Of a stretch of DNA of 64,000 nucleotides, positions 1 through 64,000 are shown one piece after another. Positions within the stretch are counted from its first letter, which is position 1. Every line of letters starts with the position of its first letter. Source of the DNA: Sorangiineae bacterium NIC37A_2 (GTDB taxonomy: Bacteria; Myxococcota_A; Polyangia; Polyangiales; Polyangiaceae). The notes under the pieces were generated by a model. The model ran no database searches. It was not told the origin of the DNA and worked only from the letters and a program-made list of their open reading frames with translations. The stretch lies in NCBI GenBank assembly GCA_002085155.1, contig NASX01000003.1, positions 36,808 to 100,807 of the forward strand. Reading direction: 5' to 3'. The translations under genes and the position numbers were made by a program.

Positions 1-237
1 GGCGTCGTGCTCGGTGATGACGAGACTCGCCCCCTTGTCGAGCGCGTCCTGCACGAACTTCTGCCCCTCGTGATGGGTGCCGCGGCGGGCGACAAAGACC
101 GAACCCGGACGCACCTTACGAGAGTCGTCGGTGACATCGCTGAGGACGCCGTCATGGTCACCCACAAGCCGCGGCCGGAGTCCAGCGAGCGCCGATATCA
201 GCTCAGGGACACGAAACGCCAGGGGTTCGACGGTCAT
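1..237 (-). CDS. murE: UDP-N-acetylmuramoyl-tripeptide synthetase, N-terminal part (cut by window edge)
   Basis: Only the first 79 codons are present; the gene continues off the left edge. Translating the minus strand from the ATG at 237 gives a protein with the Mur ligase N-terminal signature: VTDDSRKVRPGSVFVARRG followed by HHEGQKFVQDALDKGA. This is the UDP-sugar-binding first domain of MurE/MurF-type ligases. MurE adds the third residue (usually meso-diaminopimelate) to UDP-MurNAc-dipeptide in the cytoplasm. It lies 5 bp after the ftsI stop, the classical mraZ-rsmH-ftsL-ftsI-murE order, which is why MurE is preferred over MurF. The substrate-specificity motif is outside the window. Confidence 0.85.
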   Translation of the reverse strand, partial: MTVEPLAFRVPELISALAGLRPRLVGDHDGVLSDVTDDSRKVRPGSVFVARRGTHHEGQKFVQDALDKGASLVITEHDA

Positions 238-242
238 CGCTC

Positions 243-2315
243 TTAGGTCCTCGGTCGAAAGATGAGCTCCACTTGTGCGCCTTTGTCGAGCACGGCACCG
301 GGTCCCGGCCTCTGCTCCACGATCAATCCCGATCCGGAGACCTGGGCCAATAGGCCGAGCTCCGAGAGCTCCCGGATCGCTGAGCGCATCGCGACGCCCG
401 TCAAATCAGGCACGCGCACCTGGCCCGGCTTCGGACGCTTCTCCGTCTCAACATCTTGAACAACGGGGCGCTCTCCACGAGCTTCGGCGAGCAGAGCGCT
501 GATCGCCCGCGCCGGATCGGCCTCGCTCGCCAGAGTCTTCAAAGGGACCTTCTTGCCCCGCTCACTCGGGGCGCCAATCAGCGCCATGTGAGCTCGCGCT
601 ACCTCGCGGAATACGGGAGCCGCGACGTTACCGCCCGCGTGATCCGCGCGCGGAGAATCGAGGGTCACGGCGATGACAATGCGGGGCTTGTCGGCGGGAA
701 CAAAGCCCACGAAGGACGCAACGTAGTCGTCCAGCGAGTAGCGTCCCGTGCGCGGGTCCGCCTTCTGCGCAGTGGCGGTCTTACCCGCGACGAGATAGCC
801 GGGTAGAGCCGCCTCGGTCCCGGTTCCGCCGTCTTCGGTGACGGCGACGAGCATCTCCGCGACCTGACGCGCCACACCTCGACTCACCACCCGTCGCCGT
901 ACGCGCGTCGATGCCTCTCGCACAAGCTCACCGGTCGCTGTTTCGACGCGCGCCACGAGGAGCGGCTCCAGCAAGTTCCCGCCGTTGGCCAGCGCCGCAG
1001 TCGCCATCGCCAGCTGAAGGTTGGTGACGGAGATCCCCTGACCGAAGGCGGCCGAAGCCGTCTCCACTTGGACCCAGCCGCGCCCGAAGGGCCGCAGCGT
1101 TCCCGCTTGTTCACCGGTCACAGGCAGCCCCGTCTTCTCGCCAAAGCCGAAGCGCCTGAGTGCATCGAAGAGCCCGTCAGGGCCGAGCGAGAGGCCAACC
1201 TTGGCCGCGCAGATGTTCGAGGACTGCGCCAAAACCTGGGACACCGGAAGCCACTCGGCGGGATGAGTGTCGCGGATCGTGACGTTGTCGATCCGCATGA
1301 ATCCCTTCTCACAATAGAGCTGCTCGGTCGGCTTGAGCAGGTTCTTCTCGAGCGCCGCCGCGACGGTGAACATCTTCATCGTCGAACCGGGCTCGAAGAC
1401 GTCGGACACCGCCCGATTCTTCCGCTGTTCGGGGTCGCTCTCGCGGTAGTCGTTCACGTTGTACCCGGGAGCATTCGCCATCGCGAGAACCTCACCCGTG
1501 TGCGGATCGACCGCGACCACCGAGCCGTGAGCCGCTTCAAAGGTTCTTACTGCGTGCTTGAGCTGACGTTCAGCTTCGTACTGAAGAGCCTGATCGATGG
1601 TGAGATAGACGTTATGGCCGGCGAAGGCGCGCGGGTCGTCTGTCCCCCGATCGAAAATCAACTTGCCCGCGCGATCACGAAGGCCGCGGAGCTCTTCTGC
1701 GTGCCCCTCCAGCTCGCTGTTCAAGGCGAGCTCTACGCCATCCCGCCCCTCTCCGTCGGGAGACACGAAGCCGAGCAGCGACGAACCAAGCTCGCGGCGC
1801 GGATACGAGCGAGCTGGCTCGCCCTCGATCACAAGTCCCCGGATTTTCGGGCCGTTCTTGCCAGAAGCGAGCGCCCGGATCGCCTCGACCTCTTCTTGGC
1901 TGACGTGGCGCTTGAGCCAGGTCCAGCGACGACGCGCCAGGATCTTTTTCTCCACCGCTCGCTCATCGAGCGACAGCGCCTCGGCGATCGGTTTCGCCAT
2001 CTCGCGGGCAACGCGAGGGATGTCTTCGGGCGCGACCGCTCGCAGGAGCTCGACGGCGTCCAACGTCGCCGTCGGAACCTCAACGCTCACCGCCAGAGCG
2101 CTGCCGTTGCGATCGTAGATCGTGCCGCGCTTGGGTCGTATGCGAAGTCGACGCTCCCTCTGCTTTTCAGCAATTTCGCGCCACGAAGGCCCGTCTTCGA
2201 CCATCAGCCGGTACGCCGACGAGATCACGAGCCCCAAGGCAAACGTCAGCGCGGCGCACAGCACCGCGAGGCGAAACCTGAGCCACTTTCCCTCTGCGGT
2301 GCGGAACCGGTTCAC
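243..2315 (-). CDS. ftsI: Division-specific transpeptidase FtsI (PBP3-like) with C-terminal PASTA domain
   Basis: A 690-residue class B penicillin-binding protein that crosslinks septal peptidoglycan in the periplasm. One membrane segment lies near residues 15-35. The dimerisation/pedestal domain begins with the RGTIYDRNG motif (about 63-71). Transpeptidase motifs are visible: STMK with the nucleophilic serine (311-314), SSN (365-367), and KTAT (512-515) where most family members have KTGT. The last about 65 residues form one PASTA domain (VPDLTGVAMRSAIREL). Its start overlaps the ftsL stop by 4 bp, so the two are probably translationally coupled. PASTA is common in deltaproteobacterial and Gram-positive FtsI homologues but absent from the E. 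coli protein. Confidence 0.95.
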   Translation of the reverse strand: MNRFRTAEGKWLRFRLAVLCAALTFALGLVISSAYRLMVEDGPSWREIAEKQRERRLRIRPKRGTIYDRNGSALAVSVEVPTATLDAVELLRAVAPEDIPRVAREMAKPIAEALSLDERAVEKKILARRRWTWLKRHVSQEEVEAIRALASGKNGPKIRGLVIEGEPARSYPRRELGSSLLGFVSPDGEGRDGVELALNSELEGHAEELRGLRDRAGKLIFDRGTDDPRAFAGHNVYLTIDQALQYEAERQLKHAVRTFEAAHGSVVAVDPHTGEVLAMANAPGYNVNDYRESDPEQRKNRAVSDVFEPGSTMKMFTVAAALEKNLLKPTEQLYCEKGFMRIDNVTIRDTHPAEWLPVSQVLAQSSNICAAKVGLSLGPDGLFDALRRFGFGEKTGLPVTGEQAGTLRPFGRGWVQVETASAAFGQGISVTNLQLAMATAALANGGNLLEPLLVARVETATGELVREASTRVRRRVVSRGVARQVAEMLVAVTEDGGTGTEAALPGYLVAGKTATAQKADPRTGRYSLDDYVASFVGFVPADKPRIVIAVTLDSPRADHAGGNVAAPVFREVARAHMALIGAPSERGKKVPLKTLASEADPARAISALLAEARGERPVVQDVETEKRPKPGQVRVPDLTGVAMRSAIRELSELGLLAQVSGSGLIVEQRPGPGAVLDKGAQVELIFRPRT

Positions 2316-2650
2316 GGTGCCCCCTCAGTCCTCGACGCGACTGCGTCTTTGCCCGGAGCCATACGGATCCGACGAACACGCTCCGGCTCTGGATGGCTCA
2401 TGCCGAACAAGGTCCGAGCGATGAGCTCGACACGCTCGGGATTTTCATGGGCCGAGAGTTCGAGTGAAAGCACCCGCTCGGCCTCCCGGAGTCGCGATAG
2501 CTCCTGGTGACGTCGGCCGAGCTCATAGCCAAGCTCGACCGTGCGAACGCGCATCGCGAGGTAAAACAAGAACATGAGGGCCGTAGCGAGAGCCGCCAGC
2601 GTCCAGACGAACAAGAACGCGTTGTCCCTTCGATCGTCGTAGCGGGCCAT
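2312..2650 (-). CDS. ftsL: Cell division protein FtsL-like
   Basis: A 112-residue bitopic membrane protein: short cytoplasmic head (MARYDDRRD), one membrane span (about 11-32), then a predicted coiled coil (ELGYELGRRHQELSRLREAE) and a short periplasmic tail. FtsL bridges FtsB and FtsQ to FtsI/FtsW in the divisome. Sequence conservation in this family is poor, so the call rests on size, topology and position between rsmH and ftsI. It overlaps rsmH by 1 bp (TGATG) and ftsI by 4 bp. Confidence 0.85.
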   Translation of the reverse strand: MARYDDRRDNAFLFVWTLAALATALMFLFYLAMRVRTVELGYELGRRHQELSRLREAERVLSLELSAHENPERVELIARTLFGMSHPEPERVRRIRMAPGKDAVASRTEGAP

Positions 2651-3618
2651 CAGTAGCTCCCTGAGTCCTCTTCTTCCGCATCAAACTCGAGGCTCGCGTC
2701 AAACTCCTCGGGCGCTCCTCGTCGGAAGGCCGCGCGCAGCTTCGCGCTCCGGCTGCGGGGGTTCTCCGCCTGCTCTTCGAGGGTCGCGACGATCGGCTTC
2801 TTGGTGAGCCGCTGCCAGGCTCCTTTGTCCAGAAAGGCGCGCTTGACGAGCCGGTCTTCCAGCGAATGGAAGCTGATGAACGCCGCGACTCCGCCGGGGC
2901 TCACCACGTCGGCGCATTGTTTGAGAAGGAGGGTCAGCTCTTCGAGCTCACGATTCACCGCGAGCCGGAGCGCCTGGAATGTGCGCGTGGCCGGATCGAT
3001 ACCGCCCACTCGTCGAGGTCCGACGGCGCGGACGATGGCGCGGCGGAGATCGAACGTCGTCTCGAGCTCGCCGGCGTCGAGCGCCTGCTTGATGCAGCGA
3101 GCGACACGACGGGAGCGCCGCTCTTCCCCGAGGTGATAGATGACGTCTGCGAGCTCATCCTGGGTCAGCCGGACCAGCAAGTCCGCGGCGGTCTCCCCTT
3201 CCGTCGGATCCATTCGCATGTCGAGAGGCCCCTCGCGACGGAAGCTCATGCCCCGCGCCGCCTGATCGAGCTGAGGAGAACTCACGCCAAGATCAGCGAG
3301 CAAGCCATCGACATGCTCGACTCCCAGGCGTGCCAGCTGCTCGCTGAGCTCAGAGAACCGCGACTGCACAAACGTGATGCGCGACTGGAAGCGTTCCAGC
3401 CGACCTCGGGCATAGATGATCGCCGAGGGGTCTCGGTCGAACGCGATCACCCGCGCGCCTGGCGCGCGTTCAAGGATCGCTTCGGTATGGCCGCCCGCGC
3501 CCAAGGTCAGGTCGACATAGACGCCGCCATTTTTGGGTGACAGCGCGTCGACGGCCTCGCGCTTGAGGACCGTTAGATGATGAAACTCGGGCGGTGTCTC
3601 GTAGGCAGGCATACTCAT
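2650..3618 (-). CDS. rsmH: 16S rRNA (cytosine-1402-N4)-methyltransferase
   Basis: RsmH (MraW) methylates N4 of C1402 in 16S rRNA using S-adenosylmethionine. The SAM-binding motif VDLTLGAGGHTEAIL is near the N-terminus, followed by family landmarks GLLADLGVSSPQLD, RGMSFRREGPLDMRMD and FISFHSLEDRLVKR. I chose the ATG at 3618, which overlaps the mraZ stop as ATGA and gives 322 residues, close to the usual 300-320. A start at 3693 is open but lies deep in mraZ, and an ATG at 3612 is also possible. The C-terminal about 15 residues are acidic. Second gene of the division and cell wall operon. Confidence 0.95.
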   Translation of the reverse strand: MSMPAYETPPEFHHLTVLKREAVDALSPKNGGVYVDLTLGAGGHTEAILERAPGARVIAFDRDPSAIIYARGRLERFQSRITFVQSRFSELSEQLARLGVEHVDGLLADLGVSSPQLDQAARGMSFRREGPLDMRMDPTEGETAADLLVRLTQDELADVIYHLGEERRSRRVARCIKQALDAGELETTFDLRRAIVRAVGPRRVGGIDPATRTFQALRLAVNRELEELTLLLKQCADVVSPGGVAAFISFHSLEDRLVKRAFLDKGAWQRLTKKPIVATLEEQAENPRSRSAKLRAAFRRGAPEEFDASLEFDAEEEDSGSY

Positions 3619-4082
3619 ATCTTGAACTGCTCCAAAATGGCCTTCTTGAAATCGGACTCTTGCTCGGGCGTCATCGCGAGCGCTCGCTCCCATTCACAGG
3701 GAGCCCAAAGTTCGATGTGCCGGCCCATCCCGACCCAGAGCACCTCGCGCTCGAATCCCCCGAGCTCCCGGAGCTGCTGCGGGACGAGCAAGCGCCCCGT
3801 GGCGTCGAGCTCACACTCGACCGCGGCCGACAGATAGCGGCGACGAAATTGAACGATGTGCGGGTCCATGAGCGGATACTCACTGACCTTGGCCTCGAGC
3901 TCCTCGAAATGAGAAGAAGGATGAAGATGGAGGCAGCGGTCGAAGAGCGCACGCGTCACATAGAACGGAGCCGTCCCGAGCGGGTCTTTGATCTCACCTT
4001 TCAGTTCGCGAAAGCGCGCGGGCACATGGACTCGACCTTTCGAGTCGAGCGAGTGCCGAAACTGTCCGCGGAAGAGGGTCAT
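3615..4082 (-). CDS. mraZ: Transcriptional regulator MraZ
   Basis: MraZ is a DNA-binding regulator of the division and cell wall cluster built from two AbrB-like swapped-hairpin repeats. Both are visible: DSKGRVHVPARFR near the N-terminus and DATGRLLVPQQLRE near residue 90. The ATG at 4082 gives MTLFRGQFRHSLDSKGRV, matching the normal family start, and 155 residues. The reading frame stays open to 4139, but that would put the MraZ box repeats at 4105-4131 inside the coding region. First gene of the operon; its stop overlaps the rsmH start. Confidence 0.95.
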   Translation of the reverse strand: MTLFRGQFRHSLDSKGRVHVPARFRELKGEIKDPLGTAPFYVTRALFDRCLHLHPSSHFEELEAKVSEYPLMDPHIVQFRRRYLSAAVECELDATGRLLVPQQLRELGGFEREVLWVGMGRHIELWAPCEWERALAMTPEQESDFKKAILEQFKI

Positions 4083-4104
4083 CGAGCGCCACCGATAGGT
4101 CTGG

Positions 4105-4131
4105 ATCCACTTTGATCCACTTTGACCCACC
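4105..4131 (-). promoter_or_regulatory. MraZ box repeats upstream of mraZ
   Basis: On the minus strand three boxes follow each other at exact 10-bp spacing: GTGGG (4130-4126), GTGGA (4120-4116) and GTGGA (4110-4106). Two sit in the longer unit TCAAAGTGGA. MraZ is known to bind direct repeats with this 10-bp period (TGGGN in E. coli, AAAGTG-type in mollicutes). The boxes end 23 bp before the chosen mraZ start, so autoregulation is the simple reading. Confidence 0.75.
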
Positions 4132-4139
4132 AGGGCCAA

Positions 4140-4167
4140 ACTAAACGGAAGGTCGGGAAGCCGTCAA
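4140..4167 (-). promoter_or_regulatory. Candidate sigma-70-type promoter for mraZ operon
   Basis: Minus-strand TTGACG (4167-4162), 16 bp, then TTTAGT (4145-4140), a four-of-six match to the -10 consensus. Transcription would start just ahead of or within the MraZ boxes. The match is modest and the promoter rules of this organism are unknown. Confidence 0.35.
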
Positions 4168-4415
4168 CGAGAACGCGCGTCCAGAAAGCGGTAAATTTCG
4201 GTGGTTTTCTATCTCACCTGAACGAATGCGCCCCTCCCGGGCGGCCGGGGCTCCCTGGCGTCTTGGCACCGTTCAGCTCGCCGAGGAGACCTCGTCACGC
4301 CGGTGCGGCGCTGGTGCGCCCTCCCCCGAGGCGGCTCGGGCCGCGCCCCCCTCACAAGGCCCGGCACGAAGCGCTGATGGCCTCAGGCCCCCCGCGCCAG
4401 AGCGCCCGGGGAAAC
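4168..4415. other. Intergenic stretch between the mraZ promoter and rsmE
   Basis: Together with the mraZ leader this gap is about 330 bp. Open frames cross it, but none has recognisable protein features and composition is low-complexity C/G-rich. I see no RNA gene or clear terminator. Confidence 0.4.
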
Positions 4416-5228
4416 TCAGCTTCCCGATCGGGCAGCCCAGAGATGCCCCTGCGCGACTCCCAGAGCGACGGAGACCGCGAGCTCCGCCCGAAGCACGAAG
4501 GGACCTAAACTACAAAGGACAAAGTTTTCCTCACGGAGCCGGGCCACCTCGCTCGGACTCAACCCTCCCTCGGGCCCGATGAGGACCGAAAGGCTCTGGC
4601 CCTTTTGTTCCCGGAGCGCCGTCAGCAGGGGAACCGAGTCCTCTCCCGGCACGCAGGCGAGTCTGAGCCCAGGAGCGCTCGCAAGAGCTTGCTCGAAAGG
4701 GATCGGCCCGATGACCTCGGGGAGCGTTCCGCGGCCCGACTGACGCGCAGTCTCGATCATCACTCTTTCATAACGCTCGAGCTCCCGTGAACCCGTCGGC
4801 GATTGAACGCGCTCAGAGAGCACAAGCACCACCCGCTCGATCCCGAGAGCTACCGCGTCCCGCAGCGCTTGCTCCGGCTTGTCTCCCTTGGCTACACAGA
4901 CCAAGAGTGTGATCGGTTGGGCCTCATCGTCGGCCCGAAGGACTGCGGCAATCTCGACGGACAGGGTGGCTCTTTTTCCCTTGGGCAGCTCTTCGACCCG
5001 GGCGCGAGCGAACTCGCCTCGTTTCGGATCGAAGAGCTCCAGCACATCGCCCACGGCGACTCGGTGCACGCGGAGGGCATAATGAGAGGCCTCCGCGTCG
5101 AGCTCATAGTGGCCCGCACGGAGTCCGCTTACAGGGACACGAAGTACCCGCGCTCGCTCGCCAACGGATCCGGGCGCCTCCTCTTGCACTTCGTCACCGG
5201 CGCCTTCGTCACTCTGCCCGCGGACCAT
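4416..5228 (-). CDS. rsmE: 16S rRNA (uracil-1498-N3)-methyltransferase
   Basis: A 270-residue SPOUT-class methyltransferase that methylates N3 of U1498 in 16S rRNA. The N-terminal PUA-like domain (RVLRVPVSGL, then HYALRVHRVAVGD) precedes the knot domain with ALGIERVVLVLSERVQ, ETARQSGRGTLPEV and IGPEGGLSPSEV, ending in LGPFVLRAELA where family members have LG-x-RILR-x-ETA. The start overlaps the preceding phosphoesterase gene by 20 bp. An acidic N-terminal leader of about 25 residues may mean the real start is slightly downstream. Confidence 0.93.
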   Translation of the reverse strand: MVRGQSDEGAGDEVQEEAPGSVGERARVLRVPVSGLRAGHYELDAEASHYALRVHRVAVGDVLELFDPKRGEFARARVEELPKGKRATLSVEIAAVLRADDEAQPITLLVCVAKGDKPEQALRDAVALGIERVVLVLSERVQSPTGSRELERYERVMIETARQSGRGTLPEVIGPIPFEQALASAPGLRLACVPGEDSVPLLTALREQKGQSLSVLIGPEGGLSPSEVARLREENFVLCSLGPFVLRAELAVSVALGVAQGHLWAARSGS

Positions 5229-5919
5229 AACCGACGTAGCGAGCAGCAGCCTTCACACTCACAATGCAATCCATCCTGCTCGCGGGGGGCGGCGGAGATT
5301 GATTGTCCGACAGCACCAGCGCAGTCAGGCGGCCTCCATATACACAAGCCGTGTCGAGCCCCGTCGCGTGGGTCTCGAGCTGAAGACCAGCTTGGGCGTT
5401 GTGCCCGAAGACGATGTGGGGCAACTCCGCGTAGGACTTCGCCCAGCTCACTTCGGAGTAGCGGTCGCTCGGCGCCCCTCGCCCAGTCAGGGAGCGGATA
5501 TGAAGCAGGGTCCAAGCTTGCTGCTCCTCGAAGGGAACCCCAGGGGCAACCCCCGCATGGACCACTCGTACATTGTGAGAGGGAAATTCCAAACTGAGCG
5601 GCATAGCCTCGAGCTGGGCCCACTCCTCGTCGTCCAGCTCGCGAAGCAGAGCCTCGTGTGAGCTACCGAGACGGGGGCCACGCTCGCCTTTTTTCCGCGC
5701 TTGATGAGCGAGGAGCAGGCGATGTTCATGGTTTCCCCGCACCGCGAGCGCCGAGACCTCCCGGGCTATCCGCAAAACCCCGCGGGTATCTGGGCCACGA
5801 GCGACCAAATCGCCGACAAAGACCACCTGATCGCCCTCGGTGGGTCCTATTTCGCCCAAGAGGCTGCCGAGCTCATGGGCGCAGCCGTGCACGTCGCCGA
5901 TCCAGATCGTCCGAACCAC
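5209..5919 (-). CDS. Calcineurin-like metallophosphoesterase (ApaH/PrpE-like)
   Basis: A 236-residue two-metal phosphoesterase. Metal-binding motifs are in order: GDVHG (about 8-12), GDLVARGPD (about 36-44) and RGNHE (about 60-64), with later histidines in VVHAGVAP and VFGHNAQ. The GD-x-V-x-RGPD pattern resembles serine/threonine phosphatases and diadenosine tetraphosphatases. The natural substrate (protein phosphate or dinucleotide) cannot be decided. Start codon is GTG at 5919. It is first of a two-gene minus-strand unit with rsmE and divergent from the lipoprotein gene at 6053. Confidence 0.85.
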   Translation of the reverse strand: MVRTIWIGDVHGCAHELGSLLGEIGPTEGDQVVFVGDLVARGPDTRGVLRIAREVSALAVRGNHEHRLLLAHQARKKGERGPRLGSSHEALLRELDDEEWAQLEAMPLSLEFPSHNVRVVHAGVAPGVPFEEQQAWTLLHIRSLTGRGAPSDRYSEVSWAKSYAELPHIVFGHNAQAGLQLETHATGLDTACVYGGRLTALVLSDNQSPPPPASRMDCIVSVKAAARYVGYGPRAE

Positions 5920-6052
5920 GGGACGAAGCTAACCCCGAGCCAAGACCTGATGCCAGATCTTGCCGAGGGAAGGTCAGAGGATTACCGTCGCACAAGAAGT
6001 CGGGCCGATGGGCCCCTCCCTCCGAACGCGGGGGAAAGTTCAGGAGATACGA

Positions 6053-6772
6053 ATGAGAAAGACCAGGTTGTTCCCTCAGTCATTGGCCCTCGTGGGCATC
6101 GCCTTGAGCCTCGTCGCCTGCGGTCGCGACGAAGTCAAATACGAGCCCGTCAAGCCCGTGACGGGGGTGAGCGTCTCTCTCCCCTCCGTTCCTTCGATTC
6201 CGGACAAGCCGATCAAGGACGGTGATGCGTACACGGTCTGGGGCGCGAGCTACTCCCTCAGAAACCGCGTGCACACCAAAGAGGTCGCCGATACCAAGAT
6301 CACGCTCGTCGGTTACATCGTCAAAACCAACCTCGAGGACGCCCCCGCCTGCGCCGTACACAAAGCAGGCAAGGCCGATCCGGAAGGCTGTCGCGCTCCG
6401 ATCCCCACATTCTGGGTTGGTGAGACGAAAGATGCTGACCTGAAGGACTCCATCAAGGTCATGGGCTTCGCGTCGAACTACGCGCAGATCTACGACGCCA
6501 TCAAGGAGTTCGATTCCGGCAAGAAGAAGGAGCCGGGCGAGACCGAGTACCACGATCAGGTCTGGGGCGTTCCGATCCCGAACCCGCTCCCCGCGAAGGG
6601 CGCGAAGGTGAAGGTGACTGGAACCTACAGCGTGAACTTCACGATGTCCTCGGGCGGCCAGGAAGCCGATCCGATCATGGGCATCCTCACCTACGGGGGC
6701 ATCGAGTATCTCGAGAAGGCTCCCGAACTCGCCACCCTCCCGGGTGTGAAGCGTAAGCCTCCGAAAGACTGA
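6053..6772 (+). CDS. Putative lipoprotein, unknown function
   Basis: I start at the ATG at 6053 because it has AGGAG 7 bp upstream and gives a proper signal: basic MRKTR, hydrophobic core, lipobox LVAC with the lipid cysteine near residue 21. The frame is open further upstream (to 5960) but has no signal sequence there. The mature protein (about 219 residues) has the segments TKITLVGYIVKTN and AKVKVTGTYSVNF, suggesting a small beta-barrel/OB-like fold, but I do not recognise a family. It is followed by a strong terminator hairpin at 6831, so it is probably monocistronic. Confidence 0.8.
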   Translation: MRKTRLFPQSLALVGIALSLVACGRDEVKYEPVKPVTGVSVSLPSVPSIPDKPIKDGDAYTVWGASYSLRNRVHTKEVADTKITLVGYIVKTNLEDAPACAVHKAGKADPEGCRAPIPTFWVGETKDADLKDSIKVMGFASNYAQIYDAIKEFDSGKKKEPGETEYHDQVWGVPIPNPLPAKGAKVKVTGTYSVNFTMSSGGQEADPIMGILTYGGIEYLEKAPELATLPGVKRKPPKD

Positions 6773-6797
6773 TACCGAATAGGGTCATTCTTTCTGA

Positions 6798-8996
6798 TTG
6801 CCGCTCGTGGCAGGAAAAATCCCTTCTCCGAAAGCCCGGACCGCGGTCCGGGCTTTCCTTTTCGTAGCAGAGCTCACGCTGTTGCTCCCGCTCTCGCTTG
6901 CGTGCCATCAGATCCCTGAAGGACGCACAGCGATCGAGAGTGTCACCATCAGCGGCACCTCAGGGCGAGAAGAGAAGGAGATCCGAGATGGCATCGCGAC
7001 CCGCGAGCCGGCGCGCCTGCTCGGCGTGCTCCCGACTGGATTCGTCTACGACTATGAGCTGTTTGATGAAGCGACGCTGGAGCGCGATCTCGCACGCGTC
7101 GAGCGCCAGCTGCGGAGGCGCGGCTACTACGAAGCAAAAGTCCGCGCCGCGCGCGTGATTGTCGAAGGGGAAGACAGGGTCAAAGTCGAGATCGAGGTCG
7201 ACAAGGGACCGCTCGTCCTGGTTCGAAAAGTAGAGACCAATGGCCTCTCGGGCCTACCCTTTGATGCGGCTTCACGGGCCCTCGAAGTGAACCCACTTCG
7301 CGCTGGCGATCCCTTCGACGAAGACGTTTACGAGGAGGCCGAGTCGGATGTCTCCAACGCGCTCGCTGATTACGGCTACGCCTATGTGAGGACCCAAGGC
7401 ACAGCCAAGGTCGATCTCGCAGAGCACGCGGCGATCGTCACGCTGACTGTGAGCCCCGGACCCCGAGCAGTCTATGGCGACATCAAGATCGAAGGTCTAG
7501 AGGAGCTGCCCGAGGGACCGATCCGGAGAACCCTCGGACTCCGCCCTGGTGCGCGCTACTCACGGAAAGATCTCGAGCAGGCGCGCGCAGCTCTCTTTGA
7601 CCTCGGTGTCTTCTCGAAGGTCGAGGTCATCCCGGATCTGAAGGATCCGAGCGTGACAGAGATCCCGATCTCCGTCCGTGTCACCGAGGCACCCCAGCGC
7701 AGCGTCACGGCGGGCGTGGGCGCGACGCTCGACGTGCTGCGCCTCGGCGTCAATGGTCGCCTTGGCTGGACCCATAGAAACTTCCTCGGTGGCTTGCGAG
7801 AACTCAGCGTCTCGACTCGGCCCGGCTTGACCTTCTTCCCGACTCGAATCACGAACTGGGAAGATTGGAACGCTCCGACCGCTATTTTCGCGGAGAACGC
7901 GCTCCTCATCAGCCTCGAGCAGCCGTCGTTCCTCGAAGGGCGAACGCGAGGGTTTGTCGACGTCGGCTACAACGTCTATCCCCTGCTCTATCCACTCGCC
8001 GATAGCAGCTCACCCGAGAGTGAGCGCGTCATTGGCTACAACGAGCTCACCTTTTCGCTCGGCGTGCGCCGCACGTTCTTCAGTCGCCTGATGCCGACGT
8101 CCTTATCCATGAACTGGCGGTCCAACTTCCCGTTCACCTACCAGGGATACCTCTCCGATATCTGTGACTCCGACGACCCCGGAGACCACTGCGGCCTCGA
8201 CGACGTCTTGGTGGCGTACCCCGAACTACTCACCGATTTCGATCTTCGAGACGACCCGATCTCACCGACCAAGGGGCTCTTTCTCTCCAATAGCCTTCAA
8301 GTCGCGATCCCGGCTCTCGGCGGTCAGCTGGAGGACATCCGGATCCGCCCTGAAGCACGCTTTTTCGTGCCGCTCGACTACGGACGGCGCCTGATCTTGG
8401 CGTCGCGGGCGACCGTCGGCTTTGTCTTCCCCCAGAACTACGGGACCGCCCTGCAGGGCGCGGTCGCCGATCCCACGAGCGTCGACGTCGTGCGCGACCA
8501 GCATCGTCTGCTCTTTCGCGCCTTCTATTCTGGCGGCCCCCAGTCCAATCGCGGCTACCCCTATCAACGCATCGGTCCCCAAGGGCCCATCGGATTTCTA
8601 TTGCCCGAAAACCAACGGTGCACAGGTGCTCTCGACGCCCAACCCACAGAGTGTCTCCGTCCGCTCGGCGGCTTCAGCTTATGGGAGGCCTCCGTCGAGC
8701 TCCGCTACCGGATCGCTGGTCCCTGGGGAGCTGTGCTCTTCGTCGATGCGTCCAACGTCACAGAGGAGCTCTTCACCTTCGACTTCATGGCCCCCCACAT
8801 CTCAGTCGGACCCGGACTTCGTTACCAATCTCCGGTCGGCCCCATCCGCGTCGATTTGGGTATGCGCGTCCCCGGTCTGCAGAGGCTCGGCGACACTGAT
8901 AGTGATTTCCCCGATATCTCGGAGATCGCCCCTTACAACAGCCAGAACTGGTACGACGGACTCGTCCTGCACGTGCTGATCGGCGAGGCCTATTGA
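6798..8996 (+). CDS. tamA: Omp85-family outer-membrane assembly protein, TamA-like, with lipoprotein-type signal
   Basis: A 732-residue Omp85-superfamily protein: POTRA-like domains (about 40-320, for example YYEAKVRAARVIVEGEDRV and GDIKIEGLEELPEGPIRR) followed by a C-terminal 16-strand-type barrel with NRGYPYQRIGPQGPIG near 600 and a final GLRYQSPVGPIRVDLG. Directly upstream of tamB, it most likely forms the TAM complex. The signal region ends in LPLSLAC (Cys 36), a lipobox, unusual for an Omp85 barrel. No ATG is available: the open frame starts at a TTG (6798) or GTG (6807), and the first codons overlap a terminator hairpin. BamA is the alternative, but the tamB neighbour argues for TamA. 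Confidence 0.85.
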   Translation: MPLVAGKIPSPKARTAVRAFLFVAELTLLLPLSLACHQIPEGRTAIESVTISGTSGREEKEIRDGIATREPARLLGVLPTGFVYDYELFDEATLERDLARVERQLRRRGYYEAKVRAARVIVEGEDRVKVEIEVDKGPLVLVRKVETNGLSGLPFDAASRALEVNPLRAGDPFDEDVYEEAESDVSNALADYGYAYVRTQGTAKVDLAEHAAIVTLTVSPGPRAVYGDIKIEGLEELPEGPIRRTLGLRPGARYSRKDLEQARAALFDLGVFSKVEVIPDLKDPSVTEIPISVRVTEAPQRSVTAGVGATLDVLRLGVNGRLGWTHRNFLGGLRELSVSTRPGLTFFPTRITNWEDWNAPTAIFAENALLISLEQPSFLEGRTRGFVDVGYNVYPLLYPLADSSSPESERVIGYNELTFSLGVRRTFFSRLMPTSLSMNWRSNFPFTYQGYLSDICDSDDPGDHCGLDDVLVAYPELLTDFDLRDDPISPTKGLFLSNSLQVAIPALGGQLEDIRIRPEARFFVPLDYGRRLILASRATVGFVFPQNYGTALQGAVADPTSVDVVRDQHRLLFRAFYSGGPQSNRGYPYQRIGPQGPIGFLLPENQRCTGALDAQPTECLRPLGGFSLWEASVELRYRIAGPWGAVLFVDASNVTEELFTFDFMAPHISVGPGLRYQSPVGPIRVDLGMRVPGLQRLGDTDSDFPDISEIAPYNSQNWYDGLVLHVLIGEAY
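6831..6864 (+). terminator. Rho-independent terminator, 13-bp perfect stem
   Basis: Positions 6831-6856 form a perfect 26-bp palindrome (arm AAAGCCCGGACCG) followed by CCTTTT. It lies 58 bp after the stop of the lipoprotein gene and would end its transcript. It also falls within the apparent 5' coding end of tamA. Confidence 0.8.
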
Positions 8997-9146
8997 AGCC
9001 CCCAAAAACCGCGGGCGCTCTCGGCGCCGCTCGGCCACCGAGCTTGGCCCCCTGCTCCCCCCGAGTCCTCATGTGCCCAGAGCTCCCGGTTCCTGGGTGC
9101 GCCGAGCTCGATAGCGAAATCTCGACACTCTTGGCAAAGTAAGACC

Positions 9147-12100
9147 ATGAGCGCTGCCGAGCCCAAGCCTCCGCGGCGGCGACGAAGGATCATCTCCGGG
9201 ATCGCCCTCTCGCTCTTTGGCACGCTCGTCTTTGTCCTCGGGACGGCCCTCGCGACAGTCCTGCACCTCGGGCTCCCCGTCGCTCGCGAGGCCGAGCGCG
9301 GCCTCGTCGTGGCGGTTCTGAACAGCACCTTCCACGGAACCTTCGCCATCAAGAGCCTCTCGCGCCTCGACGCTTTTGGTCTCGCGGCAGAAGAGATCGA
9401 AATCGTCGACCCCGAAGGACGCACTGTCATCGCTGCCGAACGCCTCACGGTCGACTTTGATCTGCTCGGCGCGACGATCCGCGCGCTCCGATTCTTCGAG
9501 AAGCTCAGCATTGTGGTCGACGCTGTGCGCATCGACGGCGGCAAGGTTCACCTCTTCCCCGCCAAGGGCGCCGACGAAGAGCCCATCCCATCGATCGTCG
9601 ATGCTTTCGAGCCACGGAGCACAAGCACCGAGACGACGGATGAGTCCGGTCGCAGCGTGCGCGTGTGGTTTCCGAATATCCGCCTGCTTCGCGTCACCGG
9701 CAGCTCCGAGCTCGCGAGCGTACCCGGAGGGTCTTTTGAGGTCCCCAGAGCAGAGGGCAGACTCCTCGTCACCGACGTCGGCGTAGCGATCGATGTACTC
9801 GAGATGCAGGGGGAGATTCGAGAGGTCTTGGACGAACCTCTCGAGCTATCTGGAAAAGCCAGTTTCAGAATTCCCGGCGAAATCACCGCCGACGTCGATC
9901 TGAGCTCCGGAGAGATTCAGGGCCACGAGCTCATCAGCTACCTCGACGGCCGAGTTCAAGCAGACGGCATCTTCGCTGATACACCGGGCGAGGCGATCCG
10001 TCGTCTGCTGCCCGAGTGGCCGATCGACGGAGAGGTCTCGGTCTATCATCACATCGAAGGGACCCTGCCTCGCCTCGACGTGCGCGCCACGATCCAATCG
10101 GGTGCCGCCAGTTTCCAAGCCCAGGGGCGTCTCCGCGTCTCACCCGAGGTCGAGGCAGATTTCGACTTGGATGCAGACAGCGTGAACTTGCGTTTGCTCC
10201 GCGAAGATTGGCCCGAAAGCCATCTCGGCCTGCGTTCGAGCGTCGAGCTCTGGGGCCAAGAAGGACGCATCGCGGTCAGCTGGAACGCGACGCTTCTGCC
10301 GGGCGAGATCGCTGGTCAAAAGACCCCAGCCATCGACGCCGCCGGGAGCGTCGACGACCGAGGGGTGCGCGGGACTTTCGTCCTGCACGAGCGGGCGATT
10401 CCCGTGAACATCTCCTTCTCCAAGGAAGACGCGGACCGCGACGCTGTCGACTTCGACCTCAGGCTCAAGAGAACCATTTTAGCCCAATCTCCACGTATCC
10501 AGGCGCTCGCGCCCATCTATGGAACGGTGGAAGGTACGGTTACGGGCACGATCGCCAATGAGCGTGTCCTTCTCCGTCCAGCGCTCACGGGCAGCTCTCT
10601 CGGCATCGGCCAGTTCAGGCTCGAAAACCCAAATGTACGCGGCGCCGTCGAGTTTGTTCCCTCAGAACCAGAGAACGCACAGCTGAATCTGAAACTCACC
10701 GCGGACACCTTTATCGCGGAACAGCTCAAATTTCAGAAGGTCACCCTGGCCGTCGTGGGACCAGTGCTCGAACCGGAGGCCACTCTCAGTGCGGTGACCG
10801 CGCGAGGTCTTGCTCTCGAAGCCAAGACGAGGACACGCACGGATCGCGTCGAGCTCTCGAACCTTCACGCGACAGTGCGCGGCGACGGTCCCCCGATTCT
10901 CTTGCGCCTCGATCACGGCGTCTACGACGACTCTTATGTAGATCTCCGTGGCCTCGCGATAGAGAGCACCGGCCGACTCTCCGCCGATCTACGCTCCGGA
11001 GGAAATAGGACCGAGCTCCGCGTCGACGCTGAGAACCTCGATCTCGCGCGCATCGCCCGCGTCCTCGAGCTCCCGATCGACGCCCTTTCGGGCAAGGTCT
11101 CCATGAACGCCGACCTCAAGCTCGACCAGAGGTCCGAGGGGACTCTCTCCTTCAAAGTCGAAGAGGGCGCCGCGCGTGGAATCACCGGCGTGGACCTCTC
11201 TCTCGACAGCCGCTTCGACGTAGGACGCTTCGTCGGGACCGCGCACGGCAGCGTCGATGGAGTCGGTCAGGGGAACTTCTCTTGGGATGTTGAGCTCGCC
11301 GGTTCCCCCCATTCGCTGAGCGCGTTCTCTGACGCGCGCGGCGTCGCTTCCGCTGAACTCAGCGGACTTGAGCTTGGCACCCTGCGCGCTCTCTTTCCGC
11401 TCGACCCATCCGTACCGAAGACCTATGGGCGCGCCCGAGGTACCTTGAAGCTCGAGCGTCCGGACCCAAGCGCTCTCCCCCTCGCTCGCGCGACCCTCGA
11501 GACGGAAGGGCTTGCCCTTGAGCTCTCCGACGGCACGCGCATCGATCGCACTGAGCTTGCCCTTTACGCAGACCTCGAGCCGAATCGAAAGCGGCTCTCA
11601 GTCGCCGCCCACGTCTCCGACGTACTCGGCGCGCTCGGCACGGTGAGCCTCGAGCTCGGTTTGCCGCTCGCTGAGTGGGCGGATCAAATGCCCAAGAGTG
11701 AGGCGCTCCTCGCCCACGTTACCGAACAGGCGCCTCTCGACGCCGTCTTCTCGATCCCCGCTCGCGACCTTTCCGAGTTTCCCCTCCCGATTCCGGCCGC
11801 CGCCGATCTGCGGGGTCGCGTGACGGCGCGCGGCACCGCGCGGGGCACCCTGTCCCGCCCCCTCGTGTCCGGAACCGTCAACGTCGACGAGCTCAACATC
11901 CGCGATTCCGGCATCGCCAAGCCCATCAGCCTCGAAACGAAGTTCCAAGCTGACCCTATGGATCGCGCCCTCGCCGCCCAGATCCTCTTGACCCAAGGCC
12001 GCACCCAAATCGCCTCGGGGTCTGCAGATCTCACATTTCCCTCAGGAACACCCGATGGTCCGAGTTGGCTCGGTCAAGGGCAGGTCATTTTTGACGGTAT

Positions 12101-13748
12101 GCCCACCGATCTGATCGTCCCGCTCGCAGAGACAGGCATCCGAGGCACCGTGCAAGGCTCCCTCGCCGTGGCACGACGGGAGCTCTTGCCCGAACTCAGC
12201 TCGAGCCTCGAGATCAAGAAAATCTCCGCTCTCGGCAAGCGCGTAGGGGACGGGACCCTTGAGATGCGGACCAACGGCGCCCGCGTCGGTGCGACGATCG
12301 AGATCGAAGACGAATTTGGCTCCTTCGAGGCTCAGGTCGATGGCGCCCTGCGAGCGACCCGAGATTTCGTGGAACTCTCTCCAGCGGAGCCGCTTGTCGC
12401 CCGCGTGACCGCCAAGCGCTTCAATGCCTCGGTGCTCGCTCCTGCCTTCGAAGACGTCCTGGATGACTTCGGAGGCTCCCTGAGCGGCGAGGCGAGTCTC
12501 GAGCTGGGCGCGCCCGTAGAAGAGACCGACTCCTGGCGAGCCAAGGTCTCGGGTCACCTATCTCTGACCGACGGAGAAATGACCCCGACGAGCATGCGCC
12601 TCAAGCTGACGGGAGTGACCATGAACCTCAAGGCGCGCCCCGAGGGAAACTACAACCTGCTTGAGGTCACGAACCTGCGCGCAAAGGCTCGCTCGAGCGA
12701 AGAGAACTTCGAAGGGCAAGGAATTCTCTACTTCAACAACCTCGACTGGACCGGCGGTCGCATCACCTTCTCCCAGACCAACGTCCCCGTCCTTTTCGAG
12801 GGGATTGAACTCGCCACGCTCTCCGGGAAAGGGCAGCTCGACATGGAGAAGCAAGACGACGAGCTTCGGATGAAGCTCGAAATCCCCGAGCTTGAGGCTG
12901 AATTACCCGCGATCAGCGATCGAAACTTGATCGCTCTCCGCGAGAATGAAACCATCGTCGTCACCACCGGGTCGCGCAATCTCTTCGAGAAGGAAGCGAC
13001 TTCCGGTGATGACACTAAGATCGTGCTCAGCGTTCACCTCGGCGATCGGGTGCGCGTGAAGAGCTCGTTCTTGAACCTGAAAGTGGCCGGCGACCCTGTC
13101 GTCTACATCGACGATGATCTGACGATGGACGGCAGCATCGCTCTCGTCCCCGGCGGGCGTATCCACGTCATGGGGCGCGTCTTCATCATCGAACACGGTA
13201 CCGTCTATTTCGACAACTCCGACATATCGAATCCCTTGCTCGAGGTCTCCGCAACCTGGCGAGCCAGCGACGGTGTCCTCATCCGCGCCGCCTTGAGCGG
13301 TCGGGCCAAATCACCCAGGCTCGAATGGAGCAGCGATCCCCCGCTCCCTGGCGGCGAAAACGCGGTCATCGCGCGTGTCCTCGGCGGCGGCTCTCAAGGC
13401 AATGCCTCCAACACGGGCTTCGCCTACGGCGCTGCCGCCGTGAACGAGCTGCTTGGGCAAAGCGGCGTTCGAGGTGTCGAGTTCAGCGCTCAAACAGAGA
13501 CCTCCCAACAGGGCCAGATTGCGCGCCTGTCCGAGCGCTCTCGCGACTCCTACTCAGCCGCCGTCCAAATCAGCGAAAACGTCTGGTTCGAAGGGAAATA
13601 CACCCAAGACCGCGCCGGCCCCGGCACCACACCGCGCAGCGGATTCAGCGGGACCATCGACTGGCGCTTTTCCCCTCAATGGTCGGCGCGGACCGAAGTC
13701 GGCACGCTCGGCGTCGGTGTCGATATGCTGTGGCAGTACCGGTACTAG
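9147..13748 (+). CDS. tamB: Translocation and assembly module protein TamB
   Basis: A 1533-residue AsmA/TamB-type protein. A basic N-terminus (RRRRR) precedes one inner-membrane span (about 17-40); a long repetitive beta-rich region follows, and the C-terminal DUF490/TamB domain lies roughly at 1200-1533, with GGRIHVMGRVFIIEHGTVYF and LEWSSDPPLPGGENAVIARV typical of the family. TamB spans the periplasm and works with TamA in inserting outer-membrane proteins and in lipid transport. Length is close to the usual 1250-1500. It starts at ATG 9147, 150 bp after tamA, and is probably co-transcribed with it. Confidence 0.93.
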   Translation: MSAAEPKPPRRRRRIISGIALSLFGTLVFVLGTALATVLHLGLPVAREAERGLVVAVLNSTFHGTFAIKSLSRLDAFGLAAEEIEIVDPEGRTVIAAERLTVDFDLLGATIRALRFFEKLSIVVDAVRIDGGKVHLFPAKGADEEPIPSIVDAFEPRSTSTETTDESGRSVRVWFPNIRLLRVTGSSELASVPGGSFEVPRAEGRLLVTDVGVAIDVLEMQGEIREVLDEPLELSGKASFRIPGEITADVDLSSGEIQGHELISYLDGRVQADGIFADTPGEAIRRLLPEWPIDGEVSVYHHIEGTLPRLDVRATIQSGAASFQAQGRLRVSPEVEADFDLDADSVNLRLLREDWPESHLGLRSSVELWGQEGRIAVSWNATLLPGEIAGQKTPAIDAAGSVDDRGVRGTFVLHERAIPVNISFSKEDADRDAVDFDLRLKRTILAQSPRIQALAPIYGTVEGTVTGTIANERVLLRPALTGSSLGIGQFRLENPNVRGAVEFVPSEPENAQLNLKLTADTFIAEQLKFQKVTLAVVGPVLEPEATLSAVTARGLALEAKTRTRTDRVELSNLHATVRGDGPPILLRLDHGVYDDSYVDLRGLAIESTGRLSADLRSGGNRTELRVDAENLDLARIARVLELPIDALSGKVSMNADLKLDQRSEGTLSFKVEEGAARGITGVDLSLDSRFDVGRFVGTAHGSVDGVGQGNFSWDVELAGSPHSLSAFSDARGVASAELSGLELGTLRALFPLDPSVPKTYGRARGTLKLERPDPSALPLARATLETEGLALELSDGTRIDRTELALYADLEPNRKRLSVAAHVSDVLGALGTVSLELGLPLAEWADQMPKSEALLAHVTEQAPLDAVFSIPARDLSEFPLPIPAAADLRGRVTARGTARGTLSRPLVSGTVNVDELNIRDSGIAKPISLETKFQADPMDRALAAQILLTQGRTQIASGSADLTFPSGTPDGPSWLGQGQVIFDGMPTDLIVPLAETGIRGTVQGSLAVARRELLPELSSSLEIKKISALGKRVGDGTLEMRTNGARVGATIEIEDEFGSFEAQVDGALRATRDFVELSPAEPLVARVTAKRFNASVLAPAFEDVLDDFGGSLSGEASLELGAPVEETDSWRAKVSGHLSLTDGEMTPTSMRLKLTGVTMNLKARPEGNYNLLEVTNLRAKARSSEENFEGQGILYFNNLDWTGGRITFSQTNVPVLFEGIELATLSGKGQLDMEKQDDELRMKLEIPELEAELPAISDRNLIALRENETIVVTTGSRNLFEKEATSGDDTKIVLSVHLGDRVRVKSSFLNLKVAGDPVVYIDDDLTMDGSIALVPGGRIHVMGRVFIIEHGTVYFDNSDISNPLLEVSATWRASDGVLIRAALSGRAKSPRLEWSSDPPLPGGENAVIARVLGGGSQGNASNTGFAYGAAAVNELLGQSGVRGVEFSAQTETSQQGQIARLSERSRDSYSAAVQISENVWFEGKYTQDRAGPGTTPRSGFSGTIDWRFSPQWSARTEVGTLGVGVDMLWQYRY

Positions 13749-13823
13749 GAGTGAAAATGGTGCCCGGGCCCTTGGGGCCAGCCCGCTCCTTGACCGCAAA
13801 GGGCCAAGGCGAACCGTCTTATG

Positions 13824-14660
13824 TCAGCGGCGCGCGCTCACGGCGGCGATCTGAACCTTGAGCTCGAAGGCAGTGTCCGACCAATACTTGTCGATCGCGC
13901 GAGCCAGGTAATCGCGTGCCTCGTCTGGCAAGGACGTACGCCCGAGCCACGCGGCCACCAGAGGCAAAATCAGAAGTCGCACGGCAGGGTCTTCCACAAA
14001 CGCCCGCCCACTCTCGAAAGGGATCTGTTCTTCGCGGATATCGATCCCGACGTCCGAGAGGCCCGCGCTCTTGAGCTCTTCCATGAGCTGATGGGGAGTG
14101 CCGCGGTGCAAAGGGACCGACTCGAAAGCCGCCTCAATCTCAGCGTCGTCGTGCTTCAGCGCATACTCGGCGAGCAGATCGAGGACCTCTTGAAAGGAAT
14201 CGCCAAATGGCAGAGAAATCAGCGCTTGTCCCCCCGGATAGAGGAGGCGCCCCATCTCCGCGAACAGCGCGATGCGCCCCTTGGCGTTCCGGGTTGGGTG
14301 AAAGCTGAGCGCGTGGGAAAATGTCTGAGGATCAAGGCCGGTGCGCGCGGGATTGCCGAGCACGTAGCGCATATTCATCGAGCCCAGGCGCGACGACGCA
14401 ATCGACAAGAACGACTGCACGCTGTCGACCCCGACCCCCGTCGTGCTCGGCATATCCTCGAGCCATTGCGCGTCCGGATATCCAGTACGACAGCCGAGGT
14501 GCACCACACGCCCGGCTTCGCCGACCAAAAGAAGCGGGCGCGCCGCCGCCGCGAAGAGCGAGAGGTACGAGGGCACGACGAAGGCGTCGAAGAGCGCCGC
14601 GTCATCTTCGCCAAAGTCGTCGCCCACGAAAGGGACCTGAGAGGCTCGATCCGATTCCAC
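13824..14660 (-). CDS. Class I SAM-dependent methyltransferase, substrate unknown
   Basis: A 278-residue protein with a Rossmann-type SAM-binding core: motif I VVHLGCRTGYPDAQWL (about 53-68), an acidic strand end GVGVDSVQSFL, and a post-motif region RLLYPGGQALISLPFGDS. These match methyltransferase type 11/25 domains. The GTG start at 14660 has AGG 7 bp upstream. It runs tail-to-tail with tamB and is divergent (48-bp gap) from the small gene at 14709, which gives no hint of substrate. Confidence 0.75.
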   Translation of the reverse strand: MESDRASQVPFVGDDFGEDDAALFDAFVVPSYLSLFAAAARPLLLVGEAGRVVHLGCRTGYPDAQWLEDMPSTTGVGVDSVQSFLSIASSRLGSMNMRYVLGNPARTGLDPQTFSHALSFHPTRNAKGRIALFAEMGRLLYPGGQALISLPFGDSFQEVLDLLAEYALKHDDAEIEAAFESVPLHRGTPHQLMEELKSAGLSDVGIDIREEQIPFESGRAFVEDPAVRLLILPLVAAWLGRTSLPDEARDYLARAIDKYWSDTAFELKVQIAAVSARR

Positions 14661-14708
14661 AGAACCTAAATCATCAGTAGAATCGCTCCCGCTCTCGAGC
14701 GCAAGTCC

Positions 14709-14927
14709 GTGCCACCGAAGCCTCCCCGCTCGCTCATCTTCGCCGCACTCGTCGCGGTCCTGTCTCTCGTTTTTGGGATCCTCAGTCAGAAGCGAGAGGA
14801 GCCCTCCACGAAACCGGCGGAGCCGGTCGCACGACCTGCTGGTCCCTGCGGTCCCGGCACGCTGCCCGACGCGGGAGTCTGCGTACCGGTGGCGATCCCT
14901 CTCGGCGGTCCCCAGTCCGCCCCCTAG
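14709..14927 (+). CDS. Small membrane-anchored protein with CGPGTLPDAGVC motif
   Basis: A 72-residue frame starting at GTG. One hydrophobic segment (about 8-26) is followed by a Pro/Ala/Glu-rich linker and the motif CGPGTLPDAGVCVP, a two-cysteine turn seen in secreted proteins of this group. The start lacks a strong ribosome binding site. It ends one base before the stop of the convergent regulator gene. Likely real because of signal-like N-terminus and Cys motif; function unknown. Confidence 0.5.
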   Translation: MPPKPPRSLIFAALVAVLSLVFGILSQKREEPSTKPAEPVARPAGPCGPGTLPDAGVCVPVAIPLGGPQSAP

Positions 14928-14928
14928 G

Positions 14929-15618
14929 TTAGGGCACGAGCTTATAGCCGAAGCCGTACACGGTCAGGATGTGTGTTGGCTGGGCGGGATCTCGCTCGAG
15001 TTTCTTGCGGAGCTTGACGATGAAGTTGTCAATCGTCCTGTTGCCAGGGTTCTGTTCGAGTCCCCAGATCTTGCGCAGGATGTCTTCTCGCGAAACCGGC
15101 TGTCCTTGGCGCTCGTGGAGGAGCCGGAGCAATTCCACCTCATAAAAGGATAAGATCTCTTCGCTCCCGTTCTTCCTTCTGAGCGTCTGCGCTGAAGGGT
15201 TGATCGTGACGTCACCGATCGTGATCGTCGGTCCTTCGTTCGGGCGCTGGGCCCGTCGGAAGAGAGCTCGAATCCGCGCGGTGAGCTCACCGATGCTGAA
15301 GGGCTTGGTGACATAGTCGTCAGCCCCGACATCGAGCCCCCGAATCTTGTCAGCCTCCTGGCTCTTCGCGGTGAGCATGATGACCGGCACTGTCCCATCG
15401 ACTTGCCGGATCTGTTCGCAGACCTGGTAGCCGTTCTGATCGGGCAGCATCAGATCGAGCAAGACCGCATCGGGGCGCTCTTTCCGATGCACAGCCACCG
15501 CCTCCGCTCCCGAGGCAGCTGTGACAACCCGAAATCCCTCGAACTCGAGAGCGTCTTGGAGGCCGAGGATGATGTGAGGTTCGTCATCCACGACCAAGAT
15601 GGTCTTCTTGTTCTCCAC
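14929..15618 (-). CDS. OmpR/PhoB-type response regulator (orphan)
   Basis: A 229-residue two-domain regulator. The receiver domain has the acidic pair VVDDEP, the phospho-acceptor aspartate in AVLLDLMLPDQNG, the Thr in MLTAKS and the Lys in TKPFS. The C-terminal winged helix (from about residue 130) ends in THILTVYGFGYKLVP, typical of OmpR-family DNA-binding domains. I prefer the GTG at 15618 (VENKKTILVVDDE); the frame extends to 15666 but that would reach into the terminator at 15665-15694. No histidine kinase gene is adjacent, so the partner must be elsewhere. Confidence 0.93.
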   Translation of the reverse strand: MENKKTILVVDDEPHIILGLQDALEFEGFRVVTAASGAEAVAVHRKERPDAVLLDLMLPDQNGYQVCEQIRQVDGTVPVIMLTAKSQEADKIRGLDVGADDYVTKPFSIGELTARIRALFRRAQRPNEGPTITIGDVTINPSAQTLRRKNGSEEILSFYEVELLRLLHERQGQPVSREDILRKIWGLEQNPGNRTIDNFIVKLRKKLERDPAQPTHILTVYGFGYKLVP

Positions 15619-15664
15619 GGACGCCCTGAGGTTACACGATCGGGGCCAGAACAGGGAACCGGAC

Positions 15665-15694
15665 AAAAAAAGAGCGGCCCTTTCGGGCCGCTCT
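15665..15694 (-). terminator. Rho-independent terminator of the VWA lipoprotein gene
   Basis: On the minus strand: stem GAGCGGCCC, tetraloop GAAA, stem GGGCCGCTC, then seven T. It lies 27 bp after the stop of the gene at 15721 and upstream of the response regulator start, separating the two transcripts. Confidence 0.92.
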
Positions 15695-15720
15695 CCTCCT
15701 TGCGGAAGGGACGAGACGCC

Positions 15721-18252
15721 TCAGCGTCCGGTCGCTGCCTCACCCACACACGCGTAGAACAGCGTGGTGTTGTTCTGCGGGGTTGGTGCGCTCTGGGGGA
15801 AGACGAAGCGAAGCTTCCTCTTCTCGTTCGTGGGGCACTCGCTCAGGAGCTGAGCGTTGCCCTGCTTCTCGTCGATGTAGCAGTAACCAGCGCCGCCCGG
15901 TGAGCCGGAGTCCGCACCCGGATCGTTCAAGCAGTACTGACCCTCGGGCGTGTCTTGGGTGAGCTGGTTGATCGAGCACATCTGCATCGCCGAGCAGGGG
16001 TAGGGCCCCCGCTGCTGCTCCAGAGGCGTCGACTCGAAGTAGCAGTTGCCCGCCTTCTCGAGCTCGTCGAGCACCGCCTTCTTCACCTTCTCCGTCGTCG
16101 GCTCTCGACCACTCAGCGAGCAATCAAGATCCGGCAGATCGCTTTCCGCGGTCTTGGCTCGTGCCTCGACCACGACGCAGGGCACCTCGCCCGTCTCTTC
16201 GTTCGCGACCAGCGGACGCGGCAGACATTGTCCACCCAGCTTCTCGGCCAGACGATCGATGATCGCGGAAACCGCCGGGGTGTACCCGTAGTAATCCTTG
16301 TTCGAAGCGTCGGTGACCTTCGGACAAATCGAGGCAGCGATCGTATTTTCGCCGAACGCCTTCATGATCTCGAGGGTTCGCGTCGAGGGATACGCCTTAC
16401 CCCAGTACTGTCCGCCGTCGAGAGCACCTCCCGCCGCCTTCTTGCAGAGCGGCTTGTCCGCATTGGCGTCGTCCGGACCGCAATCGCAGGAGGCGGTATC
16501 CGCGGCACAGGTGGCAGCGTCCTTTTCAGCATTGAACGGTCCGAGAGGGAAGATGCATGAATACTGGAGATCGTTGTTCGTGATGCTCAACTTGTCCGTC
16601 AGGTACTCGTGCCCGTTGATGGGATTCCAGGCCGGACTATCGGTGAGCGAAACGTTCACTCGCGGATTCGTCTTTGACGTGATGTCCGCACGACCCGTGC
16701 GCGGCACCATCGACTCGACCATGAACGGATCTCTCGGAAGCACGGGCTTCGCCCCGCAGGCAGGGTCGCTGAACTCGTTCTCGCCGATCGCTTTCTCCCT
16801 GCAGTACCGCGACTCGACGTGCTTGCCCGGCTCGCCCAGGATGAGATCCCAGTAGGTAAACCCGAGGTCCTCCCCGTTTACAACGACGTTCTCTTTGAGC
16901 TGACGGGCCGTCAGGTACTTGAGTTTGTCCGGATCGTTCAGCGTGTCCTCGGTAGCAAGGTCTTGCCAGGGAACACCGGTGATACCGGCAAAGAAGATGA
17001 GGCCCGGATCGCGACCCGAAACGAGAGAGTTCGGCAGGAGATCCCCATCGGCCCCGCGCACCTGAGATTGCGTCAGGCCTTCAACATAGCGCGAGATCGG
17101 GTAGAGAAGATCGAAGCCGAATCGGCGCTGATTGTCGAAGCAACGCAGGTTGTTTCGATCTTGCTCGGGGGGCAGAAGAGGCTGAGCCGCGCACTTCGCA
17201 AACTGCGCGTCACATCCAGGGTTTGCCCGCGATTCACGGCAAGTCTGGCAACAGATGTCGTTCGGATTCTCCGCGCAGATGTCCGTCGCTTCGAACGCCC
17301 GGTCTGCGGTGTTACCCACCAAGTGACCGAACTCAGCGAAGGCGTAGTACTTGCCACCGTCCATCGCCGAGCAGTCATTTTCGTCGGTCAGGACCACGAT
17401 AGCGACGAGGCTGTCAGGACGCAGGAAGCTCTTGCGCAGGTCGAGAAGCTCGGTGTCCACAGGACCGCGCACGGAGCGGCGGCCCTGAGCGTCCATGCTC
17501 ATCGAAGCCGGGGGCTCGGGATCGACCAAGAAGCGATACCAAGCTTCGTTCGGTGCCTCGAGACCGCAACCAACTTCGCCTGCCGCACCCACGTAGTCAC
17601 CGAAGTCGGTACCGAGGGTAGCGGCCTGCTCCGCCGAACCTCCGGTCCACGTGAGGAAGGGCGCCTTTCCGGCCACGCTCGGATCGTTCGGACGGACCAG
17701 CGGGATCGGACGGGCGCGATCGTTCTTCTGGGGGGTCGCAGCGTTGTCGCACGACGCGGGCTTCGTCGGATCGAAGCCGTGGCTTCCGAGGGAGGAGGTG
17801 ATCACGGCAATGTGAATGTCGTTGATCGGCTGGAACTCGAGAGAGAGGTCCGCACGAGGACAGTTCACTTCATTGCCGACGCGAATGCCAGGAACGCTCT
17901 CGACGACGTTACCGTCAGCGTCCTTCTGCACGCAGTTCGGCGTCACCAAGCGATTCAGCATCGCCGGCACCGCCTGCTTCATCACCTGCTGCTTGTCGGC
18001 CATCGACGCAGAGTTATCGATGACGAAGAGCAGGTCGATCTTCGCGATGTTGTTGATCGGAACTTTCTTCACGATCACGTTGCTGGTGCCGGGCTTGCAG
18101 TCCCCACAGATCGGACGCTCGAGGCACCCTGCCGAGAGTGCAGCGCCAACGCCGACGGCAAGAGCAGCAACGAGACCCGGCCTGAAGAGGCTCCGAAGAC
18201 CGGCGCCCAACCAAGGGATCCGGCGAGAATGCTGACGGGTTTCAGATTTCAT
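15721..18252 (-). CDS. Large VWA-type surface lipoprotein, unknown function
   Basis: With the ATG at 18252 the product is 843 residues: basic N-terminus, hydrophobic stretch, lipobox LSAGC (Cys 43), then a Cys cluster (CLERPICGDC). A von Willebrand factor A fold follows: LLFVIDNSASMADKQQVM has the DxSxS metal-site motif, and VAIVVLTDENDCSA supplies a later acidic strand. The rest is rich in paired cysteines, suggesting disulfides and an exported location. Similar long VWA lipoproteins are common in Myxococcota, with adhesion or gliding suspected in general. The frame extends to a GTG at 18342, but the signal peptide favours the ATG. It ends at a strong terminator. Confidence 0.8.
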   Translation of the reverse strand: MKSETRQHSRRIPWLGAGLRSLFRPGLVAALAVGVGAALSAGCLERPICGDCKPGTSNVIVKKVPINNIAKIDLLFVIDNSASMADKQQVMKQAVPAMLNRLVTPNCVQKDADGNVVESVPGIRVGNEVNCPRADLSLEFQPINDIHIAVITSSLGSHGFDPTKPASCDNAATPQKNDRARPIPLVRPNDPSVAGKAPFLTWTGGSAEQAATLGTDFGDYVGAAGEVGCGLEAPNEAWYRFLVDPEPPASMSMDAQGRRSVRGPVDTELLDLRKSFLRPDSLVAIVVLTDENDCSAMDGGKYYAFAEFGHLVGNTADRAFEATDICAENPNDICCQTCRESRANPGCDAQFAKCAAQPLLPPEQDRNNLRCFDNQRRFGFDLLYPISRYVEGLTQSQVRGADGDLLPNSLVSGRDPGLIFFAGITGVPWQDLATEDTLNDPDKLKYLTARQLKENVVVNGEDLGFTYWDLILGEPGKHVESRYCREKAIGENEFSDPACGAKPVLPRDPFMVESMVPRTGRADITSKTNPRVNVSLTDSPAWNPINGHEYLTDKLSITNNDLQYSCIFPLGPFNAEKDAATCAADTASCDCGPDDANADKPLCKKAAGGALDGGQYWGKAYPSTRTLEIMKAFGENTIAASICPKVTDASNKDYYGYTPAVSAIIDRLAEKLGGQCLPRPLVANEETGEVPCVVVEARAKTAESDLPDLDCSLSGREPTTEKVKKAVLDELEKAGNCYFESTPLEQQRGPYPCSAMQMCSINQLTQDTPEGQYCLNDPGADSGSPGGAGYCYIDEKQGNAQLLSECPTNEKRKLRFVFPQSAPTPQNNTTLFYACVGEAATGR

Positions 18253-18451
18253 GGCTTGGTTCGTTTCATTGGCCCCGGAGGGCGTCGTGGAGGGTGCGGT
18301 CGGTGACAAACCACCCGGTCCAGCGGACCGCGCGAGCTTCACCTTGTTTCACTCAGAAAGCAATGGCCGTTCCAATCCCAACCGGCGGATTTTCAGCCCA
18401 CCGGCTCATCTTTTCCGCCGCAACCGACAACTTAGTTTACATCTCTGACAA

Positions 18452-20503
18452 CTAAGGTTCCGATCTGGAAGCCTCCGGCGCGCGCGCCAAGGGGTCGGAG
18501 GGGAGTTCAGCGTCCTTGAAATCCTCGTCGGGGATCCCTTCCGCCGGGGACACAGCCTCATCCTCGGGCGGCTCCCCGTCCGGCGCCTGGAATCCGGCCC
18601 CCCGAAGAGCCGCGAGTTGCTTCTTCGTGACCCCTGGCAAGGCCAAGATCTCCGCATCCGACGCTCGGGCGATCGCGGTCAAGCTGCCGAAGTGGGAAAG
18701 GAGGAGCCGGCGGGTCTTCGGGCCAATCCCTGGGACATCGTCGAGCTCCGAGCGAAGACGCCGCTTTTTGCCGAGTCTCTCCCGCACGAAGTTCGCGAAG
18801 CGGTGCGCCTCGTCGCGCGCGCGAGCGAGCAAGAAGAGCTCAGGAGTATTGGGGCGGAGCGAAATCGGGTTCTTCTGCCCAGGGAGATAGACGCGGTCGA
18901 CGAGCTTCTCGCCGGTCACCGATTCTCGCTCCTTGGCGAGCCCTGCCAGCGGAAGATCCGTGAGGCCAAGATCGGCGGCCGCGGTAACGGCGACAGCGAG
19001 CTGGCCGCGTCCTCCATCCACCACAAACAGGTCCGGCAGCTCGAAGGTGCTCTTGGGAGGCTCTTCCCCGCGCTCCTTCGCCGCGCGCCGCTCCTCGAGT
19101 CCGCGCCCGAAGCGCCTGAGCAGCACTTCGTACATCGCCTTGTAATCGTCGCCATCAGCGACACTCCGCACGCGATAGGACTTGTAGTTCTTCTTGTCGG
19201 GGATTCCGTCCGTCAGGCGTACAACAGCTCCCACGGTGGCCTCACCTCCAAGATGAGAAATATCGACGCACTCGATACGCCGGGGGAGCGCCGGCAGCCG
19301 AAGTTTCGCCTGAAGCGCGGCGAGTCGCTGATCCATATCTTCCGTCGTTCTTCGCTTCTCGCGAAAGGCGTGCTCCGCGTTCTCTCGCGCGAGCTCGAGC
19401 AGCTGCCTCTTCGGTCCCCGCTCGGGCACGACAAGAGAAGGCTTTTTTACTCGCCCCTCTGCGGTGCGGGCCCGTCTCTCGTAGAGCCACTCCACAATGC
19501 CCGCGGTCGCCTCCGGCAACACAGGGACAATGATTTCGTCGGGAACAAAGGCCGAACCGAGGCCGCCGTCTCCGTAGTGTTCCCGAAGGAATGCCGCCAC
19601 GATCTCGTCATCGCTCACCTGAGTCCGCACGTGACTCACATTGCAGATTTCGATCACGCGGCCTTGGCGAACATAGACGACGCTGAGCTCGACGACGTCC
19701 CCTTCTCGATGAATGCCGAGGATGTCTTGATCGACGTCGCTGACGGTCACGACGCGCTGAGCCTCACGCACTTTCGTGACAGCTTCGAGTTGGTCGCGAT
19801 AAATGGCCGCGACCTCAAACTGCATGTTCTTCGCGGCTGCGCGCATCCGCTCTTCGAGCTCCCGAGAGAGCTCGTCGTGCCGCCCCAGCAGAAATAGCTC
19901 AACCGCGCGCACCTGGCCTGCGTAACGCGCCTCATCGATCTCGAAGACACAGGGCCCGAGGCAACGCTGGATTTGATACTGAATGCAGGGGCGACTGCGG
20001 CTCTTCAGTTCGCGATCGGAACATGTGCGAAGCTGAAAATGTTTCTCCACAAGGTGGAGCGTGCGACGCGCTGCGGTAGCTGAATGGTAGGGACCGAAAT
20101 ACCGAGCCCCATCGGGCGCGGGTCGCCGCACGAGCTCGAGCCTGGGCCAGGCCGCTTTTTTGTTCAGCCGAAGCGTGAGGTACTCTTTGTCGTCACGCAG
20201 GCGAACGTTGAGACGCGGGGCGTGCTCCTTGATCAGGCTGTTTTCGAGGATCAGCGCCTCTTTTTCGGTCTCCGTGACGAAAGTCTCGATATCACCGAGG
20301 AGCTTCGGAAGGAGGGGAATGAAGGCGCGGCCGTCAGAGCCCCCTTCCTGAAAATAGCTGCGCACGCGAGCGCGCAGGCTCTTCGCCTTGCCGACGTAGA
20401 GGACCTTCCCTTCACTATCGTAGAAGACGTAGCAGCCGGGACGCGCCGGCAAGTTCTCAAGCTTCCGTTCGACCTTCTCTGGCCAAACCGACTGCTTCGG
20501 CAT
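18452..20503 (-). CDS. uvrC: UvrABC system excinuclease subunit C
   Basis: Subunit of nucleotide excision repair that makes both incisions. The ATG at 20503 gives 683 residues starting MPKQSVWPEKVERKLENLP. The GIY-YIG domain is represented by PGCYVFYDSEGKVLYVGKAK, then a Cys-rich CIQYQIQRCLGPC, a UVR motif (EVAAIYRDQLEAV), the RNase H-like nuclease half (ECVDISHLGGEATVGAVV, LFVVDGGRGQL) and two helix-hairpin-helix motifs (DDVPGIGPKTRRLL, ILALPGVTKKQL). The final about 40 residues are an acidic tail. An upstream open extension to 20785 has no UvrC homology. Confidence 0.96.
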   Translation of the reverse strand: MPKQSVWPEKVERKLENLPARPGCYVFYDSEGKVLYVGKAKSLRARVRSYFQEGGSDGRAFIPLLPKLLGDIETFVTETEKEALILENSLIKEHAPRLNVRLRDDKEYLTLRLNKKAAWPRLELVRRPAPDGARYFGPYHSATAARRTLHLVEKHFQLRTCSDRELKSRSRPCIQYQIQRCLGPCVFEIDEARYAGQVRAVELFLLGRHDELSRELEERMRAAAKNMQFEVAAIYRDQLEAVTKVREAQRVVTVSDVDQDILGIHREGDVVELSVVYVRQGRVIEICNVSHVRTQVSDDEIVAAFLREHYGDGGLGSAFVPDEIIVPVLPEATAGIVEWLYERRARTAEGRVKKPSLVVPERGPKRQLLELARENAEHAFREKRRTTEDMDQRLAALQAKLRLPALPRRIECVDISHLGGEATVGAVVRLTDGIPDKKNYKSYRVRSVADGDDYKAMYEVLLRRFGRGLEERRAAKERGEEPPKSTFELPDLFVVDGGRGQLAVAVTAAADLGLTDLPLAGLAKERESVTGEKLVDRVYLPGQKNPISLRPNTPELFLLARARDEAHRFANFVRERLGKKRRLRSELDDVPGIGPKTRRLLLSHFGSLTAIARASDAEILALPGVTKKQLAALRGAGFQAPDGEPPEDEAVSPAEGIPDEDFKDAELPSDPLARAPEASRSEP

Positions 20504-20796
20504 CGAATCTTTTTCAGTTTTCACGCCCGGCCTCTGGCCACCATTGCGCAGGAAGTCTCGTTTCTCATGGCCCTTGGAGCGACGTCGCGTACCTTCTTCT
20601 AGGAGCCGGCCCAGCCTTAGCACGTCTGGGGGAAATCCGCGTGACCTCACGCTTCCTAGAAGCCACCAAGAAGGCCAGTCGGCCCGCGTATCCTCCCCCA
20701 CCCGCTCCAACTTTTTCACGGGCGCTGTAGACGAGAGCCAGAGGCGCTCCTTCGAAAGCGTCAAGGGTCGGCGAATCAGCACCACATCGCCCCAAG

Positions 20797-22389
20797 GTGC
20801 GCTATGAAGCCCAGGCCGTGCCGAAAGCTCAAAAGGCCCCGAGCCACGACAGCTCCCCGAAACACAGTCAGAAACGCTCGACCCTCACGGTCCTCTTCTC
20901 CGCCCTCGCCGTTGGCACCGCGCTGTCTATTCTGCTTTTGCCGCGCTCATCGACTCATGATAGGTCCGAGAGCGCCCCCCCGCGCGCCGTCTTCCTGGGC
21001 GAGGAGCTGCCCCTCGATCATGGCGCGATCGATGCCGCCCTCGAGCGAGCCCGCAAGTTCAGCGAGAGCACCCTGACCCTTGTCTTGCCGGACCAAAGGG
21101 CAGAGATTGTCAGCCTGTCGAAGCTGGGCGCGACCATCGAAACCACCCGCCTCAGCAACTTCATCCGCGACCTAAGGGACGGGACGAGCGAGCTCCGACG
21201 CAGATACCATGCGCTCAGCACTGACAAGCCTCTTTCGATCCCGGTCCCTCTTCGCCTCGACGCAGGCCTCGCTCTGAGTGTCCTGCTCGGCCTCAAGGAC
21301 GCCCTCGACACGAGTCCCGAAGACGCGCGCATCGATCTCAACGAGAAGCGCGTACGGGGCGACGTCGAAGGGCGCGCACTCGACGTCGACAAGACCCTGG
21401 AGCGCATTGACCAAGCTCTCGCTCGCGGTGAGCTCCGCGCGGAGGTCGCTTTCGTGACGCGGCCCGCCGCCCAGAGAAAAGAGAACTTGTCGGACGTTCG
21501 CTTCGAGAACGTGCTCGGCCACTTCGAGACCAAGTACAGCCGCTCGAAAGCCGCAGAGGCCCGCACCTATAACCTACGTCGCGCGGCGCTTTCGCTGGAC
21601 GGAACTGTTCTCCTCCCCGGACAAATTTTCGACTTCAATCGGGTGGTGGGGCCGCGCGATGAAGCTCATGGCTATAAAGTCGCCACCGTCATCGCGGACG
21701 GCGAGCTCGCGGACGGCATCGGCGGGGGCACCTGCCAGATCTCAGGCACACTCCATGGAGCCGCGTTCTTCGCGGGCCTCGAAATCGTCGAGCGTTATCC
21801 TCACACGCGGCCGAGCTCCTATATCAAGATGGGCCTCGACGCGACGGTGGTCTATCCGACGATCAACTTCCGCCTGAGAAACCCTTTCGACTTCCCCGTC
21901 GTACTGCACATGAGCGTCAAAGATGGCGTCGTGCGCGCAGAAGTGCTGGGTCCGAAGATCGATCAAGTGGTCACGATGATTCGGCGCATCGACGAGGCTC
22001 TTCCGTATGACGAAGTGGAGCGTCCCCTCGCCGAGCTCCCGAAAGGCCAGCGGGTTCTCCTTCAGCGTGGCGTGCCTGGTTTTCGCCTGCATCGCTACCG
22101 CGTAGCTCGCCGCGGCAATCAAACGGTCCGAGAGAAGTGGCGTGATATTTACCCCCCCACAACCCAGATCGTCGGTGTCGGTACGGGAGACGTCTCTGCG
22201 AAGGGGAATCGTAAGAGCGACACGACCCCAGAGTATCTCGCCGACGAGCTCCTCATCCTCACGCTCCGGCGGTCGAGCGACTCTGATCCGGGATCGTTTG
22301 CCGAAAATCGCCAAGCGGGACAGTTCGGGGAGCCTGGCTGGTCGGCCCGCCGAGGGATGCCCTTCTGGGGTGAAATCGTCAGAAACTGA
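20797..22389 (+). CDS. VanW family protein
   Basis: A 530-residue protein with an N-terminal cytoplasmic stub, one membrane span (about 29-49) and an external region. The VanW domain (about 255-390) has LSLDGTVLLPGQIFDFNRVV, the hallmark GGGTCQISGTLH, and YPHTRPSSYIKMGLDATV. A preceding region of about 130 residues resembles the putative peptidoglycan-binding segment often paired with VanW. Function is not settled in the family; it is named after a vancomycin-resistance cluster gene, which is no evidence of resistance here. Start GTG at 20797; a GTG at 20818 is also possible. Confidence 0.85.
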   Translation: MRYEAQAVPKAQKAPSHDSSPKHSQKRSTLTVLFSALAVGTALSILLLPRSSTHDRSESAPPRAVFLGEELPLDHGAIDAALERARKFSESTLTLVLPDQRAEIVSLSKLGATIETTRLSNFIRDLRDGTSELRRRYHALSTDKPLSIPVPLRLDAGLALSVLLGLKDALDTSPEDARIDLNEKRVRGDVEGRALDVDKTLERIDQALARGELRAEVAFVTRPAAQRKENLSDVRFENVLGHFETKYSRSKAAEARTYNLRRAALSLDGTVLLPGQIFDFNRVVGPRDEAHGYKVATVIADGELADGIGGGTCQISGTLHGAAFFAGLEIVERYPHTRPSSYIKMGLDATVVYPTINFRLRNPFDFPVVLHMSVKDGVVRAEVLGPKIDQVVTMIRRIDEALPYDEVERPLAELPKGQRVLLQRGVPGFRLHRYRVARRGNQTVREKWRDIYPPTTQIVGVGTGDVSAKGNRKSDTTPEYLADELLILTLRRSSDSDPGSFAENRQAGQFGEPGWSARRGMPFWGEIVRN

Positions 22390-22523
22390 AAGGCCCTCGT
22401 TGTTCGGCCAGCGAGTCAAACGAGCGACTGTTCCGAACCTCGCGCATAAACACGCGGATTCCTTCTGCAATTTTCATCACTGAGCGTGGCCGAACGGAGC
22501 TCATCCGTCAGGGGTTGACGTCG

Positions 22524-22543
22524 GGGGTTTCGAGCGAGACCCC
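22524..22543. promoter_or_regulatory. Imperfect dyad upstream of tetR-family gene
   Basis: GGGGTTTC, four bases, GAGACCCC: arms match at 7 of 8 positions. It starts 3 bp after a TTGACG hexamer (22515-22520) and ends 24 bp before the regulator's ATG. TetR-family proteins commonly bind such dyads in their own promoters; this is inference only. Confidence 0.35.
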
Positions 22544-22567
22544 ATTTGAAAGTCCACCTCGGAACCG

Positions 22568-23263
22568 ATGATGAAGTCACGTACCTCACACGCTCACGCC
22601 CTCGACCTCGAACCCGTCCCCAGCACGCGTACGCCCGCGTCGGGGGTCATCCCGAAATCTCGGGAGGCGACTGACGCCGCGATCGCTCGAGTGCACGCGC
22701 TCGTCGAAGCCGCAGGCCGGTGTTTCGCCGCACGCGGCATCGGAGCCACCACGCTGGCCGACATCGCCCATGGCTTGGGTTTGCGGAAGAGCATCGTTCA
22801 TTATTACTTTGCGAGCAAAGACCAATTGCTCCTCAGCGTTCAATCCCACGCCGCCGAGAAGTACTTGGACGCCGTGAGGACGGCCGGGGAAACCGCCGGG
22901 CCGACGGTCAAGGACTTGCTCACCACCCTTTGGGACACGCTCCGAGCCCACCCCTCGCTCGCCGAGCTGAACGTCGAGCTCATCGCCGAGGCGCGCCGCC
23001 GTCCCGACCTCAAGAAACTCGTGGCTTCCGTCGAAGCCCAGACCAGAGACGAGCTGCGTGCAGCCCTCGAGGCGCGGTCCGTGCGCAAAGATCAGTCCGA
23101 GTGCCTCGCGGGCCTCATTCTCTCCACCTTCCGAGGTCTGTCCCTCGCCTCAACCCTCGAAGGAGGCTCCGAGGCCGACCAGAAGGCGTACGAGTGCTTC
23201 ACGCGCCTCGCCCAGATCCCGACCACCCTCGAAGCTGTCGAACAGGCATCCGTCGCCTCCTGA
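22568..23263 (+). CDS. TetR/AcrR family transcriptional regulator
   Basis: A 231-residue regulator. The helix-turn-helix domain (about 38-90) is clear: ALVEAAGRCFAARGIGATTL, DIAHGLGLRKSIVHYYFASK. The C-terminal half would be the ligand-binding and dimer domain and gives no hint of ligand. An extended N-terminus of about 35 residues precedes the HTH. Two ATG codons in tandem (22568, 22571) follow GGAA. No transporter or enzyme gene is adjacent, so its regulon is unclear. A terminator-like hairpin follows. Confidence 0.9.
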   Translation: MMKSRTSHAHALDLEPVPSTRTPASGVIPKSREATDAAIARVHALVEAAGRCFAARGIGATTLADIAHGLGLRKSIVHYYFASKDQLLLSVQSHAAEKYLDAVRTAGETAGPTVKDLLTTLWDTLRAHPSLAELNVELIAEARRRPDLKKLVASVEAQTRDELRAALEARSVRKDQSECLAGLILSTFRGLSLASTLEGGSEADQKAYECFTRLAQIPTTLEAVEQASVAS

Positions 23264-23285
23264 CAGACGCACTTCGGCTCTCGGT

Positions 23286-23340
23286 GGCCCCGCACGCTTT
23301 CCCTCTGGGGGGATGGGAAGTGTGCGGGGCGCCGTTTCTT
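23286..23340 (+). terminator. Terminator-like hairpin after tetR-family gene
   Basis: Arms CCCCGCAC (23288-23295) and GTGCGGGG (23322-23329) pair perfectly, with further pairing TTCCC/GGGAA inside, followed by GTTTCTT. It starts 23 bp after the tetR stop and would separate it from holB. Confidence 0.6.
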
Positions 23341-23426
23341 GTGCGGAACGACGCGGGGCCCACAAGCGAGGCGAAGCCTTCGGCGCATCGGCGGCGGAGA
23401 TGCGCTATAGAAGCGGACTCAAAGAG

Positions 23427-24407
23427 ATGCCGGGCTTCGACGACCTCCTCGGGCAAGACGCCGCCAAGACGACGCTCGAGCGTGCCTTTAGCTTGGGCAA
23501 GGTCCACCACGCTTATCGCTTCGAAGGGCCCCCCGGGGTCGGCAAGACTTTCGCAGCACGCCTCCTCGCCCGCGCGCTCGTTTGCGAGCGCGTCGCCGGC
23601 TGCGGCACCTGCAGCTCCTGCACCAGGGCGATGTCCCTGGCGACAGAGGGGCCTGAGATTCCCGGGCACCCCGACGTCATCATGGTCGGGCGCGGGCTTT
23701 ATCCCGCTTCGCTCATTGGCAGCCAGGAGTCGACCGGCATCAGCGTCGATCAAATCCGAAAGATCGTCCTTCCGCGCATGGGCTACGGTCCCCACGAAGG
23801 GCGCGCGCTCGTCATCATCGTCCTGGACGCCGACGAACTCACGATCGCCGCAGCCAACTCGCTCCTCAAGACTCTCGAAGAGCCGCCACAAAACACTCAC
23901 TTCATCCTCGTCACCAGCCGGCCGAAGCGCCTGATCGACACGATCGCATCTCGTACGATCCGGGTACGTTTTGGTCCCCTGCCGAAAGCGGCGCTCAGGA
24001 CACTCCTTCACACCGAAGGCCTGTCTCCGGACGAAGATCTGCTCGAACGAGCCCAGGGCAGCCTCGATCGAGCTCGTCTACTCGGGAGCGAAGAAGAACG
24101 CGCGACGTACGCGAACTTCGTGGAAGCCGTCGAGAAGGCCGTCGAGGCGCGCGATCCAGGCGCCGCCGTGCGCTTCGCCGAGTCCCGTCCGGGGGAACGG
24201 GACGTACTGCTCGACCACCTCAGATACCTCGGAACGTCCTATGCACTCAGGGAGCGAGAGCGCGCGGAGCGGGCTCCCGAGCGACTCGGCGAATTTGCAG
24301 AGGACCACCGCATCGTCCTCCGAGCTGCCCGCGCCATCGAGCAAAACGGCTCGCCTGCGCTCGCCCTCGAGGCGCTCATCCTCGAACTGAGCGATCGCCC
24401 GCGATAG
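23427..24407 (+). CDS. holB: DNA polymerase III subunit delta'
   Basis: A 326-residue clamp-loader subunit. Landmarks: MPGFDDLLGQDAAKTTLERA start, Walker A GPPGVGKT, zinc-binding CERVAGCGTCSSC, and the AAA+ core with AANSLLKTLEEPPQNTHFIL and LIDTIASRTIRVRF. Family members often have SRC where this has SRT. The ATG at 23427 follows AAAGAG; the open frame upstream (to 23058) is antisense-like filler overlapping tetR in another frame and is not included. The 3' end overlaps the convergent thiE gene by 32 bp. Confidence 0.92.
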   Translation: MPGFDDLLGQDAAKTTLERAFSLGKVHHAYRFEGPPGVGKTFAARLLARALVCERVAGCGTCSSCTRAMSLATEGPEIPGHPDVIMVGRGLYPASLIGSQESTGISVDQIRKIVLPRMGYGPHEGRALVIIVLDADELTIAAANSLLKTLEEPPQNTHFILVTSRPKRLIDTIASRTIRVRFGPLPKAALRTLLHTEGLSPDEDLLERAQGSLDRARLLGSEEERATYANFVEAVEKAVEARDPGAAVRFAESRPGERDVLLDHLRYLGTSYALRERERAERAPERLGEFAEDHRIVLRAARAIEQNGSPALALEALILELSDRPR

Positions 24408-25092
24408 CCGCCTCGATCGTGCGCGCGTTATCCAAGACTCTTGCCCGAGTCTCGACGCCCGTCGTCCCTTCGAGCAATGCCCCGATGACTGCGACGAAAT
24501 CTACGAGCTCACTCACAGCTCGACCCCGCTCAGCATTGAGACCACCAATGCCCACCAAAGGAATGCCTCTGGCCCGCACGAGAGCGCTGACCTTTGTCAG
24601 CTCCCCGGGGCTCACGATCGGATCGGGATTTTCCTTTGACCCAGTCTGCGCCAGGGGTCCAATCGCTAGGTAATCGGGGATCGCGCTCGCCGCGAGCGCG
24701 CGCTCCACGTCCGCTACGCTGTGTGTCGAGAGCCCCACACGGAGCGTCGGGTAGCGAGCCCGCACCTCCGAAACTGACAGGTCCATCTGCCCCACGTGCA
24801 CCCCGTCTGCGCCCACCTCGCTCGCCAGGTCCGGCCAGTCGTTCATGTAGATCTCCGTCGACGGGGACAGTTCCGCGCGGAGCTCCATGATGAGAGCAAG
24901 ACAAGCGCGCGCCTCCTCTCGACTCACCTGTTTGGCCCGGTATTGAAGGAGGCTGGGCGAGGCCGCCAAGAGGCCTTCCGCGACCTCTTCGAAGGAGAGA
25001 CCTCGAACTTTGATCTGGCCATCGTCCAAGATGGCATAAAGGCGACAGGCCACGGCCCCGAGGAGGTTCGAATGGGAGCTCTGTCTCGTCAA
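24376..25092 (-). CDS. thiE: Thiamine-phosphate synthase
   Basis: ThiE joins the pyrimidine and thiazole phosphates to make thiamine phosphate. The TIM-barrel motifs are in order: LLQYRAKQVSREEA, MNDWPDLASEVGADGVHVGQ, RVGLSTHSVADVE, YLAIGPLAQTGSK and IPLVGIGGLNAER. Length 238 is near the usual 210-225; the TTG at 25092 may be too early and a GTG at 25053 (VACRLYAILD) would fit the family better. No other thiamine gene is adjacent, and I see no TPP riboswitch-like sequence in the upstream 90 bp. Confidence 0.9.
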   Translation of the reverse strand: MTRQSSHSNLLGAVACRLYAILDDGQIKVRGLSFEEVAEGLLAASPSLLQYRAKQVSREEARACLALIMELRAELSPSTEIYMNDWPDLASEVGADGVHVGQMDLSVSEVRARYPTLRVGLSTHSVADVERALAASAIPDYLAIGPLAQTGSKENPDPIVSPGELTKVSALVRARGIPLVGIGGLNAERGRAVSELVDFVAVIGALLEGTTGVETRARVLDNARTIEAAIAGDRSVRG

Positions 25093-25179
25093 CCATACGC
25101 CCCGCGCTACGGGCCCTGCGGTTTCGGCGAAAAGAACCCTTCCCCCCCGAAAACCCCATGGTAATGGGAACGGAGCACG

Positions 25180-26604
25180 ATGCGCGCTACTTTCACCGCA
25201 CGCCTCTCCTCGTCCCGAGCCCGCGCCCTTACCCTAGGGCTCCTGTGCTCGCTGGGCGTCGGATGCCAAAAGCCCGCTCCCGCGGAGCACCCGACCGAGG
25301 CCCCGGCAGAGGACGACGATCCTCCGGACGAGCCCTCCCGCGAGAAAACCGCCCCCGCTCAGGACAAGGAGCAAGAAGAAACCTCCAGCGGACGGCGCCC
25401 CTTGAGCGTCGACGCAGAGCGCACGAGGAGAGAGCGCGAGTTTGCCCGCGACCTTCTTTCGAGAGCGCCAACACCCGAGGGACAACACGGCGTCGTCTTT
25501 GTCCTCGGTCAAAGGACCGCGGATTTGCCCTGGACCCTGGCCCTCGAGAATCGGAGCGAAGAGCCAGTTGTGCTCGCCGCAGACATGGGACTCCTCGAGC
25601 TCACGCTGATCCCCCCGAGCGCCTCCGCTCCTGCAGAGGACGCCTCGAAGCCAGCCGCGCAGGCATCACCCAAGCCACAGGTCTTCGGCATCCGGCCCAA
25701 AACTCCGACAGACGAAACCATTGAGCTCGGTCCCGGCGAGATCATCGTCGCATCCTTCGATCCGCGGGATCGCGTCCCCGACGATCTCTTGGTCGAGGGA
25801 ACCGAGGTCCAGCCGGCCTATGGCTACGCCGTCGAGACTGAGATCCGCTGGGAACGAGGAAAGCGCGTCGAGCGAGCGCTGACCGACAAGCCTCCCTTCG
25901 TGCTCACCTCTCCCCCAGAAGAAGATGGCGCCCCCGCTCGCACCGCTAAGGTGCTCACGAGCGCCCCGTTCATGCTCGGCGAGACCTACCCTCTGTCGAA
26001 AGTCAGCGCTCTTCCTCGAAATGAGGATTCAGAAGCTCAGGAAGCTGAAAGAGCGCGCCGCCGCGAGAGCCCGCTCAAGCTCACTCTCGCCGATCTGGGG
26101 ACCGCCGATAGGACCTTCTCCAAGGTACTTCAGCTGACTCTCAAGAACCAAACTCGAGAACCCCTCGACATTGTACTCAAGCGTGAGCTCTTCTCCTTCG
26201 AGGTGATCGGCCCTCAGGGCGCGGCGACCTGCGTGCTCGAGCCGATGAAGGTTGATCCTCTGCCTCATAACTTCACGCGACTCACCCCGGGCGCGAGCCG
26301 CTCGCTCCCGATTCGCCTCCCCGAAGCTTGTCCGGCTGGAACCTTTGATGCCCCCGGCCAGTACCGGGTCATGGCGCGCTTCGTGTCTCCCTCGAGCGGC
26401 GCGGAGTACGGAAAATCCGGGTTCGTTGGCATCGTGCGCGCCGAGAAACCCGCGCGCCTGACGGTCAACGCCCGTGCTGGTCAGCTCCCGGTCCGAACCT
26501 TCCGCAAGCTGCGCCCGTCGGAGGGCCCCTCGCGGGAGGAGAGCCAGAGCGAGTCAGAGCAAGACAGCGCTCCGCCTGGTGACGACTCCAGCGTCGCCGA
26601 GTAA
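25180..26604 (+). CDS. Putative lipoprotein, unknown function
   Basis: A 474-residue protein with a lipoprotein signal ending in LGVGC (Cys 29). Next is a disordered Pro/Glu/Asp-rich linker to about residue 95. The rest alternates beta-rich segments such as LPWTLALENRSEEPVVLAAD and LQLTLKNQTREPLDIVLKRE, which look like two Ig-like or carbohydrate-binding-like beta-sandwich domains. The C-terminus is again acidic and Ser-rich. I do not recognise a family. Start ATG at 25180 with GGAGC upstream. It runs tail-to-tail with the TPR lipoprotein gene. Confidence 0.75.
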   Translation: MRATFTARLSSSRARALTLGLLCSLGVGCQKPAPAEHPTEAPAEDDDPPDEPSREKTAPAQDKEQEETSSGRRPLSVDAERTRREREFARDLLSRAPTPEGQHGVVFVLGQRTADLPWTLALENRSEEPVVLAADMGLLELTLIPPSASAPAEDASKPAAQASPKPQVFGIRPKTPTDETIELGPGEIIVASFDPRDRVPDDLLVEGTEVQPAYGYAVETEIRWERGKRVERALTDKPPFVLTSPPEEDGAPARTAKVLTSAPFMLGETYPLSKVSALPRNEDSEAQEAERARRRESPLKLTLADLGTADRTFSKVLQLTLKNQTREPLDIVLKRELFSFEVIGPQGAATCVLEPMKVDPLPHNFTRLTPGASRSLPIRLPEACPAGTFDAPGQYRVMARFVSPSSGAEYGKSGFVGIVRAEKPARLTVNARAGQLPVRTFRKLRPSEGPSREESQSESEQDSAPPGDDSSVAE

Positions 26605-26668
26605 CAGTCGCCCCCCGAAGACAAGCGCCCTCCTCCGCTTCCGGAGAGCCCGAGAGCACATTGAGAGG

Positions 26669-27751
26669 TCACCGCCCGCTTGTGCGCAGCTCTTCGAGAT
26701 CTTCTCGTGCCGTTTGGACGCGCGGATCGTCGGGAGCCAGGCGCGCCGCTCGTTCGATTTCGACCGCGGCCTCGTCGAGATCTCCAGCCGCTGCCAGGAT
26801 CAGCGCCAGCGTGAGCCGGGCGCTCACTAAATTTTCATCTACGCGCACTGCGGCGCGTGCTGTCTCAAGGGCGTCCGGACGCCCCTTCAAATGTCGCCCG
26901 TAGGCGAGGTTCGAGAGGTAGGTCGCCTGACGCGGCTTCAGCGAAAGGGCCCGCTCAAGGTGCGCGAGGCCCTCATCGAGCCTGCCTTGCAGCAAGAGTA
27001 ACGCGCCGAGATCGCCGTGAGCCTGAGGGAGAGCGGGATCGAGGGCGACGGCCTGTCGGAAGGCCGCCTCCGCGCTGTCCATCTTTCCTTCCAATAGGCG
27101 CGAGGTCCCGAGCGCGCTCCAGCGTTCGGCGTTCTTCGGATCGAGCTCCACCGCTCGACTGAACCATTGCCGAGCCTCTGCGACCTTCCCCTCCGCGAGG
27201 TTCACCACGCCCAGAGCGCCCGCCACTTCAGGGTCATTCGGGTGCCGCTCGCGTAGCGCCGACAAGAGGGCCTGCGCCTCCGGGGCCTGTCCGAGTGAGA
27301 GCCAGGTGCGGACGAGCTCGAGGAGAACAACGTCTTGATCGGGGCTGAGTTCCCTCGCACGCGAAAAGGCCAAAAGCGAAGCTCGACTGCCCTCCCCGCC
27401 TTCTCCGAAGGCCAAAGATTCCCGCGCTCGCGCGAGCCGCCCCAAGAGAAGCCAAGCTTCGAACCGACTCGGCTCCGTTTCGATCAGAGCTTCGAGCTCC
27501 TCTCGGAGCGCGCTCACATTTCCTTTCTCTAGAAGGGTCCCCGCCTCGCCCCACCTCTTGCAATAAGGGCTCCCGTCGGTGCAGAGCGGCGCGTCGAGAA
27601 TTCCCTCGGGGCCCTTCTGTTCTTCGGGCGTCGTCTCTCCTCGCTCCCAAGCGGGTGGAGGATCCGCGGCTGGCCGCGGAGGAGCCTCGACCTGCCTCTG
27701 CTCAGCACAGGCAGTCAGAAGCAGAGCCAGGAGGAGGAGACGAACTTTCAC
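26669..27751 (-). CDS. TPR-repeat lipoprotein
   Basis: A 360-residue protein with a short lipoprotein signal (LLLTAC, Cys 15), a proline-rich linker, a small [12 protein letters not shown] segment, and then tetratricopeptide repeats from about residue 80 to the end (examples: [39 protein letters not shown]). TPR arrays serve as protein-protein docking surfaces. Its start overlaps the spoVR stop by 4 bp (ATGA), so it belongs to the DUF444-spoVR transcript even though SpoVR is cytoplasmic and this protein is exported. Confidence 0.85.
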
Positions 27752-29316
27752 GCGGCGCTGAGCTCGTGGCGACCATGGACCTTGCCGTCATAGCGAAGCA
27801 GCACAGGCTCTTCCGAGATGATGGTCTTGAGCACCACCGGTCGTTTCCACACCCGCACCAACGCTTCGAGCACTCGCTCAGCGTAGTCGAGCCTGAGATC
27901 GATGCCCGTGTGTTGGTGCTCGATGAAGAGCTCCCCTCGGTTCTCATAGTTACCGTGGGTGACGCGCACGACGGGATTCCCGCCATTGGTGAGCTGCGAC
28001 AAAAGCTTCTGTTTCACCTTCCGGAACTCGCGGCTCATGACCTCGAAGCTGCCCCTGCGTTCGGACCACTCGAAGGTAAAGAGCCCGTGTTCCATCGCGA
28101 ACTCCTCGGTCAGAAACTCGTCGAGGAAGGTCACGTCGTTGTAATACTTACGAACCTCGAAGATCCGCTTCTTCCCGAGCCCGAGGCGCAAGTCCCAGTG
28201 CCGGCGCTCGGCGAGGTCATCACAAGCGTCCCACTGTCGTCCAAATTGACCTTTGTCCCAACGCTCCTCGATGTTCCGGAACAGCTCGACGCCAAGCTTG
28301 TAGGGGTTCAGCTGGCGCCCGTTCGTCGCCATCACGCCCGCATTGTTATCCGCGTAGTCCACGATTTCGCTGAAATCGAGGACATGTTCGGTCATCAGCT
28401 TTGAGTGATGATAGCTGGCCCAGCCCTCGTTCATGATCTTGGTCTGGGCCTGGGGAGCGAAGTAGTAGGCTTCGTCGCGGATGATGGTCAGGATCGCCCG
28501 TTCCCATTTTTCGAGCGGAGCGTGCTCAATCAAAAAGAGCAGAATGTCTTGCTCCGGCTGCTCTGGGAAGCTCACCTTCCGCGCCATCCGCTCGTCAAGG
28601 ATGCGCTTCTTCTCGGCCTCGATGTACGGCGCCGGATTGATGTACTCCTCCATGTAGTCCTTGGCGCGGAGGCGCGGGACTGTCACGTCAAAGGGAATGT
28701 CCTCCTCGACCGGCTCCGAGCGCTTACGCACGATGAAGGGTGACTGAGGGTCGATGAGGTTCTCGAGGCTCAAGCAGGTATCGATGAATGACTCGATCGG
28801 CTCGATGCCATGACGACCGATCAAGCGGCGCACCACCGAGCCATGGTTCGCCATCTTGTCGATCCAACGACGGTTCGGATCGTAGGGTCCGCTCGGCGGT
28901 TCCAGCGAAACCATCCTCCCTGTGGCGTCGAGATCCGTCGAACGGAACATGTAGTTGTTCTTGAAGAAGTCGACGTGGCCGTAGACGTGGCACATGACGA
29001 GCTTCTGATCCGTGAGGCTGTTCCCTTCGAGGAGATAGGCGATCGCCGGGTTGGTGTTGATCACCATCTCGTAAATCTTCGACAGGCCGTACTCGTAGCT
29101 CTTGGACAGGCGCTCGTACTCCATTCCGAAGCGCCAATGTGGATAACGAGTCGGGAAGCCGCCGTAGGCGGCGATCTCGTTCAGCCGATCGTAGGAGAGG
29201 ATCTCGAAGATCGTGGGGAAGAAATCGAGGCCCTGGGCCCGGGCGATCTCCTCGATGCGCTGTTGTTCACGCAGAAGGTAGAGCGGAAGGCTCGAGTCTT
29301 TGAATCCGGACGGCAT
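27748..29316 (-). CDS. SpoVR family protein
   Basis: A 522-residue SpoVR/YcgB-family protein, near the usual 500. Family landmarks are [60 protein letters not shown] and, later, [13 protein letters not shown]. SpoVR affects spore cortex formation in Bacillus; in non-sporeformers its role is unclear, with links to stationary-phase stress. It sits 7 bp downstream of the DUF444 gene, the arrangement known from the prkA(yeaG)-yeaH-ycgB module. The [12 protein letters not shown] and HHSK histidines suggest a metal site, by inference only. Confidence 0.94.
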
Positions 29317-29323
29317 GGTCTCT

Positions 29324-30427
29324 TTAGTGGCCCTTCCCTAGAAACTCTTTGATGCTGCCGACGATGGCTTCACGGTCCTGGATCTCGCTCAGGACGAGCT
29401 TCGGCTCCGACGGCAAGTTTTCTCGAAGATCTTTGATGAACTGGCCCGAGCCGTAGGGACTGTGCACCTGACCGTAAGCGAACATGTTCGAAACGGGCAG
29501 GAGCGAGTTCTTGAGAAGGTCGATACAAAGACGCGTGTCATCCGTCGACCAGTTGTCTCCGTCGGAGAAGTGAAACGGATAAATGTTCCACTCCGAGGCG
29601 GGGTAGTCTCGTGTGATGATCTCGTCGGCCAAACGATAGGCGCTCGAAATCATGGTCCCGCCGGATTCTCGGGTCTTAAAGAACGTGTCCCGATCGACCT
29701 CACGAGCGACCGCGTCGTGGATGATGTAACGGCTCTCGATGCCGTCGTACTGTCGACGGAGCCAGGTATCGATCCAGAAGCTCTCAATGCGCACGATCTC
29801 CTTCTGCTCGTCGCCCATCGATCCGGAAACATCCATCATGTAGATGATCACGGCGTTCGCGGCTCGCTCTTCCTCGGAGCGATAGGAGCGGAACCGTTTG
29901 TCGTCGGCCTGAGGAACGATGAGCGGCGATTTCGGGTCGTAGGTCCCCGCAGCAATGCTACGCCGCAGAGCCTCACGATAGGTGCGCTTGAAGCTCTTCA
30001 AGGACTCGGGTCCTACCCGGCGAATGCCGGTGTAGCGGTCCTTCCGGCTGAGGATGCGAGACTTGCCCTTGTCCTCGATAGCGGGAAGTTCGAGCTCTTG
30101 ACCGAGAATGTCAGCGAGCTCCTCGAGCGTGAGGTCGACCTCGATGATGTGGTCTCCCTCACCTTCGCCCGCCTGCCCCTGGCCCGACTCCTCGCCGTCC
30201 CCCAGGGCGTCCCCGGGCTGCCCGGGTCCTTGGCCAACTCCGCCCTGGTTCTTACTCCCGAAGGTGAACCTCGGAACGTCAATCTGGGGGATGGGGATCG
30301 AGACCAGGTCCTTCCCCTGTTTCCCGATGAGCTCACCGTGCGAAATGTACTCGCGCAGTCCCTTGCGGATGCGCCCTCGCACAATGTCTCGAAATCTGGA
30401 GTGGTCGCGATCGATCTTGAGGGTCAC
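29324..30427 (-). CDS. yeaH: DUF444 / YeaH-YhbH family protein with VWA-like domain
   Basis: With the GTG at 30427 ([18 protein letters not shown]) the protein has 367 residues, as expected for this family. AGGA precedes the start. It has a Gly/Gln-rich hinge (about 70-100) and a VWA-like domain with [20 protein letters not shown] and a [14 protein letters not shown] segment. YeaH works with the kinase YeaG/PrkA and with SpoVR/YcgB in stress responses. The frame remains open to 30985, but that part is antisense to the ACT gene. First gene of a DUF444-spoVR-TPR operon; PrkA itself is not in the window. Confidence 0.92.
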
Positions 30428-30478
30428 GCTGCGTCCTGCCCTTCGCTTTTCTTGGTTTCCGTGACTAGCATACCCGAT

Positions 30479-31054
30479 ATGAAAGCTTCCGCCTTTGAGC
30501 GCGACGGAACAAGCTCCCCCCGGGAGCGGCCGGGCATTGTGCTGACCTCGCTCGGCCCAGACCGGCCCGGTCTGGTGAACCGGCTGGCTGCTTTCGTTAA
30601 ACGCTACGATGGAAACATCGAGGACACTCGGATGGCAAAGCTCGGCGGGGAATTCGCCGTGCTCATGCTGGTGAGCGGGCCCGCCGCGCGCCTGGACGCC
30701 CTCCTTGAGCACCTCTCGGAGGCGGAAGCTGACACGGGGCTCTCTTGTTTTGCGAAACGCACCCAAGGAGCCTCGGACCGTGAAGGTCGCACCATTCACC
30801 TCAAGGTGAGTTCGCTGGACCGACCGGGCATCGTCGAAGCGGTCACCGAGCTCCTCGCGCGCCATTCGATCAACGTCGCGTCCCTCTCCTCGCGGCTCGT
30901 CCCGGCACCTCTCTCCGGGGCCTCGCTCTTCGAGCTCGAGGCCGAGCTCCACGTTCCGGAGACGATCTCGACCGATGCGCTCCACGAGATGCTCGATCAG
31001 CTCTGCGAGCAGGAGGATCTCGACTTCACCCTCGCCGAGGAACCCGCTGAATAA
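30479..31054 (+). CDS. Double ACT-domain protein (GcvR-like)
   Basis: A 191-residue protein with two ACT domains: the first with [20 protein letters not shown] and [20 protein letters not shown], the second with [20 protein letters not shown] and [14 protein letters not shown] domains bind amino acids; the paired form resembles the glycine cleavage regulator GcvR, but no glycine genes are near. A 51-bp gap separates it from the divergent DUF444 gene, so both promoters share this short region. Its stop overlaps the next start (TAATG). Confidence 0.85.
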
Positions 31055-32022
31055 TGCGCCTGCTCTGCGCGACGCACGGGCATTGCTTCGACGGTCTCGC
31101 GAGCGCCGTCGTGTTTTCTCGTTGGAAAAAGCGCGACGTCGATGAGATCACCTATCGGGCCTGCGGTTATGGTCCGAAGCAAGGACGACCGGAAGCTCCG
31201 ACCGACTGCGATGCGATCGCAGTGCTCGACTACCGGTACGCACCGCTCGACCGGCTTCATTATTACTTCGATCACCATCGCACGGCGTTTTCGGAGCCCG
31301 GCTCCTCGGACCATTTTTCGGCCCAGCGCGCGAAAAACCCGAGAAACTTCGTCTACGACGGCAATGTGAGCTCCTGCACCCGCCTGCTCGCGGAGCACCT
31401 CGCGGACGAGCCCGGCTTCGAAGCGAGTGGACTCGAATCACTCATCCACTGGGCCGACGTCGTCGATGCTGCTCGCTTTCCGAGCGCCGAGGCGGCGACC
31501 GACACCCAGAGCCCCGTGCTGCGCCTGGTGAGCGTCGTCGAGCAGTTTGGAGATGACGGGTTCTTGTCGATGGCGGTGCCGCTCATCGAGCGGGACGGTC
31601 TCGACGCCTTCACGAGCCACCCCTGGGTCACGGCTCGCTACGAATCCATCGCGCCGCACCACGAGCACTACCGAACCCTGGTGCGCGAACGCGGCCAGCT
31701 GAAGGGTGAGATTGCCCACCTCGATTTGACCTCCGACTCAATCAAAGCCGTCACTAAGTTCGCCATCTACGCTGAGTTTCCGAGCGCCCTTTACTCGGTC
31801 ATCTTGGCCAAGCTCAGCTCCGCGATCCGCATCTCGATCGGCTACAATCCCTGGAGCGGAAAACCCAGAAAGCACGACCTCGGTGCCCTGTGCGCGCGCT
31901 ACGGTGGCGGGGGACACCCCGTGGTCGGCGGGATCTCCTTCTCCCTCAGCGATCTCGAGAGAGCTCGAACGGTCCGGGACGAAATCCTCTCGGAGCTCAG
32001 CTCCGTGGAGCCCGAGCCATGA
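31054..32022 (+). CDS. DHH/DHHA1-family phosphoesterase
   Basis: A 322-residue protein with a divergent DHH module: [14 protein letters not shown] at the N-terminus, AVLDYRYAP, and the DHH triad in [10 protein letters not shown]. The C-terminal DHHA1 signature [13 protein letters not shown] is clear. Members are oligoribonucleases, cyclic-dinucleotide or pAp phosphatases, or exopolyphosphatases; the substrate cannot be told. It is translationally coupled to the ACT gene before it and the GDPD gene after it. Confidence 0.85.
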
Positions 32023-32768
32023 ACAACTTCGCCCCCTTCCAGAGACCGGAAGGGAGCCGGCCGCTCATCTACGGACACCGCGGCGCGCGAAGGGCAGCCC
32101 CCGAGAACACCATCGAGGCATTCGAGCTCGCGATGGACCTGGGGGCGGAGGGCGTCGAACTCGACGTGCGGGTCACATCCGATCGCGCGCTCGTGATCCA
32201 TCACGATGCAGCCTTCCGAAAGGATGACGGTAGTCTGCTCGAGCTCCGAGCCACACCCCTCGCCCAGCTCCGGCACGTCTCCGAAAGCGAGGGGAGACGA
32301 ATTCCGACCCTCGACGAAGTCCTCGCCTTCAGCGAGCGCCGAAATGCTCTCTTGAACGTCGAGCTGAAGCCCTCAGGCTCGCTCTCCGGATGGCTCGCGC
32401 AAGCGGCCGCCGAAGCTCTCCGCGGCAGAGAGCGGATACTCGTGTCGAGCTTTCATGTCGGCATTCTGCAGAAATTCTGGCGTCTCCGGCCGGAGATTCC
32501 GACGGCTTACCTCTACGAACGGCGCCTCCGCTTTCCTCTCCGTTGGGTGCAGCGCTTCACGGGAGCAGGCGGTCTTCACCCCATGCAGACGCTGCTCGAC
32601 GCTCCCACGGTCCAGCGGCTCCGCGGTCAGGGCGCGCTCGTCTTGAACGTTTGGACGGTGAATGACGCCGCCCGCGCAAGAGAGCTCGCCGCTCTCGGCG
32701 TCGACGGCGTCATCACCGATGTGCCGGGCGAGATCTTGAGAGCCCTCGAAAGCACCACGCCTCCTTGA
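32019..32768 (+). CDS. Glycerophosphodiester phosphodiesterase
   Basis: A 249-residue GDPD TIM-barrel enzyme that hydrolyses glycerophosphodiesters to glycerol-3-phosphate and an alcohol. Catalytic motifs: GHRGARRAAPENT with the key His-Arg, GVELDVRVTSDRALVIHHD, LLNVELKP and VNVWTVND-like LNVWTVND, then GVDGVITDVP. No signal peptide, so probably cytoplasmic. The ATG at 32019 overlaps the DHH stop (ATGA); the open frame upstream to 31890 is out of the family alignment. Confidence 0.92.
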   Translation: MNNFAPFQRPEGSRPLIYGHRGARRAAPENTIEAFELAMDLGAEGVELDVRVTSDRALVIHHDAAFRKDDGSLLELRATPLAQLRHVSESEGRRIPTLDEVLAFSERRNALLNVELKPSGSLSGWLAQAAAEALRGRERILVSSFHVGILQKFWRLRPEIPTAYLYERRLRFPLRWVQRFTGAGGLHPMQTLLDAPTVQRLRGQGALVLNVWTVNDAARARELAALGVDGVITDVPGEILRALESTTPP

Positions 32769-32826
32769 GCTCGGCTGAGCTGCGCCGCCCGAGCCTCAGG
32801 CCGAACGGCGCGAGGTAACTCGCAGG

Positions 32827-33708
32827 TCAGTCCGAACAGCGACTCTCGAGCTGTCGCACTCCCCCGGGCGCCTCTTGCGTGAAGGAAGAGCTCGGAAGTG
32901 GCGGATTGTGCCAAACCTCTTCGTTGTCGATCGTGAGATCGTATCCCGTCTCACGGGCTCGGAACCGAACGAGTCCCGGCACCTCCGCGTCACACTCTGG
33001 CCCGCTCGGCGGAAGCGGCACGTCCAGCGGATCCTCTCCCGCCACCGTGGGCTTCCTCAAGACGCGCTGGTAGCGGCTGAGCGTGACTTCGTAGCTGAGC
33101 CGATCGCCCTCGAAGACGCGGGTGCCGAGATAGCGGAGCCTTTGTGCGTCCACAGGCGCATCGTAATCCTCATCGCGAACCCCGAAGCGAAGCTCCTGTC
33201 GAATCCCCGGTCCGGCGTAGAGCGTGGCCTCGTAGTGCCCGCCGCCGAAGAGCGGGGAGACCCAGCGGATCTCCGAACGCTCGTGCACGATCGTCGCCGG
33301 TCGTCCGCGCAGGGTCTCGACCAGCGCGCTCGGGGGCAAGGGGACGCGGGTGAACCGCATCACATTGCAGGTGCGCGCGGGACCGAAGAAGAAGCTCTTC
33401 TCTTGGAGGTCAAAGAGAGAAAAGCGCTCGCCATCTGAGGTCAACGTCGAGAGCGTCGCCCCAAAAGGGCTAATGACGTCGAAGCGGATCCGGTCGGGAA
33501 CCTCCATGAGGTAAAGCATCCGCCCAGCGAGCCGCCGCCCATCGCCGTGAAACGAGAGGCGCGCCTCGCCGGAGAGCGCACGACTGCACTCCGATTGCTT
33601 GCGAACCCGCGAAAGGGCCTCGCTCGCCGAGTGGATTTGAGCGACCGGAGCCCGCCCGCACCCGAGCACGAACAGCAGCGGAAGAAAGAGCGTCCGAGAG
33701 AACGTCAA
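32827..33708 (-). CDS. Lipoprotein, DUF4292/LolB-like fold
   Basis: A 293-residue lipoprotein with lipobox FVLGC (Cys 17). The core, with LSGEARLSFHGDGRRLAGRM, MEVPDRIRFDVISPFGATLS and LTSDGERFSLFDLQEKSFFF, follows the half-barrel pattern of LolA/LolB and DUF4292 proteins, which bind lipid acyl chains. A role in lipoprotein or lipid handling is inference. Its start overlaps the HARE-HTH gene by 4 bp, so they share a transcript. Confidence 0.75.
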   Translation of the reverse strand: MTFSRTLFLPLLFVLGCGRAPVAQIHSASEALSRVRKQSECSRALSGEARLSFHGDGRRLAGRMLYLMEVPDRIRFDVISPFGATLSTLTSDGERFSLFDLQEKSFFFGPARTCNVMRFTRVPLPPSALVETLRGRPATIVHERSEIRWVSPLFGGGHYEATLYAGPGIRQELRFGVRDEDYDAPVDAQRLRYLGTRVFEGDRLSYEVTLSRYQRVLRKPTVAGEDPLDVPLPPSGPECDAEVPGLVRFRARETGYDLTIDNEEVWHNPPLPSSSFTQEAPGGVRQLESRCSD

Positions 33709-35279
33709 CCCGCCGAGCCTCCGCCCGAGTTCTGGAGCAGGTCGAGCAAGTCCCAGTCCAGAGAGACGACATCAAGACTCGCGCGCTGCGCCAAGATGCC
33801 GTGCTCCAAGAAGAGCTCCGCAAGCTCCGCGCGCCCGGTGAGCGAGACCGGTGTCGCCGCGCTGGACGCAGCCTCCTCTCGAGCACCGCTCAGGACCTGT
33901 CCGCTGGTGATCAGCCAGCCATGCCCCGCGGAGCCATAGTGGTGCAGCGAGCCGCGCAGCTCGAGGACCTTCTCACGACCGACATCTCGACCGTCCCGGC
34001 GAACCACAATGGCGCTCGTCATCGCGCCCCAGGCGCTCTCGACCCCGCGCAGCTGAAGCGTAGCTTTGAGGTGCAGCTCGGAGCCGTGGGTGCCAGCCCG
34101 GCGTACCGGGGTGATGTCTTTGGCGCCCATCCGCTCGAGGAGCAATACGACGAGATCGCCGAGCGCGCGATGAGGCAGGCGGGCGAGTTGTTCACAGAGG
34201 GCGCGGCTCTGGGCGGCGCGGTAATTCTCGGCGGCGCGGGTGAGCGCTCGACGCGCTTCGTCGACACGACGGTCGACGTACCAGCTCATGGGGCTGAGCT
34301 TTGAGCCATTGATGCGAAAGCGGGGTCCCTGTCCGCTGCGCGAGGCCTTGAGATTTTCGGCGGCGGCCGCGAGCAAGAGCGACGCGGGGCTGACCTGAGA
34401 TTCGCCGCGGCTGCGCTTTCGAATCTGGTCAGCGAGCTGGGAAGCGGCCACAGGCCCCCGCGAGCGATCGAAATCGCCAAACGCTGCTTCGAGCACCTTG
34501 ACGAGATCGCGCGGGAGTTCCGTCGACGGGACCTCGAGAGTGGCGCTGCCGCCTTCGTCGATCCTCGCCACCAGCGCCTCCTCCGGCTCTGCATCGGAGA
34601 CGGTATAGGCCGGGAGGTCGTCACCGCTGACATCATCGGACTCCTCGTCCCTCCGCCCGCGACCCCGACGCCTACGCCGGCGTCGCTTCGAAGCTCGGTC
34701 CCCGCCTTCGCCGTCGCTCGCTGCGTCAGCGGAGGTCTCCTCTTCTTCAGGAGCAAAGATCGGCTCATCGTCGTCCTCTTCGGGCGCGAACAGCTCACTC
34801 GCCCCTTGGGACAGCTCTGCGCGATGTTTCTCTTCGTCGTCCTCGGGGACGTCGATATCCGAGAGCGGCACGTGGGCCGCGACTTCTTCCGCTTCGACGT
34901 CGCTTGCGCCCGACTCCGCGTGTTCAGCCAGCGCCTTTTCGAGGGCGGCCGGATCGATGCATTCGAGAGGCGGCCTCTTATCAGCAAGTCCTTCGGTCAC
35001 CTGAGCGTCGCTCCAATCACGAAGAGCAAACACCCCCGGCTTGACACGCTTGAGCGGATTCTCACGCTCCGACTTCTTGAGCAGCGAGTTCAGTCGCGAC
35101 CCCATCGTCACCTCTGGGCTCTTGCCCACGTGGCTCAAGAGCCCCTTTTCGATCGCGATATCCGTGATGTCTTTATAGTGGAGAGGCTTGCCTACGAGAC
35201 GCAGCACGAGAGCCGCAGCTTCGGTAAATGTCATTTTTCGTTTTCCTTTCGAAGCGGCAGCCCTCCGTGTCTTGGTCAT
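33705..35279 (-). CDS. HARE-HTH protein with C-terminal Mrr-like domain (probably inactive nuclease)
   Basis: A 524-residue protein. Residues about 16-90 form a HARE-HTH domain (MTFTEAAALVLRLVGKPLHY, NPLKRVKPGVFALRDW), related to the RNA polymerase delta-subunit N-terminus. A very acidic region with a basic R/K tract (about 195-210) links it to a C-terminal domain (about 370-510) with the Mrr-type pattern ALGDLVVLLLERMG, VLELRGSLHHYGSAGHGWLI and RAELAELFLEHGI. The nuclease positions (normally D then QxK) read HGSELHL and VVRRDGRD, so catalysis looks lost. Role: probably DNA or chromatin recognition; unproven. Confidence 0.75.
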   Translation of the reverse strand: MTKTRRAAASKGKRKMTFTEAAALVLRLVGKPLHYKDITDIAIEKGLLSHVGKSPEVTMGSRLNSLLKKSERENPLKRVKPGVFALRDWSDAQVTEGLADKRPPLECIDPAALEKALAEHAESGASDVEAEEVAAHVPLSDIDVPEDDEEKHRAELSQGASELFAPEEDDDEPIFAPEEEETSADAASDGEGGDRASKRRRRRRRGRGRRDEESDDVSGDDLPAYTVSDAEPEEALVARIDEGGSATLEVPSTELPRDLVKVLEAAFGDFDRSRGPVAASQLADQIRKRSRGESQVSPASLLLAAAAENLKASRSGQGPRFRINGSKLSPMSWYVDRRVDEARRALTRAAENYRAAQSRALCEQLARLPHRALGDLVVLLLERMGAKDITPVRRAGTHGSELHLKATLQLRGVESAWGAMTSAIVVRRDGRDVGREKVLELRGSLHHYGSAGHGWLITSGQVLSGAREEAASSAATPVSLTGRAELAELFLEHGILAQRASLDVVSLDWDLLDLLQNSGGGSAG

Positions 35280-35466
35280 CGCTGCTAGTTCCTGGAAGGC
35301 TCAGGGTTCGAGCCTCCACCGCCGGGACGAGTAGCCCCGGAGCAGCCGCCGCTTTCATTCACTCTCTCGAGCCGACAGCCGACGAATCCTCGTCTGCCCG
35401 TACTCGCTCGCCTTTTCTACCAAGGGGATACCTTTCAGCAAGGGTCCCGAGGCCGCCCAGACCGTG

Positions 35467-35472
35467 TATAAT
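35467..35472 (+). promoter_or_regulatory. Perfect -10 hexamer directly before murB
   Basis: TATAAT lies 11 bp before the murB ATG. Transcription from it would start about 5 bp before the gene, giving a nearly leaderless mRNA. No good -35 hexamer is seen at the expected distance. Confidence 0.35.
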
Positions 35473-35483
35473 CCCCGAACCAT

Positions 35484-36914
35484 ATGACGAAGCCCTCGGA
35501 ATCCGCGGCCCCCGGCGTGCCGCCGCTGTTCGTGGAGCTTTGTCAGGTCTTGCGATCGCGCGGGGTCGTGGTGAGAGAGGAGACCTTCCAGGGACCTTTC
35601 GACCGCGCCGGAGGCTACTGCGAGCTCAGGGGCGACCGGCTTGTCTTGCTCGACAAGCGCGCCCGCCCCGCCGAACAATTCCGCGCGCTCCTCGAGTGTA
35701 TCGAGGAAATCGGACTCTCGACCCTCGGTCTGGCGGGCACCGACTTGAGCCCCGCCCTTCTCGCCCAGCTCAACCGAAGAGGTCACATGCCCTGGCCCCA
35801 CTCGACCGAGGCGCCGCCCCTCGCCCGCGGTCACCTCCGACAAGACGTCTCACAGAACCTCGCCCCCTATACGACCCTCGGCATCGGAGGACCTGCCGCT
35901 GATTTCTTGGTCGTCCATGGTCGAACGTCCCTCGCCCACCAGCTCGCCCGCGCTCAGGAGCTCGGTCTCGAGACCCGAGTGCTCGGCGGCGGCAGCAACT
36001 TGGTCGTCGCGGACGAAGGGGTCGCCTCGAGTGTCGTTTTGATGCGGACGCGCGGAATTCGCTTCCAGGCCGAGAGCGGAAGTGTGCTCGCCGAGGTCGA
36101 GGCGGGCGAGAGCTGGGATGAGTTCGTTCGCCAAACCGTCGAGCGAGGATATCGGGGCCTCGAGTGCCTCTCGGGCATCCCGGGCACAGTCGGCGCCACC
36201 CCGATCCAAAACGTTGGGGCTTACGGCCAAGAGGTCGCCCAGACGATCGAGAGCGTCACAGTCATGGATCCGACGGACGGCTCACTGACGACCCTCTCGA
36301 ACGAAGCCTGTGAGTTTTCCTACAGGAGCAGCATCTTCAAGGGCAAAGGGAGCGCGCTCGGTATCGTCGTCAGCGTCACCTTTCGCCTCGAAGAAGATCC
36401 CCGTCCTACGATCGCCTTCAAGGAGCTCGAGGCGGCGCTCTCGGACATCGCTGAGCCGACCTTGGCCGACGCGCGTCGCGCCGTTGTCGCGCTCCGGCGC
36501 AAGAAGTCGATGGTCTATGATGTGAGCGATCCGAATCACAGAAGCTGTGGCTCCTTCTTTACCAACCCAGTCTTGCCAGCCGCCGCGTTCGAAAGACTGC
36601 AGCGAAAGCACACGACCGTTCCCCATTTTCCCCTCCCCGACGGCACGTTTAAGGTCCCCGCGGCTTGGTTGATCGAAAAGTCGGGCCTCACGAGGGGCAC
36701 GCGGCTCGGTCCTGTCGGACTCTCCACCGCCCATACCCTCGCCATCGTGGCGCACGACGGTGCAAGTGCGAAGGACGTCGTGCGCTTCGCTCATGTCGTC
36801 CGCCGACAGGTCGAGGAAACATTCGACGTCCGTTTGCGTCCGGAGCCAGAGTTCTGGGGGTTTGCGGAGCTCGAGGACGGACTACCCGTTCTGCCCGACG
36901 GGCAAGAGCCATGA
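35484..36914 (+). CDS. murB: UDP-N-acetylenolpyruvoylglucosamine reductase with about 100-residue N-terminal extension
   Basis: MurB reduces UDP-GlcNAc-enolpyruvate to UDP-MurNAc with NADPH and FAD. The enzyme part begins near residue 105: NLAPYTTLGIGGPADF-like NLAPYTTLGIGGPA, LGGGSNLVVADEG, ECLSGIPGTVGATPIQNVGA, FSYRSSIFKG, HRSCGSFFTNPVLP (active-site Ser) and RPEPEFWGF (Glu). Before it are about 100 residues (LFVELCQVLRSRGVVVREET, CELRGDRLVLLDKRARPAEQ) resembling a small standalone protein I recall from myxobacteria. The frame is continuous, so this is a fusion or long isoform. ATG start at 35484. It lies 31 kb from the mraZ cluster. Confidence 0.93.
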   Translation: MTKPSESAAPGVPPLFVELCQVLRSRGVVVREETFQGPFDRAGGYCELRGDRLVLLDKRARPAEQFRALLECIEEIGLSTLGLAGTDLSPALLAQLNRRGHMPWPHSTEAPPLARGHLRQDVSQNLAPYTTLGIGGPAADFLVVHGRTSLAHQLARAQELGLETRVLGGGSNLVVADEGVASSVVLMRTRGIRFQAESGSVLAEVEAGESWDEFVRQTVERGYRGLECLSGIPGTVGATPIQNVGAYGQEVAQTIESVTVMDPTDGSLTTLSNEACEFSYRSSIFKGKGSALGIVVSVTFRLEEDPRPTIAFKELEAALSDIAEPTLADARRAVVALRRKKSMVYDVSDPNHRSCGSFFTNPVLPAAAFERLQRKHTTVPHFPLPDGTFKVPAAWLIEKSGLTRGTRLGPVGLSTAHTLAIVAHDGASAKDVVRFAHVVRRQVEETFDVRLRPEPEFWGFAELEDGLPVLPDGQEP

Positions 36915-36998
36915 GTAAAAACATATCCTCACGGGAAAGCGCCGAAGAGCGCTCGGCCTCCGCTTCCTCCGCCCGGGCTCCTTTGCTATCGAGGAGGC

Positions 36999-37202
36999 AT
37001 GCGCCGCGGCCCCGGAACTGCTCAGCTCTTCTGTGCAGCGCTCGCCGTTTCGTCTTGCGCTGAGCCCGCGCGACCGGCGCGCGCCCCCTGCGTCGCGGCG
37101 TGTTTTCAGGAGAAGGACCGCTGCGTGCTCGAAGCCCAAACAGGCGAGGAGATCGAACGCTGTGACCAGAGCGAAAGCCGTTGCCACGCGACCTGCTACT
37201 AG
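36999..37202 (+). CDS. Small Cys-rich lipoprotein with twin CX3C motifs
   Basis: A 67-residue product with a very good ribosome binding site (GAGGAGG just before the ATG). Lipobox AVSSC gives Cys 20. The short mature part holds a near-symmetrical cysteine pattern: CVAACFQEKDRC and CDQSESRCHATC, that is CX3CX6C then CX6CX3C, which suggests a disulfide-pinned helical hairpin. No known family recognised. Confidence 0.65.
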   Translation: MRRGPGTAQLFCAALAVSSCAEPARPARAPCVAACFQEKDRCVLEAQTGEEIERCDQSESRCHATCY

Positions 37203-37752
37203 CGGGCAGGGAAAGGGCCTCCGCGCGCGCTGGGCCTTTGCGGCGCTCGGAGTCCTGCTCGCCTCGTGCGTGCCATCTTACGTGCCGCCAGGTCCGGACG
37301 CGCCTCATGCGCTCTTGAAACTCAGACGACGTTACGGCGCTCCCTTCGGACCGACGCTCCGAGAGACCTTCACCGTCAACGGTGAGACCGCGTTGTCTCG
37401 CGAAGTCTCGGGTTATCGCGCGCTCTCCACGCTGAACGGCGTTGTCATGGCGCGCCCCGGAAAAATCACGCTCACAGCAAGCGCCGAGTTTTATCACCTG
37501 CAGCGCGAGCCCGGTTACCCGATCGGCTATTGTGGCGGGCCCCGCTACGGCATGGGCTGTTATGCCCCGAGCCGGATCGTGCGCGTCACCGACGCGTTTT
37601 GTTCTCGCTCCTTAGAGCTCGAGGTCGAAAGGGACGAGATCTACCTGTTCGAGCTCGCATTTGTGAGTGAAGACGTATGTCGCTTGGTCTGCTATCGCCA
37701 AAAGCCCCTCGAAGGCGGGCGTTTCCAGATGCTGCCCTGCGTCGCTCCGTAG
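37162..37752 (+). CDS. Putative lipoprotein, unknown function
   Basis: The lipoprotein signal WAFAALGVLLASC (Cys 35) fixes the start near 37162, where a GTG has AGGAG about 9 bp upstream. The product is 196 residues and overlaps the preceding small lipoprotein gene by 41 bp in another frame, so the pair is likely coupled. The mature part contains FTVNGETALSREVSGYRALS and a Gly/Tyr/Cys stretch (YPIGYCGGPRYGMGCYAPS), then VERDEIYLFELAFVSEDVCR; a beta-sandwich is plausible but no family is recognised. Confidence 0.7.
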   Translation: MTRAKAVATRPATSGQGKGLRARWAFAALGVLLASCVPSYVPPGPDAPHALLKLRRRYGAPFGPTLRETFTVNGETALSREVSGYRALSTLNGVVMARPGKITLTASAEFYHLQREPGYPIGYCGGPRYGMGCYAPSRIVRVTDAFCSRSLELEVERDEIYLFELAFVSEDVCRLVCYRQKPLEGGRFQMLPCVAP

Positions 37753-38054
37753 AAAGCGCGCCGAGAGCGACATAGTCAAAAACACAAGCGCCGTAGGCAG
37801 ATGTCCTGTCCCGAATGGATGTGCGCCGTTCGCAGACAGGCCGGAATTTTCCCTCGAATCCGCGAAAATCCGCGCATCCCACCTCGTCACCCATCGCTCA
37901 CACAGGCATCACCAGTCGCACCGAAATACGGTCAGGTGCCTCTGGATCGTTGTGGAGGAGGTCACTTCCAGTAAACAATCGAAGAACAGAGGCCGTAGCG
38001 GACTTCGCACGATCCAATGCGGATCACCCTCTCGAAGGACGCGGCAGCAGAGAT
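37753..38054. other. Intergenic stretch before the PATAN/TPR gene
   Basis: About 300 bp. Frames stay open through it (an ORF in the downstream gene's frame starts at 37815) but codon use and content look non-coding. I see no hairpin, RNA gene or clear promoter. Confidence 0.4.
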
Positions 38055-39368
38055 ATGGACGAAACTATCCGCAAGCAGATCCACGGACTCGTGGCAGCCG
38101 GGCGCATCGCCTCTGCGGATCTCGTCCTGCTCCTCGCTAAGGCCCTGGAGGTTCGCTTCACGGGGACCTTAAATGTCCAGTCCCAGAGCCTCGGTCGCTC
38201 CACTTTCCTTTTTGAGGCTGGGGCCCCAGAGGCTGTTCGGGCCCCGCGGCAAGGTCGCCTCGTCTCGAGCGAGCTCTCGGATGTTCTTCCACCTGAACAG
38301 ATCGACTTCCTCCAGAAGCATGCCGCAGCCCACGGCGTCGACGAGCTCACCGCTCTCGGTCATCTGCACCTGCTCCCTGAACTTACCCTCAGACGCCTCC
38401 GTGAACATTGTCTGCTCCGAGCGCTCAGCGAGCTCGTCGAAGCACCGGTCGCTCTCGATTATCGATTCACCAAAGAGAAGGAGAAGAGCAACGACTTCGT
38501 TCGCGCCCGCCTCGACCCGCTGCTCTGCTTCGCGACAGTCCTCGCGAAAGGTCGCGATCTGACGAGCTACAAGCAAGCTGTCACCTCCATTCGGCAAGCG
38601 ATCCTCAAGCCGGTCGGCACCGCCCTGCCGACCGAATTGCCCGCCGTTACGCGCCAGGTGCTCCTTGCGCTCCGTCGCGAGCCCGTGAGTTTCGAAACGA
38701 TGCGCCTCCGGCGCATCGCGCCCGAAGAAGCGCTGATCGCTTCCATCTGGGCGCTGCTCGCGACAGGCGGCCTCCGTGCCGAACCCAAGACGAGCGCGCT
38801 GCCGCCGAAATCGAGCGCGGTGCCGCCGAAATCGAGCGCTCTCCCACCAACTGCGAGCGTCTTGCCGCCCCACTCCCAGCGCGCCCCGAGCACCCGCGTC
38901 CCGCCCGCGAGCACTGTTCGCCCCCGCGCCATCACCGAGGCCCAGTCTCCTCTCTACAGCATGCCCGTCCGGACTTCTCAGGTTCCGACGCGCGCGCCTG
39001 GACCGAGCACCGAGGCGCCGGCCTCTTCGCGGGGCGGCGAGGAGATGAGCGTCGAGTCCGCGTCCTTTGACGCCTGGACCCGAGCAGTCGCCGATCCGAG
39101 GTGCAGCGATCGCGCGCTCCGCGTGGCGGAGCGCGCTGCGGCGCGTTTCCCCAAGAACCCGCGCATCTTGTTCTATCTCGGGGTGCTCCAGGTCAAATGT
39201 GGACTCGGGCAAGAAGGCGAACAAACCTTGCGCCGCGTCCTCAAGCTCGATCCCGAGCACATCGAAGCTCAAAAGGAGCTCCACGCTGTGCAGAGGCAGA
39301 ACGCCGCCCGCTCTCAGACGAGACCGACCGCGCTCCTTGAGCGCCTCGGCGCTCGCAAGTCGAGCTGA
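38055..39368 (+). CDS. PATAN/DUF4388-like protein with Pro-rich linker and C-terminal TPR
   Basis: ATG at 38055 gives 437 residues. N-terminal PATAN/DUF4388-type segment (FTGTLNVQSQSLGRSTFLFE, then LLPELTLRRLREHCLLRALS) is found in myxobacterial regulatory proteins alongside receiver or GTPase partners. A low-complexity linker (about 245-330) repeats SALPPKSSAVPPKSSALPP. The last 80 residues hold TPR motifs (ARFPKNPRILFYLGVLQVKC, GEQTLRRVLKLDPEHIEAQK). Likely a cytoplasmic scaffold or regulator of motility or signalling; specific role unknown. Confidence 0.7.
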   Translation: MDETIRKQIHGLVAAGRIASADLVLLLAKALEVRFTGTLNVQSQSLGRSTFLFEAGAPEAVRAPRQGRLVSSELSDVLPPEQIDFLQKHAAAHGVDELTALGHLHLLPELTLRRLREHCLLRALSELVEAPVALDYRFTKEKEKSNDFVRARLDPLLCFATVLAKGRDLTSYKQAVTSIRQAILKPVGTALPTELPAVTRQVLLALRREPVSFETMRLRRIAPEEALIASIWALLATGGLRAEPKTSALPPKSSAVPPKSSALPPTASVLPPHSQRAPSTRVPPASTVRPRAITEAQSPLYSMPVRTSQVPTRAPGPSTEAPASSRGGEEMSVESASFDAWTRAVADPRCSDRALRVAERAAARFPKNPRILFYLGVLQVKCGLGQEGEQTLRRVLKLDPEHIEAQKELHAVQRQNAARSQTRPTALLERLGARKSS

Positions 39369-39416
39369 ACAAGCCCCGCAGAGGCGACGCGAGTCGGCGC
39401 AGGCTGCAAAGGCCCC

Positions 39417-41003
39417 TCAGACGAGGAACTCGCCCTGGTCGAACTGCTCGGGGCTGATCTCGCGAATGCCCTTTCGGCTCATCTCCAAGATGCGCGTCGC
39501 GACTCGACTCACCATTTCGCGGTCGTGGGTCACGAAAACGACAGTCCCCTCGAAGGCCGCCAGGCCCTGGGTCAGGGCGCGAATCGCCTCGAGATCGAGG
39601 TGGTTCGTCGGCTCGTCGAGCAAGAGCACGTTCGACTGCGTGATCATGAGCTTCGCGAGCAGGAGACGAACCGTCTCACCACCAGAAAGGACCTTGGTCG
39701 GCTTGAGCGGCTCGTCTTTGGTGAAGAGGAGTCGTCCGAAGAGGGCCCGCAGCTGTTCCTCGTCCGCGTGGGTGTTGAACTGCCAGAGCCACTTGTGCGC
39801 CGACATGTCGCTCTTTTCGATCACCTCATGGTGGTCCTGAGGCATGTAACCGACGTGCGTCTCATAACCCCATTCGACGCGGCCTTCGTCCGGCTTCACG
39901 TCGCCATGGAGGAGCTTGATGAGCGTGGTCTTACCGATGCCGTTCGGTCCCACGATGGCGATCTTGTCGCCGCGCATCACACTCAAGTTCCAGCGCTCAC
40001 AGATGGTCACGTCGCCGAAGCGTTTGCTCACCATTTCAGCGGTCACGACCTGCTTGCCCGCCGGGCGCTTCTGATCGAAGCGGATGAACGGACGCTGGAT
40101 GTTCGAGCGCTTCAAGTTCGCGAGTTCTCGCTTCTCCCGCTCGAGCTGACGCTCTCGGGACTTGACCTGGCTCGCCCGGGAACCCGCGCGGAAGCGCTGC
40201 ACGAACTCTTGGAGATCAGCGATCTTCTTCTGGCGGGCTTCGTTCTGTAGCTCCAGGGAGCCGCGCGCTTCGGCCTTGGCCTCGACCATGTCGTCGTAGT
40301 TGCCGGGGTAAACGATGATCGTCTCGTAATCGATGTCAGCGATCTTGGTCGCAACCGAGTTCAAGAAGTGGCGATCGTGGCTGATGACGATCAGGGTTCC
40401 GGAATACGACAACAGGAAGTTCTCGAGCCAACGGATGCTGCCGATATCGAGGGCGTTCGTGGGCTCGTCGAGCAGGAGCGCATCGGGCTTTCCAAACAGA
40501 GCCTGCGCCAGAAGCACGCGCACTTTGTCGCCGCCTGTCAGGACACTCAGGGTCTCCTGGTGAATACTCGGGTCGATGCCGAGACCCTCTAGGAGCGCCG
40601 TAGCCTCCGCCTCGGCCATGTAACCGTCCTCTTCGGCGATCACCATTTCGAGCTCACCGAGCCGCATGCCTTCGTCGTCGGTCAGTCGGTCCCCCTTCGC
40701 GAGCAGGACCTCCTTTTCGCTCAGGGCCTTCCAGAGTGGAGCGTTGCCCATGAGGACGACATCGAGAATCTTGGTCGATTCGTACTGGTAGTGATCCTGG
40801 CGCAGGATGCCCGTCTTCTTCGGACGCTGCACGGAACCGCTCATCGGTTCGATGTCGCCGGAGAGGATCTTCATGAACGTCGACTTTCCAGCGCCGTTCG
40901 GGCCCGTGAGGCCGTAGCGCTCCCCCGGATGGAACGTGGTGCTGACCCCCTGGAATAGGACCTGGGGACCGAAATTCATCGAGACGTCTTGGACTTGGAT
41001 CAT
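39417..41003 (-). CDS. ABC-F family ATPase (YbiT-like)
   Basis: A 528-residue protein with two ABC cassettes and no membrane domain. Walker A sequences GPNGAGKST and GPNGIGKTT, signatures VLTGGDKVRVLLAQAL and LSGGETVRLLLAKL, Walker B LLLDEPTNALD and LLLDEPTNHLD. The linker between cassettes (about 250-300, QRFRAGSRASQVKSRERQLE) is the ribosome-facing P-site tRNA-interaction motif of ABC-F proteins. These act as translation factors or ribosome protection proteins. Divergent from recN (215-bp gap). Confidence 0.93.
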   Translation of the reverse strand: MIQVQDVSMNFGPQVLFQGVSTTFHPGERYGLTGPNGAGKSTFMKILSGDIEPMSGSVQRPKKTGILRQDHYQYESTKILDVVLMGNAPLWKALSEKEVLLAKGDRLTDDEGMRLGELEMVIAEEDGYMAEAEATALLEGLGIDPSIHQETLSVLTGGDKVRVLLAQALFGKPDALLLDEPTNALDIGSIRWLENFLLSYSGTLIVISHDRHFLNSVATKIADIDYETIIVYPGNYDDMVEAKAEARGSLELQNEARQKKIADLQEFVQRFRAGSRASQVKSRERQLEREKRELANLKRSNIQRPFIRFDQKRPAGKQVVTAEMVSKRFGDVTICERWNLSVMRGDKIAIVGPNGIGKTTLIKLLHGDVKPDEGRVEWGYETHVGYMPQDHHEVIEKSDMSAHKWLWQFNTHADEEQLRALFGRLLFTKDEPLKPTKVLSGGETVRLLLAKLMITQSNVLLLDEPTNHLDLEAIRALTQGLAAFEGTVVFVTHDREMVSRVATRILEMSRKGIREISPEQFDQGEFLV

Positions 41004-41218
41004 GGCTCGCCAGAGTGCAGAGAAAGTAGGCCTCCGAAGGAGGGGCGCGGACCCTAGCAGGCGGGCGCGCCGAATCCACGTGCGGCGCGATCAATTGCGC
41101 AGCACGGCCTTTCAGCCGAGGCCGGAGGGCCAGGAGCCCTCGGCTCGCTAGGACACATTGCATCCTAGGACATAGTCTGTCAGAGACAAGCGCGGCACTT
41201 CCATGCACCCTCTTTCCC

Positions 41219-42871
41219 ATGCTGACGCGCCTCACCATCCAAAACATCGGCCTGATGCGAAGCGAACAGATCGCCTTGTCGCCGGGCTTCAACGTGATCA
41301 CCGGCGAGAGCGGCTCCGGAAAGTCGGTGCTCTTGAGCGCACTCCGGTTTGTGCTCGGATCGGCGCGCCTCGCCGCCCCGGTTCCGAATCCTGATCTGCC
41401 CGCGCGGGTCGAAGCGGTCTTCACCGTACGCCCGGGCAGCTTCGAAGAGTCAGTGCTCGGGGCGCTCGGCCGGCGAGCGAAGGGACCGCTCGTCCTTTCT
41501 CGAGAAATCGATGAACGGGGCCGCACGCGGGCCACGATCGACGGCGAGAAGGTCCCTCTGAAGACCTTGGCTGAGGTCGGAGAGTGCCTCCTCGCGAGTT
41601 CCACGCAGGGGCAGAGCACGCTGCTCCGCAAACCCAAGGCGCAGCTCGCCCTCTACGATAGCGTGCTCGGTCTCTCCGAAGAGGCCCGGAAAGTCAGTGA
41701 GCTTCACGCGGCCTGGTCCGAGGCCAAGAGCGCCCTACGCCAGGTGACCAGTGAGCTCGAGCGGGCAGAGGCGCGCCGGGAGCTCCTCGAGTACCAAGCC
41801 GCCGAGCTCGACGGGCTCCCGGAGCTCGACTTCGACGCCCTCGAAGAGAAAGCCGAAGCGCTCGCAGACCGAAAGCGCGCCATCGAGGCCGCCGAGGCGC
41901 TCCTCGCCGAGCTCTGCCCCACTGACACCACGAGCATCCGCCAAACCCTGCGCGCAGCACTGCGCTCAGCGCATGCGCTGAGCGCAGTGCATTCTGAAAA
42001 GGTCGGGGCGCTGCTCTCTGGCGCGTTGCATCAGATTGAAGAAGCCGTCTACGAGCTCGAGCGCGAAATCGAAGACGGGCGAAGCGACGCGCTCGAGTTC
42101 GAAGAGACGCTCTCGCTCTCCCAGAGAGTCCGCGACTTGAGCCAGAAGTACCGAGTAGCTCCCCAGGAACTCTCCCGACTCGCAGCGGAGAGGCGGCGTG
42201 AGCTCGAGGAGCTCGAGCGGCGCCGAACGGCCGCGACTGAGCTCGCGAGAGCAGTGTCAGAGCGCGAGGCAGAGCTCGTCCGGGCGGCCGATCGACTCCA
42301 CGAGCGGCGCGCGAAAGGCGCACGACGAGCCACAGAACAACTGGCCCTGCGCCTCGCCCGTCTCGGCCTCGAAGCGGTGAGCGTCCGCTTCGAACTCTCG
42401 CTCGTGGAGCTTGGCCCGAGCGGCGTCTCCGGGCTGACTGTTCTTTTCTCCCCCTACCCCGGCGCCGAAGAAGTGCCGATCGGTCGCGCCGCGTCAGGCG
42501 GCGAGTTGAGCCGGGTGCTCTTGGCCCTGCTTCTTACAAGTCGCTCACGTCCCCAGTCCCTGGTTCTCGACGAGATCGACGCCGGAACCAGCGGCGAGGC
42601 AAACACCAGGATCGCCCAGGCCTTGCTCGAAGAGGGGGACGACAGCCAGTTCATCGCCGTGACCCATTCACCGCTCCTCGCCGCGAAGGCGCGGGAACAT
42701 ATCCTGGTCGAGAAATCTCTTGTCCCCGCACCGACCTCGAAGGTTCGAGTCCTGGGCCCGGAAGAGCGCAGGCAGGAGCTCGAACGCATGCTCGGCGGAG
42801 GTCCGACGGCGACCAGCCACGCCGCAGCGCTGCTCGGTCGAGAGCGCCCGCTCCGGCTAGTCGCGTCCTAA
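41219..42871 (+). CDS. recN: DNA repair protein RecN
   Basis: A 550-residue SMC-like ATPase for double-strand break repair. N-terminal LTIQNIGLMRSEQIALSPGF, Walker A GESGSGKSVLLSAL, a central coiled coil (about 150-370), then signature AASGGELSRVLLALLL and Walker B LVLDEIDAGTSGEA, ending with the family's ITHS-like FIAVTHSPLLAAKAREH. ATG at 41219. Residues about 247-258 are encoded by a perfect 34-bp palindrome. No clear LexA-type box was seen upstream. Confidence 0.95.
   Translation: MLTRLTIQNIGLMRSEQIALSPGFNVITGESGSGKSVLLSALRFVLGSARLAAPVPNPDLPARVEAVFTVRPGSFEESVLGALGRRAKGPLVLSREIDERGRTRATIDGEKVPLKTLAEVGECLLASSTQGQSTLLRKPKAQLALYDSVLGLSEEARKVSELHAAWSEAKSALRQVTSELERAEARRELLEYQAAELDGLPELDFDALEEKAEALADRKRAIEAAEALLAELCPTDTTSIRQTLRAALRSAHALSAVHSEKVGALLSGALHQIEEAVYELEREIEDGRSDALEFEETLSLSQRVRDLSQKYRVAPQELSRLAAERRRELEELERRRTAATELARAVSEREAELVRAADRLHERRAKGARRATEQLALRLARLGLEAVSVRFELSLVELGPSGVSGLTVLFSPYPGAEEVPIGRAASGGELSRVLLALLLTSRSRPQSLVLDEIDAGTSGEANTRIAQALLEEGDDSQFIAVTHSPLLAAKAREHILVEKSLVPAPTSKVRVLGPEERRQELERMLGGGPTATSHAAALLGRERPLRLVAS
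41957..41990. repeat. 34-bp perfect palindrome inside recN
   Basis: Positions 41957-41973 and 41974-41990 are exact reverse complements (arm GCACTGCGCTCAGCGCA). It is coding for ALRSAHALSAVHS in the RecN coiled-coil region. Confidence 0.95.
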
Positions 42872-42932
42872 GAATTCCTCAGGACGAGAGGCGAGGATCC
42901 CCGGACCTCTCTCCATCAAGACGCCGAAAACC

Positions 42933-43265
42933 TCAGACCGCTGACGGGGCAGGCTCGTCCTTGTCGTGCTTGCCTTCGCCGCCACACAGAGCCGACGGGG
43001 CTGGCTCGTCCTTGTCGTGCTTGCCTTCGCCGCCACACAGAGCCGACGGGGCAGGCTCGTCCTTGTCGTGCTTGCCTTCGCCGCCACACAGAGCCGACGG
43101 GGCAGGCTCGTCCTTGTCGTGCTTGCCTTCGCCACCACACAGAGCCGACGGGGCAGGCTCGTCCTTGTCGTGCTTGCCTTCGCCACCACAAGCCAGCACC
43201 TGCCCGGCGGAGAGATAGGCAGCGGCAGCCAGGACCACGGACAGAGGGGTCTTCAGGTTTCTCAT
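42933..43265 (-). CDS. Small exported protein made of five 17-residue tandem repeats
   Basis: The ATG at 43265 starts a signal peptide (MRNLKTPLSVVLAAAAYLSA, then GQVLAC). The whole mature protein is five near-identical copies of CGGEGKHDKDEPAPSAL, each starting with cysteine and rich in Asp, Glu, His and Lys. The 110-residue product could be a lipoprotein or a cleaved secreted peptide. No enzyme domain. The charged, His- and Cys-containing units suggest metal or surface binding, by inference. The repeat nature keeps other frames open on both strands, but only this frame has a signal peptide. Confidence 0.6.
   Translation of the reverse strand: MRNLKTPLSVVLAAAAYLSAGQVLACGGEGKHDKDEPAPSALCGGEGKHDKDEPAPSALCGGEGKHDKDEPAPSALCGGEGKHDKDEPAPSALCGGEGKHDKDEPAPSAV
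42943..43191. repeat. 51-bp tandem repeat array, about 4.9 copies
   Basis: Unit length 51 bp (17 codons), copies beginning near 42943, 42994, 43045, 43096 and 43147. Copy 2 has one A-to-T change (ggctgg) and copies 4-5 read gccacc in place of gccgcc. Near identity suggests recent expansion. No spacers differ between units, so not a CRISPR. Confidence 0.95.
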
Positions 43266-43411
43266 GAGCCTACGATGACCCGCTGCGAAAAATTCGCAAG
43301 CCGATGGGGCGCGAATCCAGCTTTGCACTGAGGGAAAAATCGGGGGGGAAGACCCGGAAGTCCACGGAAAGCGCGGGCAAGGGAGCCCATTTTCAGCTAT
43401 AGCCCGCGCCG

Positions 43412-44542
43412 ATGTTCGAAGGCACTGCAAAGGCGCCGGCCCCCTTTCTGGCCCCGACCGGACCGGTCCACGAAGCCCCTCTCGCGCGGCTCGACACCGC
43501 CTGGGCCCGGGCTTGGGCTAAAGCTCTCAACGACCCCCGAGACGTCGTCTTCGTCAACTTGGCGCTGACGATCGCGGTCTTCGTTTGGCCCGCAGCGGTT
43601 TTCATCTTCACGCGCGACGCGGACTCCATCTGGCTTTGGGCGATCCCCTACTGGCTCGGCATTTCGCTGTTTGTCGATCGCTTCATCCTGATGCTCCACT
43701 GCACGAGCCACCGGACCCTCTTCAATCGGAAGCTCCGGGCGCTCAACCTTTTCATCCCCTGGGCTATCGGACCTTTCATGGGGGAGACCCCGGAAAGCTA
43801 CTTCGTCCACCACATGGGGATGCACCACAAGGAGGGGAACCTCCCGGGCGACCTCTCGAGCACGATGCCCTACGACCGGGATCGTTTCTCGAACTGGCTC
43901 CGCTACTGGGGCCGCTTCATGTTCTTCGGTCTACCTGAGCTTTTCCTCTATCACCGGGCCAAGCGCAGCGGGAAGTTGGTCGCGCGCCTCGCCATCGGTG
44001 AGCTCGGTTTCTGGCTCACCTGCGCCCTGCTTTGCCTCGTCAACTGGCAAGCCACGCTCATTGTCTTTGTCCTCCCGGTGCTCGTCGTGCGCACGCTGAT
44101 GATGGCGGGGAACTGGGGACAGCACGCCTTCGTTGACCCGGACGAGCCGAACAACGACTTCAAGAGCAGCATCACCTGCATCAACACCCGTTACAACAAG
44201 CGCTGCTTCAATGACGGGTACCACATCATTCACCACATCAGCCCGAGCCTGCACTACTCGGAGATGGCCGATGAATTCGCCAAGAACATCCGCCTGTACG
44301 GTGAGCAGGACGCGATCGTGTTCGATGGATACGACTTCTTCCAGGTCTGGTTCCTGCTCATGACGGGCCAGAAGAAGAAGCTCGCTCGAGCCTTCGTCCA
44401 GCTCCCGGGCGCGCCTGTGCGCACCGAGGAAGAGATCATCGCGCTCTTCGATCGTCGCACTCGCCGCTTCCCTGCGGAGAAAGCAGCGCCGCCGCCGAGC
44501 TGGTTCTTGCCCCGTTTCACGGATCCGAGCCCCCTGTCGTGA
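43412..44542 (+). CDS. Membrane fatty acid desaturase
   Basis: A 376-residue integral-membrane di-iron desaturase. The three histidine boxes are visible: HCTSH (about 98), HHMGMHH (about 131) and HIIHH (about 271). Several hydrophobic spans surround them (VVFVNLALTIAVFVWPAAVF, GELGFWLTCALLCLVNW). The regioselectivity and whether free acids or phospholipid chains are used cannot be told. A zinc protease-like gene follows with a GTGA overlap. Confidence 0.88.
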   Translation: MFEGTAKAPAPFLAPTGPVHEAPLARLDTAWARAWAKALNDPRDVVFVNLALTIAVFVWPAAVFIFTRDADSIWLWAIPYWLGISLFVDRFILMLHCTSHRTLFNRKLRALNLFIPWAIGPFMGETPESYFVHHMGMHHKEGNLPGDLSSTMPYDRDRFSNWLRYWGRFMFFGLPELFLYHRAKRSGKLVARLAIGELGFWLTCALLCLVNWQATLIVFVLPVLVVRTLMMAGNWGQHAFVDPDEPNNDFKSSITCINTRYNKRCFNDGYHIIHHISPSLHYSEMADEFAKNIRLYGEQDAIVFDGYDFFQVWFLLMTGQKKKLARAFVQLPGAPVRTEEEIIALFDRRTRRFPAEKAAPPPSWFLPRFTDPSPLS

Positions 44543-44985
44543 CTCGACCTTCGGTCGGATGGCGGGAATGGATCTGCCTCCCCGAACTCGGGGTCGACCG
44601 AATTGCGGCTAAGATCGACACTGGCGCGCGGACGAGCGTGCTGCATGCCCGGGACGTCGTCCTCTTGGAGGACGAGCAGGGGGCGTTCGTCGAGTTTACA
44701 CCACCGCTCCTTCGGCGTCAGGCGAGCGTCGAGCGCTGGCAGACCGGTGGCGTACGCCGGGTGCGGGCGCGGCTCGTCGACGAACGCATCGTTCGCTCTT
44801 CAAGCGGCGGAGACGAGCGGCGCTACGTGATCCGTACCCTCGTCCAGATCCGCGGCATATCCTTCGAGTGCGAGTTCTCCCTGACGAATCGCGGAAAGCT
44901 CCGTTTTCCGGTCCTGCTCGGACGCTCGGCGCTCCGGGGACGTTTCTTGGTCGATGTGAGTCGACCGCGGACCAAGGCGCGATAA
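44539..44985 (+). CDS. Retropepsin-like putative ATP-dependent zinc protease (RimK-associated family)
   Basis: A 148-residue protein of the family annotated as putative ATP-dependent zinc protease. GWREWICLPELGVDRIAAKI and the aspartic-protease-like motif IDTGARTSVLHA are the hallmarks; VLLGRSALRGRFLVD closes the domain. The D-T-G motif is more consistent with a retropepsin fold than with zinc catalysis. GTG start overlaps the desaturase stop (GTGA). Usual RimK-type ATP-grasp partner is not adjacent. Confidence 0.85.
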   Translation: MTRPSVGWREWICLPELGVDRIAAKIDTGARTSVLHARDVVLLEDEQGAFVEFTPPLLRRQASVERWQTGGVRRVRARLVDERIVRSSSGGDERRYVIRTLVQIRGISFECEFSLTNRGKLRFPVLLGRSALRGRFLVDVSRPRTKAR

Positions 44986-45002
44986 AACCCGCTCGAGCCA
45001 CC

Positions 45003-45809
45003 ATGCGCCTTTTCGACGTCCACGCCCACCTGACGAGCCCGAAGTTTCAGGGCGAGGTCCCCGCTGTTCTCGAGCGCGCGAAAGAAGCCGGCGTCACGAA
45101 AATCATCTCCAACGGGCTCAACCGAAAGGACAACGAGAAGGTCCTCGCCCTCGCCCGCGAGAGCTCCCTGGTCCGGCCCGCGCTCGGACTTTACCCCGTC
45201 GACGCTGTCCTGCCCGAGATGACCGAGGCGGGCGTGGACTACCCGCGCGAAGATACGCAGATCGAACCCGCCGAGGCCGTTGTCGCATGGATCGCGGAGA
45301 ACGCTTCGGACGCAATCGCGATCGGTGAGATTGGCCTCGACCACCACTGGGTCCCCGAACAATTCTGGGCGCGCCAAGAGCAGGTCTTCCGCTCGCTCGT
45401 TCAGGTCGCGCTTGAGCTCGACAAGCCCATCATCATCCACACACGCAAGGCGGAGGCTCGCTGCTTTGAGATCTTGGTCGAGCTCGGAGTGAAGCGGGTG
45501 AACTGGCACTGCTACTCGAGCCGCCTCAAGCTCGCCCGCCAGATCGCCGACTACGGCCATTTTCTGTCGATTCCGAGCAACGTACGCCGCAGCGAAACCT
45601 TCACCGGCATGTTGCGCACCCTCCCCCGGTCCCAGCTCCTCCTCGAGACCGACTGCCCGTACCTCGCTCCCGTCCCGGGGGAGCGGAGCGAACCCATGCA
45701 CGTCCGAGGGACCGCCACGTTCGCGAGCGAACTCTGGGGAGTCCCCCTCGAGGAGGCCGCCCGGACCTTCGAGGAGAACTTCGAGCGCCTGTTCCGCGAA
45801 GCGCCCTGA
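45003..45809 (+). CDS. TatD family metal-dependent hydrolase
   Basis: A 268-residue TIM-barrel hydrolase. Metal ligands are seen in LFDVHAHL, AIGEIGLDHHW, PIIIHTRKA, VNWHCYSS and LLETDCPYLAP. TatD proteins have been described as 3'-5' DNA exonucleases and D-aminoacyl-tRNA deacylase-like enzymes. ATG at 45003 fits the family start (MRLFDVHAHL), 18 bp after the preceding stop. Confidence 0.92.
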   Translation: MRLFDVHAHLTSPKFQGEVPAVLERAKEAGVTKIISNGLNRKDNEKVLALARESSLVRPALGLYPVDAVLPEMTEAGVDYPREDTQIEPAEAVVAWIAENASDAIAIGEIGLDHHWVPEQFWARQEQVFRSLVQVALELDKPIIIHTRKAEARCFEILVELGVKRVNWHCYSSRLKLARQIADYGHFLSIPSNVRRSETFTGMLRTLPRSQLLLETDCPYLAPVPGERSEPMHVRGTATFASELWGVPLEEAARTFEENFERLFREAP

Positions 45810-45833
45810 GGGCCTCTCAGATCGCTCACAGCT

Positions 45834-45855
45834 CGGGCGGGCGAAAGCCCGCCCG
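45834..45855. terminator. GC-rich hairpin with GAAA loop between convergent genes
   Basis: Arms CGGGCGGGC and GCCCGCCCG around GAAA. It sits between the convergent tatD and desaturase stops. No T tract follows on either strand, so it may act as a weak, bidirectional or rho-dependent terminator. Confidence 0.5.
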
Positions 45856-45866
45856 CTCACCAGACC

Positions 45867-46850
45867 TCAAGCGTAGAGTCGAGCCTCGGCCTCAACGACG
45901 CCCGGACCCGTCGGTGCCATGGCGCCGAGATCTTCGGGGGTCTCTTCCGGCCGCGGGATCCAGTTTTCGTCCGGCTGCTCCGGCGGCAAGATCACCGGGC
46001 TCCCGTCGTACATCTGGCGCGTGCCGGGCCAGACGAAGGTCTGGAAGAGGTAGACAGGGAACGAGGGCACATCGAGCCTGGGGTCGATGTAGGGAGCGAT
46101 CTTCTCGGCGTGCAGCTTGGGCAAGAGGGACCAATGAGCGCCGGGGATGCGGTGGTGAATGCCGTGGTAGCCGTTATTGTAGGTGATAAAATTCACCCAT
46201 TTTCCGACGAAGTTCCGCGAGTGGTTGTAGGGGTGCTCGATATCGCAGCCGTCGTGCTGCAGGTAGTTCATCCCGATGATGCCCCAGGCTGCGTAAAGGT
46301 GCGGCACGATCCAGTAGAGGAGCGTCTTCTGCCAATCGAGCAGGAAGAGAACGGCGGTCACGCCGAACACGACCGTCTGCTCGATGCGGAACTGCCTGTA
46401 CCAGGCCTGGTGCGTCCCGCGCATCGCTCCCATGTAGACTTTGTCGTTCTTCATGATCGCCAAGGCGACCCGCGGCACGAACTCGAGCATATTCAAGAGG
46501 TTCGAGTTGTGACGCACCTTGGTGGTGCGCATCACGTCGCGGGGAGACTGGGTATGCTTGTGGTGGCTCAGGTTATGACCGGGAACGAAGGAGCTCACCG
46601 GTGAGCCGTAAGTGAGAGAGAGAACGACCTGGAACACACGGTTCGCCCAGCGTTCTCGAAACACTGGACAGTGAACGGTGTTGTGGGTCGCCACAGCGCC
46701 CAAGAAGGAGAGCACGCAGGTGAGCGCGAGGAGCAGGACGCTCCAGCCTAAGTGCACCGTCCCGAAGGTCACCCACGCGACCACGGTCACGGCAAAGTAG
46801 AGCCCCACGAAGAGAAGTGTGCGAATATCGGCTGAGTTCCGGAGTCGCAT
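45867..46850 (-). CDS. Second membrane fatty acid desaturase
   Basis: Another di-iron desaturase, not closely similar to the one at 43412. Histidine boxes HNTVH (about 57), HNLSHHKH (about 93) and HGIHH (about 232). Multiple membrane spans. The ATG at 46850 (MRLRNSADIRTLLFVGLYF) gives 327 residues; a TTG at 46910 is also open. The long C-terminal tail is Pro/Glu-rich. Substrate unknown; convergent with tatD. Confidence 0.87.
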   Translation of the reverse strand: MRLRNSADIRTLLFVGLYFAVTVVAWVTFGTVHLGWSVLLLALTCVLSFLGAVATHNTVHCPVFRERWANRVFQVVLSLTYGSPVSSFVPGHNLSHHKHTQSPRDVMRTTKVRHNSNLLNMLEFVPRVALAIMKNDKVYMGAMRGTHQAWYRQFRIEQTVVFGVTAVLFLLDWQKTLLYWIVPHLYAAWGIIGMNYLQHDGCDIEHPYNHSRNFVGKWVNFITYNNGYHGIHHRIPGAHWSLLPKLHAEKIAPYIDPRLDVPSFPVYLFQTFVWPGTRQMYDGSPVILPPEQPDENWIPRPEETPEDLGAMAPTGPGVVEAEARLYA

Positions 46851-47017
46851 GATGTCGCCCGGTTTTTTCGTACTGCATGCTTCGCCGATTTCAACTGTAT
46901 TTCCGGACAATCCGGCGCCGCTCGCCGCGACCCAGCGCGCTGACCGTCCTTTGCCACTGGAATCGCCACTGGAATCCCGCTACCCGCGCAAGGAATTCGC
47001 GATTATAGGCCTCCCCG

Positions 47018-48097
47018 TTGACCTCCCCCGAACCGAACGACGCTGAATATCAAGCTGCCGCAGAACGACTGGCCGCAGGCGAGCTCGTCGGCTTGCCGAC
47101 CGAGACGGTCTACGGGCTCGCCGGTGACGCAACGAATCCTGAGGCGCTTCGGCGCATCTTCGAGCTCAAACGCCGCCCCACGAATCATCCGCTCATCGTC
47201 CACTTGGCGGACGCAAGCTGGCTCTCTGCGTACACCAAGAGACCGCCCGAGATCGCATTTCGCCTCGCGGCGCGGTTTTGGCCTGGTCCCCTCACTCTCG
47301 TACTCGAGCGTTCGGACGCCGTGCCAAGAGAAGCCACCGGTGGGCTCGAGAGCGTCGCAGTGCGAGTACCTGCGCACCCGGTCGCTGCTCGGCTCCTCCA
47401 GCTATATGGTCGGCCCCTCGCCGCTCCTTCGGCGAACCTCTTCGGTCAGGTCAGTCCTACCACCGCGGCGCACGTGCGCGCGGACTTCGGAGAGCGCCTG
47501 CCGATCGTGCTCGACGGAGGACCGTGCGCCGTCGGCGTTGAGTCCACCATCCTCGACGTTCGCGATGAGCCCCGAGTGCTCCGCCCGGGCGGGGTTTCGC
47601 GCTTAGAGCTCTCCGACTTCCTGGGAGTGCCCGTGGGCACCGTGGGTGCCCCTTCGAGTGAGCTGCGCGCACCTGGCCTCCTCGAGTCCCATTACGCCCC
47701 CCGCGCTCCTCTTGAGCTCATCGAGCCGAGCGAGCTCTGGGGGAAGATCGCAGAGGGCTCGCGCGTAGATCTGAGGATCGGCCTCTTCGTTCCCGGATTC
47801 ACCATCGACGAGGAGAGATCGCTGCCTTTTGCCTTCGAAAAAATACCGAACGAAGGCGGCTCAGGCCTCGAGCAGTATCGCGCCCGCATCGAGCGACCTG
47901 GGCGCCCTGCCCTTGAGCTCTTCCTGCTCGCCCCCGGCCCCGCCCCCAGCGACGTCGAGAGAACTCTCTACGACGCGCTGCGAAGGTTCGACGGAGCAGG
48001 CTGCGACCGGATTTGGGCGGCGGTGCCTCGAGGCGGAGAGCTCGGCGAGGCCGTCGAGGATCGACTGCGGAAAGCGGCGGCGCCCAGACCCCGTTGA
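47018..48097 (+). CDS. Threonylcarbamoyl-AMP synthase (Sua5 type)
   Basis: The enzyme makes threonylcarbamoyl-AMP for the t6A modification of ANN-decoding tRNAs. The YrdC domain (about 8-205) shows LVGLPTETVYGLAGDATNP, the K-R-R-P segment in ELKRRPTNHPLIVH, and PLAAPSANLFGQVSPTTAAH. A C-terminal Sua5 domain (about 220-350) makes it the long form, 359 residues. Start is TTG at 47018; no ATG lies between it and the conserved region. Divergent from the second desaturase. Confidence 0.93.
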   Translation: MTSPEPNDAEYQAAAERLAAGELVGLPTETVYGLAGDATNPEALRRIFELKRRPTNHPLIVHLADASWLSAYTKRPPEIAFRLAARFWPGPLTLVLERSDAVPREATGGLESVAVRVPAHPVAARLLQLYGRPLAAPSANLFGQVSPTTAAHVRADFGERLPIVLDGGPCAVGVESTILDVRDEPRVLRPGGVSRLELSDFLGVPVGTVGAPSSELRAPGLLESHYAPRAPLELIEPSELWGKIAEGSRVDLRIGLFVPGFTIDEERSLPFAFEKIPNEGGSGLEQYRARIERPGRPALELFLLAPGPAPSDVERTLYDALRRFDGAGCDRIWAAVPRGGELGEAVEDRLRKAAAPRPR

Positions 48098-48130
48098 ACT
48101 CTCGATCGAGTGGGCGGGCGAAAGGGTGCT

Positions 48131-48276
48131 CGCTCTCGCTCGAGAGTCGCTCAGTTCGAGCGACCGCGGACGCGATCTCGAAGCGCGTGGAGGAACGTGA
48201 GCGCTCTCGCTCGAGAGTCGCTCAGTTCGAGCGACCGCGGACGCGATCTCGAAGCGCGTGGAGGAACGTGAGCGCT
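48131..48276. repeat. 71-bp tandem duplication spanning the mutS stop codon
   Basis: Two exact 71-bp copies start at 48131 and 48202, with 4 further matching bases. The second copy holds the last 48 coding bases of mutS plus the stop; the first copy lies entirely downstream and, as 71 is not a multiple of 3, is out of frame. Confidence 0.95.
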
Positions 48277-50783
48277 TCGAGCCCGTTCATTCGATCGAGG
48301 TCGAGAGAAAGAACGAGCTCCTCGAGCTCACTCGGCTTCTTCGGCGCTGGGGCGGACGTCTGGGCCGGGCGCAGCTTCGCCGCGCTCGGCTCGCTCTCCA
48401 AGGCCTCGAGCAGGGTCTGAGCGCGCTCCAGGACTTCCGCGGGCAGTCCGGCGAGCCGCGCCACCGAAATGCCGTAGCTCTTGGAAGCTGCGCCGCTCGC
48501 GATCCGGTGCAAAAAGACGATCGTGCCGCCCTCCTCGCTGGCGAGCGCTGCGTGATTCGTCGTGTGAGGGCTCGATTCAGCGAGACGCGTCAGCTCATGA
48601 TAATGAGTCGCAAACAGCGTCCGGCAGGCCACAACTCCTTGCAGGTATTCAGCCACGGCCCAAGCGATCGAGAGACCGTCGAAGGTGCTCGTGCCGCGCC
48701 CGATCTCATCCACGATGACCAGGGAAGCCCGGGTCGCGACTCTGAGAATGTTCGCGGTCTCTCTCATCTCGACCATGAACGTGCTCTCTCCGCCGGCCAA
48801 ATTGTCGCCCGAGCCGAGGCGGGACAAGATCTTGTCGACGACGCCAATGTGCGCCCGCTTCGCGGGCACAAAAGAGCCCATTTGGGCGAGCACCACGATC
48901 AGCGCCGTTTGCCGGAGGAACGTGCTCTTTCCTGCCATATTCGGCCCGGTGATGAGCCACATGCGCTCACCTCCCGCATCGAGCCGCACATCGTTCGGCA
49001 CAAAACGCTCCCTCCCCGCGCGCCGCTCGACGACCGGGTGCCGAGCGTCTTCAAGCTCGAGCCGCTCGCTCTCGTCCACGGTGGGCTCAACGTAGTCATA
49101 CTCTCGCGCCACGTCAGCGAGAGCTGCCGCAACGTCGAGAGCAGCTAAGCGATGAGCGAGGGAGTGAATGCGCGCGGCCCCCGCTGCGAGCTTCGCGACG
49201 AGCTCCTGGAATAGCTCAAGCTCCCGCTCGCGTTCAGCCTCCTCCGCGTCAAGCACCTCATGAGCGAGCTGGTCGAGCTCCGGGAACGTGTAACGTTCGC
49301 CGCCCGCCACCGTCTGCTTCCTGGTCCAACTGGGAGGGACCTTCCGAGTGTTGCTCTTGGTGACCTCGACGTACCATCCGAACACGCGCGTCGAACGAAC
49401 GCGCAGGCCGGTGATGCCCGTCTCTTGCTTGAGGCGCTCTTCGATGCGCGCCATGCCCTCGCCGCCCGAGGTCCTAAGCTCGCGCGCCCGATCGAGATCG
49501 GCGTCGAATCCTTCGCGAAATACGGCGCCGTCCTTGAGCAGGGTCGGCGGACGCTCGACGAGCGCTCGGGTGAGGAGCTCCAATAGCTCCGGGGCCAAGT
49601 CGATCCCTTCCGGCCAGCAAAGAGCAGAGCGCAGCTCCGGCGTCGCGCGCTCCCGGAGCAGTTCTGCGACTTGCGCGGCGCCCTGAAGGCCCCGACGAAT
49701 GAGCCCCAAATCCCGCGGCGTCGCCTCCCCGTAGCCGAGGCGCACTGCCAGCCGCTCGAGGTCCGTCACTTCGGCCAGGCGGTCTCTCAGGCCAGTGCGG
49801 AGCGCGTCGTTTTCGACGAGGGCGCGCACCTCCGCGAGCCGAGCGCGGATTTCCGGGACCGCCGTGAGCGGGGCCAAGAGGCGCATCCGAAGCAAACGCG
49901 CCCCCGCGGCGGTCTTCGTTCGATCGATGACCGACAGCAGCGTCGCCGAGCGATCGCCGCTCAAGGCCTCGATGAGCTCGAGGTGCTGCGCAGCACCCGC
50001 CGCGAGCTCGAGCGCCCCCGAGGTGTTCCACACATTCACGCGGAACAGCGGGATCGATTTGCCCGGCATGCAGGCGCGGGCGAACCCCAGCACAAGCTCC
50101 GTCGCCCGCCGCACGGACTCGGGAGCCTCGAGGTCCTGGAAGACGACCTCCTGCGCGGGCGAAGATGGCGCCGGGTCGGTCACCTCTCGGACGGCGGTCC
50201 GCGGCAAGAGCCCCGCGACTTCCGCCGGAGCGACGCCGCTCACAAGGAGCTCTCGGGGCGCGAGGCGCTGGAGCTCCGAGATCGCTGAGGCCAGATCCGA
50301 AAGCTCAGCCGCGCGCAGGTCGGCGGTCGTCAGATCGACCGCCGCGAGCCCAATCTTCGACGGTTTGCCGTGGCGATCCGTCGTGACAAAGAGGGCCGCG
50401 AGAAAGGTATGGAGCGCGTCGGTCTGCGCCGAGGCATCTGTCCAGGTGCCCGGGGTGATGACCCGGACCACCTCGCGAGGGACGATGCCGCGTACCGTCT
50501 TCGGGTCCGCCATCTGCTCGCAGAGGGCGACCTTGTAGCCCCGCTCCATGAGCCGCGCGATGTAGGAGTGCGCCGCGTGGTGCGGCACCCCCGCCATCGG
50601 GATCTCATCGGGTTTCCCGCGATTTCGGCTGGTCAGCGTCAGCTCGAGGATCTCGGAGGCAACGACCGCGTCGTCGCCGAACATCTCGTAGAAGTCCCCG
50701 AGTCGGAAGAAGATGATGCAGTCCGGGTGAGCACGTTTTGCAGCCGCATGCTGCAACATGACGGGGGTCTCGCTCGCCGCCAT
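48222..50783 (-). CDS. mutS: DNA mismatch repair protein MutS
   Basis: MutS recognises mismatches and starts methyl- or strand-directed repair. The N-terminal domain has PDCIIFFRLGDFYEMFGDDA with the mismatch-stacking Phe-x-Glu; the C-terminal ATPase has ITGPNMAGKSTFLRQ, LVIVDEIGRGTSTFDGLS and THYHELTRLAE. Start ATG at 50783 follows AGGGAG, giving 853 residues; a TTG at 50816 would overlap the upstream gene. The last 16 codons and stop fall in a 71-bp tandem duplication without loss of protein. Confidence 0.96.
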   Translation of the reverse strand: MAASETPVMLQHAAAKRAHPDCIIFFRLGDFYEMFGDDAVVASEILELTLTSRNRGKPDEIPMAGVPHHAAHSYIARLMERGYKVALCEQMADPKTVRGIVPREVVRVITPGTWTDASAQTDALHTFLAALFVTTDRHGKPSKIGLAAVDLTTADLRAAELSDLASAISELQRLAPRELLVSGVAPAEVAGLLPRTAVREVTDPAPSSPAQEVVFQDLEAPESVRRATELVLGFARACMPGKSIPLFRVNVWNTSGALELAAGAAQHLELIEALSGDRSATLLSVIDRTKTAAGARLLRMRLLAPLTAVPEIRARLAEVRALVENDALRTGLRDRLAEVTDLERLAVRLGYGEATPRDLGLIRRGLQGAAQVAELLRERATPELRSALCWPEGIDLAPELLELLTRALVERPPTLLKDGAVFREGFDADLDRARELRTSGGEGMARIEERLKQETGITGLRVRSTRVFGWYVEVTKSNTRKVPPSWTRKQTVAGGERYTFPELDQLAHEVLDAEEAERERELELFQELVAKLAAGAARIHSLAHRLAALDVAAALADVAREYDYVEPTVDESERLELEDARHPVVERRAGRERFVPNDVRLDAGGERMWLITGPNMAGKSTFLRQTALIVVLAQMGSFVPAKRAHIGVVDKILSRLGSGDNLAGGESTFMVEMRETANILRVATRASLVIVDEIGRGTSTFDGLSIAWAVAEYLQGVVACRTLFATHYHELTRLAESSPHTTNHAALASEEGGTIVFLHRIASGAASKSYGISVARLAGLPAEVLERAQTLLEALESEPSAAKLRPAQTSAPAPKKPSELEELVLSLDLDRMNGLEALTFLHALRDRVRGRSN

Positions 50784-50793
50784 CTTCTCCCTC

Positions 50794-53700
50794 TCAGAAG
50801 AACTGGTCGACGACAATTCCCGCGCGCACGTCGACCATCAGCAACCCTCGCGTCGCCGAATCCACCACACCGACGGAGTTGAGCCAGGGGGCGCTCGCGA
50901 GCGACACGGGCAGGACGGCGTTCTGGTTCGTCGAGAGCTGGACCGAGTCGATCACAAATCCCGAACTGACCTCGAAGCTGAACGTCATGCCACGCACGGA
51001 AGGCTCAAGACCACGGTACACCGCGAAGCGGCGGGAAATCCCGTCGTAGATGCAGTTGCCTGCTTGGTCTCGAGGATCGATCGCTCCCCGGCTCGCGTCG
51101 TAGGCGCAGATCGGATCGTCCTGCCCCCGCGCTCCGACGCCGCAGGGCTCAGCCGCGTTCGGATCGGGATTGTCACAAGCCGTATTCGAGAGCTCGAAGA
51201 CTCGCCCACGCCGGCTCGCCTTGAGGGGGTGGCAATCGAGAGCGCAAACGCGAGAACCGTCCTCGCTTTCGACGCTGGTGATGGGGTGTTGGAAGCCCGA
51301 TGAGGTGCCTCGCACGACCCACTGTCGTGAAGCGCGGACCCGGTAAGCCAAAGGCCCCGGGAAACAGCAGCGGAGCATCGCGAGGTGATTGTCAGGATCG
51401 CCTTGGTACGGCGAGCGCGGCGTGACCGTGAGCGTGTCCTCCGTGGAGGAGAGGATCGTCAGATCTCGCTCGGGGCGCAGGTCTTGGAGATCGCTGTCGC
51501 CAAAGAGCGCGTCGCAAGTGTCGAAACCGCCCCCGTCCGTGCAGGCCAGGCCTTCCTTCTGCCAGTAGGCGTCTCGTTCGTCGAGGAGCTTGGAGACGAT
51601 CTGCACGTAGTCGGCGCGGCTCTTGCCAAACGCGTCGAGCGGCTGGCCACTCAGACCAAAATCGATCGCCGCCAGCTCCCGGGTGATCTGCTCGTCTTGG
51701 ACCCCTGAGCTGCAGAAATTTGCGTCGAAATCTACGAGGCGCGCCGTGTCACCGTCCACGGTGAGGATTCCGCCCGAGTGCAGACCGTCCAGCTCGCCTT
51801 CGTACACGACAGTGACGGTGTCTGACGGCGGGTAAGCTCGAGTCTCCACGAACGGAAGGACGACGGACGCCTGCTCTGCCCGGTTCGGATCGATCTCGAG
51901 GGGCGAGCTGAGCGAGTCGCGCACCCGAAGGGTTGTCCCGACGTACACCTGGGCAGGGTCGACGGAGCCACCGGGCGAAAGGAAATCTACGCCGAGCAGG
52001 ATCGGATTCTTCCTTCCCTCGAGGGTACGGCGGCTCACCGGCAGCCCCTGCCCCCCGAGCGCGAGTCGGGGCAACGAGACAAGAGCAGGAGCTCCCGTTC
52101 GTCCCACAGAATCATCGGTGATGATCAGGCCGCGGCGACCGTCTCCGATGCGCCCGCCACGAGCCCGAGCCCGGTGAGGCACAACGGCCCGACAGGTCGC
52201 TTCGTTCGTGACGGTGCTCACGCCGTCCGGCGTCTTGTCTAACGTGAAATAGCGGGTGCCCACCGGGTCATTGCGGCAACCACGGAAGTCGAACTCGCTC
52301 GAGGTGTTTGCCCGCGCATTGCGCCGACAAGCAGCGTCGTAGTCCTCGACATCCACGACGTTCACGCGACCGTCTGAGGTGAGCACGTAGGCGAAGATCC
52401 CGCGCAGCACGTTACCCGCCCCAGAGACCAGGCCGCTGTCCGAGCGCGCGAGCGCCCCGAGCGAATCGAGAGGCGCGTCGGGATCAGGATCACATTCAAC
52501 ACCATAGGCGCCCACGCCCTCATCGTTCGTCGGAGGGTCTTCCGCCATCACGAAGGCAATGTCCTTCACGCTGGCGGCAAACTCGATGCGGTCAGGAGCC
52601 TCAAAAGGCATCCAGGCAGAATCAGGGCGCACGAGCGGAGTTCGATCCAAAGCGTCTTCGCTCACGTCAAAGACCATGACGCTCGACGCCTGCTCTCCGA
52701 CCTGATCGACAGCGTAGAGGAAACGCTCCCCTTGGTTCGTCTCAGGGCTCAGAGCCAGACGTGAGGTTTTCACCACGCGCTCGGGGGAGAGGAAAGAGGT
52801 CGGCACCAGGGGTTCGAGCTCCCGCGGCGCACAGGGGTCGCGCACATCGACGCGATGGATCAAAGGCGCGCCGCTGTCGCCGACGAAAAGCGTCTCGTCG
52901 TCGTGGGCGAAGCCGGAAGGACGCGACGCAAAGGGGCCGTCAAAGGGTCCGTACGTCACAGAGTCCCCCAGACAACTTCCTTCCACTTTGAGATCGGGAG
53001 GGAGACTCTGGGTCACCTGAGCGGGCGGATCCGCGCGCAAGGGAAGCTCCGCCTCGATAGCGCAGGGCTCGAAGGTCCCGGGCGTTCTCGAGAGGAGCTC
53101 CTGGGCGTCGAGCACCACAAGCTTTCCTTCTTCGGGGAGCGCGACGACGAGCTTCTGAGTCCCGAGCTCCGCGCCGATCTCCTCCGAGAGGTCCGTCGCG
53201 CATTCCCCTTCGGGGGCCGGCGGCGCCGAGCCTCCACAGAGAAGACTGGAGCCGCCATCGACGCGCTGGGTATCGAGGACCACGGCCATGTCGCCGGGTG
53301 CCGAGGAAAGGGCACAGGCGGGCCAGGTCGTGATATCGCGAACTCCCTGCTCTCGCCCGGCGACCGGCTCAAAGATGCACTTGGTGGGCAGACCGAAGAT
53401 TCCGGGGCGGCCGAGCTGCTTCACGCCAACGAAGCTCGCGTGACCGCCACGGGTCGTCACAATGTCCTCAGGTTCAAGTCCAACGCGGAGCGGCGTCTTG
53501 CCTGGGTTCGAGCGATCGGCATCAAGCACCTGCGCCTGCTGGACTCCGCTTCGGCTGGAGACGCGAATCACTGCCACCTCACCCGTGGCCTTCTGGGTGA
53601 GGAGCGCGAACATATCGTGGTTCGGATCGGCAACGGTGAGGGCTCCGTCGCTCCCAATCGGGCCGCGCGGACAAGCGTCGAGGGGCGCCCCTTCCCCGGT

Positions 53701-53847
53701 GCGGGTGATGCAAATGAAGCTGACCTTCCCGCTCTGGCGGAGGGAGGCCAGCTCGAGGGGCTGTTGGCTCGAACTGCAGCCCGGCGTGAGCGGGAGAGTC
53801 GACCCGAGGAGCAGGAGTCCGAAGAAAGCGCGTTTCTGAAAGGTCAT
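50794..53847 (-). CDS. Very large lipoprotein, unknown function
   Basis: A 1017-residue product from the ATG at 53847 (a GTG at 53853 overlaps the upstream stop). Lipobox LTPGC gives Cys 24. Many short beta-strand segments and aspartate-rich turns (VADPNHDMFALLTQKATGEV, FAYVLTSDGRVNVVDVEDYD) suggest one or more beta-propellers, and cysteine pairs suggest disulfides. It ends 10 bp before the mutS start and begins right after the next lipoprotein's stop, so all three probably share a transcript. Family not recognised. Confidence 0.75.
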   Translation of the reverse strand: MTFQKRAFFGLLLLGSTLPLTPGCSSSQQPLELASLRQSGKVSFICITRTGEGAPLDACPRGPIGSDGALTVADPNHDMFALLTQKATGEVAVIRVSSRSGVQQAQVLDADRSNPGKTPLRVGLEPEDIVTTRGGHASFVGVKQLGRPGIFGLPTKCIFEPVAGREQGVRDITTWPACALSSAPGDMAVVLDTQRVDGGSSLLCGGSAPPAPEGECATDLSEEIGAELGTQKLVVALPEEGKLVVLDAQELLSRTPGTFEPCAIEAELPLRADPPAQVTQSLPPDLKVEGSCLGDSVTYGPFDGPFASRPSGFAHDDETLFVGDSGAPLIHRVDVRDPCAPRELEPLVPTSFLSPERVVKTSRLALSPETNQGERFLYAVDQVGEQASSVMVFDVSEDALDRTPLVRPDSAWMPFEAPDRIEFAASVKDIAFVMAEDPPTNDEGVGAYGVECDPDPDAPLDSLGALARSDSGLVSGAGNVLRGIFAYVLTSDGRVNVVDVEDYDAACRRNARANTSSEFDFRGCRNDPVGTRYFTLDKTPDGVSTVTNEATCRAVVPHRARARGGRIGDGRRGLIITDDSVGRTGAPALVSLPRLALGGQGLPVSRRTLEGRKNPILLGVDFLSPGGSVDPAQVYVGTTLRVRDSLSSPLEIDPNRAEQASVVLPFVETRAYPPSDTVTVVYEGELDGLHSGGILTVDGDTARLVDFDANFCSSGVQDEQITRELAAIDFGLSGQPLDAFGKSRADYVQIVSKLLDERDAYWQKEGLACTDGGGFDTCDALFGDSDLQDLRPERDLTILSSTEDTLTVTPRSPYQGDPDNHLAMLRCCFPGPLAYRVRASRQWVVRGTSSGFQHPITSVESEDGSRVCALDCHPLKASRRGRVFELSNTACDNPDPNAAEPCGVGARGQDDPICAYDASRGAIDPRDQAGNCIYDGISRRFAVYRGLEPSVRGMTFSFEVSSGFVIDSVQLSTNQNAVLPVSLASAPWLNSVGVVDSATRGLLMVDVRAGIVVDQFF

Positions 53848-53849
53848 GA

Positions 53850-55580
53850 TCACTTTGCTGCGCGCGGAGGTTCAGGGAAACCGACCGTGGCCAAGGTCGC
53901 GCCGTAGGTGGTGGGATAACGTTGGTCGAGGCTGATCACGGCGACGTAGGAGTCCGTGAAATGCCCCACATAAAGGAGCGGGTGCACCTCGCCGCTCGCT
54001 TCGTCGAAGTTGTCGAAGGCGAGCCCCTGAGGGCCACGGCCCGTGTTGATCTGGGTGTCAAACTTGCCTCGAACGGGATCGAACACATAGATGACCGCTG
54101 CGTCGAAGCAGACCACAAAGAGTCTCGGCTCGACCTTCCCGCTCGGCGCCATCACGTGTCCGAGGAAGAGTTGCGCCGGGCCTTCTCCAACCGGGAAACT
54201 TTCCACCAAAGTGGGCAGCTCAGAGGAGCTATCCGTGAGAGCTTGCGGATCCATCCGCCCCACCACCACAGAGTTCGGCGAGCGGTTCGCGACGTAAACG
54301 GCGCGAGGGAGCAAGCGAGCCTCGAGGAGACAGTCGACGTCCCCTTCGGCGCAGCTTCGAGCTTTCTCCTCAAATGCGCTCGAATCGACGACAATCCCTC
54401 GCGAGTGAAGCCCCGGTGAGTTCAGACGCAAAGGCGCCCGGCCCACTTCGAGCAGTGCCCCGGGGTCTCCCTCCCGATCCTGGGACGGGAAAAAGCGCAG
54501 AAGTCGGACCTCGGCGAGGTCGCGGAACGTCATCAGGAATCCGGTGCGCGACTCAGGATCGTCGCTCGCGAACGCCCCGGGCAGCGCGTCGATGCTGACG
54601 GGGCTGCCGAGGGTGGATCGGTAGACGGCGGCGAGCCTCGCCCCTTCCGCCCAATCATGAACGTAGGCGCTCACAGCTCGATCCGTCTGATGAGTGACGG
54701 CGAGAACTGACCCGTCCTTGGAGGCGGTGATCGAAAACGGATCCACAGGCGCCTTCAGGGTCTCACCGGTCTCGTAGTCGGCGATGACATCGGGGTTTTC
54801 GTAGGTGCGATAGTCGTCCGAGCAGATGTTTCGGCGCCCTTGACCGCAGCGCAGCTTGCCGTCCTCGACGTCGACCCAATGCAGAGCCGAATCTCCCCGC
54901 GAAGGAACGAAGAGGCGCTCACTCGGTCCCTCGTCCACATCGGACGGGCGCGTGAGCATCACAGCATCCGTCGCAAAAGCGGGGATCTGCACGACGTCGC
55001 GGACGAGGCTGCCCTTACCGTCTGCGGGGTTCTCAAGGTCGACGGGAGCACAAAGTCCCGGAGAGGAGGCGCGCAGCGAAACTGTCTTGAGGCCGAGACC
55101 TCGACAGGGGTCGAGCGCATGGGGCCCGGTGGTCGAAACGCAGAGGTAGGAAGGACGACCTTCGTTTTGCTTGGTGGGCTCGGTGTCGCACTTGCTCTCC
55201 GCCTCGAGCGCCTGACACTCAGAGTCGGCCTTGCACGGCTTTCCTGCGAGCTCCCGGAGGCGAGCGAGGGAGAGAGAGTGGATCGTTCCGTGGTTGTACT
55301 GGAGATCGAAATCACTCCCCACGACGAAGAGGTGGGCCTTTTGGCTGTCGGTCGTGAGAGCGACGGGAAAGTAAAGAACGTCCGTCGGAGGTACGACACC
55401 ATCACCCGGGGGGACACAAGCCCCGAGCGAAAGCCAGCTCGCGCTCACGATCGCCGCACGAAAGCCAATTCGAGAGCGCGCTCGAGCGCTGCGAGACTCC
55501 GCGCGCGAACCCGTGGAGCCCAAGGCGCTGTCGGTAGGGCATCCGGCGGGAGGCACGGAACGATCGGTAGTGAGCTTCAT
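53850..55580 (-). CDS. Large lipoprotein, beta-propeller-like, unknown function
   Basis: The frame is open to 55997, but only from the ATG at 55580 does a signal appear: basic region, hydrophobic core and lipobox SLGAC (Cys 55). 576 residues. Features include a Cys-rich CKADSECQALEAESKCD and repeated V-x-V-A/D segments (SAYVHDWAEGARLAAVYR, GPQGLAFDNFDEASGEVHP, YVAVISLDQRYPTTYG), the pattern of YVTN/NHL-like beta-propellers. It is the first of the two-lipoprotein plus mutS unit. Confidence 0.75.
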   Translation of the reverse strand: MKLTTDRSVPPAGCPTDSALGSTGSRAESRSARARSRIGFRAAIVSASWLSLGACVPPGDGVVPPTDVLYFPVALTTDSQKAHLFVVGSDFDLQYNHGTIHSLSLARLRELAGKPCKADSECQALEAESKCDTEPTKQNEGRPSYLCVSTTGPHALDPCRGLGLKTVSLRASSPGLCAPVDLENPADGKGSLVRDVVQIPAFATDAVMLTRPSDVDEGPSERLFVPSRGDSALHWVDVEDGKLRCGQGRRNICSDDYRTYENPDVIADYETGETLKAPVDPFSITASKDGSVLAVTHQTDRAVSAYVHDWAEGARLAAVYRSTLGSPVSIDALPGAFASDDPESRTGFLMTFRDLAEVRLLRFFPSQDREGDPGALLEVGRAPLRLNSPGLHSRGIVVDSSAFEEKARSCAEGDVDCLLEARLLPRAVYVANRSPNSVVVGRMDPQALTDSSSELPTLVESFPVGEGPAQLFLGHVMAPSGKVEPRLFVVCFDAAVIYVFDPVRGKFDTQINTGRGPQGLAFDNFDEASGEVHPLLYVGHFTDSYVAVISLDQRYPTTYGATLATVGFPEPPRAAK

Positions 55581-55662
55581 CGGCAAGAAATTCGGGCAGG
55601 TGGTCGCGCTAGCGAAAAATGCCGCCCACTGGTACCGACGAAACTGGGCTCTGAAAAGACTA

Positions 55663-55773
55663 GGCAGGCCTTCGGGGCTGAAAAAGCGAGGGGCCCCGCC
55701 AGCGTGGTCGCTGGGGTGCGGGGGCCTCGGTCGTCGGCAGGCCTTCGGGGCTGAAAAAGCGAGGGGCCCCGCC
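55663..55773. repeat. Two 38-bp direct repeats with terminator-like minus-strand sequence
   Basis: Exact copies at 55663-55700 and 55736-55773 (begin GGCAGGCCTTCGGGGCTGAA). Read on the minus strand each ends GGGGCCCC then CGCTTTTTC, so each could form a hairpin followed by five T. In copy one the surrounding bases (55688-55729) extend the stem further. Confidence 0.85.
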
Positions 55774-55826
55774 GCTTCGCCCCCGAATGGACCGGAAAGC
55801 AGGCGCGCCCGCCCTTCGCACGCTGC

Positions 55827-55881
55827 ACAAAACGACGAACGCGCCGTGACGAAGACCAGGCCTTCGTCCTTGGCGCGTTCG
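55827..55881 (-). terminator. Extended hairpin after the 57-aa protein gene
   Basis: Outer arms CGAACGCGCC (55836) and GGCGCGTTCG (55872), inner arms GACGAAG and CTTCGTC, followed on the minus strand by GTTTT. It lies about 20 bp after the stop at 55900. Confidence 0.6.
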
Positions 55882-55899
55882 CGTCGAAAAAACGATCCT

Positions 55900-56073
55900 T
55901 TACAGCTCGAAGATGACCACTCCGCGGGGCACGTCGATTTCCGCGTCGGGCTCCACACGCGGCCGCATGGGCGGCATATCGTCGAGAGGAAGCTCAAGGC
56001 GGGGCTGCTCCTCGGACCTCTTCTTCTGCTCCTCGCGCTGACGGATTTGCTCGATGATGAAGGGGGGTAGCAT
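55900..56073 (-). CDS. Small 57-residue conserved-looking protein
   Basis: ATG at 56073 preceded by AGAGG. The product starts MLPPFIIEQIRQREEQKK, then a proline-rich middle (QPRLELPLDDMPPMRPR) and ends DVPRGVVIFEL. I recall a family of similar length and with the same MLPPFII start and VVI-acid-L end in myxobacterial genomes. No signal peptide or membrane segment. It lies between the lipoprotein gene and the DUF4350 gene and is read away from DUF4350. Function unknown. Confidence 0.7.
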   Translation of the reverse strand: MLPPFIIEQIRQREEQKKRSEEQPRLELPLDDMPPMRPRVEPDAEIDVPRGVVIFEL

Positions 56074-56395
56074 TCGACCTCTTTTCCGCGGGTGGCACCG
56101 CCGGGCCGAAACCCTGCGATTACTTCGCGCTAGTTAATCTAACCAAGATTCCGGGCTGCGCAATGTCTGCATGACCCGGGAGACGATTCTGCGAATCTGG
56201 CCTCATTTCAGGCCAACGTCCGCTGACCACCTGAACTTGAGTCCCGAAGTGCACACGCGCAAGGGACCGGGGAGCCGCCCTCGTCCCCGAGCCGCGGAGA
56301 CCTCTCATTTTTCCGGAGCTCTTCGGCGGGTTTTGCTGTGCTTTTTTGAGCGCACTCAATTTTGAGATGCGCTCTAGGCAGTCACGCTGAAAAAG
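56074..56395. promoter_or_regulatory. Divergent intergenic region with an inverted repeat at 56348-56374
   Basis: About 320 bp between the 57-aa gene and the DUF4350 gene. A dyad GAGCGCA-CTCA-N4-TGAG-A-TGCGCTC sits at 56348-56374, about 20 bp before the DUF4350 start, in a good place for an operator. No other feature is seen. Confidence 0.45.
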
Positions 56396-57757
56396 GTGAG
56401 ACTCGAGTGGCCCTGGCCTATGGGAAAAGGACAAAGTCTTCGAGGGGTCACGAGACCAAGGCGCCACTGGACCCAAGCCTGGGCCTCATTCCTCCTCGCA
56501 GGGAGCCTCGGCCTGCCGCAGAGCCTCGCCCAGGGAGAAGAACGGACGAACTCTGATCTCACCGCGCGAAACTCGGGGTGGGACGGTTACAGTGAGGCTC
56601 TCGAGGTCATCCGCCAGGAGCTCGGCACGCACCGGGTCGAACCGCGTGCTGTCCTCGACTTCGACGCGCTCCGTCCGGAGGATGCGGTCATCATCACCCA
56701 CCCCGAGGTGCACCTCGACGATGACTCGCTGATGCGCTTCCTGTCGGAGGGAGGACGCCTCCTGATCCTGGATGACTTCGGAACGAGCGGACCGCTGCTC
56801 AGCCGCTTTCAGATCCAAAGGGAACCGAATCACATCCGAGATGCTCGCCGTTACGTCGCGCGAAACCCTGCGCTCGCCGTAGCCAGCCCTGCGACCCGAC
56901 CAAGCGACGACGGAACTTGGATCCGTCACCCGACGACGGAGGGAGTCCGCGAGGTCATCACGAACCACGCGGTCGCCCTTTCCTACCCCGAGCTTACGCC
57001 ACTGCTCGAGGTCGAGACCACCCAAGGCAAAAAGACCCTGGCGGCGACTGGCGTGATCGAAGGCAAAGGGCGACTCGTCGCCATCGGCGACTCGTCCCTC
57101 TTCATCAACCTGATGCTCAGGTACCCAGGCAACCGCAGGTTTCTCGCCCAGCTCGCGCGCTACCTCGTTGAGCGGGACACCGACGCCCAAGGGGGCAAGC
57201 TCTATTTGCTCTCAGGCCACTTCGAACAGAAGGGAACCTTCGGCCAGAGCCGCCCTGGTGAAGAGCTCGCGCAGCGACTCCGTCATTTGCGCGAGGAACT
57301 CCAGCGGATCCGACAGGAGGGCTTGCCAGGCCAGATGGCGACCTTCCTCGCCGCCCTCTTGGCCCTCGGGCTCGTCGGCCTCGAACTCCGTGGGGCACGC
57401 CCCGACGCGAGAGTCCGTACCCCGAGCTTCGTCCAGAGCGACTCGACTCGGACCTCCGAACCTCGAGATCGAGCTCACGAGGATGCGCTCCTGCTGGCGG
57501 AACTCCGCTCAGCCTTGGAACTGGGCCTGGTGAGCGAGATGGGCAGAAACATGCAGCCCGAAGCGGCGCTCGAAGAGCTGTCTCCAGAGCTTCGGGAGAC
57601 GGGCAAGCGCCTTTTCAGCGAGTTTTTGGGGTTGACTTCGAACCGGCCCCCAAATGGACTCACCCCTACGGAGCTCTCTCGCCTCTCCAGCGAAGTTCTC
57701 ACCTTGATCCAACACCTCTCTCGGAGTTCCACCCGACGTTCCTCGCCCCATGGATGA
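56396..57757 (+). CDS. DUF4350 domain protein
   Basis: A 453-residue protein with a signal or first membrane segment (about 28-46), an extracytoplasmic DUF4350 domain ([20 protein letters not shown], then [20 protein letters not shown]), and a second membrane span near 315-335 ([20 protein letters not shown]) followed by a cytoplasmic tail. Start GTG at 56396; an ATG at 56420 is possible. DUF4350, MoxR and DUF58 genes commonly occur together. Its stop overlaps moxR by 8 bp. Confidence 0.8.
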
Positions 57758-58712
57758 CAATCATCTCGCCGGGACTGCTCCCGCCCCCCATGAAATCCTG
57801 GACGCTCTCCGCCGGGAGGTCAGTCGCTCCTATATCGGCAGCCCAGAAGCTCTCGAGACGCTCATGATCGCGCTCTTGGCCGGCGGTCACGTGCTCATCG
57901 AAGGCGTTCCTGGAGTCGCCAAGACTACGCTGGCCAAGAGCTTCGCCGAAGCCCTCAGCCTCGACAGTCGCCGCATCCAGTTCACCCCCGATCTGCTCCC
58001 CTCCGACATCACCGGGACCTTCGTCCTCGATCCGCGCGTGGGTTCCTTCAGCATCCGCAAGGGCCCCCTCTTCGCCCACATCGTGCTGGCGGACGAGATC
58101 AACCGTGCTCCAGCCAAGACCCAGTCCGCTCTGCTCGAAGCGATGCAAGAGGGACAAGCCACCCTCGAGGGAGAACGCCTGCCCCTGCCGGACCCTTTTA
58201 TGGTCATCGCGACCCAAAATCCGATCGACCTTGAGGGCACCTATCCCCTCCCCGAAGCCCAGCTCGACCGCTTTATGATGCGCCTCGTGCTCGGCTATCC
58301 CGACGCGGATTCCGAGCTGCTCATGCTCCGCACCCACCAAAGCGCGCCTCCCACCATCACTCCGCGCCTCACGCCGGACATGGTCCACGCGCTTCAAGCC
58401 CACACGCGCGACGTTCACGTCGAAGACGATATCTACCGTTACATTGTCGATCTGACCCGCTTCACCCGCAGGCATCCCAAGGTGCGCCTGGGAGCGAGTC
58501 CGCGCGCCTCCCTCGCCCTGACCCAGGCCGCCAAGGCCCGCGCAGTGCTCTCCGGCAACGACTACGTGAGCCCCGATGACGTGCGCAGGGTGGTCGTTCG
58601 CGTGCTCGCCCACCGCATCATCGTCTCCGCGGAGAGCGAAGATGAAGCCTTTGTCGACCGAGCGATCGTGGAAGAAGCCCTGGAGCGAGTCCCCTATTCG
58701 CGGGGCCTCTGA
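57750..58712 (+). CDS. MoxR family AAA+ ATPase
   Basis: A 320-residue AAA+ chaperone-like ATPase. Walker [15 protein letters not shown], Walker [17 protein letters not shown], sensor 1 [20 protein letters not shown] and a C-terminal lid with [15 protein letters not shown]. MoxR proteins help mature membrane or periplasmic complexes and act with VWA partners. The usual partner DUF58 lies immediately downstream but in the opposite orientation, sharing 19 bp of tail. Confidence 0.93.
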
Positions 58713-60229
58713 TGGGATACGGCGAGGACCTTCACGCCGCGGGCCCTCAGGATTTTGCGTGACTCGATGAGCCCCGCCTCGAGTCGAGCCCGCTTCACCC
58801 GGCGGAAGACCTCGCTCCGTTCCGGCTCAGCCTCGCTCACTTCCATCGAAGAACCGACAGCGTGGAACCAGACGCTGGTCCCTCTTGTCACGACCCGTTC
58901 CAGCGCAGACAAGAGCTCCTTGGGGCTGTGGGCGTCCGGCGGTGGCCCCACCACAATCACCTCACCAGCTCTTCCACTCTTGAACGTCCGCTCCCCGAGG
59001 ATGGCCGCGAGCCGCCGCTCGCTGCGCGGCCGCTCATCGGTATCAAGAGGTGGTGAGTCGATCCCGAAAGCGCGCAAGTACGTTCGGAGCGCTCTCTCGT
59101 GAGGCGAGGCGGCGAAGATGGGCTGGGGCTCGTACGGAGCGCCGCGCGTCAGGGCCTCGAGCTGCTCCGTCGAAACGGGCTGACGGCCGCCGTCCGCCAG
59201 GCGAGGATCGAGGGCGCTGATGTGCTCAAGGGCGAGCTGCTCCAGCTCAAAGATGGACAGGGCGCTCCTGTCTGCGTCGGCGGTGTGCACCTCTTCGGTG
59301 AGCGCGAGCCGCATTCTGAGCCACTGGCGACGACCTGGTTCGGGGTGGATGCGGACGAGCTCGCGACCTGCATAGACGATGAGCCCGACGCGCTGTCCTG
59401 CCTCAAGGCGCGCTCGAATCAAGCTTGCCGCGTGCTCAAGGGCGCTTTCTTTGGGGGTCTTGCCGGGGGTGCCGCGCGAAAGTTCGAGCGAAGCGTCCAG
59501 GAGCACCCAGACATCAGCGTCGAACTTCTCCTCGGTCTCGACGACGAGCAACTTGCCCCGGCGAGCGGAGGGCTTCCAAGCAATCCGCCGGAAGGGATCG
59601 CCAGGACGATGTTCCCGGAGCTCTCGGAATTCCGCGATTTCTCGCGAAAGCACCGTGCGCCGAGGCTGGGCCTGGCAGCGATTGCCCTTGATCGCGCGCG
59701 CACCGAGCACGTGACTCTCGGGCGCCGTGAGAATCACAAGGGGATTCGAGAAGAGCAGCGGGACGACGAACAATCCAGGAGCGCGTGAGGTCTTGATCGA
59801 GAGACCGAAGACTCCGCAAGGTCCTGCGCAATAGGACGTGAGCTCCACGCGAACCCGAACACTGGCTCCTCGTGGAATGATCCCGGAGCGCGGCGTCACA
59901 CGGGCCTCCATGCCCGCCGCATGCATGAGCGCGAGCTCGGAAAACTCGAGAGGCCTCGAGTCGCGGTTGGTCAGGATCGCGAATACCTCGAGCGGTGCTC
60001 CGCGCACCGCTGGGATCAGCCGGCGGCGGTCGTCCCAGACCATCTCGAAACCGCTCGCGCGGGAGCGGGCCGCTCCCCATTTTGCGGCGGCGCGCGCGAG
60101 CACCACTCCCAAGAGGAGCGCCCCACCCCAAAGCACAGCCACCGGGCGGGAGAGACCGATCCCCGTGAGCGTACAGGCCGCACCCAAGAGGGTGAGGTGA
60201 AATGCACTTCGGGTCGGCACGACCTGCAT
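58694..60229 (-). CDS. DUF58 domain protein with VWA-like region
   Basis: A 511-residue protein. Two N-terminal membrane spans (about 11-45), then an Ig-like region and the DUF58 motif [19 protein letters not shown], followed by a VWA-like strand [17 protein letters not shown]58 proteins associate with MoxR ATPases. Here the gene is convergent with moxR and its 3' end overlaps it by 19 bp, unlike the usual same-strand operon. Confidence 0.88.
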
Positions 60230-60344
60230 GGAGGGCGATCAGAGCGAAATGCAGCGCTGAGCGCAACGCGAGCTCCGCCGAGGGCTGGGCGCGCGCGCCG
60301 TCTGAAAGAGAGCGTGTTTTCGCCCGAGCCGCCGGCGCGGTAAC

Positions 60345-62087
60345 ATGGGGCGAGGAGCCCGATTGAGACGAACGTTTTTTGTGGCTCTGTGCGTGCTGCT
60401 CCTTTCTGGGTCAGTCTCCGCACATGAGCGCTCGGACCTCGAGAAGTCGCTGATCGCCGAGGCGCTCCACGAGCTCAAGCTGGAGGAAGAGCCCGACCCG
60501 GAAGGAAAGATCATCGAAGGCGTCGAGATCTACACGGTCGAGGTCTTTGATGATCGCGATCCGATCCCGAACTGGATCAACTGGCTCCATGGAACCTCCC
60601 GTCCTCGCATGGTCGAGCGAGAGCTGCTCCAGACGCCGGGCCAGAGGTACGACCGGCTCAAGATTGAGGAAAGTGAGCGCAACCTGCGCGCACTCCGCCA
60701 GCTTTCCCTCGCAAACATCGTCGCGGCTCGCGGCGAGAAGGATGGGCATGTTCGGCTGGTCGTCATCACCAAAGACGTCTGGAGCTTGCGGCTGAACTCA
60801 GACATCCAAGCAGGGAGCAATGGGCTCGAGCTCCTGCTCCTCAATCCCTCGGAGGAGAACATCGCGGGCACTCACACCTCGGTGGGCCTCATTTACCAAT
60901 ACGAACGTTACCGAGACACCTTCGGCGGCCGCTTCGTTTACCCGCGCATCGGCGGCAGCCGCTTCCAAAGCGCGATCGAGGTCAAGGTGTTCGAGGCGCG
61001 AGAACCTCGACAGGCCGAAGGCAGCGCGGGCACCTTCCTCTACTCCTTACCTCTCTTCTCCCGCTATTCGAAATGGGGATTTTCTACGCGGATCGACTGG
61101 CTCGCCGAGACCACGCGCTACCTCCGGCAAAACGAGCTCAGATCCGTGGAGGTCGACGTCGACGGAGAGTCGACTTCGGTTCCTTGGCTCTACCAGACCG
61201 ATCATCTGTTCGGCCAAATCGCGGGCGTGCGCTCCTTCGGAGTGAACCAAAAATTCGACATCCGCTTCGGCATCGAGGCAGACCGGGACCGCTACCGCGC
61301 GGAACATCTCCCCGAAGGCAGTGAGCTCCGACGCGTCTACGAGGCCTCCCGTTTCGTGCCGATGAGCAACGTGGAACTTCGCCCCTTCGTCCGATTCAGC
61401 GCCTATGAGGCGCGGTTCCACCGAGTCGTTGGCATGGAGACCTTGGGCCTCCAGGAGGACATTCGCGTTGGGTATTCGATCGATCTTTCGACCTGGGTGG
61501 GTTCGACCGAATTCGGTTCCACGCGCGATCTGTGGGGCATCTCATCCAGTGTCGGGTACGCCCTGCCTTGGCAGACAGGGCTCATCTCGGCTCGCCTTTC
61601 GAGCAGCATCACGCTCGGTTCTGAGCAAAGGAACGACGCTCTCTTCGTCGCAAGCGCGCGGCTCGCCTCACCTTGGCTCGGGTTCGGACGCTTCCACATC
61701 GACTTCGACCTGGCGAGTCGCCCCGAGAACTATCGACGGGTGGGACCGTTTGTGCTCGGTGGGAACAACCGGCTCCGCGGTTATCCCTCCTCGTCCATTT
61801 ATGGCCGCGATCAGATGGTGACGAACTTTGAGTTTCGCTCGACGTCGGTCGACATTCTTTCAGCCCAGACAGGGCTGTCGGTTTTTTACGACCTCGGTGA
61901 CTCACCCGACGTCCTCGCGGAATGGAAAGCGCACCACGGGGTTGGCGTTGGACTCCGCATCCTCTTCCCCCAAGCAAACCGGGAGGTCCTCCGCCTCGAC
62001 TGGGGGTTCCCGCTCGGCGATCCCGCACTACCCGTATGGCCGGGGTCCTTTTTCATCACCTTCGGACAAGCCTTCGCGCTCCCTTGA
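60345..62087 (+). CDS. Omp85-superfamily outer-membrane protein with one POTRA-like domain
   Basis: A 580-residue protein with a Sec signal (FFVALCVLLLSGSVSA). One POTRA-type domain (about 60-140: LLQTPGQRYDRLKIEESERN, GHVRLVVITKDVWSL) precedes a long beta barrel (GGNNRLRGYPSSSIYGRDQM, VGLRILFPQANREVLRLDWG, final FFITFGQAFALP with C-terminal aromatic pattern). It resembles BamA/TamA-related surface antigens but has fewer POTRA domains. Cargo unknown. Confidence 0.82.
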   Translation: MGRGARLRRTFFVALCVLLLSGSVSAHERSDLEKSLIAEALHELKLEEEPDPEGKIIEGVEIYTVEVFDDRDPIPNWINWLHGTSRPRMVERELLQTPGQRYDRLKIEESERNLRALRQLSLANIVAARGEKDGHVRLVVITKDVWSLRLNSDIQAGSNGLELLLLNPSEENIAGTHTSVGLIYQYERYRDTFGGRFVYPRIGGSRFQSAIEVKVFEAREPRQAEGSAGTFLYSLPLFSRYSKWGFSTRIDWLAETTRYLRQNELRSVEVDVDGESTSVPWLYQTDHLFGQIAGVRSFGVNQKFDIRFGIEADRDRYRAEHLPEGSELRRVYEASRFVPMSNVELRPFVRFSAYEARFHRVVGMETLGLQEDIRVGYSIDLSTWVGSTEFGSTRDLWGISSSVGYALPWQTGLISARLSSSITLGSEQRNDALFVASARLASPWLGFGRFHIDFDLASRPENYRRVGPFVLGGNNRLRGYPSSSIYGRDQMVTNFEFRSTSVDILSAQTGLSVFYDLGDSPDVLAEWKAHHGVGVGLRILFPQANREVLRLDWGFPLGDPALPVWPGSFFITFGQAFALP

Positions 62088-62251
62088 GCAGAGCCCCCCG
62101 GGTGGCCTTCGGTCCGAGCCGGGTGGCCTCCCTCCAGGTCAGACGGGGAGGCGGATTTCGGGCCGAACGGTGCGGCAGACTCGCGCTTCATGCTTTTTCG
62201 TGAAATCGTCTTCCCAGCGGGTCACACCGTTTGTTTAACTGCTCAGAATCG

Positions 62252-62806
62252 ATGGTTCTTCGGACGGGTCCCGGGATCGGGAGGCAGGTCGGGGCTTGGC
62301 TCACGACCCTCGTCGCTAGCGCGACGGTCGCGGGATGCCTGATCTCACCGCCTCCGGATTTCGAGGATCCCTCTCCTGGGCGTCCGAACATTTCGATGGG
62401 GCTCGTCGTCCCCGCTCCCTGGCAGATCCTCCCCATCGAGCGGAACGGTCCGGGGGTCCTGTTCACGATCCCCTTCGAGGCCGATGACGCGGGCGAGAAG
62501 GTCATCATGCAAGCCTGGCTGAATTGGGGGCTCGCCGACGAGCAGGCGATCGTCCAAAGGTCCTGGGAAGCCCAGGCCGATCTCGCGCACCAGATCTCCT
62601 GGACCTGGAACCCCACCCTTGCGATCCCCGAAGGCTGTCAACAGCTCACGATCCTGATCACTCACGAATCGAACATCTCAGACTCGACCCCGATCAAGCC
62701 CATCGATCCTGAGCTCACCGGTTCCATCACCTTCTGGCTGAACGTCGATCCGGACCCCGGCGCCCCCGGCACTCTCTCCCAATGCCCGCTCCCCTCGCCT
62801 GAATAA
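62252..62806 (+). CDS. Putative lipoprotein, unknown function
   Basis: ATG at 62252; signal with lipobox TVAGC (Cys 29); mature part about 155 residues, with a Pro-rich start (SPPPDFEDPSPGRPN) and beta segments (NGPGVLFTIPFEADD, QLTILITHESNISD, SITFWLNVDPDP). Ig-like fold plausible. No family recognised. Convergent with the LysM gene. Confidence 0.7.
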   Translation: MVLRTGPGIGRQVGAWLTTLVASATVAGCLISPPPDFEDPSPGRPNISMGLVVPAPWQILPIERNGPGVLFTIPFEADDAGEKVIMQAWLNWGLADEQAIVQRSWEAQADLAHQISWTWNPTLAIPEGCQQLTILITHESNISDSTPIKPIDPELTGSITFWLNVDPDPGAPGTLSQCPLPSPE

Positions 62807-62836
62807 GAAAGGGCGGGCGCCTTCGACGCGCCGCTC

Positions 62837-63865
62837 TCAGGGGTGCTTGCGGGGCGGCTCGCCGGGGCCCGAATAGTCGACCCAATAAGCGGAGCCTTCC
62901 CTCACATCGAGGTGCACGAAGCTCGAGTTCGGATAGTAGCCGACCCCGACGTTCGGCAGCGTCCGCAAGTAATCCCTGAGCGCCTCGTTCGGAACGCCCG
63001 GGATGCTGAAGTCGAGAGCCCGCCCGTGTTTGTGCTTCGAATCTGCGACCCAGCTCTGGGTGCGATAGCCGCTCACGATGCGGATCTTTCGTCCTCCAAA
63101 CGCATCGCTCACATGCGCCAGAAGGCGAATCAGCCGCTCGTCGATGTTCGGCCCGTCACCTCCGCCGCCCATGAACGCGTTGATCTTCGAGTTCGCCTTG
63201 GGCAAGACTTCTCCCTTCGGCCCAATCACGAATCCGGACCACTCCTGCTGGTAGCGGAACAGGCTGATGTAGCCCTTTTTCCAGGGCTTCTTCAGGTACG
63301 CGCGGTAGCGATGACCGGCGCCGTTCGGATCGGTGTTCTGATCGAGAAGTCCCGACAGACGCGCCTTGCGGGCGATGCTGCCGTCGCGATCCGCTTTGTC
63401 AGGGATCACCACAATCTGGCCAATATCGAGGGGCGCTTTCTCATTCAGACCGCTAGCTCTGCAGATCGCTGAGATGGTGACGCCGTAGCGACGGGAGATC
63501 GCCGTGAGCGTGTGGCCTTTCTGAACGATGTGGAGACGGGGCGGCCCGACAATCGGCGGGGGCGCCTCCTTCGCCGGACTCTTCGGAGCCTCGGCTTTGC
63601 CCGGCTTCGGGTTCCCTTGCGCGCTCGCCGCGGTCCCTTTCTTCTTCGACGACTTCTCGGGGATCACCAAGCGCTGGCCCGGCTTGATCGGGGCCGTTTT
63701 CTTGATTCCGTTCGCAGCGCAAAGTTCATCTACCGTTACATTGTAACGTTTGGCGATCGAGCCAAGGCGCTGCCCTGCGTACACCACATGGGTTTGCTGG
63801 GCCGCTGCGCCGCCAGCGACAGTGCCCAAGAGCACGCAAGAGAGGAGGAGCCACCGCAATTTCAT
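62837..63865 (-). CDS. LysM-domain protein with DUF882/YcbK-like peptidase domain
   Basis: With the ATG at 63865 the product is 342 residues with a signal peptide (LLLSCVLLGTVAGGAAA). Two LysM repeats bind peptidoglycan: THVVYAGQRLGSIAKRYNVT and LHIVQKGHTLTAISRRYGVT, separated by a Lys/Pro/Ala linker. The C-terminal M15-like domain (about 245-335) has IRIVSGYRTQSW, HKHGRALDFSIPG and SSFVHLDVR, with the His/Asp/His zinc ligands. Such proteins are cell wall D,D-carboxypeptidase- or endopeptidase-like (MepK/YcbK). The frame extends to 63913 in front of the signal. Confidence 0.88.
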   Translation of the reverse strand: MKLRWLLLSCVLLGTVAGGAAAQQTHVVYAGQRLGSIAKRYNVTVDELCAANGIKKTAPIKPGQRLVIPEKSSKKKGTAASAQGNPKPGKAEAPKSPAKEAPPPIVGPPRLHIVQKGHTLTAISRRYGVTISAICRASGLNEKAPLDIGQIVVIPDKADRDGSIARKARLSGLLDQNTDPNGAGHRYRAYLKKPWKKGYISLFRYQQEWSGFVIGPKGEVLPKANSKINAFMGGGGDGPNIDERLIRLLAHVSDAFGGRKIRIVSGYRTQSWVADSKHKHGRALDFSIPGVPNEALRDYLRTLPNVGVGYYPNSSFVHLDVREGSAYWVDYSGPGEPPRKHP

Positions 63866-63913
63866 GGGAATCGAAATGCTACTTCGAATTTGCTCGGAAA
63901 ATTCCCGCGCCAT

Positions 63914-64000
63914 CCAGAAGTTCCTGCCGATTTTGCCTAGAAATTGGCCCAGATCGCAAGAGCCTGCTACCCGCTGGGATTCAAGTGGCAGACGAGCTTA
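63914..64000. other. Right window edge, no gene seen
   Basis: The last about 90 bp lie upstream of the LysM/DUF882 gene. I see no start of another gene or RNA here. Confidence 0.5.

Follow-up and report, generated by a model that had tools for sequence, protein, structure and literature searches.

Yeast alpha-factor and the cyanobactin precursors with several cores are multi-copy peptide precursors, while MYXO-CTERM proteins are sorted by a C-terminal Cys motif together with a transmembrane helix and an Arg cluster. Small exported tandem-repeat proteins in general are already a known kind, and modification by an MNIO has been well described for small Cys proteins that are exported by Sec (PMC12452194). 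Here we describe a gene for an exported protein built of Cys-bearing repeats, found in the window, by which we mean the whole 64,000-nucleotide stretch of the Sorangiineae bacterium NIC37A_2 genome (G000; a draft assembly of 5.0 Mb in 150 contigs) that was analyzed. The gene belongs to a real protein family of Polyangiaceae, for which we propose a role only tentatively.

The reading frame (Table 1) starts with an ATG at 43265 and stops with a TGA at 42935-42933. Its product consists of MRNLKTPLSVVLAAAAYLSAGQVLA followed by (CGGEGKHDKDEPAPSAL)x5, in 17-residue units, the last of which ends in SAV. An earlier note on this DNA had described an exported periodic protein with one Cys per unit, and both the frame as read and the homologs of the same design bear this out. 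Tandem Repeats Finder reports the array at 42943-43190 (period 51, 4.9 copies, 98% match, score 475), which is by far the strongest in the window. Elsewhere, at 48131-48276, a 71-bp sequence is perfectly duplicated in tandem (2.1 copies, 100%), and the duplication takes in the 3′ end of mutS (48222..50816, minus) and the adjoining intergenic stretch. As the 51-bp period is divisible by three, several frames are open through the repeat array on both strands, and the openness of the repeat frame was therefore not used as evidence. Five codon columns vary among the five units; four of these changes are synonymous, and the fifth turns the final L into V. Judging from such synonymous differences, from synteny, and from homologs that share the frame, the signal peptide and the unit design, we take the frame to be a genuine gene. 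The exact number of five units could be affected by assembly, because short repeats are at issue in a draft of 150 contigs.

Table 1. Coordinates of the repeat gene and its neighbors in the window, and of similar proteins from other families of the phylum
Feature	Position	Strand	Basis
Whole ORF, 110 aa + stop	43265..42933	minus	ORF list, sequence read, homologs
Signal peptide MRNLKTPLSVVLAAAAYLSAGQVLA	43191..43265	minus	sequence read directly
Five 51-bp units CGGEGKHDKDEPAPSA(L/V)	42936..43190	minus	Tandem Repeats Finder + sequence read
recN, convergent neighbor	41219..42871	plus	ORF list; adjacency kept in G002
Fatty acid desaturase, divergent neighbor (context only)	43412..44542	plus	ORF list
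Similar protein L309	G390:C244:1009-1536		
Similar protein L308	G543:C324		
Similar protein L306	G052:C249:1739-1957		
Similar protein L307	G047:C113		

The signal peptide has a VLA|C end that would suit signal peptidase I-like cleavage. In an AlphaFold model of the single window sequence, which as a single-sequence model is weak evidence, no order is seen past the signal helix (mean pLDDT 47), and the protein beyond that helix is predicted to be disordered, as expected for such a sequence. A consensus scan found neither a sigma-70-like promoter nor an intrinsic terminator at the gene. An inverted repeat, TGCGAA-AAA-TTCGCA, lies at 43284-43298, ~19 bp upstream of the ATG, and GAATTTTTC is common to the upstream regions of the window gene and its G002 ortholog, although this is borderline (shuffle p ~0.05). 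The window's own genome holds no paralog of the repeat gene.

A single-sequence search with the window protein retrieved G010 (E 1e-7), with three units of the form CGG...PSVL, and G002, which is of the same genus as the window and has two units CGGDSDAPSDES(A/L)L. Searching with G010 led to G064 (three units CGGGKKADDSKKKDRKNPSPAAL), and G064 in turn led to G022 (E 1e-8) and G007 (E 3e-6) and, more weakly, to G073 and G100. Profiles made from the early members then recovered G068 (two units) and the one-unit members G103, G023, G102, G101, G104, and G099, all of which were outside the profile. We count 14 complete members, namely the window protein, G002, and 12 further exported Polyangiaceae proteins of one to three units; G073 was left out, as a contig end cuts its gene. 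Because low complexity softens the E-values, synteny matters for membership. Weak profile matches elsewhere (E 1e-5 to 1e-2) were mostly lipoprotein starts and other signal peptides, and one profile (A3) proved to lack any part of sufficient conservation for scanning the whole collection. A search of 183 genomes of the order with the DNA pattern CTGTGYGGNGG...CTGTGYGGNGG found arrays of such design only in the window itself, and the remaining matches were unrelated GC-rich repeats. The earlier note had named relatives without the signal peptide and reading frame as a finding that would speak against the gene; the relatives retain both.

Three loci are conserved between species, and the distribution of the gene within Polyangiaceae is patchy. 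The two-unit G002 ortholog is convergent with recN and adjacent to it, just like the window gene, and among the recN loci of 30 relatives these two alone have the small gene; in G001, the 206-bp gap after recN holds no recognizable remnant of it. As to gene order, recN and the neighboring ABC-F gene are in tandem in G001 (L154) and G002 (L147), whereas in the window recN and the repeat gene are inverted relative to ABC-F. The second locus is that of G022, G064, and G068, where the gene and that of one flavin monooxygenase, a protein with FAD_binding_3 and Oxidored_FMN domains, are divergently oriented. At the third, in G023, G103, G101, and G102, the gene lies 51-140 bp before yggX (PF04362) on the same strand; G100 has the upstream genes of this locus, and its contig ends after the small gene. 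In a yggX scan of the genome contigs, the small gene preceded yggX in only 4 of 80 loci, all of genus g22. In G007, G010, G099, and G104 the gene is at other places. No partner gene is conserved, the neighbors being recN, yggX, the flavin monooxygenase, a prmC-like gene and others, and no modifying enzyme is linked to the members.

The number of units differs at each of these loci, with five in the window (draft assembly) vs two in G002 beside recN, three in G064 vs two in G022 and G068 beside the flavoprotein gene, and two in G100 vs one in G023, G103, G101, and G102 at yggX. The earlier expectation that copy number changes thus holds between species at orthologous loci, although it had been voiced for strains. 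The near-identity of the units at the DNA level, also put forward in that note, is a property of the window array but not of the relatives, in which synonymous sites have clearly diverged while the protein stays alike. Across the units within one protein (pooled over G002, G064, G010, G007, and G068), 22.5 of 64 synonymous sites differ vs 9.5 of 245 non-synonymous sites (pS 0.35 vs pN 0.04; Fisher p ~3e-10, with sites that are not fully independent). In G002, the units have changed at 7 of ~10 synonymous sites and at one amino acid. Since pS is far above pN, the likeness of the units does not merely reflect recent duplication, and the amino acids of each unit are selected; the codon comparison shows that purifying selection keeps the modules within one protein alike in amino acids. 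For orthologous one-unit pairs, dN/dS is 0.15 (G099/G104), 0.24 (G101/G102), and 0.29 (G103/G023). The core, in contrast, differs completely between species of the same genus, being EGKHDKDEPAP in the window and DSDAPSDE in G002.

All 14 members have a signal peptide, read directly and by composition. They carry one Cys per unit, that is, one per 14-34 residues, and this Cys is followed by Gly (with one CDG exception) and in most is preceded a few residues earlier by Pro; the units have Pro-containing, NP(S/A)-like or PSxL-like ends, and aromatic residues are almost absent. The net charge varies between strongly acidic, in G010, and basic, in G064; His occurs in 3 of the 14, and the one-unit members (G103, G023, G101, G102, G099, G104) have a single mature Cys. 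Metal binding, which the earlier note had listed among the possible roles, is not supported by this comparison as a common function. Neither the sign of the charge nor His is conserved and the one-unit members offer one ligand thiol, which argues against simple metal binding and makes it unlikely as a function shared by the family.

We tentatively read the family as exported, disordered, multivalent single-thiol module proteins that act by intermolecular thiol chemistry, a reading that we regard as plausible, if short of probable. In the sequences, a Sec-type signal peptide precedes one to five modules, and each module has one Cys with Gly after it, then a charged, hydrophilic segment, and finally an NP(S/A)- or PSxL-like end that contains Pro. 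Signal peptidase I would cleave the chain, which would then remain in solution, either periplasmic or extracellular. Its thiols would make intermolecular or mixed disulfides, because the lone Cys of a one-module member cannot pair within its chain, and module number may set valency or dose. Candidate roles are thiol/redox buffering and thiol-mediated attachment. A link to oxidative stress would agree, though only weakly, with the position of the four members directly adjacent to yggX, and the patchy distribution means that the gene is not an essential buffer. The exact identity of units within a protein, moreover, exceeds what a generic thiol carrier would need.

That identity, together with the change between species, is explained best if the protein is a multi-copy precursor that is cut near the L|CGG junctions to release secreted peptides of 14-30 residues, identical to one another and specific to the species, like yeast alpha-factor or neuropeptide precursors. 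The units would keep their amino acids despite synonymous divergence, as they do in G002, and conserved ends would flank a core free to differ between species of one genus. However, no linked protease, exporter, receptor or processing gene was recognized at the member loci, members with one unit have no array to be cut from, and K/D/E cores of low complexity do not resemble known peptide signals, so that we consider such a precursor rather unlikely. It is more doubtful still that these are Cys-starting, species-specific peptides with copy number as dose in a Gram-negative social lineage, which would be a new class of bacterial peptide signal. Exported, disordered repeats with one Cys each might also cross-link mutually or with surface proteins into a disulfide-linked structural or matrix material, but very short one-unit members (18-34 residues from Cys on) could only dimerize, aromatic or Gly-rich matrix-like content is lacking, and matrix or adhesin genes do not consistently adjoin; a structural role is thus improbable.

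We think it no more promising that the proteins are outer-membrane lipoproteins, lipidated on the first Cys after the signal peptide with the remainder as a charged tail. In three members (the window protein, G002, and G010), that Cys does come straight after the hydrophobic segment (VLAC, VFAC, ALAC), and a CGG plus charged linker is common at the starts of predicted myxobacterial lipoproteins among the weak profile matches. Yet L or F at -2 makes no classical lipobox, the window having also Q at -4; the other eleven members have their first Cys in polar context several residues past an AxA-type site (e.g., ALASALDNPSCGG), and the internal Cys residues are left unexplained. A looser lipobox pattern fits G010 and G002, and the other eleven members do not conform to it. 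Going by these junctions, only the window protein, G002, and G010 could be lipidated on the first Cys. It is very unlikely that the members are unlinked substrates of an MNIO (DUF692), with Cys oxidized to thiooxazole in a bufferin- or oxazolin-like metallophore. Such precursors typically have a Sec signal peptide and Cys motifs (PMC12452194). An MNIO is encoded in the window genome and in most of the other member genomes that were checked, but 90 of 108 Polyangiaceae genomes encode one regardless, so that co-occurrence is uninformative. The MNIO gene is never beside a member in any locus read, and the MNIO-linked precursors that we inspected in these genomes have dense paired Cys (GCGGKGGCGG, CKGKDGCKG) where the family has widely spaced single ones. 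The least credible account is a function-less, fast-evolving orphan frame with repeats from replication slippage. Patchy distribution and extreme core divergence would suit it, but conserved synteny and purifying selection speak against it, and the ortholog dN/dS values and the within-protein pS vs pN largely refute it.

Searches of Pfam, NCBIfam, PHROGs, and PDB gave no significant match to the repeat protein (the best PHROG, of unknown function, had E 0.0085), and viral contigs held no relatives of it. The family is probably missing from Pfam, NCBIfam, and PHROGs owing to its shortness and low complexity. No description of such a family was found in the libraries and open-access papers searched, where absence is no proof; neither the family nor its loci or selection pattern appears to have been described. 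What is defined here is an unnamed exported protein family in Polyangiaceae, in a class, the small exported thiol proteins, that is under-annotated. Modules that are alike within a protein and a core that is switched between species hint at a sequence-specific function of each module, which can be tested, and the three conserved loci are places where a gene knockout or proteomics could be applied, provided that some carrier can be cultured.

Like bufferins and oxazolins, the members are small exported Cys proteins with a Sec signal peptide (14 of 14), and some bufferins have repeated EGKCG-type motifs; unlike them, the family has no linked MNIO or partner, and its Cys-Gly is sparse. No member has the dense Cys motifs of such precursors (EGKCG, CxxxxC, 6/12 Cys), and no MNIO (PF05114) gene follows a precursor among the member neighbors, the window genome's sole MNIO being on contig C79. 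Polyangiaceae genomes carry up to 7 MNIO genes, and several MNIO genes have open frames of at least 600 aa (G000, G390, G007; e.g., L198 G000:C79, L207 G007:C18), a length suggesting fusion with a partner domain. The family resembles metallothioneins in being short, disordered, Cys-bearing and almost free of aromatics, but it is exported, its Cys residues are far apart, and its members have no CxC/CC clusters and no metallothionein Pfam match. The MYXO-CTERM arrangement is absent, as the window C-terminus reads ...EPAPSAV with no hydrophobic helix. Like multi-copy precursors, the family has a signal or leader and then near-identical units with conserved ends and with cores that vary between species, while a processing enzyme, exporter or maturation gene was not recognized near its members. 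Other families of the phylum also have small exported proteins with two to five tandem C(P/G)G plus K/D/E repeats (Table 1). Those of G052, G047, G543, and G390 differ from our family in unit sequence and locus, lack NPSAL-like ends, and are apparently separate from it; those of G052 and G047 are orthologs of each other (dN/dS 0.24). All four nevertheless share with the repeat family a signal peptide and, after it, tandem units of Cys-Gly/Pro-Gly plus K/D/E, a likeness that is perhaps convergent.
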